NCBI GenBank assembly: GCA_000310025.1
Contig: FN649741.1
Coordinates: 5,685,775-5,749,774, forward strand
DNA length: 64,000 nt
Source of the DNA: Ectocarpus siliculosus
Taxonomy: Eukaryota > Sar > Phaeophyceae > Ectocarpales > Ectocarpaceae
Reading direction: 5' to 3'
The notes under the pieces are model-generated. The model was not told where the DNA came from and ran no database searches. It was given only the letters and a program-made list of their open reading frames with translations. A program made the translations under genes and the position numbers. This document shows, one piece after another, positions 1 to 64,000 of this stretch (positions are counted from its first letter, which is position 1; the number at the start of each line of letters is the position of its first letter).

Positions 1-122
1 ATCCCCCGTTGCGCGGAGAGAGGGTTCTCGACCCCGCACAACATGATCTACTCGACCACCATTATTACGGTTACCGCCAAAAAAAAAAATGAGGTAAAAA
101 AAAAAAAACGGTAACCTGGTTG

Positions 123-345
123 CCGAGTTCACGAAGTGAATTGGCTTGTTTTACGACGTCGTTGCCAAGCGACGAAAACCCAATCCCGATGGCAAACACC
201 GAGTGGGGGGCTTGTTTTACAACGTCGTTGCCAAGCGACGAAAACCCAAACCCCGATGGCAAACACCGGGGGGGGCGGCTTGTTTTACAACGTCGTTGCC
301 AAGCGACGAAAACCCAACCCCGATGGCAAACACCGGGGGGGGAGC
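123..345. repeat. Three-copy tandem repeat, 66-68 bp unit
   Basis: Three units begin at about 145, 211 and 279 with the same core (cttgttttac, then cgtcgttgccaagcgacg, then aaaaccca, then gatggcaaacacc), separated by variable G runs. Each core holds a short inverted repeat, CGTCG...CGACG, and the array is entered by TCACGAAGTGA, itself a perfect small palindrome. A fourth, single copy with the same entry sequence lies at about 13375-13450 inside intron 6 of the B55 gene, so this is a dispersed family. The unit has no spacer/repeat organisation of a CRISPR and the genome is eukaryotic. Confidence 0.85.
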
Positions 346-654
346 TGGCGGGGGGGGGAAAAGCCACGTAGGGGGGGACAGGAACAGAACTGGCCGAAGT
401 GGGTGCTCGACGACCTGAAGGCATTCGGGGCCGACCACGGATCTACGAAAACCGATCCATGTTGTCTCGGAATCCCGGTAGCGAAAGACACGGCACCGAA
501 GTTAAGGTGGACGGAAGCCGCGAAGGTGGAGGGGGGAGTACCCTGGCATGTGGCGGTGCTGCAGGGAGCTGAGAGGTTCATGACCTCCTGACACGAGAAG
601 GAAGAAGAGGCCAGCCAACAATCCAAGGGCACAGGCACTAGAGACCAAAGTTCG
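346..654 (+). pseudogene. Degenerate transposon-like reading frame
   Basis: A reading frame open from the tandem repeats runs to a TGA at about 589-591 (…GGVPWHVAVLQGAERFMTS, stop) and continues in the same frame after it with an acidic tail (HEKEEEASQQSK) to a second TGA near 655. The continuation crosses the left edge of the inverted repeat at 615. It looks like the decayed end of a mobile-element protein, with one Trp codon perhaps changed to TGA. That is inference: I cannot name a family, and no terminal repeats, polymerase or integrase motif is visible. Confidence 0.25.
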
Positions 655-1778
655 TGAGTGCCTACGGCCTTCAAATCAATCGCGGCGGTGGGAAGTTGTG
701 GTGCTGTGCTTGGATCGTTCGAAAGTGTGGCCGATGCAGCAGCATTCAAGCTGTGCTGCTTGCAGCTCACAGAACTCGATAAAGAGGGATCGTTTCGAAG
801 TAGATAATGGATTCTGTAGTTTACTGCTTTACTCTGTGGGATGAAGTCCCTTGGATCCTCTACGGTAGACACTGCATTGTTACACGCGACCGCTTGTTAC
901 CAAGTCTATGCAATGGGACAATCGTACTGAGGATTTGAGGATGGATTTGGCAAACAAACAAGTACCGGTAGGCGTTATGCTCGATTTCTCGGATGAGATT
1001 TGCCTCGTTTGCAGCCCCCCCCTTCGAACAATCGTGGAACTTTCCGTTGAAGCCCCACCACACCCACAAACCGCGCGACATGTTTCCCAGCTCTCTCTCA
1101 TGAGTCACGCGTGAAATACGGGGATTGGGACCCACCCTGGCTGTGGAAAGTTGGAAAGGAGGGGTAGGGGACAAGTGGGGAACATATCTTCCTCGAAGGG
1201 ACACACGATGGCCACGGTGCTCGTCCCCAACAACTAACTCCCACGGTTTCCCCTACACACCGCTCCTGCAGATGGCGGAACAAACCTTTGATAAGAAGAG
1301 GCGGTTGGATGAGGACGGAAACGCCTCGGCGTTCGCCGAAAACACGGCAGAAAGTCGCAAGGAGAAGCTGGAGACCTGGCTCAAGCCCCTTGACAACGAG
1401 CAGCTGGTCAAGCTCCTCCTTGATATGTACGTCATGTTCTGCGCCAGTTGTGTCCTTGTGTGTGCATGTGTGTGATGTGTTGTTTTTCGTTCCATTTTTT
1501 TGGGGTGGCAGCCTCGCTTGGGTTCCTTGATCGTATCATATGCCCATGCTCATTTAGATTGGCATATGTGGACGGGAACTTCAATCTCTACTGCTTGTTA
1601 TTGTTATTGCCCACATTATGTCGTCTCTGTCGTCTCGTCCATGATGTCTGTTTTGAACGTGTCTACGTCTTTCGGTCCATCCTTTTGTAGCAGATACTGA
1701 GTTGTGTTTCTATTTGTTTCTATTTGTGTTTGCCGCGGCCCGTTTGGTGTGACCTCTTTCCTGTTTCTTTTGCTCTCT
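615..1778 (+). repeat. Left arm of a 1,164-bp inverted repeat (orphan promoter + exon 1)
   Basis: This arm is the reverse complement of 7004-8167: position x pairs with 8782-x throughout, so there are no indels. I count only four mismatches (654, 993, 1618, 1665). The arm carries a copy of the RRM gene's upstream region (615-1271), its start codon and first exon (1272-1426), and 352 bp of intron 1. It then stops abruptly at 1778, in the middle of the intron. No RRM exons follow, so the copied exon 1 is an orphan facing right. Confidence 0.95.
1272..1426 (+). pseudogene. Orphan copy of RRM-protein exon 1
   Basis: It begins [20 protein letters not shown] and encodes the same 51 residues as exon 1 of the RRM gene at 7510-7356, with the same GTACGT donor. 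The copy has no downstream RRM exon. Joining the donor to the nearest acceptor-like site (after 1782) meets a TGA at once. Unless it splices to something unseen it can only give a short peptide. Its duplicated promoter could still drive rightward transcription antisense to the parent gene (inference). Confidence 0.85.
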
Positions 1779-3426
1779 TCAGGTGACATGAACAAATTGG
1801 ACCAGGCCATTTTTTTCGCGCATCCAATTTGATAGGGCAATCTTTATGTCAAATTAAGATATTAATCCAAGCGCACACAAATCTTGGGGGACCTTGCCGA
1901 AGAATTTCAAACAATATTATAGGTAGATCTATGGGCCGTGTTCGGTCGATATATGACCTCGTAGTGGGCCCGGTCGTCGTGGTGGTCCAGTGGTAACCTC
2001 GAAACGGCTAGTCGCAAAGTCGTGAGTTCGAATCCCTCCCATGTTATCAATAAATTACAAATTACAAATATGCGGGTGAAAGCGAAAAAGATGGGTCTCG
2101 TGAGTTCCAAACTTTGACGTAAGCACCGTTCACGAGGGAAAAGGACAGCTGGACCCTTCTCGCGATACAAAATACAATTCAGTCCGAAATAAAAACAAAG
2201 AGAAGAAAGCCCGGTGTTCACCCAACTTTACTGTGTGATTCTGGATGGTCGTAGTTGTATGAAAAATGCACTGAATATATGTGTGGTGCACGTCTCACCA
2301 CGAAAAATTGAGGGACTGTCGCCGTAACAAATAGGACGAAAACACTCAGTGGCCATCCGTGACGATCCAAATTGGCCCATAGTTGGGTGCTGAGAGCCGC
2401 GGATCCGGCTTGAAGCAGCGGCACGGCCTTTCCCAGGTTCAGAGTGAAACCAGGGCGAATCACATGTTTGTCTGCGCGTGTAGAACACAACATACTTAAG
2501 GTATCCCGCAGGTTTCATGGCACGTAGCCATCTGTGTGAGGAGCACCAGCGGTGGCTAAAGGTGTGCACATCTGCACCAAATGGTTAAACAGGGCAGCAC
2601 ATCATGGGGTCCTACTAGATTATCGCGGAGCCCCTCGGTCATATTTTTTTGCTTAATTGTGTGATGTGCAACCCGGGGGGGTGAGGAAGTGTTTTGTCCA
2701 ACCAAGGCCGTGACCTACAAAGGGTGAATGCAAAGTCCTCACCCTAGACGGGAGCATGCAAAACAATTTTTTCGCACTCATCTCTAAATCCAGAATAGGA
2801 ATCGGTTGCTTGTGATCTTTACGCACAAAACCTGTGATTCCTCCAAACCATTGCAAGACCCCCGAGTCATCACTCGACTTTGGTGTGACATTATGTGTGC
2901 TAGGCGTCGATACGTGTACTGCTCTGCACTAGAAGCCATTTGATGGGATGGTTTCGTTTTCACCCACAGAATGATCCGAGACACAGATTCTCTTTACATC
3001 GATATTAGTACAGCTCTCTGTTCCTCTACAACACCCGTTATATGTCCAATTACATACGTGGCTTGCAACTGTAGCCAAATACATGTGTAAGCGGTATAGG
3101 AACATCTCTGCGGCAGGCTCCAAATGTTGGTTATACCTCTCCGTTACATGAATCATGCGATCAAAACGGCCGCCGAGCCAAACCCTGTCCTAACGCAAAC
3201 TCACAATACCATAGGTCCTCTTCTGTCGTCGTGTCCTCTGTGTCGTTTATCCTCTGACTGAGTGCCTTGAGCTTAGAGACCTATGAAGACGGTAGAAACT
3301 CTGAAACCATATCCCTCCATTAAAACCACAACGTCTGTTGTCCACACTACTTCCTACCAATTGAAGCAAAAAATCTGACAAGGAACCATGGGCTCCCTCG
3401 GACAGCTTGCACATCGAAAGGGAGGA
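1779..3426. other. Intergenic stretch with a tRNA-like sequence
   Basis: This lies between the orphan exon-1 copy and the stop codon of the RRM gene. Apart from the tRNA-like sequence near 1966-2040, I see no open frame with convincing codon use, no splice-linked exons and no known domain. It includes the 3' flank of the RRM gene. Confidence 0.5.
1966..2062 (+). repeat. tRNA-related sequence, probable SINE head
   Basis: A tggtccagtgg segment resembles a pol III A box. About 30 bases downstream, gagttcgaatccc matches the B box (GGTTCGANTCC). It is followed by an AT-rich tail with the repeat aaattacaaattacaaat. When I tried to fold it as a tRNA, the T stem had mismatches and the acceptor stem did not close, so a functional tRNA is unlikely. 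A tRNA-derived short interspersed element is the best reading; no second copy is obvious in this window. Confidence 0.45.
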
Positions 3427-6400
3427 TCAGTATCCCTGCTGTCCGCCCCATGCACCCGCTCCTCCGGCAGCCTGGGTAGCCTGGCCTTGGTATGCACCAC
3501 CACCGTTGGTGCCGTACGCAGCAGCGCCTCCTGCATACGCACCGTTGCCATACGCTTGCTGCACTCCCTGTACCAACGGAAGCGGATACCAACATCGTCA
3601 AATGTCAACAGTCCGCCTGTATTAAGCAACTAAGCGGGGTGGAGCGTGCAACTATCAGCAGTATACCATACCAGTCTTCGTTTGGCGCCATGGTATGGGT
3701 CAACAGCTGGCATTGGGACAAGTGATGAACGAACGTACCTGAGGTGCGCCGAACTGCTGCTGCTGCCCCCACTGTCCCTGACCGCCGAAGCCTTGGGCTT
3801 GACCATCACCGCCACCAACACCCCACTGACCAGAGCCTTGACCTGTGAAAATGGCATAGGCGTAAAAATTGTATTGTTGTGTGGTCAAGCTTGTAACACA
3901 AGACGGGCTTAGAAGTCTGACTTTGTACACTATTTCGAAAGGTGAATAACTATGTCACGTCTGCAGGAACACACGACACCGCGTACCTTGAGCAGGGTAC
4001 TGCTGCTGCTGACCCATCATGCCCCAGTGCTGACCGGCCTGAGGTCCACCGTAGTTCTGGTTCTTCCTGTTCGAAGCTCCCTCAGCTGCGATGTTGCAGT
4101 GGGTCAGGCGACCCTGCAACCCCAGCAAAGCAGCGAGGAGAGGCAGCGATAATAACTAAACCGTCGGTCCTGTCGAAAAAAACTCAAGAGAACACAGTAA
4201 GCCTGTTTGACGCCAGCGCGCAAGACAGGCGATAGCTGAACGAAAGGCGAAATAGATGTGACCGTTGTGATTCACATTAGCCAACTAAATATACTGCTCC
4301 CCAACGCATTGTTGTTGCCCTATGACTTGATCCCTGGCGTGCGTCATTCCGGACTCACATCAAGCTGCTTTTCCGGCTCAGCAACGGCAGCAGCAGCGTT
4401 GGCGGCAAAGCGGAAGGTAACAAAGCCGTATCCCTTGGACTTGCCCGACGCGCGGTCAGTTGTCACCACACAATCCTCCAGTTCGCCGAATTGAGAGAAC
4501 ATCGTGCGCAGTGACTCTGTCGTAGTGTCCCTGTTCACCGAGACAGAAAAACGTGTTTGAGAACGATTTCGGAAAGGGCGTGCTATATGCAGAGATACCA
4601 ACGTAGCGATTCTTCCGCACCACAATATTATAATTTACAAGTGACATACCCACCACGAGAGCCCTCTGACGAAGATCTTCCTGGCACTGACGTCCTCTCC
4701 TGAGCCACCCACGGCGCCACCCATCATGCCACCCGCTCCACCCTGCATAGCGCCGCCCTGCATGCCACCACCAGCCCTTGCAGGCAGCGGTTGAGAGGAG
4801 CGGAGGGCCGCCAAGTTGCACAAGCTCACCCGCCCCTGCAACGAGAGCATGCGATGCCAAGCGGAGAAACGAGAAACGCCCGATAAGATCAAACAGCTTC
4901 GGCTCAATCACGCAGTTGCTTGGACGCGCGATATAGGCTGCAGCAGTACTCGAATCAAGGAAACAAAGCGGCTTTGCGTCTAGCCCAATGACACCACCAT
5001 GAATCGCGCGTCCTAAAATAACGGGGTCAAGAAGCAATACACGCGAGTGGGGAGAGAAACCGGTCGACTCAAGCATGTGGACGTGTCAACAACCGGTCGA
5101 CTCCAGTTCCTCACGTCGATCATCTTCTCAGGATTTTCCAGAGCGGCATGAGCGCCGTCCATGCTCTTGAAGGTGACAAAGCCGTAACCCTTCGATTTCT
5201 GTGTCATCTTGTCCATCACCACGGTGGCCTAGCGCGCAAGTCACCGAGCAGGCGGAAAAAGTACGAGTCCGTGTCAACCAGTTATCCAAAGGAACGAGCA
5301 TCACCTTTAGTCTTTTGACACTACCCGTAGTGACAAAACAACGAATACAACCAGTCGAGAGCCGCATTTTGTGATGCAACAATCACAACGAGAGGAAGCG
5401 CCAGCGTCGTTCAGGTGGGCCGAAACGAAGACAGGAAGTGCCTTGCGATGAACGACAGAGGAGCTGCTATTTCAAATTCTTAGACTCTGATCCTGGGCGA
5501 ATGCGAAAAAATCGCAAGATTGGGGAGAGGACCGATAGTCGCTGACGATCAGGGGGGAAAAAAAAAAGCCCTGGGGGGAGCCGACTCGCACAATGCATAG
5601 ATGCATGCTATTGATACCACGTTTCTCATGCAGCGGGGCCTACCTCGGCGATCTCTCCGTATTGCTCGAAGACTGCACGAAGGGACTGGTCGTTGGTTTC
5701 CCATGGTAGACCGCGAACGAAAATTTTCTTGTTCACCTAAAAACGAGCAGCGCGTGCAGCGGGGTAATAAGCCTTAGATGCTCCAGCAAGTACAGTGTGA
5801 TGTATGAATAGGTGCCTAAAGCTGGAGCGCCGCGACAACCTCACGTGTGCACTGCACCCATCAGGTTCGAGCGGTGGCTTGCGTGACGGTCGCATGGAAC
5901 AAAATTGCAAGAAAAGGTGAGTTTTCGATCTGCATGGTCACTGTATTTGTCTTTCAGCCTCCAAATATTTGGGAGCGTCCCTACACTGAAATAGGGGTGG
6001 GCTTTATGAGTGCTGCAACATACGGTACGGCTTGAAGTTCCCCTACAACAGTTCCAGTGCCGACATGACAGCAGTCGTGGAAAATCTCATTGAGGAATGG
6101 GACCATTTCGTTCCGGCATCAACTACAAGAGAATGAGGAAACCAAGTCAGAATCGAATATCCCGCCAGCAAAGCGAAAAAAAATCCGCAAAATCAAACAG
6201 ATTTCCTCTGCCACGTGGGAGTCTAGAAAAACCAAGACAAACCCAAACCGCGGATAGAAGCACAGGTCGTCAAATAGGAGTGGTTGGCTTTCGCACAACT
6301 CATAAACAATGTGATAGGCCGGTAAACGCAACGTGGACTACTCAAGCGAGCCTGTGCACACTTCTATTCATTTGCTCGTATGCATACCGAAAATCATTAC

Positions 6401-7510
6401 TATCCGCGAAAAAGTCAACATTGCATCCACTGCATCATGTGGTACTGAAAACCAGTCCACCATGTGAAAAGCATCGACAGCAGTAGTGCGACCGTTCACG
6501 TACAGTGACGAAAACAATGCGAGGACCCCCATGGATAAATAAGCTGGCGACGCACAACCGCCAACATGGACTCATGTCACACTGATGTGAATTGGAGGTG
6601 GGGATGTAAGATGCGTGAGAACCAGATCATCAACAGAGGGTAGTGGACATCCCATGTTTCAAGCAAATGTCACGACTGCCGTTCAAAAGCAAACGCTACC
6701 GCACTACCTACAGCTGTCATCAACCGTGCTTATCCACTCGCAACGTAATCATACCGGAATATCATCGCAGGCCCGGTGGATCTCGTCGAATGCACCAGGG
6801 TTCACAGACCCACTGAAGATTGCAGAAGAAGATGCCCAGCCAAAATGGCCCCAAAACCACACAAAATGGCACCCGCACACGAATATTGTATGCAACAAGC
6901 CGGTTGCAACGAAGCCATATGCGCACGGATTGGAAGGAAGAAACGCCATGAACCCAGGGCACGCCAGACGTCCAGGGCACGCCAGACATCAGAACCATGT
7001 AAGAGAGAGCAAAAGAAACAGGAAAGAGGTCACACCAAACGGGCCGCGGCAAACACAAATAGAAACAAATAGAAACACAACTCAGTATCTGCTACAAAAG
7101 GATGGACCGAAAGACGCAGACACGTTCAAAACAGACATCATGGACGAGACGACAGAGACGACACAATGTGGGCAATAACAATAACAAGCAGTAGAGATTG
7201 AAGTTCCCGTCCACATATGCCAATCTAAATGAGCATGGGCATATGATACGATCAAGGAACCCAAGCGAGGCTGCCACCCCAAAAAAATGGAACGAAAAAC
7301 AACACATCACACACATGCACACACAAGGACACAACTGGCGCAGAACATGACGTACATATCAAGGAGGAGCTTGACCAGCTGCTCGTTGTCAAGGGGCTTG
7401 AGCCAGGTCTCCAGCTTCTCCTTGCGACTTTCTGCCGTGTTTTCGGCGAACGCCGAGGCGTTTCCGTCCTCATCCAACCGCCTCTTCTTATCAAAGGTTT
7501 GTTCCGCCAT
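3427..7510 (-). CDS. Two-RRM RNA-binding protein, UBA2/hnRNP A/B type
   Basis: Nine exons read 7510-7356, 6812-6755, 5736-5644, 5228-5115, 4835-4654, 4530-4359, 4113-3987, 3842-3739 and 3567-3427; every join keeps frame and gives 381 residues. A helical N-terminal segment (about 1-70, with [16 protein letters not shown]) precedes two RNA recognition motifs. RRM1 (about 73-150) shows RNP2 KIFVRGL and RNP1 [11 protein letters not shown]2 (about 190-270) repeats both. The tail from about 270 is rich in Gly, Gln, Tyr and Ala (ends GAWGGQQGY), as in hnRNPs. The N-terminal segment plus tandem RRMs is most like plant UBP1-associated protein 2, which binds U-rich RNA in the nucleus; the exact subfamily is inferred. 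The promoter and first exon lie inside the right inverted-repeat arm. Confidence 0.92.
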
Positions 7511-8167
7511 CTGCAGGAGCGGTGTGTAGGGGAAACCGTGGGAGTTAGTTGTTGGGGACGAGCACCGTGGCCATCGTGTGTCCCTTCGAGGAAGATATGT
7601 TCCCCACTTGTCCCCTACCCCTCCTTTCCAACTTTCCACAGCCAGGGTGGGTCCCAATCCCCGTATTTCACGCGTGACTCATGAGAGAGAGCTGGGAAAC
7701 ATGTCGCGCGGTTTGTGGGTGTGGTGGGGCTTCAACGGAAAGTTCCACGATTGTTCGAAGGGGGGGGCTGCAAACGAGGCAAATCTCACCCGAGAAATCG
7801 AGCATAACGCCTACCGGTACTTGTTTGTTTGCCAAATCCATCCTCAAATCCTCAGTACGATTGTCCCATTGCATAGACTTGGTAACAAGCGGTCGCGTGT
7901 AACAATGCAGTGTCTACCGTAGAGGATCCAAGGGACTTCATCCCACAGAGTAAAGCAGTAAACTACAGAATCCATTATCTACTTCGAAACGATCCCTCTT
8001 TATCGAGTTCTGTGAGCTGCAAGCAGCACAGCTTGAATGCTGCTGCATCGGCCACACTTTCGAACGATCCAAGCACAGCACCACAACTTCCCACCGCCGC
8101 GATTGATTTGAAGGCCGTAGGCACTCATGAACTTTGGTCTCTAGTGCCTGTGCCCTTGGATTGTTGG
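7004..8167 (-). repeat. Right arm of the 1,164-bp inverted repeat
   Basis: This arm holds the functional 5' end of the RRM gene: 657 bp upstream of the start codon (7511-8167), exon 1 (7356-7510) and 352 bp of intron 1. It matches 615-1778 in reverse complement with about four differences. The outer edges share ccaacaatccaaggg; the inner edges break inside a CT-rich intron stretch (tgctctct). Confidence 0.95.
7511..8167 (-). promoter_or_regulatory. Probable promoter and 5' UTR region of the RRM gene
   Basis: This is the 657 bp directly upstream of the start codon and wholly inside the inverted repeat, so an identical region faces right at 615-1271. I see no convincing TATA box. Open frames here match between the two arms only because the DNA is duplicated, and they have no recognisable product. 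The promoter role is inferred from position. Confidence 0.45.
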
Positions 8168-9086
8168 GAAAAAAATTGCCTGAAAGCAGGATCCTTGGAA
8201 AATACTGCGACTTCGTACTGACAACACTGCCGTAGATAACATCTCGACCAAGGAAGGATCCTTCCAATCTTTTCAACAACGCCAACGGCGAATCTGTAGT
8301 TCTTTCAAGTATGTCATAGACAAAGGAAACTGCAGCTGACAAACTACAAGTTCTGCTTTGAACGGGAGAAAATTGCACTTCGAATGGAAAATCAGCGTTC
8401 AAGTTGTCTCTCGATTCCGATCCGTGCCTGGGCGGAAAGCGCTATTTCGTGCGTACACAGAGGGAAGAGAGTGCTGTATTCTTGTCGCTTCTCGCATTAA
8501 AAATCGAAGGAAAAGGACCGCAGGAGGGGTGGGTATGGGGTCTCAGGGAGAGGAACCGTTCTGTGAGGCCACGGGTTGGAGAAAACGGCACAACAACAAC
8601 GCTGAGCCCTGATATTCAAGTCAAGACAAAAAAAATGGAAGCGCGGTATGCAAAGTGCAGTAAGTGCTGCTACCCTCGAAATCTCCAGAGAGGTACTACA
8701 GCAGTTGTACAGCGCCAACAATAACAACATGGCCAGGTACACGAGGAAAAAGGGTGAGCTATCAACAAGTGATGAGGGTGTGGCTAGGTGCGGCCGGATA
8801 CGGCCGGCAACGTGAACGATAAGTCACTGCAGCAGTACTGCTGTAGTGTACACGTAAAATCTACCGCGCAGCAGCTGGGCGTTTTCACGCCCTGCTGCGA
8901 CTGATCAGACGGGACTTCGGCAAAACACATCTGGAAATAAATATCCGGCCGCATTACTCCTAGAATCACAAGTGATGGACGAGGAAGGAGAGAGGCAGCG
9001 CGCGAATGGGTACCGGCGAGGAGATCGGCGTCGGGACGGAGGGCAGATAGCCAACGGGGTTGCATCACAATTCCTCTGCCACAGCA

Positions 9087-9233
9087 GTGGTGGTAATTTT
9101 TGATGATAAAACTCGCCTCGTGGTATTCGACGGGGTGGATCCGTCGGCGATGTTACAAATCAATGAAGAGGGCATGATACATGAAGAGCAGGGCATTGAT
9201 TACTTCGTCAAGGTCCAAACATCCTCAGCCTGA
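9087..9233 (+). CDS. Possible terminal exon of an unrecognised gene
   Basis: After a pyrimidine-rich tract ending ctctgccacagcag, a frame of about 48 codons ends at TGA 9231-9233. It has an acidic, well-folded-looking composition (TRLVVFDGVDPSAMLQINEE, then a short Glu-rich stretch and FVKVQTSSA). I could not find an upstream exon that joins to it, and I do not recognise a family. It may be a real last exon of a small plus-strand gene lying between the RRM and B55 genes, or chance. Confidence 0.25.
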   Translation: MVVIFDDKTRLVVFDGVDPSAMLQINEEGMIHEEQGIDYFVKVQTSSA

Positions 9234-9810
9234 CAGCCGTGTGTGCCGTCTTTCAGAGACTCTGATGACTCTCTCGAACGCATATGCATACGATAGCCAC
9301 AGGATCCTCATCCACGTGCGGAAGGAAGGGAGAGGAAGAAGAAAGGACCAGCGGATCCACTAATCCAACCCATGGTTACGGCATGCATCATGTCTTCATA
9401 CCTTGGTGTGTGTTGCACGAGGAGGACGGGAGATTTGAGGAAAGGGATGAGGCAGAAAGACACAGGGACGCGGGCGGTGAGGCAGCAGGGCAGATCAGAC
9501 AGATGTCGTGATGTTGTTGATAATTGGGGGTTACGCTGAGGTCATGCGTGGGGTCCCCAGGGGCAAAAACGTGGAACGTCACTGTGGGGTTTGCACAGAG
9601 GGTGAACCCCACCGTTACAAAATGAGACAAATGAATAAATGAGGAAATCCTCGTGTGACGGTTGATGGACGTTTGATGACGGCTCAAGCTCAAACAGAAA
9701 CGGAACTTAAATCCAGCTCTAGGGCAAGTACTATATCAGCATACAGACTGCGCGGGCTCCTGTTCCTGATAAGCAAAGCAATCGCGGTGTCTAACGTGTG
9801 GAGGTGTGGT

Positions 9811-9832
9811 AGAGAGAGAGAGAGAGAGAGAG
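9811..9832 (+). repeat. (AG)n microsatellite
   Basis: Eleven AG units in an otherwise mixed-sequence intergenic region. No function is suggested. Confidence 0.9.
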
Positions 9833-10345
9833 CACTCTGCCAACGTGCGGGTATCAGCTGTCGATATCTTGATCTTTCTTCAATTGCGACAATTTTTTCG
9901 TGCTGTAGACGGGACTAGGAAGCAAGAGCATTCGTCACCTCGGCAGCGGCGTATGTGTAGGGGAACGTACTTGTATACGCCACACGAAAACTCGTGAGGT
10001 AGTGAGAATCTGGCGTTCTGAGAAGCCCCGAGTGAGTGTGTGTGATCACGAAACACACACCGACCGCCGTTATACGGAGTGGTGCCAGGCTGCGAGGGTG
10101 AAATAAGCAGATCCACGAGCGGCAATTGTTCGTGCAGCAACCAATTTGGGTCTACTCTAGATACCGGCACACCTGGATATAGAGCAAGCTGACCAGCTTC
10201 GATGATCGCTGTCGAGGATGGCAGAGTGGAAGCCCGAACCGCTGGTAGTCTGCCAAGCTATTGTGTGGAGAGCCCTGCACTACTATCAAGTGTCTGTCCA
10301 TCAACTCTGTCGCCAGCGGCAACTGTGTGCAAAGACGATGATGTC

Positions 10346-13300
10346 ATGAGCGGTAAAAATGCGCCGGAGTTCAAGCTGAGCCAATGTTTTGGCGACTGCT
10401 CACCAGCCGAGGAAGCAACGCAAGGTGAATTGTGCTGCCATGATCGGTTATGTGGTATTACACGATGTGGTGTATCGCTGGAACCCGTTCACCGTCTGGA
10501 AATGAGTCATTTGATCCAGGTCCGATCCGGTACTACAGTACCCGCGTGCCCCAAAGAAAGGTACCAATTGAAAGGTACCACTTTCGTACAATATGCCAGT
10601 GACCCTCACCATTTAACAGTTCAACCATATTCCCGACTCTGGCTGCTATACATACAAATGAGAGTACGTTTGTTTGCAATGCAGACATAAACACGCGCCG
10701 GGGCCGCACGTTTCTACAGGAGGAGGAACAAATCGGTCGAAGCAAAAGCTCAGATTCCCTGTGGTTGAAACACACACACCTCAGCGACACGGAGCCTACT
10801 TCCATATCGTAGCTTATGTATGCATTGTTGTTGTTGTCTTCACATTAAAAACCGTTCCGGTCTCCACTCAGTACCTTCGAATGTCCGAACTATAACAGTC
10901 CAACTGACGCGGACGCCTTCCGTGGTCACAAGTCAACTGTCCCCCATAGGGGGGGGCATACGTCGGTTTTTTTCTAAACTGCAGGCCCATTTATCTCTTT
11001 GTTTTCGAACCCGGCAGCGGATATCCTTTCCACGGTTAGTTTTGACGATTCCGGAGAGTATTTCGCAACGGGGGACCGAGGGGGGAGAGTCGTGATATTC
11101 AAGAAGAGTGGAGGCAAGGCAAAGGTGAATGCAGTCGTAAGAACACAAGCGATGTCTGGTTGACAGCAATATTGCAGATGCCCAAAGACTACTTGGAGTA
11201 GGAATATGAATTGAACAAGTACTGCATATGCATAGCCTACACATGATACCTCGTATTGTATCGTATCAAGAAGTCGTTCGAGTGCAACTTCGTCCTCCCA
11301 TCACATTGTGCTCTAATCTAAGTAACGCGGTTGGTTGTCGTCGTAGTGTTCCATGAGAACTTCTGCAAACGTCATCTGCAGCTTTAGCACAGCAGCATGC
11401 TCGCATGAAAACTAAGAGTGATTATCGTAGAGACCTCGTCTCCAACTTTCTTCATACTTGTATATCACAAGCGTCGAGCATCTTGGCAACGGCTGGCAAC
11501 GGCAGATGCACTCTTGCGGCAAAGTGCGACGAAGCAGTGACTTCAAGTTCTTCACTGAATTTCAGTCCCATGAAGCCGAGTTCGACTACCTCAAAAGTCT
11601 GGAAATAGAGGAGAAAATCAACGCAATAAAATGGTGCCCAAGAGTCAACGACGCGCTCTTCCTTCTGGCTACGAACGGTGAGCCTCCAGCGAGGAACTAT
11701 TGTCTCGTCTATCGTGATCTTACTGCCCCACCTCGTCCAAACACTGTCTTTCGTCTGCAGATGATTCCTTCCATGTCTCCGTCCATTGGAGGTTTGTCGC
11801 GCGGTGCATGTCTGTGGCATTCATGCCGATATCCAAATGTTTGCCGTCCACATGCTGTCCTCTATTTCGTTTCCAGATAAAACAGTAAAACTGTGGAAGG
11901 TCCGCGAGAAGCAAATGAAGAAAGTCACGACCACCATGCCGAACGCGGTCAGGGAAGGGATCGGACGACGCAAAGGGGCATTGACATTACCACAAGTGTC
12001 CGTAGCTGGAACGGCGGTAACGACAAGCCTTCGTAGAGTGTTCGCGAATGCGCATACATACCACGTGAACTCGGTAGACCCGAACAGTGATGGAGAGCAC
12101 TTCATTTCTGCAGACGACCTGCGGATAAACATGTGGAACCTGGAAATCACCGATAGGAGTTTCAGTAAGTGATTTCCTTAAACTACCCATGTTTGGCGTA
12201 GGTTGCTTCGGTTGAGCACGGGCCACGCTCGAGACATCTTTGTAAACCAATCACGAGTTGCCTGAACGAGGGCATTTTCTGGTTTAAATTCCATAGGTCA
12301 AACGTCTCGGATCGCTTGCCTTGCAAGACACAGAAATTTCGACGTAAGCGCTGTGACTTCCCCGTGAGAGTATCTGCGTGGAATTACATCCATTGAACCG
12401 ATCCGCCCGCCAAACTTTGTTTCAGACATCCTGGATATGAAGCCCAAGAGTATGGAAGAGCTTACGGAGGTTATCACGGCGGCGACGTTTCACCCGTCAC
12501 ACTGTAACGTGTTTTTGTATAGCAGCAGTCGTGGGTGCATCAAAATGGGCGACATGAGAGCATCCGCTCTGTGTGATAAGCATGCAAAAGGTAAGCAGTA
12601 CTTGTTTTTTGGTTTTCTGTGACTGTTTTTGTCAGTACTGAACACTTGGATAGCTTAAATAATTGCAAGGCGTTGACAATGGAAGCGAGGACTCAGGGAG
12701 CTCACTGGTACCGAAAGGTGCTGTGGCTTGTGTCATAGGCTATTTCTATTTTGCAATAGTCATGGATACATGTATTACGTGTGTGGGTCCTGAATGGTTG
12801 CCACGCCCTCATTCCTTTCCCTCTCAGTCTTGGAGAAACCAGCCGAGCCCTCGGCACAATCGTTCTTTTCGGAGATCGTGGCGTCTATTTCGGACATCAA
12901 GAGTACCTCCGATGGTCGTTACATCGTTTCGAGAGACTACATGACACTGAAGCTATGGGACGTCAACATGGAAGCGAGGCCAGTGAAAACAATAAACGTC
13001 CACGAACATCTGCGCCCTCAGGTCAGACTCCCGACATGCCTTCTATGTGTACTTTTCTGCAATCTCCCACGAGTTCTCCGTCCCCTCCAAGCACAAAATA
13101 CCAATAGAATCGCCAAAACCTTAACCCTGGCCGGCTCGGATCTCGCACAAAGAAGGACAAAGAGGGACCCGGGCATCTGCTAAAAGGAACCCACGATGTT
13201 TCTTTTCGCACGCGAGGGGCAGGAGGGGTGTACTCATAGTCGTGCATGCCGTATGTAGCTGTCCGACCATTGACCTCGCATACCTACAAAGACGGGACGG

Positions 13301-15825
13301 AGCACACCGGGTTCTCATTGGACCAGGCTCTCACATCACCAAGCGCTTAAGAAAAAAGGGGGGAACCCGGATGTCGAGCTCACGAAGCGACCGGCTTGTT
13401 TTACCACGTCGTTGCCAAGCGACGAAAACCCAGCCCCGATGGCACACACCGGGAGGAGGGGATTTCGCGTGCGACGGGGGGGGGCATTCTGTAAGAGAGT
13501 GGATTGCTTGGGGATGTTGAAGCCGCCGTGGTCATGGTGGTTGTGAAGGCAGGGTCCTACGAAAAAATGTGACTCTACCACTATGTAATCGCCTTTCTCT
13601 CTTTTTTCGTAAAAGGCTCAAAGCCTTGGTGTCTCAACGATTGACCACAGGCCTTGCGATGCTGTCATCTAACGAACGATTTGGTGTGGTGCCGGCGGCG
13701 CCTGAGTCCAGTCACATTTAAAAATATCTTCGAAATACGTAGCACCAAGGGTGCATCAAAAACTCTGCACACACATATTTACCGGTCTTATTCCTACGCA
13801 AGGCATAGTGGCCCCGCGGGCAATTCCGTTGTCGTTTCTGTAACGTATGCGCGAGTAATCCTCTCGGATTCCCACGACAGTCATGGATCACGCGAGACCC
13901 GAACGGAGCACACCAAGACAGCACCTGACCCGCTCAAAACGTACGCGTGAAACGTCCTCACTTCCGTAGTACCACATGATGTGTTCCCATGTGCGGCTTG
14001 CGTGAAGTGGGCTCTAAACACCAAGCAAGACACGCAAATCGTCCAGACGTTTTTTTCGGCCCTCCGGGGGAGGGGAGGTACACTAATACATGTGTGTACG
14101 CGGGATGTACGTCACACAAGGGAAAGACTACCCATTCGAGATACTGTAACTACCCGCCGGTCGAGCATGTGTTGACGTCTTTAAGTTAAGGGGGACCCGA
14201 TCCCTAAGGTATCCGTCGATTGACTTTTACCATACATAATCGGTACACCTTCACGTTTTCCACAGTTATATTGGTAATCTATGGTATATTTATTGGGCTG
14301 TTTGATTTATTTGATTGTTTTCGTATTATTGCGTTTTGGGTTTCGGGCAGGACGTATCGGAGAAAAACGGACAGGAGCCAGAAAACTTTTATCCTTTCGA
14401 AATTCTGCCACATCAATATACATGTACGGAAGTCTTAGAGTAAGACAGGCCCAACGCAATCCGAGTGTTGTTGGTAGTTCACTCGCACGACCGCTCCTCC
14501 TACAGCAGTAGTACGATTGACAACCCTGCCGCAGACATAAAATGTTGCTCACAATCGAAACACCTACTAAAATGTTTCTCTCTGCTCGCAGCTTTGCAAT
14601 CTATACGAATCCGATTGCATATTCGACAAGTTCGAGTGTGCCGTGAGTGGAGACGCGAGCAACGTGCTCACGGGCTCGTACAGCAACATGTGTCATATGT
14701 ATGACCGATATGGGCAGGCGATGGCATCGATCGAGGTGAGACGATTACTCCATGTGGGTATCCAGGTGCTTGCTGTAGCTTCTTCCTCAGGGCCACAAGA
14801 AGGGAAAAATATTGTTACATAGACTACTGCTGTATTTGGTTGGACAAAATTGAAGAAAAAGGCGATATGCGCTTTGTGATCGTTATCTTCCGAGCGGATG
14901 CCGGGGACTGTTTCGCTTGAGTGTCAAGTTTTCGAGGAAAGAGGCTTCCACAGCTGTGCTCTTTGGACAATCTTGGAGGAAAATTTCCTCCAAGATGTCT
15001 TGTGAGTTGCACGTAGGCACGCATTTTGTAGCCAACAAGACGTCGTGCTTGAGAAACTGAGGCTGGCTCAAGTTTTTCACGGAAAATAAGAAAATAGGTC
15101 AGTTGGGTCAAGAACCGCAGCTAGGCGATGCAAGATTTTGACGTTTAGTTTCTCCGGGCCCGTCTCTGTACAAGGGTCGCAGAATATGGTGCCCCTTTTC
15201 AAGACCTCACCACGTGTGCCAGCTCGGTCAACGAGACCCCCTTCTTCGTGAATTTGAGACACGTTCATGGGGTGGAACGACTCTCGTAAAATCATAACGC
15301 TGAAAAAGAACTGAAACATCCAAAGTGCATGAATATTTGTTCTGTAGAGCACAGCTTGGGAGGTTCTCTCTACAGCAACGCACCTGCCCATTGGTGAGGC
15401 CCAACTGGAAAAACATTCAAACCGCGTTTGTATGCTATGTACCATGTACTCCAAATTGTGGCCCACAGTGTACTTCGAAGTAAGAAACACTGACCCATCG
15501 GTGACATGCCAAAAAACGCCTAGTGTGTCCGTAACCAGAACCTCGTTTCACTTCTAGCAACTGCGTTTTATATGAGCTATTCGAGGCACAACTGACAACC
15601 AGGGCGACTTCGTATTTGTCACGCCATGCCCATGCGTCTCACGAACAGGTTTGTAAAGACCCGTCCAAAAAGGCCGGCGGCAAGAAAGCGAAGCGACGAT
15701 TGGCGCGGAATCCTGTTGGAGAGATAGATTACGACAAGAAGATCCTTCACATGTCCTGGCATCCCAAGGAAGACATTATCGCTGTTGCTGGCCACGACAA
15801 ACTGTACATATACACAGCGCAGTGA
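10346..15825 (+). CDS. PPP2R2: Protein phosphatase 2A regulatory subunit B (B55/PR55)
   Basis: Eight exons: 10346-10424, 11018-11124, 11506-11677, 11877-12164, 12426-12590, 12828-13021, 14592-14735 and 15649-15825. Phases agree at every join and give 441 residues, the usual B55 length of about 440-450. The seven-bladed WD40 protein selects substrates for the PP2A A/C core. Seen directly are [20 protein letters not shown] at the start of blade 1, [35 protein letters not shown] with [12 protein letters not shown], and the final blade ending [11 protein letters not shown]. Exon 8 has a Lys/Arg-rich insert ([16 protein letters not shown]) in the loop before the last blade. Intron 6 (13022-14591) carries a copy of the 66-68 bp dispersed repeat. 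The gene ends 192 bp from the TAP42-type gene, whose product also acts on PP2A. Confidence 0.96.
13375..13450 (+). repeat. Single copy of the 66-68 bp dispersed repeat, in B55 intron 6
   Basis: It starts cgagctcacgaagcga and continues with cttgttttac, cgtcgttgccaagcgacg and aaaaccca, matching the three tandem units near position 145-340 with a few substitutions. It is followed by a short G-rich stretch, as at the other site. Confidence 0.85.
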
Positions 15826-16017
15826 ATACAACGCGCACCATTGGCGATCTCTAAATAGGTAGGTTCACTGTAAAATAGGATTCGCTTACAGCGCCACGTT
15901 TTGGTGCGGTACGGCAGCCCTTTTGAGCCCGTCCTACTCAATTCTACGAAGGTTCTTCGGGAACACGGGGTTGTACACAGTCTGGTGCACATCCGATGCA
16001 GGGTAGGGCCTTGCGAG
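15826..16017. other. Convergent 3' region between B55 and TAP42-type genes
   Basis: The two stop codons are separated by 192 bp, so the 3' UTRs probably overlap or nearly meet. No clear polyadenylation signal can be assigned. Overlapping 3' ends could give antisense pairing between the two transcripts (inference). Confidence 0.5.
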
Positions 16018-19000
16018 TCAAATTATTTTGTTCGCTTTATTCCCTGCCCCTCTGGGATTCTCGGCTTTCCAGTCATCCCACGCGCGGTCGTGATACGCCG
16101 CTTGCTCGACAAGATCCTCGTCATCCTCATCTCCGTCCATCTCCAGTTGGTCGTATCTTCGCCGCGTCGAAGACGAATCCTTCTGGGCCGCCGCCTCCTG
16201 CATGATGAAACGCGACATGTTTGCGAGCAACCCATCGCGCTCATCTTTTTGTCGTCGCAAAGACCATCTGTCTAAATTCTTCAATACCTCGCGCGTGCAT
16301 TATGGGCATCTTGTGGCTGCATCACCGGAAACACAAAACTCTAATTTCTAGCTCCAAGTCCTGGATACCGTTCGGACGTCAACGTGACTTAAGTATTCTG
16401 GCAGGCAAACGTCAGGGAGGCTGTCTAGGGAGGTGCCATTTTGTCCATAGTTTAGAAGAGAGGTTTAATCAAATCGGTGCTGCGATATTGAACATCGCTC
16501 GTCCCCAGTCGTGAAGAAACCGACTCGAGCACCCGCCAAGAAGGTCAAACGCGGTCAGCAGGAAACGGTTCCGCGGCAGGTATCCCGCACAACGAACTAC
16601 GGTAGAAGTCAAGGGCGGCTTGAGGTTGATTTCAGTACCCGTAGAGCACGCAGTCTGCACTAAAACTGTAGGATCTACCGCTAGAACCGATGAACACCTC
16701 GATCCCGCACCAGCGGTGCACTACCGTCAAGGAGACTACGCCGCGGCCGGAAAAATAACCTCGATGCATTCGCCTTCACCTGTTGGGTGCGTTCTGTCGC
16801 GCGCTCCAGCTCTATTTCTCCGAACTCTTCCACGGTCATAGTAGGAAGCGCAACCGTTGGCTTGAAGACGTTAGCACGTACATCTTCTTTGCGAATCTGC
16901 AGGTTTCCTCCAACGCGTGAAATGTGTGTGACCTTGTCGGGCAAAACGAAAACGAGCAGGTACACGTCACGACACAAGTGGGCCAAACTACTGTGTTCGG
17001 AGGACAATCCTCGAACAAGAATTCGGCGCAACGTGTCATATGCGGGAAAAGCGTGCCTCAGATGGCACGGGTTCGTGCGCAATATGGGTATTAGCAATTA
17101 CATGGTAGGCTAACGACATGAACGCATGGGACCGGTGAAGTGCTCCAAACATGTCGGTGAAGTGTCCACGTTTTCTTCCATCATTGCAAAATACGCTGGC
17201 AGGATTCGAGTGTGAAATAATTCACGTCCCGTATGCTAGTGCATACACGTTCGCGATCGGCAACGTCTTTGGGGGGGTCCGACGGAGCGCTGGCAATTAA
17301 ACTCGTGATTTTGATCATCTCGCCCTTCGCTATACCCATATCAGTCAGCCGTTCGCCACACCACGGTAAAAAATCCCCCTCTGCGACAGTCTGATGCCAG
17401 GGACACCCCGCATGAGCTCAGTAACAATACTTTGTGTGATGGCACTGCCCTCGTCTTCGCGCAGTGGTCATTCGGCCGCGGACATGATCCCAAAATTGGG
17501 CACACACACTCCGTGTGCGGTCCCGCGCAAGCGGGGAAAATGCCGGCGTCAAACCTTGTAGAACTCCCGGAGAATACGTTTATATTTACCCGGGAATAAC
17601 TGACACCCCCTCCCCCTCTCCCGACCTACTCGGCCCCCAGTCTAGCAGCGTTCATGGTTTCCACACGAAGCCCCCCTTTCCCCCACAACGTATGTTGGTG
17701 AGACGCCCTGATCGCCTTCTGAAAATCTACCATTTGGCCTAAGCACCCCCATCGCCGAGAAAAAAAAGACAACAATCGCCCCAAGGGGGCGTGATGTCAC
17801 CCGTCATACAGGGCATAGGCCAAATCATTGTCTTGCATGCGTGGGTAGGGGTCGACGTGTCGACCAGCAAACAACCACGATTTTTACGGACGTGGAGTTT
17901 GTTCATTTGTGTCGAAAGGGGGGGTCGTCGTCTACAGACTTGGAGGAGATGGGACCCCTTGAAAACGTCACCTCCACATTACCCCCCTTCCTTATGTGGA
18001 ACATTCTTGTTTGCCTCCTGGTATTGTAGAAAATACTTGTATGCACAGGGGTAACCGCGACCTGCCCGGCTGACGGCGAGTTGAGTCACTTGATACTTTT
18101 CTCCGCTTATTTTCAAGGGTGCGTACGTCCGCCACTTCATCAGCACTTCCACACATTCGAAAACCTGTTATTTGTTGTCTCCCACCACTCCTTGGTGTGG
18201 TTGCCATCATATTTGGTGGGTGGCGAGATCTGAACCCGGGTTATCTTCCACCACAACCAGACATCTCACCGCGACATTGTGAAAAGAGGAAATCGCCCTC
18301 AACAGACGCTCGGGAGATGAGCTACAAGCTGGTCTGACCAAGAAGCTAACTTTCGTTCTTTCATGTCCCACTCTGCTGTTTCAACGAATTTAGACTTCAA
18401 ATTTGGCGGGTGCTCGTATAAGACCATAGGGGATGCGCGGGTGCCGGAATTTTTCGGATCTGAGTTGATTTTAGGTATATAACTATCAATTGGCGGCATA
18501 GTTGGGATACTTCCTGTACTGAAATCAGCATGAAAAAAAGTTTCTCAGATCAAGCTGAAAATTGCTGTGCATGTACCTGGGAACATCGCGAGAGCAAAGA
18601 TGGTAGTTTCAAGGCTCACGGCATCTTCCATCAGAAGTTATGGCCTATTAAAGAATCCGATACAACACACGAGACCTCTGAGGCAACGTAAGGATCTCGC
18701 GATTCCCACGCTGTTTTTTCGAATTAGAAGCTGAAATTTCGACACGGCATCCCCATGAGTACAACAAACAAAAAAGCCACTGCGCCATTTGACTTTTTTC
18801 TTTTTTTCTGCGACTTTTTGGCATAGCAAATATTCCCATGAATACTAATATCAGCCCAACTTACGAAATAAAAAAATAATCCAAATGGCGCAGTGGCCTT
18901 TGTGTTTATAGTACTCATGCAGATGCCGTGTCAAAATTTCAGGTTCTAACTCGAAAAAACCGCGTGGGAAATCCGCTCCAAGCTTCAAATTTGCGTCTTG

Positions 19001-22000
19001 GTCAGACCAGCTTGTACCATATGTATGAAACAGAATCGGAGACACAGAGATATGGCAAACGACAGAAAGCAGAACACGGTATACCGAGAGGCTCAGGTGA
19101 AATCAAACGGTACGCAGAGACTTCACTCAGGAATTGACCCCGAGGCCCCACGCTGATTGGCCAAGACCACCCGGTACCGTTTTTTCAGAGACTGCAGCGG
19201 GGAATACCGATACCAGGCTTCCCCAGTCGGCTTTCACCGTTTTCTATCGTCCTGGTCACCCTTGTCGCAAAAAACAACTCCTTCACAAAGAACACTCGGC
19301 CTGATAGGACTTCGGACCTCTCGACTAACCGATCATGTGCGGAATGACATCAACCATCACTGCAGATCCAACTCCAATATCCGAGCACCAACAACAACAC
19401 CTCAATTCGCCGAGTCTCATGACTCTCGAGCTTTTCAACCTCTTCGGTGGGGCCGCCACGCGTGCGCGTGCAACACACAATAAAACTATGTGCCAAGAGT
19501 CCCTCGTCTGCAACATCAAAACTCTCCGAATTGGCACAACCACACAACCACACCTCAGACCTCCGTGAATCGACAAGCAGACAAGTCACGCAGGAAGTAG
19601 GATGGTGGATGGCCCATGGGGGACTGGTGATCCAAGCATGTATCTAGTGCGCTCGCTTCTGCAATGGTGACTGCTGTGGTAGTAGTGTTGTCCCTGAGCA
19701 TTTAGGCATCGCAAGCTGTTGAGGTAGGACTAACCGATGGTTGAGATGCCTTTTGAGCCATCATCTTGTCATGTTTCAGCCCAACTCGTTTCAGGTTAGT
19801 GCACAACTAGTTCGCAACACGGCAGGGTAAGACACAACATAAGCGCGTGGTGGTCGGGCCCAACCAGTAGGTACGAGGTAATGTCGTCGTTACCGACGAC
19901 ATACACACACGCAGCAGAGAAAAAAAATGTTGTTGGAAATGAGTTGACCAAATAAATAGTAAGAGTTGATCTTGGAGACACGGGGAAATCAATCCGATCT
20001 CAGAACATGTATGTGTATGTGGCGCGCGCGGCGGCGGCACAGAAAAGGTTGAAAAGGTCGAGAGTCAAGAGGCCCCGGTGAGTTGAGGTGTTGTTGTTGG
20101 TGCTCGGACCTTGGAGTTGGATCTGCTGTGATGGTTGTTGTCATTCCGCACATGAACGGTAAGTTGAGAGGTCCGCAGTCGCATCACGAGTGCTCTTTGA
20201 GGAGTTATGATTGTGTCAACAAACGCTGACCAGGGCAATAGAAAACGGTGAAAGCCGACTCGAAAAGCCTGGTATCCGTATTCCCCGCTGCAGTCTCTGA
20301 AAAAGCGGTACTGGGTGGTGTGTCACCTTCCCGGGAAGTATTTTTTGTCGTTTGCCTCATACAAGAATATCACTCCCTGTGGGCTGATGACCACCGCAAA
20401 CTTGAATGGTAGCAGTTGACAGGACCGTGTGTCCACTATTTAATGAGAAGGCAACTAACACTGAATATCGTGTCCCAAGAAACACGTCTTGACTATCCGT
20501 CTGAGAAAGAGATGCAATGCGGCGACGCACTCGCATGGAGGCGTGGTTCCTGGGTACTGAGCGTGGGCCTCGCGGTTTATCTTCAGATTGTACAGAAATG
20601 AACGTCACCATCAACGTATTGTCTCCAACATCCCGTAGGAAGTGAAAATCCCACCTCTAAACCGTTGCTACGAATGGAATCGTCCTCGTCTCGACGTGCG
20701 CGCGCATGTTGCCCATCAGGCCCCGCCCCTTCCTGTTCCCTGGCTTTCACGAGGTGCTTCAGCATTTCCGTTTCCTTCCAGCGAGTTGCAGAGTTAGAGG
20801 AAGACAATGTGCATTAGGCAAACTTGCCGCTCCGGCAGACAGGTGGAGCACAGACATCGATCACAAATCTGATGCTTGGTAGACCCGTTGCACACAAAGA
20901 ACGCAAGAGCCACAACAACCCTACGTCGACAACAGCTATCGACACAGCCTCACTCGAGCCTTCGTTTCTCGTGAGTACAGGTTGCAAGAAGGGACAAAGA
21001 CTTAATTACCTTGCTCATACCGGACACCCCGTCTAGAGCCTCAGAAGCTAGACCAGCCAATAGCAGGAGCGACCTTTCTCGCTTCATGCCGTCACCTTCG
21101 CCCTCGTCTTCGCAGTCCTGGGGTTTGAGAGACAGACAGAGCAACATTCAGTGCTTATTCCGGGTTCAACTAATGTACTCCTTGTTCGTTTCGCCACTCT
21201 GACCTATAACAGTGATACCGAGCCTCCAACAGCACAACAGCAACAATCCGCAGGAGAGTGTACTTTACCTTGCCCTCCGTACGTAGAAGTTCTTCAATCT
21301 CTTTCATCTTCTGCTGGGTTCTCTGTTGTCTCCTGCGAACACCAATCCAGCAGAGCGCGGGAACGTCAACCCAAACATTTCCAATATCCACCACGGTTGT
21401 TCAGACTCCGTCATGCGCTACGACCGGCTTGTGCTGCATCTACTGCTGTTGTGCGGGTGGTGCACATGCCAGTTAATCCGGACTACGCGTGTTAGCCATC
21501 TGGGTCTCATGTCCCACGTGCTCGGTGGGGGTCAAGAGAGGGGGTTGCACCCCGCCACCTGCAGAAACGTTCAAGAAGACCACAAAAATATAACCTTGTC
21601 GTTCACCTGAACCTCTCTATTTTCTGCTCTCGCGTGATTGCTTGCCGGTCGCCAGACGTTGAACGTTCTGCTTCCTTGAGCATGGCCTGCCACGCCTGAA
21701 GGTCAGCTGCGTCGAACAATTGCAGGCGCTCGCAGGTATCGAGATACTTGAACAGGAGAGCTTCCGCTTGTTCCAACACCTTGAGGCGAATCTGCGCGGC
21801 ACAACACGGTGTGTGTCCATATGTTACCGATACGTGTGTCCATTCATCGGTCACACTTTAGGTGGCGCTTGATCCAGCCGCTCTGAGGGCGGTCAAGGTG
21901 AGAGGCTAATATAGTAAAACAGCACAACTGCGCCACGTTGTGCAGAATCGTTTCCGGGGTTGTTGACAACAAGACAAATTGAGGTGTTTCGGGATGCGGA

Positions 22001-25000
22001 TGAAAACATATGCCCATCAATGTAGCCACCGTGAACATGAGCGCACCAACCATCGACGTGGTGCAAATTTCGAAAGCACTACATCGGTCTCTGTATTGAC
22101 CAGGCATTGCAGTTGGGTTTCGGTTTAACTCTGGCACGATTTGGGCGCTCTCATTGATGATGCAACATTCATAGTGCGGCCGCTTGTCTGATACTTGCAC
22201 CAAATTACCCCCCAATCTGTGAAACCCGATCTCAGCTTGGCGATTGCGGAAGAACACGTCTATATGTATTTTCTCCATTTCAACCATCGGGCATGTGTAA
22301 CAGGTTGATGAGCTGGTCTCACTCACTTGCGGGTTTGTGAAGGGTAACTTGATCATCAACGAGCCCAAATAAAAGTCTGTCGCCAACAGCGGCAAAACCG
22401 GCGTCGCAATCTCTCCCACTTCTTCGTTTGCAGAAAATACCTTCAGGAACAACAGGAGGAGCAAAGGGTCGACGCGAGCACAGGAATGACAGTGGGGCTC
22501 CAAAATGTCCCGACCACACAGACGAAGAGACAAGAGAGCGCGTGAAACGTACAGCAGCAACGCATGCCCCCAAACGGATGACATTCTGAGAGGAGAGGGG
22601 GAGGGACAGATGGGGGATCTACTCTACTTACGGGTTTCGTAACGCGAAATCCGCGAATGGGGTTTGCTTGGGTGTACGATACTCAATCCCTACATTACCG
22701 GTGTTCTCTGGGTCAAAATGTGCCAATCCTGAAACCTCGCAGTACAAAAAGCAGTGGGGGTGCACACCAACCATAGCCCAAGTTCGCTTCAGTCTAACTT
22801 CATGATGAGAGCATCCTCAGGGCAAGTTCCAGCAGAATAAGCGACTTCACGGGATGCGACATGATGAAGCTCTCCTGTATTTAGATGTCAAGTCAGGCCG
22901 CACTTTTGGTATGCCCGGGGGGGTTGAAACTCCAACCTGAGGACACCAATGCGTTCTCCACGACTACAGTGGATCACTTAAGCGGCAGACAAACAGGCAG
23001 ACGGAAATAGATATCATTTAGCTCGTCCCCAATATCTCAATCGCAAAGCCTGTGAGGTTGCTGCCAAGACGTACTGCCAAGACGTATGATCCTGTAAGGA
23101 TACGAACGGGTTCACCACGTTAGGGCCGCGAGGGCTCTCCATCCAAACAAACCGGCGTCCCACAACACTACTCGAAATAGAAACGCTCGCCCCCAGGGAA
23201 AGCACGAAAAGAGAGCTACTACACACCCATCCTCACTACCCACCATACGGGGCTCCCAAGACCAGATATCCGACACCACAGGTGTTGCTCCCTATAGAAA
23301 CACCGCCAAGTATGCTTGTTGTGTGGATAAAGCAAACATGGAATCGCTACACGAGAGATTTGTGCCGCGACAAACTCTCGGTTATTCTGCCCCATCTCTC
23401 AACCATCGGGGCGATCACCAGAACTCTATCTAAACCCAATCTGCAGTCGCCAAGCTATTCACCCTCTGACTGTTGGCGTGCTTTCAATTCAACAAAACTC
23501 TTCAGGATTATTGCAGGTAGGCTTAGGCTCACTACTGGAGGCGTTTGCGCACCGCGCCGCAGGCCATCTGCCAAATACCGGAGGTGAGATTTCATGTACA
23601 TCTATTTGGCTGACTGCTGCAAGCTCGTTCCGATCGCCGTACTGCTGATCCCTATCCTACCAACGATTTTCTCCTTCTATGGGCCTTTATCTCGAGCATG
23701 GTGGAGTTGAGCTGCGTTGGGGCACTCTATCGATGTGAAACGTTGGCGCGGAAGTTGTCTCCTGAGAGCTGAACAAATCGGGTGCAACAGCGGCAACGGC
23801 TTCAATTCACATGTGGGGGCGCAGCATTTCTCCCGATCAAAAAAACAAATTCATCGGATATCAGCAGCTTCCAGATGGAGGGCACTGTCATGCTTGCTCG
23901 AGGAGCCCCCTCTACGTTCATCGCAGTCAATGCCAGTGGGAGGAGCACGAGGTCATGGCCCAACTGGGCTCAACTGGGTCAAACCTGGGGATGGGCCTAT
24001 CCTGCGGATGCGCTGAACAAAATTCCCGATGAAACTATACATACTGCTGTCGGCGTGAACTATTGGCCTGTATGTCTTTGCATCTTGGGATGAGGAGGAA
24101 CACTTGTGACACAGAGAGACAAGCACCAACGCCTTCATTGCCGATAGCCATATCCGTGGATACGCCACGCAGTGATCTCGCAGAGTAAATGGTCGGCCGA
24201 TGGCACTGGCTTGGCTTCCAGTGTCATCACAATTTGCCGTTCCTATCCAATAACACCACGCTGTCCCATGCGACAGTTTGATTTCGCTGATATGCTGCAG
24301 GCGCGTGTCGTAGGCGCTTTGCAATCGCACACGCCTGACAATCAGTAGTAGCCCAATACCACAACACAGCACGCTGTGCTTGATTTTCAGCTCTCGCGGA
24401 CTTGTGGTGTATAAACGAGAAAATTCGGGTATTGCTTGGAGGTGATGCACCGCCCTAGCGGGCGGAAACGGTAGTTTGGATGTTTACCACCGCACGTTCG
24501 TTCTACAGTAGTACGGTCGAAGTTTTGACGCAGAAATAGTACCGCCGTTCGGCATCAACATCTCAGGCTTCAGGCACCCACTCGGGAAACAAGTTACTCT
24601 CAAGGGACGTGATACGTTCTTTGCGAATAATTGCGTGACGCCAGTTGGATTCAAACACCGCACTCAAAGGGGAGAAATATGTACGAATCTCTACATGCAA
24701 AACTCCACTGGTTCCGCCACAAAGCTACAGAAGAATGGAGAAACGATAATTTTGTGAGTGCTGTTACATACATGCACTTAAGTATTATAGAGGTCTTGAC
24801 GGTCGACGAGGGAAAGGGACGGCTGAGGGTCGGTCTTAACGAAGAAATCAGATCTCGAAATCACATTCACATTTGTTTATAAGACCGGAAGATCCACAGA
24901 ACTCTTTCGTTGATTGGCTGAAATGTTATGGAACCCGTCGAATCTTCTTATAACAGGACGACCCAAAACCAAATCGGGATTAGAAAAAAGGTGAAATCAT

Positions 25001-26418
25001 TCAATCGAATCCCGATTTGGGTGAACAGCGTCCATAGTTGCAGGACCACGGTCTACTCGCATACACGGCGCGTGCCCACCTACCCCCATCCACACGAACT
25101 CCATCCACCGCCGAGCCCAGAGGAAAGAAAGAGCGCAAAAAGCCAACCCAAAGGGGGGGTGACTGCGCATCGTTGTTGCACGTGACTGGTCCCGAAAAAA
25201 ACCGTGTGTGGGATGTGTTGGTCTGTGGGGCAATCTCCCGTGGGTTGTCGAACTTCAAATGCACAGACGAATTGGCGGCTTTCCGTCGGACGAGGGTCGA
25301 TTCAAAGTGTCACATGCATAGACATTGTGTCAGAACCGCACAGAGGCCATGTACGCGTTTGGTGTGTGCTTCTCGGGAGCGATAGCTCCCCATGTGGTGT
25401 GGCCACGTCATAGCAGTACGTCACAACAGCAATCTGGCAGTTGGGCAAGCGGCGGACCTCTCGGGTTGTTCGTGGTGGACTGCAGAGACTCGTTTCCATG
25501 TGGCAGATCTCCCGTTAAGACACACAGGCCATTTCTGTCCGGATTAAGGTAGATCCGACTCTTGCATTCTTATAACCAAATGTGAATTCGAGATGTGATT
25601 TCTTCGTTAAGACCGACCCTGAACCCAAACCCTTGATGCGATTAAACTCAAAACAGCAGCGGCATCAAACCAGAACAAAACAAACACTCCTGTACAAGTA
25701 TGACTTCCACCTCCCGGCAGATATTTTAAGAACGCACACCGAAGACCGAAATGTGTGTAGGCTGGTGCCAGAGGGGGGACGGAAACATATGATACTACTG
25801 CTGTATGCTGATGCCTACAGTACTCTGTATGCCTACAGCAGTAGTTCGAGTGTAATACCAGACAACGCAACGTACACGCACCATTTTGAATTTTGAAGGA
25901 GTTGCCAGCCAGTAGCAGAGCAGCAGACTGACAACGGGACACTGTTACGCACATACAATACATAGTTGGTGGTTGATGCAAACAACAGAGCAGTAGGTCC
26001 ATATATACGCAACACGGTTGCGGGGGGAAACATACCCACACGATGAACACCTCACCCCTTCGCGTGCCACGCCCATCTGAAGAGATTCGAGAGCAGCCTT
26101 AGCCCTGGCTGTGGTGTAGTCCCTGTCTTCATCGCCATCGAAGTCAGCATTGCTCACCTACTTACCACACAAGACCGACATCGGAGGGAAATCGGCAAAA
26201 CAATGAGAAGGGAAGTTCACACGGATGCTGCCAATGTCTGTGCTGTATCCTAGAGCACACAGGGTACTGCTGCTGTACTGCTTGAAGGACCCGAGCCGCC
26301 GCCATTGCGAAGCACAGAAAGGACAGGCACACACTCTAAATATTGGACCAACCTTCGTGTATAGCCTCTGGCCCTCTAGCAGGAGACCTTCCAGCGTCGA
26401 CGGTAGAGGGGTCGACAT
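16018..26418 (-). CDS. TAP42: TAP42/IGBP1 (alpha4) family PP2A-associated protein
   Basis: Nine exons, read 26418-26353, 26157-26056, 22440-22327, 21791-21607, 21332-21269, 21117-21010, 20774-20655, 16932-16780 and 16278-16018, are in frame and give 390 residues. TAP42/alpha4 proteins bind and stabilise free PP2A-type catalytic subunits downstream of TOR. Evidence: the N-terminus LPSTLEGLLLEGQRLYTK; VFSANEEVGEIATPVLPLL with TDFYLGSLMIKL, the family's FSxNE block; then REQKIERFRRQQRTQQKMKE; then VALPTMTVEEFGEIE, the PTMTxEE motif; and the C-terminal WDDWKAENPRGAGNKAN. The acceptor of the last exon (AAG at 16279-16281) was chosen because it keeps frame and is the least certain junction. Introns 2 and 7 are 3.6 and 3.7 kb, far longer than the others; intron 7 is packed with inverted repeats. 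Several acceptors are AAG rather than CAG. Its start lies 251 bp from that of DNAAF1. Confidence 0.9.
18323..19016. mobile_element. Foldback/MITE-like element in TAP42 intron 7
   Basis: A 20-bp perfect inverted repeat (tacaagctggtctgaccaag) bounds about 694 bp, at 18323-18342 and 18997-19016. Nested inside is a second inverted repeat of roughly 90 bp, about 18706-18795 against 18886-18975, sharing for example cacggcat and gccactgcgccatttg at about 85% identity. There is no transposase frame. A non-autonomous DNA element able to form a long hairpin is the simplest reading; target-site duplications are not obvious. Confidence 0.6.
19166..20319. repeat. Inverted repeat with ~310-bp arms in TAP42 intron 7
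   Basis: The left arm (about 19166-19480) and the reverse complement of the right arm (about 20015-20319) share many long blocks, such as tcagagactgcagcggggaa, gtcggctttcaccgttttct, and catgtgcggaatgaca. Overall identity is roughly 80-85% with small indels. The 530-bp centre has no recognisable gene. The arms are older than the 99.7% repeat around the RRM gene. Confidence 0.75.
22441..26055 (-). other. Long intron 2 of the TAP42-type gene
   Basis: This is 3.6 kb between the exon ending LQMGVAREG and the exon starting VFSANEEV. I see no nested gene; several medium open frames have no domain and no splice partners. It contains TACAGCAGTA-type palindromes near 25796-25845. Confidence 0.55.
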
Positions 26419-26669
26419 ATCAACACCACACCCAAAATCCTCAACCCCAAGATATAGCGCACAAACTCGTGACGATGGACAGATGAGTGTGGTGTGGTGT
26501 GACAGTGAGCTTCGCACTGGCTCCCCAAAGAGTCCCCGCAGACGGATTGGGGCGGGCGTCGGGGGAGGGGGGGGTGACGCGAGAAGAAATAACGGTCGGA
26601 TCTCGGATATCGAGTGAGGAAGCTTCACCCGCATGAATGTTGTGCGTAGGTCCACACGTGCACAGGGAC
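26419..26669. promoter_or_regulatory. Divergent intergenic region TAP42/DNAAF1
   Basis: Only 251 bp separate the two start codons, so the promoters must overlap (inference). The region includes a GC-rich stretch (ggggcgggcgtcgggggagg, about 26549-26568). No TATA box can be assigned to either side. Confidence 0.5.
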
Positions 26670-29600
26670 ATGGATCTAACCAAGGCAGTGCTCAAGAAAA
26701 TATGCCGAGACAGTGGGCTGTACTCATCACCATCTCTCAACGACAAGCTGTATCTTCACTACAAGGTACCACCTGCCAATTGGGGATATATGTGTGAATT
26801 ATGTGACCCTTGTTGGGATCATCGCCACAAGTTCTTTGATAGGTGTATATATACATGCCCGAGCGCATTCGTTAACTTCGTAAAAACAGCAGTATGTACA
26901 AGCCTTGGTTTTGAACCCAGAAATTCTGATGAGGGAGCATGTGACATCTCTGGTTTGGTCTCTCTTCACGGGCGGGGTCCGCGCTATCGTGTTTTTTCTT
27001 TACGGTACAACAAACGTTCTTAATTTATCATCTTTTTGACAGGGCATTCGGCAAATCCAAAACCTCGAGGAGTACACAGGCTTGCGCGTTCTCTGGCTCG
27101 AGGGCAATGGCCTCTCTAAACTGGAGGGGATGGAAGCACAGACGCAAATGAAGACTCTCTACGCCCACGAAAACCTCATCGAGAAGATCGAAGGGCTAGA
27201 CTCGTTCCTGGAGGCAAGTGGAAGCAGTGCAGTGCGCTTGTATTGTGCGGCCTTTCCGTCGTGCATAATATCAATGGGGGGGGGGTGTCGAACACTGTGT
27301 AGTCTAGTCTATCTGTGCTAGGCGCTACAGTTGCACGCTAGGACGTCAGCCCTTCGATCTGTTTCGCGACTTGAAGGCCAAGGCTCTCCGTTTACGTCTA
27401 TTTCGATGCCACAGCTCGACACGCTCAACCTCAGCAAAAACTTCGTGAGGCGGGTGGAGAACATCAGTCACCTCGGCCGATTAACCACTCTGCTGCTGGC
27501 AAACAATCATATCGAAACAGCGGACGACCTGCGGCAAGTTCTACAATGTCCCAGTTTACAGGTATCGATGTGCAGGCTGCGTACGGCGCACCAACCAGCT
27601 TCCGACGATCCACCCCAGAGCCTGGTTCTGTTGATCGAAATCCAGGATTACTTGCCCCTTGCGTTGAACGACACGGGATAATCCGTATCCGCTTTTCAGC
27701 ACTCACTCTGGAAGCACAGCGTATTACGAGAGCTGCCAATGAATTGGACACTAGACTATATGCTACTTGTAGAAGTACTGCTTATTGTAATGAGACCCTG
27801 GATGTCCAGTTAATCAGAAGAACCGTAGCCGACGAATCTCGACGATTATCTAGGTTGCACGCAAACACATTGACTGTCAATACAGGTCCATCTGGGGGTA
27901 GTTGTGAGGAACTGCTATTTCTCGTAAAAAAAATGGTTTCCTCTGTGGCGATCATGGAACATTTTCGCATACAACTCAGCATGGGGAATGTGTTATGGCT
28001 GGCTGACTGTTTCCATGTCGTTCCGCACCCTTTTTGCTTGTTGTCTTGTAGACCCTGGATGTGCAACACAACCGCATCAACGACCCGGACGTGGTAGATA
28101 TAGTGTCAGCTATGCATGACCTGCGGGTACTGTATCTCCAAGGAAACCCTGTCGTCAAAAGCATCCGGCACTATCGGAAAACATTGGTCAGCAAATGTGC
28201 CACCCTGAAGTACCTCGACGACAGGTATGACCGACAATATATCGAAGTATGTGGTAATACTTCAAGGGTGTTGCGCTCTCAAAGATTAGACGGGAGATCT
28301 TAAGCGAGACATGAGCACGGTGGAACTACATTGATTGAACCTCCAGTGCACCCGGCATATTGGCACAGCAGTACGTTGGATCTAGAGAGCATGCAACAAA
28401 TCTTCGCCCAGCTGTTAAGCAACAACATGTTTTTGCGCTCATGTTCGTATTGGGTGGGGAAGGCCTGTCTTTGACGACGAGCGCTGCCGATGTGCGGCGT
28501 GGTCAAAAGGCATGGCTGAAGGCGGGATATCGCGGGCACAAGAAGCGGAAAGGGAAGAAATGGCGAAGATTAGGGAGTCGAAACGAGCTGCGGAACAGCG
28601 TCAATATCTAGCTTTCGAACAGGTGAACTTTTCGTTGAACCGACGCTACAAGAAGATCCATTTTGTCGTGAAGCATCCTTCAAAAGGGCTAGGCCATGTG
28701 GGGACAGTAAGCCCATCGTTTCATGTGTGTGGCCGTGCTCCGTTGTTGCTGCTAAACAACTCTACGCTTGTTAACTCGCGCGGTGTATTGAGCAGATGAT
28801 GCGCGAAGGGCTCGAAGCGAAGAAACAGGCTAAACCCCAGCATGAAAGCTTAAGTGAAAATGTGAGTGCCCAATCGTCTAACTGTGCACACTGTGAACCT
28901 CGAAGGGTTCGTAAATTTTTACTCACAACATTTAAGGGACGGAAGAATTGGGTCTCAACGTCAAAACGATCTCGTCGTGGGCAGAGTAGTAGTACTTGCA
29001 CTCCACAGTGATGGGATACCTTGACGGGATAATTGCTTCGTGTTGAACTCCTCAGGCGGAGGAGAGCGAGGCTTCAGGTCAGCCCGAGCCACCGGTGGTG
29101 AACGACAGTAGTCAAGTCTCAATTTCTACTGTGCAGGAGGGGCAAGAATCCCCTTTGTGCGATACTTCCAACGAGCACTGCGAAGTGGGCAACACCGGAT
29201 CATCTATTGGTGGAGACGGAACATCCGGTCAGCAAGAGACCCTACCTCTGCCACCTCTTCCCCCTCCTCAGGTGCGATTGTCACCACTTAAGCGCTCGAG
29301 GGTGGCGGTTGGCGTGCTAGCGCAATGTGCGCAATAAAGCGCTAGCCTGTCCGGCAGCCTGTAGGGAGTTGTGACTTCGATTCGACATCTCTCCCCTGTG
29401 TACGAAAAACAATTACCTGCGCGACCAAGAACGTAGTGCTAGGTGAGCGAGTGCCGTAGACGATAATTTGGCGGCAGAACACATCGTAGCGCGCACGCCC
29501 GCGACAAATCGGCGTCTTGTGGTGTACAAAATGCAGCACTGCGACAAAACCAAGAAATACGCTCAACGAATTCAAACCAGGGGCAATCGTGCAGGTGAGT

Positions 29601-30519
29601 TCTACCACCCCATAGGAGATTTGAATGAACCTGCGGCTTTGTTGAAATGAAAACAAAGCCATACGGAGTATATATCTATCTAGGATATCAAGAGGATACC
29701 AGTACGCAAGCAGCCCTGACGTGAGGACGTTCCAACATCGATTGAGATATCTACTGTACGATGCTGTCGCTGTTTCCCCTCTTGTTTTCAGATGAACCCA
29801 CGCGGTCAGCAAAAGAGCATGGTGTCCAACACTATGGAGGAACGCAACACGCGAGTTCCCCGTCTTGTCAACGAGTTTTCTGGCGAGGACATCATCCCGT
29901 TCACCGACTGTGAAACTGTGAGAAACGCTCGACAGAGTCGTGCAGCTAGGATTCTGGCCCCATCTACCTCAACACATCGAGCGCCCTCGTCGGATGCCAC
30001 CGACTCCCCAGAGGTGCGCACGCGTAGTTGGGGTGTCAACGCTGTTCCGCCCTTACTTCGTGGCACACCCTTGAGAGACAGCCCCATTGAGGTGGTCCCA
30101 TGGGGAAGGAGGGGCAGATGATGTTTGGCAACTGAAGGCGCCCCCTAAATTGAGTAGTTACGATTGTGCTACAGTAATATGCATGTACTGCTGTAATGAC
30201 ACATCGACTGATACTTTCGCAGGGCTCCGGAATTCGACGATCGCCCGGCCTTGACCACGTGGAGCCCCTGGACGACGACGTCTTCGACCTCACGAAGCTT
30301 TCGAACGACGTGGACGAAGAAATTCGTGCATTTGAAGCAGAAAGCCAACGCCTCAGGGAAGAACGAATACTGCAGAATACCCCACCGCCACCTCCAGCCA
30401 CGGTAAAAAAACAAGAGGTTGTCGAGGTTGGGTGTGACGGAAATGTGGAAGTGACTTATCAGGAGCATGTTGCTGAATTCTGTCAGGAACAAGCGACGAA
30501 CTTCGAGGAATTGGACTAA
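26670..30519 (+). CDS. DNAAF1: Dynein axonemal assembly factor 1 (LRRC50/ODA7)
   Basis: Nine exons: 26670-26765, 27043-27213, 27415-27561, 28052-28224, 28463-28622, 28796-28861, 29056-29271, 29792-30013 and 30223-30519; phases agree and give 515 residues. The protein preassembles outer- and inner-arm dyneins in the cytoplasm. It starts MDLTKAVLKKICRDSGLY, then NLEEYTGLRVLWLEGNGLSK, opening leucine-rich repeats to about residue 210 (LDTLNLSKNFVRRVENISHL; VLYLQGNPVVKSIRHYRKTL). The LRR cap KYLDDRPVFDDERCRCAAW is typical of this family. A charged coiled segment and a low-complexity tail with Pro runs (PLPPLPPPQ) follow. Intron 2 uses a GC donor. An in-frame ATG at 26637 would add 11 residues; I chose 26670 by alignment of the start with relatives. 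It implies motile flagella at some life stage. Confidence 0.94.
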
Positions 30520-31545
30520 GTGCCAACTACGGGCAGACTCTATCGCTACTTGGAACGGGTGCGTGAGGGACGGCCGATCGTGTAGTCTAGACTATGCTGT
30601 GGACAAGGACAACAGCTTTAAACAGCAGAAGATACGGTTTATATATCCGGCACCCACTTGTTTTACTAACCATTTGTAGCTGACCATGTACGGACGGAGC
30701 TCACCAAGTACACTTGGTCATTTAGGATACGTTGTGGGTTCGTTTTTGGCCTCCGGTCGACAGAAAAGGGTGCTTAGATCGGCATTGATCACCCATGATT
30801 ATAGAGGGCTGGCAAGATACGGTACAGTGATCACAAGTATGACGTGCACGATTAGTTTTTTGTAGAGGATGTAGCTTGAGCGTGCGCAGAGGCAAGCGCA
30901 GCGGTCAGCAAACGACTCGCAGGTTTATTTGATTAATGTACAGGTAGATGGCCGTTACGAACTTGAGGATTTAGACTAGTCTAATTGTTTTTAGAAGAAT
31001 CACCGGGATATATGAGAATCCCTGCTGGTTGCCCAACAGAACCGACCTGGGGCACAGAAGTACGAGCTGGAATGTAGCTAAGGAGCGAGCGGCCCTTTCC
31101 AGATACAACGCGAAGCATTTTCGTGAGGCTGCCGCGCCGCCGCTAAAGGGCCAAGCCCCACATTTCAGGGGCGGGGGTTGAAATTGGATGCCAAGCGCAT
31201 CTAACGAAACACTACTGGCCGGCATGATGTTAATAGGAGATAGACAAGTCCCGCTGAGCTCAGTTTCGTGTAGACGAGTGGCTGGACATTTTGTCTATAC
31301 CCTCTCTGCTCCATCTCTCGTTCTTGATAGGAACGTTTGGTCCAGGGTGTCCATTATCCGACGGGTGTAGGTTTCTGACAAAATATCATGATGCAATGCT
31401 TCATGGGGTACTATATATATACTATATTATATACACGCCCTGCACGTCACGATCAAACGCCCCATCATCCGATTGCCGCAGCAGGCTATCGCCAGGGCAA
31501 GCACACTACCGTACTAACCATTTCTCCTCCAGTATATCCAAGGGT
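30520..31545. other. Intergenic, convergent DNAAF1 / Hsp70-like gene
   Basis: This is 1.0 kb between two stop codons. It has a short alternating AT run at about 31411-31430 (tatatatatactatattata). No open frame here has convincing composition. Confidence 0.5.
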
Positions 31546-34500
31546 TTAGTGTGCGATAGTCGCCGCGCCATACGCAACCACAACGTCCGGATCAATATCA
31601 ACGTTTAACCTGTCCACACCAAGGTGCGACTCCAGCAAACTCCGCACTCGTGGTGTTCGTGTCATCCCTCCTACCATGACAACTTCATCAATCTCGTCTA
31701 CTGTTAAATCCAAGTGATGAAGCAGACGATCTACCGGGGCTACACCGCGATCAAACAACGAAGCGCAAGATTGCTCATATTCTGTCCTGGTGAGTTCTAA
31801 ACTAAGCGAATTCCACATCTTGCAACGTTCTCCTTCAGCCCCCGCGAATCTATGCGCGTCTTGACTGTCCCCATCCTCGCTGGGCGTTCCTTTCTTTGGA
31901 GACCGCAAGTTTCGTCGCTGGGCTTCCTCGGGAGGGATCATGCACTCCACTGCGGCGGTCTCCCCGTCCGTCAGCAGACGTCGCAATCCTTCGCTGAGCG
32001 GGTAAAGGTTATGAAGTGCGCATGTCGGCGTAGTAAAGCCGCACGAAACCGCATCCTCGGCCTCCTCCAGCGCAACAATGCTCCGGTCAAGCTTGCGCTC
32101 CAGCAAATGGGCCACGCATTGATCGAAGTCAGATCCTGATCGTGACCGATCCAAATTGGAACCAGGGCGTCGTAGGACGAGCGGCGCATAATGGGAGGGT
32201 ATAACACCGTAAATGTAAACAAAATGAAGAAACACCAATGACGGATTCATGTCAACGAGCGCTTAAATGACGTGCGGTGAGAGCAAAGGTAGGAGGCCTA
32301 ACCAAGGAACTGTTATGCTGCCGACAAACACAAAGAGAAAATCTACAGTAGACGGGCCCGCAGTAGCTCTGGACACAAGTCGACCACCCTGTTGCCGACG
32401 AACATACATACAAGCTTTGCGACAAAACAATCTGGAAAACGCCAAAGCCTTACCGGCCCGCAGTAGCTCTGGACACAAGTCGACCACCCTGTTGCCGACG
32501 AACATACATACAAGCTTTGCGACAAAACAATCTGGAAAACGCCAAAGCCTTACCGGCCCGCAGTAGCTCTGGACACAAGTCGACCACCCTGTTGCCGACG
32601 AACATACATACAAGCTTTGCGACAAACAATCTGGAAAACGCCAAAGCCTTACCCCCGAGGTTGTCGTCTCCATCGCTGCCGAGGACCTCCACAGAACCGT
32701 CGTTTACAAACAGAAGCGAGACGTCTAGCGTGCCACCACCCAAGTCGTACACGAGGATGTGGTTCACATTCGGCTTGCGATGGAGGCCAAACGCCAGCGC
32801 TGCCGCTGTTGGCTCTTCGAGCATTCGGATGACCTGCTCAAGACAGGCGAGGTCGACCATTATACTCGGGTAAGGTAGCCAGGTTCAAACACTGTTCACG
32901 GACGGCGGAGTTGGGCATCCAAATTTGAAAACGTGGTCAGATGCGTGCATTGTACCAGTATGATTCTCGCACTTTGTCTAGTTTGTTCGTGAAAGCACGC
33001 GACGGTCAACAAACCTGAAGGCCCGCTAGGCGAAACGCCTCCACTGTGGCCGCCTTCTGTCTTGCATCGAACTTCGCTGGGACAGCAATAACCGCTTTGC
33101 TCACTTGCGAGTGGCCTAAATAGACTGCGGCCCTTTGGAGTAGCTCACCAAGTACATGGGACCCTACCATCTGCGGAGACACAGAAGGAGGATGCCCGGA
33201 GCGCCTGCAAATGCAACGGTCAAGAGGGAAATTCACGCGCCAGAAAAGATAAACTTCGAGGGCCAGATGTCATCAGGACTCCGTTCAGCTTCTCAGAATT
33301 CCTGTGAAAAACTGTATAGGCCAGGCATTCAACATTATCAATTTTTCAAAAGAAATTCCTACAAGAACTGATAACGGCGACCAGCAGCGGGAGAGCGGAC
33401 TCCCGAAGCGCGATCAAGAGTAGCAGGTACCTTGGCAGTGGAACTATACGGTCACATACGGAGTACAAGTAGTCCCAAGTTGATAATAACCTCCCGCAGC
33501 GCCCAGCCACGCAGACTGTGGGACACAACCAATCACAAATCCTTCCTCACTTGATTTTGAACCACGCTTCGGAAAGATCCTCTTTCGTCTGTACCAGCTG
33601 GAACTGGTGCTCTGCTGCCTCCTCAGAGACGGCGCTATCAGAGAATCTGCGGCGAATGCAGATCATGGTATAACAAACAGGGATGTGGAGGCGAGCGAGC
33701 GCTTGGCAACAGGGTTTGGGGTAAGGTCGGACCAATACATGTGTACAAAAATTAAACTCCAACCGACGTGTTGTACCACAATAAAAGCAGATGCTCCGCG
33801 CGTCGATACAGTACACGACCAACATTCGTTAACTCACTCTCGCCCAATAAATCTTTTCGCGCCGTAGATGGTGTTCGCCGGTTGGCTCTCGAGAAGCTTT
33901 GTTGCATCTTGGCCGACAGCTACACGCCCGTTATCCAAAAATGACACCACCGATGGGAGGAGGGGGCTTCCTTCTGCTCCAGGAATGATGGCGATTTTCC
34001 CACCCTGCGAAAAATGAGACGGCCGCACAAACATGTCCTGGGGAATCAAAAGGCCACGCTGCGTTCCCCTGGAATGACGATGACTCGGATGGTTTCCCCG
34101 GAGGGCGTCCAGAGATGAGAATTTCACTGCTCAGGCAAATCTGCAGAGGAAGCAGAGCACCTGCGTAATGCTTGTTCAATTCAACAAAGCACAACCCGCA
34201 CTGGGAGTGCGAGATGGATGGTAGTGGAGGCTCGTTATATGCTCTCCAATGAGGTTCAGACAGCACCACGTGTCCGGAACACAATTTTCACTTTCGTGCG
34301 GAGAGATTTGAGACAAATGCATGGCGCTTCAAAATGTACGCTGCCTGTAGGCGTGCGGCAAGGGTCGCTTTCGCTAAGCTCACTGTCGAACGTCGAGTGA
34401 GTAATGACAGATGGGTCGCAAGCTATAGTGCTTGTGCTAGTGTTGTTGCACAGCGAGGCCCGACTCAGCAACAAGGTCTGCTGGTCTGATACCATACAGC

Positions 34501-34952
34501 CGTGTACACGTGTACAGGTAAACGTTCTGCTGCAGCATACAGTACTGCGGAGGAGTACATTACAGGACACGGATGAAGAAAGCGCCCCTCCCACTAAATA
34601 TCTCGTGGGTTAGTTACTCTCTTTGTGAGGGCGACCGCTAGTATGCAGAATCACGGTCGATTCGTCTGTCAAAGGTGTTCATTCTTATTCCAGCCGTCTC
34701 TCTGTCCGGGTGTATGCTGGCGGACATGCCGACGCCGTTCGTTGTGAGTCCCTAGTACGCCCCTACCCTAGAGCTGCATGTACAGCAGAAGCAAAAATAG
34801 ATAATCTATTCCTGTACCTCGTTGACGCCAATGACCGAGAATGTCGTCCCCAAGTCAATGCCGACCACAGTCTGCCGGCCGCGGAATCCCGTAGCAGCAA
34901 GAGCGGCGCAGGCACCTGCTGTCCCAGAGTGTTTTGAACGTGGTGTGAGCAT
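31546..34952 (-). CDS. HSPA13: Hsp70-family ATPase-only protein, HSPA13/STCH-like
   Basis: Six exons, 34952-34818, 34004-33838, 33646-33551, 33204-33015, 32833-32653 and 32135-31546, join in frame to 452 residues. Seen: the phosphate-1 motif VVGIDLGTTFSVIGV (29-43), NTIYGAKRFIGRE, VIAVPAKFDARQKAATVEAF, EEPTAAALAFGL, phosphate-2 VYDLGGGTLDVSLL (about 224-237), and VVMVGGMTRTPRVRSLLESH near the end. It stops right after DPDVVVAYGAATIAH, so the whole substrate-binding half of Hsp70 is missing. This, plus an acidic insert in the ATPase lobe (about 300-330), is the layout of HSPA13/STCH, a microsomal ATPase-core chaperone. The N-terminus has only a weak hydrophobic stretch, so ER targeting is unsure; the start ATG is my choice. 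The canonical VGGSTRIP has Met for Ser. Intron 5 begins with a 100-bp tandem triplication. Confidence 0.9.
32352..32653. repeat. Three tandem copies of a 100-bp unit at an intron donor
   Basis: The block cagtagctctggacacaagt recurs at 32361, 32461 and 32561, exactly 100 bp apart. The first two units are identical; the third lacks one A in gacaaaacaa. The array abuts the exon that ends at 32653, and read on the minus strand each unit starts with the exon-end donor GGTAAGGC and has an acceptor-like cgttttccag 18 nt later. So the true 5' splice site exists in three near-identical copies. Confidence 0.95.
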
Positions 34953-35299
34953 CGGATCTGTCGATGAACCCACGTATCATATGCATACGTAGACGCAGCA
35001 AGTCGTGAACATTAATCTTTCCTGGAACAGTCAAATGCAGAACTTCCACAGATTCTCACCTACAACAACGGCAGCAACCACCGTTATCTTCGACATGATG
35101 TCTTTGCCCGCTCGCGTGGTGTTGGCTTGCCATGTGTGTGCAGCAGAGCAGTGCATCATTGGCATCAGCAAGGGTGCTCGCAGAACGCAGCTGACATATA
35201 CAAAGGGTATGTCACCGGACAAACATACCAATACCCGACCCCCCCCTCTCTGTGTGTGGCCGAGCGGTGCCACACCAAGTTTCACAGATCCTGGGCGTG
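34953..35299. promoter_or_regulatory. Divergent intergenic region Hsp70-like / RPL11
   Basis: The proposed start codons are 347 bp apart. A pyrimidine-rich run (acccgacccccccctctctg, about 35233-35252) lies about 50-70 bp before the RPL11 start, reminiscent of the pyrimidine tract at ribosomal-protein gene starts in other eukaryotes. A shared promoter is inferred from spacing. Confidence 0.45.
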
Positions 35300-39578
<4,279 letters not shown>

Positions 39579-40281
39579 GCCAAGTCAAGTTGTCCTACAT
39601 CGACATCTACGTAGCTCTGTAGCTGTTTTTCCGTGAACGGTCGAGCAAGCCACAGGATCTGTTGAAACATTGGAATAAAAAAAAAAAAACTGACCGGAGC
39701 GCTGATGGATGATCGTTGTCTATGATACCTACCACCAGCGTCTTGACCGCGGCGGATTCAAGCATTTTCAAGCGGAATTCTTCCCTTTATGTGCGAATAG
39801 CTGTTAACCTGTTCCATACCCATCAAACCTTTATCATGGATATGAGCGGGTTGCACTCTCGAAACGGTTCAAGCCGGAGTTTGCTCACAAGCCGGAATCT
39901 GCTCACGATGCACGACGTTTTTTTAGGCGTACAACCGTCGAGAAGTATCAAAGCACTGATCACGGTATGCTAGCTATATCGAGCAGAAAACCGCGCTTCG
40001 AACATCCGGGGCCTGGCAAGAAAGTACAGCCCACCTATCCCGCGTCAGCAGCGGTCGTACACGACGCATAGTTTTTGGCACGTACTCGATCCTTTTTTAC
40101 AGGTGGTAGATGACGCACGCACAACCAACATCCACACGATATCTTAACCATCTGAGGTGTAAATGGAAAACCAGCCTGAGAGTGATACATGGAGAGTTAG
40201 AACACCATGGAGCGGCGATGAAATCCCGAAAGACCCAACTGAAACAAACGGCTACCCCCTTCCCCTACTGTCCAATCTCGG
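39579..40281. other. Intergenic, convergent RPL11 / methyltransferase
   Basis: This is 703 bp between stop codons. An aataaaaaaaaaaaaa sequence at about 39674-39689, 96 bp past the RPL11 stop, is a plausible polyadenylation region. Nothing else is recognisable. Confidence 0.5.
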
Positions 40282-43200
40282 CTACGTCATGGTGCCTTTC
40301 CCACACAAGAATATCGTTGTTCGTCGCTCCTGTGGAGCCGCTTCCAGCACGATCTCGCCAGCCGCTGTGCTGACCAGTCTTGTTCGTCCCTTAACAACCC
40401 GCACCCCCAACACAGACAAGCCGGCCGCCGCTACACTCTGAGTCACATACTTTCTACGATGACTCCACCTTCCGGTGAACTTCAAGTCAAACGCCCGCAC
40501 ATTCCCGCCAGCATTTGCTCCGCCCGACCCATCGTCAATAGCGTCTAACGCATCCGCGTTGAACGCAACCAGCCCGCCTGGCCTCGTGACGGCCGCGATG
40601 GCCCGGAACAAGTCGCCTAGGTCGCCGAAGTACGGCACCATGTCGGCCGCCACTACGAGGTCGAAACTGTTCGGCAGCATCGTGTTCACAACAGCGATGG
40701 CGTCTCCATGCTGGATGCTATCATATGACCCTTCTCGTAACGCGTGCTTGATGGCTCTCTCCGAGAGGTCGACTCCTGTGATGAAATTGGCGAGTTGTTT
40801 CAATTCGCTCCCCATCGTACCTCGCCCGCACCCGAGGTCAAGGATGTCCAACCACTGCAGCCCCCTCCTACCCAATCCGTCTGTCGGCAAGCCGAGAGCG
40901 GCCTCAATCATCGATCTCATGTTGGGTGCCACGCGATCGAATATGAGCCCGTGCACGTCATAAAACATGCCACGATCGCCGTTTGATCTTCTTGCCTCCG
41001 CCAGAGGCCCTGGAGACTCTGAAGAGTCGGAATCTTCCGCACTTGCAAGAGCGGTCCTCTTTGCCTGTGACTCCAAGAACCCGTTCTTTCTAACTTCCAG
41101 GTCGAACAGATCGGCAACATAGGCCGTGGGGGCCCGAGAGGGTCGCAACGATTTGCTGTGCAACGCCGCGGTGAGGTAGTCCATCTCTGCCGCCTTTGTG
41201 GGCGACGATCGTGCCTGAAATGTGTCAAGTAGTAACGTTCATCAGTCAGGGGCATCCTCTGGAAGACGAAGTCCAAATCTGGCTACATGTCGGGTGGTGG
41301 CGAACGGGTGCAAGGAGCATGTTGTGCCGGGCAATTCATTGCCTTTGCGTTTATGACCCAGAGCCGCTGGAACAACTTAGAAGCGTCGCGTAACGTTCGA
41401 ATTTCGAATTTTACACCCACGTACTAGCAGTAAACGCGCCGCAACCTGCTCGAAGGGTTGGTTATAACTACCGAGCGCTCATTACCCTCGGTCCTCACCT
41501 TTTTGTAGGTCGCTAGAGCTTGCGAGAAGTCACACAGCTCGTGGTACGCGTAGCCGAGTTGCACCAACGTCCCGATATCCCTGAGATCAAATCAAGACAA
41601 AGAAGGAACATGAGTCAACTTGTATAACGTGCGTCGCGTTCACTACGATACACAGAAATCGGGGAGCCGAACTGAAGAGAAGTAGAGCCAGAAATGTGGC
41701 GTAATCCCCGAGACGCCAAGGCATTCGCAAGGACAAAGGTATTGCCATGGGACCAACCCGCTCCACCGAAGAGCGTCTACAACGGAAGCTCGAGGTGGAA
41801 GCTACTGGTACACGACTTCAGCTGCAACTTGCTCACAATGCATTGCTTCGCTCCCGGTTTCCACGCAAAGTATCACGCAAGTATCACACCACTCACGTTG
41901 ATCGCTGGGCGATGATACTCTTGTACTGTCGTATTGCCTCTTCTACGGATCCCATATCTCGGAGGGTGTTGGCCAACAACTCCTGGGCTTGAGTCAAGTC
42001 CGGAACCAAAGCTGGCGAATTGAAGAAACAAACAGCATCGCACGCCATAAACCGGAGTTCGCGTTAATTCGCAACATATTTGCACCGGCGGCCAGCCATG
42101 TACAGTTGTCATCACGACAGTATCCCAGTTGTACGCAAACCGCGAGTTTGAAGAGGTATGCGTTGGCACAAGTTTCACGTCAATCATCACTCTACGGGAA
42201 TACCAGGGAGGTTACCTTCTGTGTGTAAAGGCACACAAAGATGAAGACGAAAACGTCCCTCCTACTCGTAGTGGTGGAAAGAAATTGGATCAGCACTGCA
42301 GCTGTACAAAGCAGCCGATATCCACACACCCCCCGTCTCATTGAGACCTATTAATATAATATGTCGACATCCTTTGGCAGGGTGCCGTGCGAACGACACG
42401 GCTCGGATACCTTCCTTGCCGTCATATTTCAATCAAGCGTGAGGTTCGTGGTTACATTATTAGTCAGGTTCGCCCACCGTGCTTTGCACGTGAAATACCG
42501 TTTGGCTTGTAAATGGGTCATTGAAATAGATCACCCTGACGATCGTGCTGCGTAGATGGATCCATGATTTTCAACAGGATGTTCCTTTCTCCGGACCTCT
42601 TCGGTACTAAAGGGCGAAGAATCTTCGTAACGAAGAGTCCGGTGGCAGAAAACTGATTCGTCCACGGCGCTGCAGCTGTGCCCTCTTGCGGCATACATTC
42701 ATGAGCTCTTCCCCTTGATGTGGCTCTAGGAGTGTATAAAGTACATCCGCCGCTTATCGTCATCAGCGCTTGCATGTTGCAGATCTTCGCACGATACATT
42801 TGCGGTGAAAGTGCACATGACCTTGTACACAAAAGGAAAACACTCCTGCGGGGGTGCGAGGCTCTATTGTTTTCGGAAAAAACACGACAACGAGAAACCT
42901 TGCGCACGTACACAACTGGGGCCTACCATTCACACCCACCTTCAAATGGATACCCAAACCAGAGCGCGAAGCAGTTGTCACTTCGACAGAAACAAGCTCC
43001 CCAAAATAGTTGAAATCGTGGACTACTGCTGTTCGTAGCACATTGTATGGCTAAGCTCGTCTAACACTCACCGGTGGCCAACTCGAGGTGCCCCACAGCT
43101 TCCGAGTGGTTGTGACTGTCAAGCAAGCTCATTGCCACCTGTGTGCACATGATCATCAGGCCGGCAGGAAAGAGTGTGTGACAAGTGCATATGTACATGT

Positions 43201-45636
43201 TCCACGGTCACCCATTTTGAAAGAGAACTGGCAATTACTAATCGGTAGGTTTTTCGGCGCCCATCTATGGAGCCCGAGACCTTTGACTTCCCCCACACCA
43301 CTTGCCTGTACATGTGCGTCTGCCACCTCATCGGGGTCCTCGTCTTGTTGCAACGAGAGGACTTGCAAGTATGTTTCCACAGCATCATCGGAATACCCTT
43401 CCTCGGTCTGCACTTGTCCTAAGCTCACCAGAGTCGACACCTGATTCCGAATCAGCGTTACCAGTGACTTCGAATCAGCGTTACATCATGTATTATACAC
43501 ACTGCGAACTTGGAAATTGCTCTGGTCTCACAAATAGTACTTCACCCTCCCAACCGCCCCGCATGGGGGATGTCCTGCCTTACCTTGTACTCCCTGTCGT
43601 CGTACAGGTCTGCAGCCCGCCCATAGTGCCAAAGGGCTTCACCTTTCCTCTCCGCTAGAACCAGTGCTTCGCCCAGCAAAACATGCCTCTCAGCCGTTTC
43701 TTCGATGTTGACAGCGCGCTCGTACAGCGAAGCAGCCTGGCGTAAGCACCCAAGTGTTTTTTTTAGCCTTTCATGATGCTTTCATTATGGTATTGATATG
43801 CTGCTCCACAATAAGCCAAGCATTCTAGATATTCAAAACACGCAGCAGCGGTGCCTCTGCCGATGCTGCAAGACAAGGCGTGCTTGCCCTGAAAGAGCGT
43901 AGGCGGCGTCTGGCAAGGTGCCTCTATCAAAAACCCAATGATTGTATGCACTCAGTTATCTTTCACGTAACAGTGTTGTAATATATTTTTCGAAATTTTC
44001 CGGCACTGTCGCCACTACAGCCCACCACCGTCACGTATGAAGGCACCTCCAAGTAGCTGCGGTCCTGATAAGTCCTCCACGTTCAAGAGACAAAGGAAAA
44101 TGAGGGTTTGTTGGAAAAGTACGTCCTCAGTAATCAGGTTTTTGTCGACGTGGGATTTTTTTCCCATATCGTCCCCGGGCAAGCGGCGTCGCGTACGTAC
44201 AACCACCTGGCGCCACCCTGGGTCTACGTGCGCTGCTGAAACAAGACCACACAGTACACATCTAGTAAATAAACGCTGTTTGCCAGTTTTCCGCCATTGT
44301 TTCGCAGTCTGTGCTTTTTACGAGGGTCGCACCACACGCTGACTTGTAGGCAGTTCTGGTTGAACAGAAGGATTTGGAGGACGCATCAGTATATGACTTG
44401 GGGCCGTGCGACTTGGACCAAACGGTGGGCACACAAGCTGGTGTCGGTGGCTTTCTGTAGCATCCACGACATCTAGGGTTCATCCCTCCTGGACGGAGAT
44501 GTCGGCAAACATGAAACGTGCATCTGGGCCCTCTTCGCAGTATTTTGCCAAGAGGATCTTCGCCAGGGGCTCCGCAACCCAAAGACATCGAAAAGTGGTG
44601 GTAGGGAGAAAAAAAACGATAGCGAGACAGCGAGGAGAGATGTTTGGGGCCTGATATCATGTGAGGGGACAGGTCCGGCTACCGTAACAATGAACACTCG
44701 TTGTGTCTCGCACGTGCAGCTGGCACCCTCGAAGTGGCACCTGCGGTTCAAGCTCTATGGGTTAAGCTGCACCACTGGTGCCACGTGCCTTTCGACGCAT
44801 GTAGTGTTGCCCTAAAGTTTGGCGATGGTTCGCAAGGCGTTCCGATTTTTGGCAACACTGCTTGTCCCCTACTGTAGCAGCAAAGAAAAAAATCCCGGCA
44901 AAACAACACTGGCAATTCCACAGCGGGCACGGGGTACCTTGTCGAACGCTCCGTCTTCTGACAGTTCCAAAGCTCGAGCCACGTACGTCTCCGGCGTTTG
45001 CATCAGCTCTTGAGTGTGTAGGTTGAACGGCAATGCTGCCAGTAGACCCACCAACACCAGGGAGAAGAAGCATTCACAGTTGAGCCAGCTCACCAACTCC
45101 GCGTTATCCAACTCAGCTCCGGCGTTCGGGCTTGAGGCCGCTCCTGTTCCGCACGTCAGTCGCAGAGATGTGTGAAAAGGAACAAATCGTATGTAGCCAC
45201 CAACGTATTTTGACTTGCCGGACGCCGCGGTCGTTGGTCGCAGCTGTAGGTACACCGCAGTTTAGTCTAGATCCATATCACCATGCATACTGCTGTACGT
45301 ACACACCGATATTAACGCCAACATTGAGGGGTAGCCACGTGAGCACGTCACTTGGCATCTTCGTGTCGGTGGATCAAAAGAAAATACACCAAAAAGAAAT
45401 GCACACAGGCAGAGGAACCCCCTCTGTTTCAGATGCTGTGTGAAGGAGACGTTGCACTATCTATGTAGTACATGGTATGCTGTAGACTGCCGAATAGTGA
45501 GCTCACCTTGCGAACCAACCGTGTTCTGTCCCGGTGAACGACCTGCACCTCCCTGGGCCAGCTGTCCCTTGACAACCACTTTTTCTCCTGCTGATGGTCG
45601 CGTTCGCTTAAGCCCTTTCAAAGCGCCACGCGCCAT
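40282..45636 (-). CDS. TPR-repeat SAM-dependent methyltransferase (COG4976-like)
   Basis: The last exon (41214-40282, 310 residues) is a class I methyltransferase: motif I ILDLGCGRGTMGSEL, then GVDLSERAI, then FDLVVAADMVPYFGDLGDLF, then VTRPGGLVAFNADA. Upstream exons carry tetratricopeptide repeats: 43736-43584 (AASLYERAVNIEETAERHVL), 43440-43306 (EEGYSDDAVETYLQVLSLQQ), 43138-43072, 41987-41897 (ANTLRDMGSVEEAIRQYKSI) and about 41580-41500 (LGYAYHELCDFSQALATYKK). The start is proposed at 45636 (exon 45636-45507, MARGALKGLKRTRPS), joined in frame to 45008-44938 (ELMQTPETYVARALELSEDG). The region 43737-44937 should hold at least one more exon that I could not fix, and the frame across 41500-41580 is not settled. 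The TPR-plus-methyltransferase plan matches bacterial 'predicted methyltransferase with TPR' proteins; the substrate is unknown. Confidence 0.8.
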
Positions 45637-47715
45637 AGCTCACGTGGGGCTGCAGCAGCGGCGACAGCAATCGATGCTGATCGCTGCTATTACTGAGCTG
45701 ATCGCTCCTATTATATCTATTTTCTGTGCTGCCTATATTCACAAACTGCCGTGCCTTGGAGTCTACAGCAGCGTTCGCACTATACACTTGACGTTGATAA
45801 ACCGTAAAGATTCACCAGCTACACAGGAGAAACAGAGCGCGGTACCTCAATACGGTCTCTGTCCCTGTCCCTGTGCACCAAGCAGCGTCCGTGTAACGCA
45901 CCGCACGGGACTGTCGGGGAGGGGCACCGGCGAATCCGAGATCGGGGGGTAATTATATGCACGAGTCCAGCCCTCTGCCACATCCATAAAATAACCCATG
46001 TGCACATGTGGTACATGACATGTTGGATTAGAGTCTAATTTGCAGCATTGGTCGTTGTTAGAAGTGGTCCATATCATATCTGTTTGCGAATGTTGGTGTT
46101 CGTTTGATTCGCATCAATCGTGCAATACGACTGGCCGGACAACGGGGAAATAAATACTCCCACCGGGTGTGTGTAGTCGTGTGTAGTCTATTGCGTTATT
46201 TGACGATCGATGATGGTTGGTACGTTTCAGTGTGGGTGCGCACATAGAGCGACACCGTGAATAAAAACTTCTAGTCTACGAAGTATAATTATTTCGAATA
46301 GCTTCCCTTCTTGATGGCCTGCCCGCCGGCTTCCCTGACAGGGAGAATGGCGGGCAAGGAGAGTGAGAGAGTGGGTGGGTGTGCTCAAAAAGAAAATCTG
46401 AACGAAGAAGACCAACCAAGTGAACATGTAAAGTCAGTGCCGATGTTTACACTGCTGTGTCTAACACAGATGATCTGGATAGATTCGGGCGATTGTCAAT
46501 TGCAATGATGGCTTTGGTTGGTTGTTCTTCTTCATTGTATGTCCACGGGACCATTCTGACAGCACTTCAGACAGCAGCTGCATGCCCCGAGCTTGTTGTG
46601 CACCATACACCATGATGTTATTATTTTGTACAGACAGCACTTCAGACAGCAGTACGCCGTAGTAGTCGACAAACATTCATTTTGGTGAAGTGCGGGACAA
46701 GGGGGGTGATGCCGCCTGCTGTAGTCGAATTGTAGTGTGTGTGGGTGTGTAGTTCAGTTGTGAGCTCGCAAACGTGATGCAGGGATTGTAGGTGTACCTC
46801 CTCGGGCTTGTGTACCCTTTTCTTGCTAATAGTGTGCGTGTTCTTTAGATCTTCTGATCGCTTTAGCATTTTTGTGACCACGGGCCGAGTCTTTGCTAGA
46901 TTTTGGGATTAGCAACTGACACGAGATTAATGTGAAGAAAAACAAACAACAACAACAACAAGTCAAAGCACGATTTCTCACTCCCTTTCACCTCCCTTTT
47001 TTGGGGACTGGTTTGTTCAGCAGGAAGCTGTGCTGCCATCCGATTTCCTCATCGATGACGGCAACATCCAACCCCCCCCCCCGCGAAAGTGCTATTCATC
47101 ACTTCTTCGTCGAGAGGACACCGAATGTTGCATGCAAGCAGTGTTGGTTTCGAACAGTGCACCGGACTGACTTTGTAACGTTTAGAATGCGCCAGCACGT
47201 GACATGTTGTGTTCATGGGGCAAATTTCGATAGCGTTTCATGTGGAAGTTGGTTCTTTTAAAATAGGGTTTCGGCGAGCGAGGTGAGACTGCTGTACTGT
47301 AGTTGCCTGCCAAACAGAATCAAATTACCCGAACCATGGATAGTCAGCCTGTACTGATCATTTTCCTCGTTCATCACATGAAATGTTTGAGTAAACACGA
47401 TCAATTCACATAAAACACGGGCACGAGGCCAGACAAAACACACAAGCAATACACCACCGCACTCGAACACAATTATTGCTTGAAACAGCCCACGAACAAC
47501 TCATCCGTCGTTGATTTTTAGAAGCAAATACACAAGGGGCTATGTAATCCAAATCCTCACGAGGCGCAACTCTCCTTGCGTGGTTGCAAAACACGCTAGC
47601 TGACCCAGATTTCATGTGGTCGTGCGTGTTTCGTTGACCCCACTGGTGGCGTGGACACATGTTCGCTGTTACAGCGCGAGGTCTCTCGGTTCAGCCTACG
47701 ACGTGCAAATCTAAT
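45637..47715. other. Intergenic, methyltransferase to ATP-citrate lyase
   Basis: These 2.1 kb lie upstream of one minus-strand gene and downstream of another, the only place where adjacent genes share a strand. It holds a doubled gtgtgtagtc near 46167-46188 and a CAA run near 46946-46961. An open frame at about 47023-47170 after an acceptor-like site has no partners. No gene is supported. Confidence 0.45.
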
Positions 47716-50700
47716 TTAGTTTACTGATTGGTAAGAGATGTCGTCCCAAGGGTGGCGGTAGAGAGGCTGCTTCAGCCGCTTTTGGTCGAGGTAGTGGCCG
47801 ATGAAGCCCACCGATCGGCCCAGCACGAACATGCCGTTAAGGCAGCCGTTGGCGATCAACTCGTCCGCCTGAACACCGAAACAAAAGAAAAACAGCACAA
47901 GACATGTCACACCAAGAATTGGTTGGTACAAGGCTCCCCTTGGAGTTAGGTGGCTCGCCTCCCGGGGGCTACGCAAGAGGACTTGGCTAATGTCATCGCG
48001 GTCACATCGCTGCCATCTCAACGTCATGTTCGGTAGTGCCGATTTCGCGTACGGCTTGCGGATGTTGCCTGGAAGTTGCATCATGTGCGGGGTATCTTTT
48101 TTCTCGCCATGATTTTTCCGGTGTGCGTGGGTTAAGTGTGTGGTGCAAGGTCCTACTGTCTGTTGCGTTTGATCAGTCACTGATATATTTGTGTTCATTG
48201 CGCAGGATCCTAAAAGTCTCCACAGTTTTTATGCAACCCAGTTTTTGTTTTACTCCTTGCCAAGGCTTCCTTGTTGCGGAACACGTCCCCGGGGTATACA
48301 GCCAATTTTTTTCAACCTTGGGCGTCAACCACAAGCGCCACGGGTGGCTGGCGGTCTTCGGCGTGCGCAGTCATGTACAGACGATCCCCCTGCATGACCC
48401 TGAGAGAGAAATGTGAGAAAAGACTCGCTTCCACCACCGAAAAATGGCCCGAAGCAAGAACACAGGCGAAAGGGTACATACACATCGAAGGCAGAGGGCA
48501 CGCATGCTACTTTTCCTCACCTCTTCCTGCGTGAACGCCCCGCACGAACGGAGGAGGTCAACGAAGCACGCCGCGATGCACCCATCGACGTTGAGGATAA
48601 GCGTCTCCCTCTTCTTGGTGGTGACCTGTTGGGGAAGTTCATGTGCCGTGTACATTCAGTGTTCTGTATGTTGTACGAATTGTCACCCAGGTTCGTCGGA
48701 TCAACCTTATCCAAACAACGACACAGCGTACAAAATATCAAAACAACGCATGTTCCTATGATTTTCCAGTGGTCACCATTAAAGTGGATTCGTACATGCC
48801 ACCAGGACACATTTTGACTGTAGCAGCGATTTCCCACATGATGCGTCTGCGATATACAGTGTTTGAGTATCTGAACGACACGCGAGATATCGCCTACTGT
48901 AATCCCACCTGCTCGACGGCCAAAGCGAAGTCCAGGACCTTGTTGTTCTTGAAGTGCTTCAGAGCATATTCCTTGATGATTGTCACACGCATGTCTGGGT
49001 TGCTGAGAGACTTGATGCGGTGCCCGATGCCCATGATGAGCTTGTTCTGCTGGCGCATGCGCTTCACGTACTCAGCGGCGTCGGCTCCCTCGTCAGCACC
49101 CTGCATTGATACGGCACGGCAATGACGATGAACTCAGAGCTCTCACCACCCAACTCCGCGCGTTTGCAGAGCGATGCTTTGTCAAGTGACACCGACACGC
49201 ATGTCAGCGGATCTAAAGACCCATCGCGAAACCAAACATACCTGGGTGAACATCTCCGCGGCCTTGTCCAGCGCCCCCCCGAATCGGGGGCCGATGGTCA
49301 AAAGACCAGAGCACAGCGCCGACACCAAATCCTTCCCGGCCCTTGCTGTCACGATGGTGTTGTGGGCACCAGACACCGCCGGTCCGTGATCGGCCGTCAC
49401 CTGAATGCACGTGGGCAAGTTTGGGAAGAATACAGACGGAAGCGGACAGGCTACGTTGGTCGTCGCCAACCTCACAATAGACAAACAATAGCCATGTAGC
49501 TCGTGGAGCGGGCGTGTAACCGCGATTACCCCAACCCATCACATTTCTGCTAGAACTGGGTGCAGTTCGGCACAAAGGCATCCATCTCACCATGAGGATC
49601 ATCTCGATGAACTTGGTGGCGTAGTCGGGGAGCCGACGGCGGAACCACAGGAGCGAAAGCACACCACCCAACCCGATGTCGGCCGAGAAGACTTCACTGA
49701 TCGGCATCCCTGCGTAGCTGCAGTGAATCGTGCGGGAGGAAACATTCGTGTCATGGATTGTTTGGCGCGGGCATTTTCGATATCAAAATAGGGCCCATAC
49801 TGTACTACCCTAACAATGGCTGACGTTCCCCCTCGTTGCGTAGTTGCCGGGGTCATGCCGTCATCCTGTTTCGAGCGGACGGGAAACTGACCTGAGCTCA
49901 TCTCCGCGGTCGTCCGAAATAGATGAGATGAAGTTGGCAGGCTTCCTCACGAGACCAAGGCGCTTGGCCCACGTGTAGTCCATAGGCACCTTTGGCACAG
50001 GCGGTTCCACCATAGCCTTCACCAGGCCCTTCTCGAGCAAGCTGTATGTCGATATCCGCGAGGGGCGAGTTCACACACACCCGGGGGGCGGGACAAGCGC
50101 AGGGTTCCAGGTGTGAAAAATGCAGCGCATTGATGGGATAATTTTTTACGTCTGAGGTTACAACACTTTCTGCATCGCACTCCCAAGAAATACAGCTTCT
50201 GTGTCTGCCGCGCTCGGAGGGCCTCACACTTACCCGTCGAAGACTTCTTTGATCTTGGAGGGGAACTCGTCGAACGAGACGGGGACCACCGCACCAGCCG
50301 CGGCTAGGGCTGCGTTCTTGTCTGCCGCGGTTTCACCCTGACCGCGCGCACAAGCTCCTGCGTGGCCGAATTGCACCTGATGAAGCCAAACCAAGTCGAC
50401 AGCACAATAACGTTTTCGGGTTCACATGCCACTCACGAGAGAGATGAAGAGAAACACGGCCACGCGGCACAAATGCGTAGACGACGAAATGCTACAATGA
50501 CAATCCAGCCAACATAGGATCAGAGCGATTGGGTGACCATCTTCATTAGTCGACAAGAACGCCTTGATCTTGCAGGATTGCTGTAGTCTCACCTCGAAGG
50601 GGAAGATGGATGCACACGTGCCGATGCACCAGGCCACGACGGGCTTGGTGATACGTCCGCTCTTGAGCGCATCGCAAACGTCGTACTCGTCAGCTCCTCC

Positions 50701-53700
50701 AACCTCGCCAAGCAGGACCAACATCTACGATGGAGACGAGACGAACAACAAAAGAAAAGGTGCGCAACGAAAAACAAAATATTTCAGGCCTTAATAATTT
50801 ATGAAGCCGTGGAATTCGGGTCATTGGGGTGCACTTCGCGGCTACAACAATACTCTTGAAATAAGTCCCATCGATCGATGACTCGGGGCAACAGGTTGGT
50901 CCGGAGTTCGGTCAGAAGAATACGACAACCACAATGCACCCCGACTTGCAGTGTACGCATCAGTTTTGTTAATTGTGAACATCCGGAACATCCCTTTGTG
51001 TCATGCACAACTTGTCTCACCGACACTGTCGGGTTGTCCTGGTACCGCAAGAGGTGGTCGATAAACCGGGTGCCTGGGTAGCGGTCTCCGCCGATCGCCA
51101 CCCCCTCGAACACGCCATCGGAGTTGCGCGCGATGATGTTGTTGAGTTCGTTCGACATGCCGCCACTCTTCGACACGTACGCGACGGTTCCCGGTCGGTA
51201 CAGCTGCGAAAAACAAAACACGAAACGAAGAAAAGTCTTACAGTTACAGCGAGTTCAGCCTGCGCGGCTAACGAGAACGTATTTCATAGGCGCACATGCG
51301 CAGACATCGCCAAACAACTATCCGACACATACCTTGGACATGACGATGTTGTCCAGCATACCACCAGTGTTACCGATGCGCATGCATCCCGGCTTGATTC
51401 CACCGACGGTGGCCGGCCCGATCAGACCAACCTGGTGATTGGGTAGCCACGAACGGTCATGAGGAGGCAATACTAAGCATCAAATGGAAGTGGAACAATG
51501 CGCTTCAAATGCTACCACCGGGGAATCCAACCAAGGACGGGAGTCAAGAAGGTAAGGGGTATGTGGGTGATAGACGCAGAAACGTCGCAGATGTTTCGAT
51601 CAGCTCCAAACCGTGAAATTCACCTTCTTCTCGTCGGCAGCCTTGATGATTTCGCGGGTCTGGCTTTCCGGGACTCCCTCGGCGATGATAGCCAGAGTCT
51701 TGATCGTGTCAGAGTAGTTGAGGGCGTCCATAGTTGTCTCGTACACGGAACGGAAAGACGAGAAGTTGACCATGACCGACACGGTCGGGTGTCGCTTCAC
51801 CGCCTCGGCGATAGACGTGTACACCGGGATGAGGGTTTCCGCCTGCGCCATGTCGTATCGTAGCAAGGGTGAGTCAAACACGCGTTCGGGGATCGGAAGC
51901 CAGATTGCTGAGGAGGGCATCACGTGGAGCGAGGGCTGTTGAGAGGAAAAGAAAATGCTGCAACTTCTCCGGGACCAGTTGTCCCATCTGAGACAGGCAT
52001 CTTTCGATTTCCGTGGGACATGGCACAAGGCTTGAGAAAAGGTGCGACTACGTGAGCATACGCGTGACGCTGTAAGTCATTACCAGCACAGATCGCTCAC
52101 CGTTCCCCAGTAGAACTTGATGTAGTGGTTCCCAGAGAAAGGGAACACCATGCACGCCACCGACGGCTTTTCCCTCTTGCACATGAAGTCGAAGTCCAGC
52201 ATGCCCTGCCGCCAGACCACCACCACACATACGACCGTATTATTAGACCCATTCCACAACAACCTTCAACTTGTCATCGAGTTCTACTGTCGCCCGACGG
52301 CGATGAACATGTTCTGGAGCAATCTCTGCCGTATGCATACACACCTGCACGGCGCGGTTTTGGAGGCCGTAGACGATGGCCGTCGTGTCCGGGGCGAAGT
52401 TTTGGACAGTGTGTTCCGAGGATGCCGTGGTACCATTGGGCGCGCTCCTGACGTCAAGTTGGAGGAAAGTTATACATTTTGCAAGTCAGAGGTGAGAGGC
52501 AGCCAGCCCCATGCATCATCTCCAAGATATTCGATTAACATACAACCTCCGTGCGGCACGACATGCAGCAGTACAACCTGCACACCATCTGAATCACAGC
52601 GTGAAAGCTCCCGAAATTGCATCGCGCATTGTACTAATCTAATCGTCTCACTCTTGAGCTGCAGGGGCGTCGCCTGACCCGGCCGATGGTTCCACTTGAG
52701 CCTCGGCGGCAGTGGAAGGAGAATCCTTCTTAACAGTGGCCGGTTGTTCCTGTGCATTCCACAACATCGCGGTAATGGGGAAGGGGACAAGAGCAGACTA
52801 CGGTGTTAGCCAGGGCCAAGGCAGAGACGATATACAGCAGTCTTGGCCGTATTCTCCCCCATGCAACCATGCACGGATGTATTGCGTCGTCGGCTCCTGC
52901 AGATGGACACCGAAAGAGCAAAGCGTGGCTGGCGCATGTCGCCGTACCGACACAAAGGAGATGGGTGCCTGGCAGGACAAAAAGCCGCAATTGAAACTAC
53001 TCGCCGCATCCGAGTAGCTTCAAATTACAACTTACGGCTAGGTGGTGGTCATTTCACCTGCTCAGGCACTTGGTCAAACTCTGGCACAGTAGCTCCATCC
53101 ACAAGCCCCAGTGCCATCGGAACGACAGCAGTGATGTGGGTCTCCGGGCCGTACACACGGATCGGTACACCGATGGACTCTCCGGTCTCACGGATCTTAC
53201 GCAGTCCCTGTGTTTCACCAGAATCATGATAAACACGCGGCAAGCGGACACACGAGTGTGAAACAGGCTGCGAGCACCTGTAATTCCGGGATAATTGGTC
53301 GAGCAGATACAGCGGAAAGTAGGCATCACAGGCGGCGCAACGGTCTCTACAGGCAAGTACCGCAGGGCTATGCATAGCTGCACACTTAACAACACGGGGA
53401 TCTCTACATACCTCTTGGTAGTTCGGGCCCGCTCGTCGGACCCAGATGGAGATATTGCCGTCGCGGAGCTCTTCCGCGTACTGCTTGAGCGCTGTGATGA
53501 TGCCAGTGAACGTGGCCGCGACGTCCGTGAAGTTGGCAATCCCTCCTCCAATGATGAGCACCTGGACACGGGCGTGTCAACATGTAAATCAAATTTGCCA
53601 TATACTTAGCCGTCTCGTCTGCTGTGAAATATACGTCTCAACGATTGGGATTTGATGTACAACAAAGGAACGCATGAAAAAAGTTTTGTTACGAGTCCCT

Positions 53701-56700
53701 TCGAATGCGCATGTTCCCGCTAGCAACTGTTACATGTTAATACCGTTCAGACCAAGAAAAATAACAGACGGCGGCGTACTATGTAAGTCCCACCTTGCCC
53801 TTGTCGTCCTTCACCCGGGTCATGAGACCAAGGATCGTCTTAGCGTAGTTGTACGTCATCTGTTCCGACGGAGCGCCAGAGTACTCTCCGTAGTTGGCAA
53901 GTTCCTGCATGTTCGCGGCATGGTCGGAAGGTAGATCCATATCTTAAGCAGCTAGCGACAAAGACCTGGTGAGATGCGCTTGCTGAACTGTTAGGGATCC
54001 CTTGATGGTGCCGGAAGTAAGTCTGCAGTGACCTTCGACGCACGCAAGACATACATCTTGCACAAGAACTCATCCGTACCAGATGAGCATCACCCTCACC
54101 TTGCCATAGCCGTAGTCGGAGATAGTGTCAGCGTACACCACTGACGCACCTCCACCAGCCACCATCGTCCACACCCTCCCGCTGTGGTTCAGAATGGTGA
54201 GTTTCAGGGATGCTCCGGTGCTCCCGTCAAGTTTCTTGATGTAGGCCTCCTCGGGGAATTCGGGGCGACCTGATCGGTGGGGTGACGATTTACATCCATC
54301 GTTAAAAAAACTCGCAACCTGCGGCAGTGCACGAGACCTCATTTAATCGGTTTCGAGGAAATAATGTGCACAGCTGCCCTACAAAGCAGCACGAAGCACC
54401 TTCGTCGTACCTACCACTCGACAAAGGTTATGCTACATGATGGTTGTCTCACCGAACGGAGCAGGGAAGTCAATCTCCCCCCACTTCGGGCCGCACAAGA
54501 ACGAGGCGGTCTCGTCGATCTTGGCGGCCATGTCCAGGGGCGTGATTCGCTCCCCCACAACCACAATGGGGTTGATCTCCATGTACACGAAGTTCAAGTC
54601 GATGTACAGCTTGAACAACGCTGCCAGGAAATCAGCTAGCATGTCCTGCCGGCTCTCTGGCACCTGCACGAACACAAGAGCAACAAAAGCAAAGGCAATC
54701 ATGAGCTACGTGCAGTTTCCATCAACTGCGACAAAACCAAGAACCGGCAACCTGCGCGTAAAGATATGAGTGCGCCTGAAAATTCATGAAAACGGCGGAA
54801 CTTACAGGCTACACATGGCCGAGATGGCTGGGTGCACGTGTCGGTTGTGTCATGGCTGGTGCGAAATTGCCAACAAGAAACCGACTCGGTGGAGTCGCCT
54901 CGTGCACCCAAGATCGAAACAATCGCATCTCACCCGTTTTAACACCGTGAAGACACTTTCAGTAAATGGGGCTCATAGCGGGCGCAGCCGTGAGTGTACG
55001 TGGGGAAAAATAAACGTATCGAGCCACTGAGAATTTGTTCTGCGCGACCCCGGCGTAGCTCTTCAGTAGCGAGAGAGACACCGATATTCCCCATAGATAC
55101 AGCACCAGCTAGTTCACTCCCGTATTCAGATGATGTTTGAAAAAAAGCACGGATGTATTCCATGTTATCGAAATGTTTTACCACTTTTGGCCGCACTTCG
55201 AGCAGTGTTGAGGCAAATTAAAAACCAACTGTCACTGGTGTCGCACTTTGTAATATCCGCAAGGCATATCGAATCTTCGGGGGGCTGGTGTCTTACGTCG
55301 CACATGGAACATGTGGAGGAAAAGTGTTGTGAGAACGGCCGCTACCGGTGCGGACAAAATCACGCTTCGCACGACTTCAAACAATTTTTTAGAGCGCGTA
55401 TCATCGTATCATAGAGCCGACCACGGCAGTAGCAGCTGAAGCCATCCGCGACTGACCTTCGAGAGGAGCGCCTCCTTGATGTCGGATGCAGTCGCCTTGT
55501 CTCCGATCGGCACCTACATGGGATTCAGAATAAAGAGAACGGAGTGGAGGGTGTCAAGAGATCAAGGGTTATGTGGCACGAAGTCTTGCGATATTGCAGT
55601 CTGTCGGCGAACGTGTGGAGCGCAAGGTTATGTTTTCTTTTTTTTTTCTGCAAGGTTGTGTGTCTGCGTGCCGTTATCGAGCGCAACTATGGTTCATGAT
55701 GCCGTTCCTCCAGTCGTTCAGCACTGCACTCGAGCGCGAGCTTCCAGACCGGTCGGTACCTGTGTGAAACGTTCAGCACGTAGCCGATGTTCAAGCACAA
55801 GACCCGTCGTGATGATATGCCGTGGTCGACCGCCCCGTTTACCATTTACGAAGAAATATGAATACAAAGTATAGTTTCATGAAAGCTGTGTGACGACGTT
55901 GGAGTTAGTTGGCAACGTTTTTGCGGAGGAATAGCACCAACAGACCAGCCGCGTCATGCGTGCATGTTCCGGACCCTGCTGTCTAAAGCCAGCACTGCTG
56001 TACGTGAATCACGCAATTGCGCGCACAATTGGTGTACACAACTCTCTGCTCACCTGGAGCCGGTCTGCCTTTGCGTCGACGTCGCCGACATCGACTCCTC
56101 CTTCGTGGCAAAACAAGAACTCTTCACCCTCCCGGTTGGAGTTGATACACACGTAGTACTCGTCACTTTGTTCGTGGGGAACGAACGGTTCGACGATGAA
56201 TGTGTCAAGGATGCCTGTCACGACTTCCACCTGTCAGGCAAAGAGCACAACAAAGCAGGAGGCCGAGCGTGGTTGCGTGCTTCAGCTCCGCTCTGTCACT
56301 TCTTAACGCTTCACGCAGCGGCGGGCAAGGCGGAGATTCCGCTGGGCCACAAGACTCGCCAACATGTTCTTGGTAAAAGGCGTCCAACTCGTACGCTAGA
56401 CCATGTCGATGGGGGCGGTGAGGAGAAGAGTGTAGGGGCAGCAGTTTCTTCGACTCCACGTGCGCAAGATGTCGAATGCGCGTTTCGGCTGCGTGGCTAG
56501 GCGTGTCGCGGGCGGACATGCACCACAAAGCGGTGGATCCACACACAACGGAGAGGCTACACGATTTGTTCCGAATACCGTGCTACCTCCTCTGGTGCCG
56601 TGCAAACTCACAGAGCTAGATACTAATGCACGAAATACCGAGATCTGTACAGCGCTGTACACGTACCTCCTGGCTCTTGCCCATGCGCTCCGAAATCCAT

Positions 56701-57200
56701 GCCTTCACCTCAGGCCAGGTCTTGTTGACCGCGAGTAGGCCAGCCTTTCCTCGACGCTTGATCAGCTGGTCGGGCTTGACGACCAGCGGGGTGTTGGCGA
56801 GCCAGGAGTTGTCTTGCTCGATTTTGGCGAAGCCAGCGTCAGCACCCCCCTGGAGCATGTCCGCTTTCACCTGTCACACAGAAGAGGACATCCACAGCAG
56901 TCAGCATACACAGCCAACTACAGCTCACTGACAATACCTTTTCGGCAGCACACGCGCTAAGTGGCACATCACGGACAACCCACCGGCACCGCCAAGAACA
57001 AATGAAAACGAACAAGATCAGCGAAGAGAACAACGCTGCCCTGCCATGGTCACACTTTCTATTTTATACAAACGTGTCTGGAAAACGGATTGGAGACCAA
57101 CCTGGACACAGCGGTTCTCGATGTCGTAGTCGCCATACTCCGAAATCCACTTGGAAACAAGGCGCTTGCCATGGTACTCCCTGATCGCTTTGGCAGACAT
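47716..57200 (-). CDS. ACLY: ATP-citrate lyase, single-chain
   Basis: There are 23 exons: 57200-57102, 56870-56667, 56230-56054, 55513-55457, 54663-54453, 54269-54103, 53904-53794, 53561-53412, 53207-53058, 52749-52652, 52447-52345, 52205-52101, 51842-51624, 51431-51333, 51203-51021, 50724-50593, 50376-50234, 50041-49892, 49717-49591, 49400-49242, 49100-48909, 48625-48521 and 47868-47716. All phases agree and give 1,097 residues (animal ACLY about 1,100). The cytosolic enzyme makes acetyl-CoA and oxaloacetate from citrate, CoA and ATP. The N-terminal ATP-grasp/citrate half ([40 protein letters not shown]) is fused to the CoA-ligase and lyase half. The phosphorylated His is in [14 protein letters not shown], at residue 760. 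[20 protein letters not shown] and the C-terminal [20 protein letters not shown] complete it. A linker rich in Ala, Ser and Pro (exons 10-11, about 475-520) joins the halves, which are separate subunits in plants. Confidence 0.97.
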
Positions 57201-57392
57201 GGCTGATGGCTGGTGGGTGTCGTGAGTCGTGCGTGAGTAATGTGTGACGGTGGGTGCGTTCCAAGACAAAGGGAGCACGCAGATGGAAATACTAGAAGGA
57301 TGCCCCCCCTGTTAGCCAGGGGGGCGGGGTGCGCGCCCGGTCCGCCGGTGTCGCTGCACATCTTTTCTGTCTTGTTCGTTCGAGTAGGTGGA
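57201..57392. promoter_or_regulatory. 192-bp divergent promoter region ACLY / SNF5
   Basis: The two start codons face away from each other across 192 bp. The middle holds a C7...G6 inverted repeat (57303-57324) that runs into a GC-box-like ggggggcggggtgcgcgc. No TATA box is clear on either strand. A bidirectional promoter is inferred. If the SNF5-type protein starts further upstream (an in-frame ATG lies at 57240), the gap shrinks to 39 bp. Confidence 0.55.
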
Positions 57393-59297
57393 ATGATCAC
57401 CAGCAGCGGCTACTGCGGTGCTTCGGTGGTGTGCTGCAACGTGGATGTCGAAATAGGTGGCGTTCGCTTTGTTGACTCGGTAAGATTTGTGCTGTTTAGC
57501 CAAGTAGAGGTGGGGCTGGGTCCCATGTTGTCTGCTAATATGAGCATGATGTCATGTGAAATGTTCCGCATCGATGGTGTAGCGCTTTTGCATGAAAAGC
57601 CCACAACGCCCACGCCCCCCTCCGCTCTTTTCACTCTTTTCTCTGCAGACTTCAGGCGATAAGGGCATCGACAACTGTGCTAGAATATTTCTATTGTGAT
57701 GAGGAACGGTGCTCCGTCTCGAAATGACACGTTGTCAATATATTGTCGTAAGGACTGGAACGTAAAAGCACGTCTACCCCGCTCTCTGTAGACTAATCTC
57801 GCTCTCTCTCTCTCGCTCCCTCTCTCTCTCTTTCCCGACCCTCAGGTTATGTGGGATATCCACCAGAGCTCGGTAAGCGACTCCACCACATTACCCTTCG
57901 CCTAGGAGGAGGCAAGTCTGTAAACTCAAGTGTACGCCGCGTTAGAGGACCACGATTGCGCAACAGCAGCATTAACTGCTGTCGCAGGCGCAACCAATAT
58001 ACAGACGCGAAGAAATTTCTTTTTGGAGGTGCACGCCCTGTAGTTTGCATCATGCTTACCGCAACAAGCAGTAACCCTGTGCCCTCGTCGTCTTGACTCT
58101 GTTAGTCCTGGCAGGCCGTGCGCTCTTCGCGGAATAGTATCGATTTCACGCACGTCTCATGGTACGCTATTCCCAACTCACAGCAAAATCAGTGGCTACC
58201 CGCGCCATGAGGGTTTGTGTTTTTTTATCAACTATTTACTGCTGTGGTTATGGTAGTAGTCCTGAAAGCGACAGCTCAAGACAGAGTACGCAGGATATGT
58301 CTCTTTTTTGTACGGAATGTTCACGGACCACGACCGCAAGTGCATGTTTGCCACTGGAACTCCTTCTGTGAAGGAAAGACTTCCGTTGATGGCCTTTTCC
58401 ACCAGTATCCTGAAGTAATGCTTTTGACACGAGTAGCACATCATTATTTATTGTTTATTGAAATGCATAGCACGTGCTTACACAGAAACTGCCGCTTCTC
58501 CAATGACCTTCCATCCCTTTGTTTTGTCGAACGATGCAGCTATCCCCACTAGAGTTCTCGAGGAGGACGTGTGCAGAGCTTGGTATTGGGGTGTCGTTTG
58601 TCCAGCCAATAGCTCAGTCTATTGGCCAACAACTGATAGAATATGGGCGAAAGAACCCAATGTGGGCAGTGGAGGGAACAATTGCACCAGCGGGCGAAAA
58701 CATACAGACTGTGATCATCGACGTACGCTTTCGATCAGTCATTTTTCGAGATCGCTTGCAGTGGGATGTCAACTGCCCCTACAACAGCCCGGAGCAGTTC
58801 GCGAGGATCACGGTGGCGGATTTAAATTTACCACAGGTGAGTACCACCAGGTGGAGAGCAGTGGTCCCTTTCGGATTGGATTGTCTTCAACGATGACGCC
58901 GAGCGTCTAAAACCCAAGTTTTAGGTTACAGCTCACCGTGTGTATGATGTATTGCAACTGGATCGGCCGTGGTGGAGGGGTGCGCAATCGTTCCCGTGCC
59001 ACGTTCACGGTGCACTTTCGTGACGAGGATTCCTTGCTGGTATGTTGGCATACCCGCCTCCTCTCACATTTGTTGAGACGAACAACCGCCGTTGCGCAAT
59101 GTCGGTGACGCTTGTATTTGCAGGAAATGGAGCCGATTATCGCGCTGACGACACACCAGCAAGTATCGAGGTTTCGCATGGCAGCACCATCATCAACCAC
59201 AAACAACGAGGATGCCCAATTCAAGGACGTCGAAGGGCCTTGTGTTTCTTCTGCCCTGAATTCGAGTAGTTTGTACGAAGTAAAAGCACCCCCATAG
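57393..59297 (+). CDS. SNF5: SNF5/SMARCB1-family chromatin remodelling subunit, minimal form
   Basis: Four exons, 57393-57479, 57846-57872, 58540-58836 and 59124-59297, join in frame to 194 residues. The SNF5 domain is two related repeats. The first reads VDVEIGGVRFVDS, VMWDIHQSS, then LSPLEFSRRTCAELGIGVSF with VQPIAQSIGQQLIEY; the second reads IQTVIIDVRFRSVIFRDRLQ, WDVNCPYNSPEQFARI, then DLNLPQEMEPIIALTTHQQV. Family members are core subunits of SWI/SNF-type remodellers. The 27-nt second exon encodes just VMWDIHQSS, the expected end of the first strand block, and sits behind a 40-nt CT-rich tract. The N-terminal winged-helix region and the family's C-terminal coiled part are absent; the last 35 residues are low complexity. 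An upstream in-frame ATG (57240) is possible. Confidence 0.85.
57797..57836 (+). repeat. CT-rich microsatellite serving as a polypyrimidine tract
   Basis: It is a run of tc dinucleotides interrupted twice (gctctctctctctcgctccctctctctctct). It lies 9 bases upstream of the AG of the 27-nt SNF5 exon, so it probably acts as that exon's splicing signal (inference). Confidence 0.8.
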
Positions 59298-61112
59298 TGC
59301 CTTCGAGTCTCGGAAGAGGGAGGGGAGGGAAAGGGTAAATCACCTTCATACCTCTGCTCCGCGCCCTGCTTGGGAAAATGCATGCTCCACAGTTCCACGT
59401 TGGTGAGGCCAGGGACCAGAAGCAGAAAGGGTACTCTTGTTGTTTCCCTACACGTGTGCATTGCGCGTCATGTACAAACATTGCCGCTCTGAAGCTCGCA
59501 TGTTTTCCAAGCACTTTCTCACGGCAACAGCCTTGTTTGTAAGACTTGTTTTACTGGTGTCTAGACCTGCCGTGCCGTGTCTCTGCCATTTGAATGGGGG
59601 GCTACCACCCCAGCAGCGGTGATTGGCATGCTAGTCAATGCTGCGATACACTTGGAAGCATGTCCTTGAAGCTGGTTGTTGCCGACTTGGATATCATCCC
59701 TCCCGTGCAACATTTGAATTCGTCTCTACTTGTAGTTAAGTCTGGTTTAGAATCATGGACGCTACCAGAGTACGCGCGGTAACCGAGCGGCAAAAGAACG
59801 GTTGGCAATCCGGAGAAAGAAAGCGTGCGGACGGAGGGAAAGGACTGAGAGAGGGTACATCGAAGGGGCGCACTGTTCCCAGTTCCTTTTTTTGGTGTCT
59901 TGGTTCTTGTCTGCGTGCGGCTTGTTTGCACCTGAGGAACGCGCTTGACCCAATCACTGGTATGTATTGACCTTGAGTGTGTCTTTGTTTCAGTAGATGT
60001 CGTATCCTCTCAGGTCTAGTTGGTCTACCTACAGAAGGAAGACCGTGCGGGTTGCCTGACCGGCCCACACCGTCAAACCTGTTGCGTGTATGGGGGACAT
60101 TTGCCTGATCGGTCATATACCCGACAGAGCTCCCCGGGCATACGTAGGGCGCGTAGAGACAAACCCTCTAGGCAGAATGGTCAATCTTGCTTCGCCCTTT
60201 TGGTTTGAAGACAAGAACAACAACGAAGATGGTCTACATGCACTACCCTTTTGACGCGAATGGGGCCTTCATTGCCATCCGTGGCCGTACACCGTTCTCA
60301 GATCGTGACTCTCGCATCCGGGCCTCCATCCGAAAGAAGCCGAGACGGAGCACCTCCAGGTTTGGCCTAACAGACAGTTTTTGCGCTACTAGGTGCACCA
60401 TGTGGTGTTTGGCGTGCCGCACGAAGTTTAGGCATATTTTCGCCTCCCACGGTATATTTTAACGAAATATGACTATTTTGCCTATTTTTTTCCTGACCTT
60501 GACACCATTTTGTTCCGCAAATATCTCTTCCCAAACTGTCTACAACATTTCTGCGCAAGCCCGACCTCTTTTACTCTATCCACAAGGGGAGCGCAGGCCC
60601 CAGTCAACACATGAATCAAAATCGCCAGCCTGCAGGTTGGTTCGGGATACTGCTGTCAATCCCCCTCAGCGAAGAGCTCCGAGAGAGATACATGCTGCCC
60701 CCAGGAACCGCGGGAGATAACCTAGTCCCAGGTAGCTGCGTTCTGCCCTCCTTCGCGACGTCGCCTATCTTATGACCTTGGCGAGGTTTTAGCGACCTTG
60801 GCTTCGAGGTACTGGAAAACCAGCGGCAAGCAGATGACACTACCACAAAGACTTTCCGAACACCTAAACAGCAGGGCAAGACGTACAGTGCCACATTTCG
60901 TGCCTGCCGACTGATTTCATATTTTACAAAGCCCTTTGCACAAGCCGCTGCACCCACAACGTATACCCCCAATGACGCCATATTTTCTCCACGGCCCTCA
61001 AAATTCTTTATCAACAAGTCAACTCTATCCACAGAATGGCGGCACATCCACTAATTCTATCAGGCTTCGCGAGCAAGTCATTCGTGGGTTATACAAGGAC
61101 GGCCATGAACTA
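59298..61112. other. Intergenic, convergent SNF5 / unrecognised gene
   Basis: This is 1.8 kb between two stop codons. Several open frames exist (for example 60220-60462), but none has a recognisable motif or splice-linked neighbour. Confidence 0.45.
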
Positions 61113-64000
61113 TTATAAGCTTTCCGTTTCCGTGTAGCACAGCTCGGCTAAGATAAGTCTTCCAATGTCGTAGTTTGTACCCGGGATTGGGTCTTCTCTG
61201 ACAAGCATTCCAGCCGTGTCGAGGGGCGCCACAGGAGCATCTGAGTGCACGAACCTGGGAAGACAGCAGCGGGCAAAGAAAGGATCGACGCCAGTAGATA
61301 CGATGGAATGCTTACAAGTCGCCTTTGGTGCATCAACAACAACATCACGACGACAGCATCAATGACAAGGAACACCCAACGATGAGTCAACAAGAACAGA
61401 AAAATGCACAGACCTTGCCAATCCGTTGACCTCTAGCAGATGGCAGACCTGCACCAGAGAAAGCAAAAGCACGTGAGAGGCAGGCAGGTTTCAGCGAGAT
61501 TAGTAGCACCAGAGCAAACCCTGGGTACTACCCCGCCCAGGGCTATATTGAACACAGAAGAAGGGAAAGACCGGTTGTCTCTGCTTGGAACTCTTCTCTG
61601 AGCATGGACGCCACTACGATGGTTTTGAGATTCATGATGGAGATATTGAATCAATTTGAAGTTGACGAAGAGTTTACGGATGCAGCGAGCATTTCGCGGG
61701 CGGTTGGAGCAAGACACGGAAACGTCCATCAGTAAATTCTCGCGCTGCTTCTACAAACAGGACCAAACAAGAAGGGTCATAGGGGGCGTACACGTGTCAG
61801 ACCCCATACCCATTTCGAGATATGGTCACTCCTTTCCTACTCCTGGTCTGAATAACAGTGACTGTTCGGGATCTCTTGCTTTGCAACGGCGGTGTTTGCC
61901 TACGGGGTTAATATCACAAGGTTTCGTGGTGAGCGGTGCTGTCAGCAGGAACAATTCAACAATTCAAGGTACCTTTGGCTTTCTCCTTGCAAGAATGGCT
62001 CGGGGGCCACTTAGACCTGCAAGAGCTTTATCGTCTTCCATCTTCGGAGGGCGCGGAACGGTGTCGCCGGCACGAAAGAGGGGAATGCCCAAGGCATCGC
62101 TTACGTTCTTTGCTTCCTCGATGACCTAGCAGGGGGGCGAGAGGCCGAGGAAGAGAGAATCGCCCACGCGAGAGCTCGACAACGAGCTGGAATTCGAATA
62201 ACATGGTCCCAGGGGTTGAGACACTGCCCATGGCAGCCTACAGGGTGTGTGTGCGTTGCTCTCGCACGACATTAATTCGGCAAGCGCTGCTGGACTGGTG
62301 TTTGAGACGTTACCAACGAGTGCGTGGTAAGCTCCAGTGACAGGACAGCATACATACAGCATGCACTCCATTCACGTTTCGGGCGTGTAGCGTTATCTGG
62401 ACTTTTGTTGTGTAGTTACCCAGCTCAAATGGAGCGTACGCCGACTCCCTGACGAAGGAGTAAACTTGTTGAATAACAACCACAAAAATATATACGACAA
62501 TACACATTTCACACACCACTGGCGCCACCATCGTCACTAATCACATCACCATGTCTTCTTCACACGGCATGAAGGGAACCGCACGGAACTCATCTGCGTG
62601 TCGTCGTGCATGTGGCTAGCTCAGCGCCTACTGATTCCCCTCGCAATTTCCTGATCGGAAAAAAAACTTGCAGCGCAAATTGTGTTTCAGAGGTGACCGG
62701 AGATCCTTGGATGGCGGATGGCTGACTCACCTGCCGTTCTAAAGATGCGTCGCGGTTGGAACTGTAGTATATCTTGTCCATGAAAAGCACGGCTTCTTTG
62801 TTGTCCGAGCGCACCAACATTCTCAATACGGCGCGGGCATCCATACGGCCATCCCTTGTAGACTGCACTCCGACGAAACGCACGTTCCCTTGGATGAGGT
62901 AGCTGTGATAGAGGCCAACGGGGGGTGGCCGTATGATAGACGTGTTTGGTTCCAGATATTGGTCGGAAGCAAAATAATTGGCAAGGATTAAGAGCAGAGG
63001 AGAGGGGAAGAAGCAAGGGGGGTGTTGGGTGTCTTGAAGCATGAAACTCCCAATAATGGGCGTGTGTCATAGGTAAGTAATCGGGGATAGCGCCGTCTTT
63101 CTGGCGTATCCCCTCCCCTCTCGCCCTACTGTGCTCACCCTAGGAGCCCACGGTTCGTCTTTATGCAAGAACGTTGGATGCCCATGCAAGACCTTGTGTC
63201 CTCTCCCATACGGAATATCACACACGGATCTGTAGTACCCGCCAGCGTGCACGGCTCGGCCTGACAAAGACGGGAAAAACGATGAATTTTTTAGTTCAAG
63301 ACACATTTCAGTGCATGACATCAAAGGAACAGCTGCAGTTTCACTTTCGGGGGCGCACCATGGGATGCAATTCCAAGGAATGACTTGTGTACCTGTTCTA
63401 GAGTTAATCTCACCGCACTAGGGTAGGCATAACTTCTCGTCGGAGCACTGCGCCCTGGTTGGCATGGAGCTGCTGAATTTTTGCATACGGCAATGGGTTA
63501 CCGCACGTTTCAGTACGAGAGTAGCGTAGAGGCTACAGCTGTACCACAACACACCATGACCAGGCCCAGCCATCTTTAGACAGATAACCGTGCTTGGAGT
63601 TGACTCTGTACCAGTCTAGCACAGAGAGATTGACCCCAAAACTTCGACGATGGAGATTATCTTTTTTGGTTCTGAGGGGTACAGGATTCACCAAACAGCT
63701 GCTATACGTCCGTGTTGGGGGGAAAGTCTACACGTCGCAAAATCACCACGAGCCTTGTATCTACGGTGGCACCTCACACCTGGTCGGGTGCTAAGCTACT
63801 GATACCGATGCCAGAGATTCCAGTCGGAGAGGTCATTCATGACGACGTGCTTTCAAAGGCCCCTCCGCTCTCTCTCTCTCTCGATGCATCCACACACTAC
63901 CAGCCCAGCCGGGCGATATTCACATGAGCCCGAGCCTTAGTAATTACCAATTGTGAACACTAGGTATAGCATAGCCAAAGACTCACCGGCAGGCTCGAAC
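61113..64000 (-). CDS. Unrecognised protein, 3' part; 5' end outside the window
   Basis: Exons 63260-63139, 62902-62731, 62125-61973, 61448-61414 and 61254-61113 join with matching phases to give the last 207 residues. A further exon seems to end at 63987 (…SSLP, then GTGAGT) and runs off the edge. I do not recognise the family. Visible: a Cys-rich start (LAGTTDPCVIFRMGEDTRSC), then LLGYLIQGNVRFVGVQSTRD, a charged segment (AVLFMDKIYYSSNRDASLER), a helical VIEEAKNVSDALGIPLFRAG, a short basic ARRKPK, and the end VREDPIPGTNYDIGRLILAE. The composition looks like a soluble, structured protein with no membrane segment or signal. Agreement of five phases makes a real gene likely. Confidence 0.65.
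63868..63882 (+). repeat. Short (TC)n run
   Basis: A 15-base CT alternation in the intron of the unrecognised gene (plus-strand view). No function is suggested. Confidence 0.85.

Follow-up and report, generated by a model that had tools for sequence, protein, structure and literature searches.

A two-RRM gene and its native 5′ region

The DNA analysed here is a single stretch of 64,000 nt (C16:5685775-5749774; referred to as the window), and sequence comparisons were extended to the genome, of which 189,456,909 bases in 492 contigs were searched. Toward the left end of the window, an hnRNP A/B-like gene encoding 381 aa lies on the minus strand at 3427..7510. By using GT-AG sites together with the reading frame, we built an exon model with nine predicted coding exons on the minus strand (7510-7356, 6812-6755, 5736-5644, 5228-5115, 4835-4654, 4530-4359, 4113-3987, 3842-3739, and 3567-3427, the last including the stop codon). 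The predicted product has two RRMs and a Gly/Gln-rich tail; two RRM_1 domains were identified in it by Pfam, and its best PDB match was hnRNP A2/B1 (E=4.7e-29). Two RRMs and a Gly-rich tail are also the features of hnRNP A/B-type two-RRM proteins, a likeness that holds at the domain level only. When the genome was searched with the protein (E up to 1e-5), 41 candidates yielded 15 matches. In eight of these the search recovered the RRM gene's own exons, all but one of the nine, and in another the copy of exon 1 in the left arm described below; the remaining six lay elsewhere at 24-40% identity. A close second copy of the RRM gene was not found in this search.

The native 5′ region of the gene constitutes the right arm of an inverted repeat (7004..8167, minus strand). 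As determined by the repeat search, base-by-base comparison, and the splice model, this arm is contiguous with exons 2-9. It extends from 657 nt ahead of the ATG, through coding exon 1 (7510-7356), to a point 352 nt into intron 1. The first-pass annotation of this DNA had described the right arm as exon 1 plus part of intron 1 of the RRM gene, and the splice model bears this out. Directly before the ATG is a CAG (7511-7513); a 5′-UTR intron is thus possible, and for this reason we only infer that the working promoter of the gene is situated inside the arm. A promoter and terminator scan of 7000-8200 yielded no match, but it is designed for bacteria and says nothing about an alga. Read by eye, a short reading frame upstream of the ATG starts at 7574. 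On the native right side, 8168-8400 was free of scored matches, and a dispersed repeat starts at about 8401-8404 (best 40 of 1,348 candidates).

An inverted copy of the gene start and its breakpoints

The left arm (615..1778, plus strand) is an inverted, right-facing copy of the same 5′ region, running from the DNA ahead of the ATG through coding exon 1 to 352 nt into intron 1. Within it lies an orphan coding exon 1 (1272..1426, plus strand) that is identical to 7510-7356 and is followed by its splice donor. The repeat search of the window placed the two arms at 615-1778 and 7004-8167, each 1,164 nt long and spaced 5,225 nt apart. When the arms were compared base by base, 4 mismatches and 0 indels were found, corresponding to an identity of 99.66%; homopolymers were also kept without indels between the copies. 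The mismatches (654/8128, 993/7789, 1618/7164, and 1665/7117) are all A/G transitions, and all four are located outside coding exon 1. Given that the exon occupies only 155 of the 1,164 nt, the probability that none of the four would fall in it by chance is about 0.56, and their absence is not a sign of selection. This comparison confirmed the initial description of inverted copies over 1,164 bp with about four mismatches and no indels. The geometry proposed for the left arm, namely a 5′ gene fragment that lies inverted beyond the 3′ end of its own gene and lacks adjacent downstream exons, was likewise correct.

The likeness of the arms did not arise by chance. The first 12 kb of the window and its own reverse complement had 2,130 exact 20-mers in common; among 20 mononucleotide shuffles, 19 had none and one had 3. 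When the genome was searched with the arm, 3 matches were obtained from 3 candidates, namely both complete copies and a short match of 47 nt at 87% identity. The latter joins part of the upstream region of the arm (754-799; 46-47 nt) to C78:199223-199269 (E 4.6e-6). To gauge how common such structures are, 20 stretches of 10 kb were sampled in addition to the window, at coordinates that were picked by hand and did not come from a random generator. Of these stretches, three consisted entirely of N and another five contained some, so that N made up 46 of the 200 kb; with the window included, 217.9 kb of non-N sequence remained. This background contained 5 other inverted pairs of at least 150 nt (217-511 nt, 79.6-93.7% identity) and none of at least 500 nt at 95% identity or more, within the limit that 10-kb stretches cannot reveal pairs spaced wider. 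The inverted duplicate is a true and locally unusual feature of the sequence.

The near identity of the arms had been taken in the first-pass annotation to mean either a recent event or gene conversion, with which four differences in 1,164 nt are compatible. The mutation rate reported for Ectocarpus, in the available part of the source, is 4.07e-10 per site per generation (CI 4.93e-11 to 1.47e-9; PMC10254074). If no conversion took place and if this rate applies, four differences in 1,164 nt would correspond to about 4.2 million generations, with a range of 1.2-35 million (PMC10254074). A duplication that is recent as judged by identity may thus still be old in generations.

The outer end of the left arm abuts repetitive DNA. 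The window opens with a high-copy repeat (1..358, plus strand) that contains three units of about 66 bp at 143-346, adjoins a run of N on its left, and overlaps the start of the next repeat; its end was placed at about 358, where most of the best matches end (best 40 of 2,271 candidates). A fragment of the repeat of 98-346 is also present at 13349-13461, with 82% identity over 114 nt; compared with single units, the identity rises to as much as 95% over 62 nt. The next repeat (339..616, plus strand) is part of a high-copy dispersed repeat, the copies of which are 96-98% alike (best 40 of 250 candidates), and it is cut off where the left arm starts. Beyond the position that corresponds to 614, eight fetched copies of this repeat continue as CCGACAACGAGCGC, whereas here the sequence changes into the arm as CCAACAATCC. 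No Pfam domain was detected in six open frames from two of the eight fetched copies, which together have 12 frames of at least 120 aa. The outer breakpoint therefore lies at 614..617, where CC at 615-616 is common to the repeat and the donor sequence; the exact overlap is 2 bp, with a looser likeness of 6 of 7 bases around the CC.

The inner breakpoint lies at 1778..1779. The sequence that follows, 1779-1969, matched only itself in the genome search; with no relative of this flank to compare, microhomology could be judged at the outer junction only. Two dispersed repeats occupy the interval between the left arm and the 3′ end of the gene, one at 1970..2348 (plus strand; 68-80% identity in the longer matches) and the other at 2380..2680 (plus strand; 71-78%), in both cases among the best 40 of 430 candidates. 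Because only the best candidates were scored, the copy numbers of all these repeats are lower bounds. Read by eye, the repeat at 1970-2348 begins in a tRNA-like manner at 1980-2045, with a box-B-like GAGTTCGAATCC, and it may be a tRNA-derived SINE; ARAGORN called no tRNA genes within the window. By eye, the arm ends showed neither a long target-site duplication nor terminal inverted repeats; the one candidate for a target duplication is a CAG present at both 612-614 and 1780-1782.

The inner breakpoint also forms an acceptor-like site (1758..1782, plus strand; TTCCTGTTTCTTTTGCTCTCTTCAG), composed of the pyrimidine tract of the arm and TCAG from the flank. The pyrimidine fraction of this site is 0.91 over 22 nt, compared with 0.59-0.73 for the gene's own eight acceptors, and only 0.18% of the 1,714 YAG sites on the plus strand of the window score as high. 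If an orphan transcript were spliced at this site, its frame would encode 52 aa and end directly after the exon; if unspliced, it would encode 67 aa, extending 15 codons beyond the exon. Neither frame makes an RRM. Polyadenylation-like words are present on the plus strand between the arm and the gene (AATAAA at 2049 and 2188, ATTAAA at 3319, and TGTAA at 3086), although these may not be brown-algal signals. A structured RNA in the arm was rejected, as the fold of 1240-1782 gave a z of 0.47 against shuffles and 63 of 100 shuffles folded at least as well; no Rfam family reached the gathering threshold within the window.

Origin of the inverted copy

These features are best explained, with a probability of roughly two in three, by a local inverted segmental duplication that arose from DNA-break repair and has no established function. 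According to this model, a break would have occurred in or beside a dispersed repeat downstream of the RRM gene and would have been patched, in inverted orientation, with 1,164 bp copied from the 5′ end of the gene itself at a distance of 5.2 kb. The repair could have proceeded by template switching or by end joining of a copied fragment, and it would have left behind an orphan gene start, from which a short RNA carrying a truncated frame may be made. Two high-identity copies in opposite orientation are present on one chromosome and are not dispersed elsewhere. Since the genome search returned only two full copies, the arm is not a dispersed element, and a dispersed transposable element is thereby ruled out. 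The arm also holds upstream DNA and unspliced intron 1 sequence, which excludes a processed retrocopy. The truncation of the repeat, the overlap of 2 bp, and an inverted copy taken from a source close by all fit break repair; by itself, the overlap at the outer junction is weak evidence. As expected of random breaks, the copied segment begins far upstream and stops in the middle of an intron.

Inverted templated duplications at breaks have been described in the available parts of two reports (PMC11724301, PMC8421209). The locus resembles MMBIR/FoSTeS-type templated insertions in that it combines short shared sequence at the outer junction, a nearby inverted source, and a truncated target. It differs in that the copied segment is 1,164 bp long, whereas the yeast inverted insertions in the available part of PMC11724301 are mostly about 5-34 bp, and in that microhomology was judged at one junction. 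Several points count against parts of the break-repair explanation. The identity of 99.66% could equally reflect active conversion or selection and not youth; the strong acceptor-like site at the inner junction could be used; and the left side adjoins a run of N, so that the flank may be incomplete or misjoined. Were the inverted copy only a repair scar, it would be a clean example of an inverted gene-start copy arising beside its source, a structure that has been proposed as raw material for new small-RNA genes. Among titles on inverted duplications, inverted repeats, and small RNAs, we met no report on this particular locus, which is not to claim that none is in print.

The position of the left arm near an N run and among repeats raised the question of whether it, or its junctions, could have been misjoined at a contig end during assembly, with the four differences representing alleles or errors. 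A run of at least 4,792 N ends exactly before the first base of the window (C16:5685774 and lower), the left 614 bases consist of high-copy repeats, N accounts for 46 of the 200 kb sampled, and a difference of 0.34% could be heterozygosity. However, N runs need not be assembly gaps, and a wholly spurious arm would require both junctions to be false. The two arms are separated by 5.2 kb, differ in their flanks at either end, and carry four differences, unlike fold-back read artefacts, and their homopolymers show no indels between copies. We therefore regard an assembly artefact as unlikely. Capture of the gene fragment by a transposable element, followed by insertion beside the source gene, is less probable by far, to the point of being barely credible. 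A dispersed repeat does abut the outer end of the arm, but this repeat is cut by the arm and not carried along with it; the inner flank, 1779-1969, contains no known repeat and matched nothing but itself. Neither terminal repeats nor a long target duplication were seen at the arm ends, and the genome search returned no third full copy of the arm. Gene capture was rejected on these grounds, as neither element ends bounding the arm nor several genomic copies were found.

Possible effects on the RRM gene and further features of the window

Two further readings would give the arms an effect on the gene. In the one, an RNA reading through both arms would form a hairpin from which Dicer and Argonaute would produce small RNAs against the RRM gene, resulting in a self-silencing loop. 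Apart from the near identity of the arms, this reading is favored by a Piwi-domain locus in the genome (six matches at C2:6872705-6877263) and by two RNase III domain matches (E 3.7e-7 and 6.5e-4). As reported in the available part of PMC12477816, Ectocarpus has 21-nt small RNAs and one AGO, and its CDS-mapped small RNAs shorter than 24 nt map to the sense and antisense strands in about equal measure. Negligible 5mC in Ectocarpus is also reported (PMC12477816); silencing would thus have to work without methylation, and methylation-based silencing of the kind seen at plant inverted repeats would be unlikely here if this genome is Ectocarpus-like. The geometry imposes further demands. Because exon 1 would be read in the same sense from either arm, RNAs begun in the two would not pair over it. 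A hairpin needs one RNA containing both arms, and its stem is limited to whatever portion of the first arm follows the start site. Such a transcript would have to cross about 5 kb of gene body or run beyond the 3′ end of the gene, and one begun in the left arm would have to traverse about 1.65 kb, including two dispersed repeats, before reaching the gene's stop codon. The double-stranded RNA of 1.2 kb initially proposed to result from read-through would hence attain 1.16 kb only if transcription entered from outside the arm; with a start inside the arm near the ATG, the stem would shrink to about 0.5 kb. Moreover, the anatomy and identity of the arms are equally expected of a neutral duplication. 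An autoregulatory hairpin at the RRM gene is accordingly kept as a candidate reading, but a highly improbable one.

In the other reading, homologous recombination between the arms would flip the 5.2-kb body of the gene, leaving the gene intact either way, while conversion would keep the arms alike. Because both arms hold exon 1 and the start of intron 1, recombination would join the left exon 1 to exons 2-9. When the inversion was performed in silico, an identical coding sequence was recovered on the plus strand at 5 of 5 crossover points in the arms, and none of the four mismatches touches coding exon 1. A 24-kb flip/flop region of yeast with 4-kb inverted repeats behaves in this way, as described in the available part of PMC9731477. 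Nevertheless, this assembly contains only one orientation and no sign of past inversion, and any inverted repeat spanning an upstream region, exon 1, and intron 1 would have the same property by construction. We consider an invertible gene improbable. Inversion would trade only the distal upstream surroundings for the downstream ones. That the RNA-binding protein might thereby have two heritable expression states, as its gene body flips between the native right flank and the repeat-rich left flank, with the protein unchanged and the arms kept alike by conversion, is more doubtful still. The flip/flop region of Saccharomyces chromosome XIV (PMC9731477, available part) is comparable in that nearly identical inverted repeats flank a segment for which inversion is predicted; here, by comparison, the arms are the 5′ end of a gene, the spacer is the rest of the same gene, and one orientation is seen. 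If evidence of inversion were found, the locus would be a natural self-inverting host gene in brown algae.

If RNA evidence for the hairpin were found instead, the locus would represent a natural self-targeting host gene in brown algae. Well-known inverted-repeat silencing loci of plants are Arabidopsis PAI1-PAI4, Antirrhinum nivea-525, rice Lgc1, and maize Mu killer, at which small RNAs, methylation, or trans-inhibition have been demonstrated. As at the locus described here, part of a gene is duplicated in inverted orientation at these plant loci, in some cases together with its promoter and first exon. They differ in having those small RNAs, methylation, or trans-inhibition, whereas the present locus is described at the level of DNA sequence.

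The EsV-1-7 repeat family (PF19114), which is abundant in brown algae, had at least 150 matches in this genome, all above the cut-off (best 150 of 880 candidates), and the DNA is probably that of a brown alga. In 14 control genomes, which appear to be prokaryotes (those named are bacteria and an archaeon), no match to PF19114 was found; such controls cannot tell brown algae apart from other eukaryotes. Elsewhere in the window, a second and more diverged inverted repeat is formed by 19166-19465 and 20022-20319 (304 nt at 84.5%), and a tandem repeat with a unit of about 100 bp occupies 32352-32653, its copies being 98-99% alike. Five of 11 long open frames were scanned for domains. The frame at 21847-22623 gave a weak TAP42-like match (PF04177; E 2.1e-6, 27.6 bits versus a cut-off of 26) and is perhaps one exon, and the frame at 40285-41238 contains a methyltransferase domain (PF08241; E 3.6e-14).
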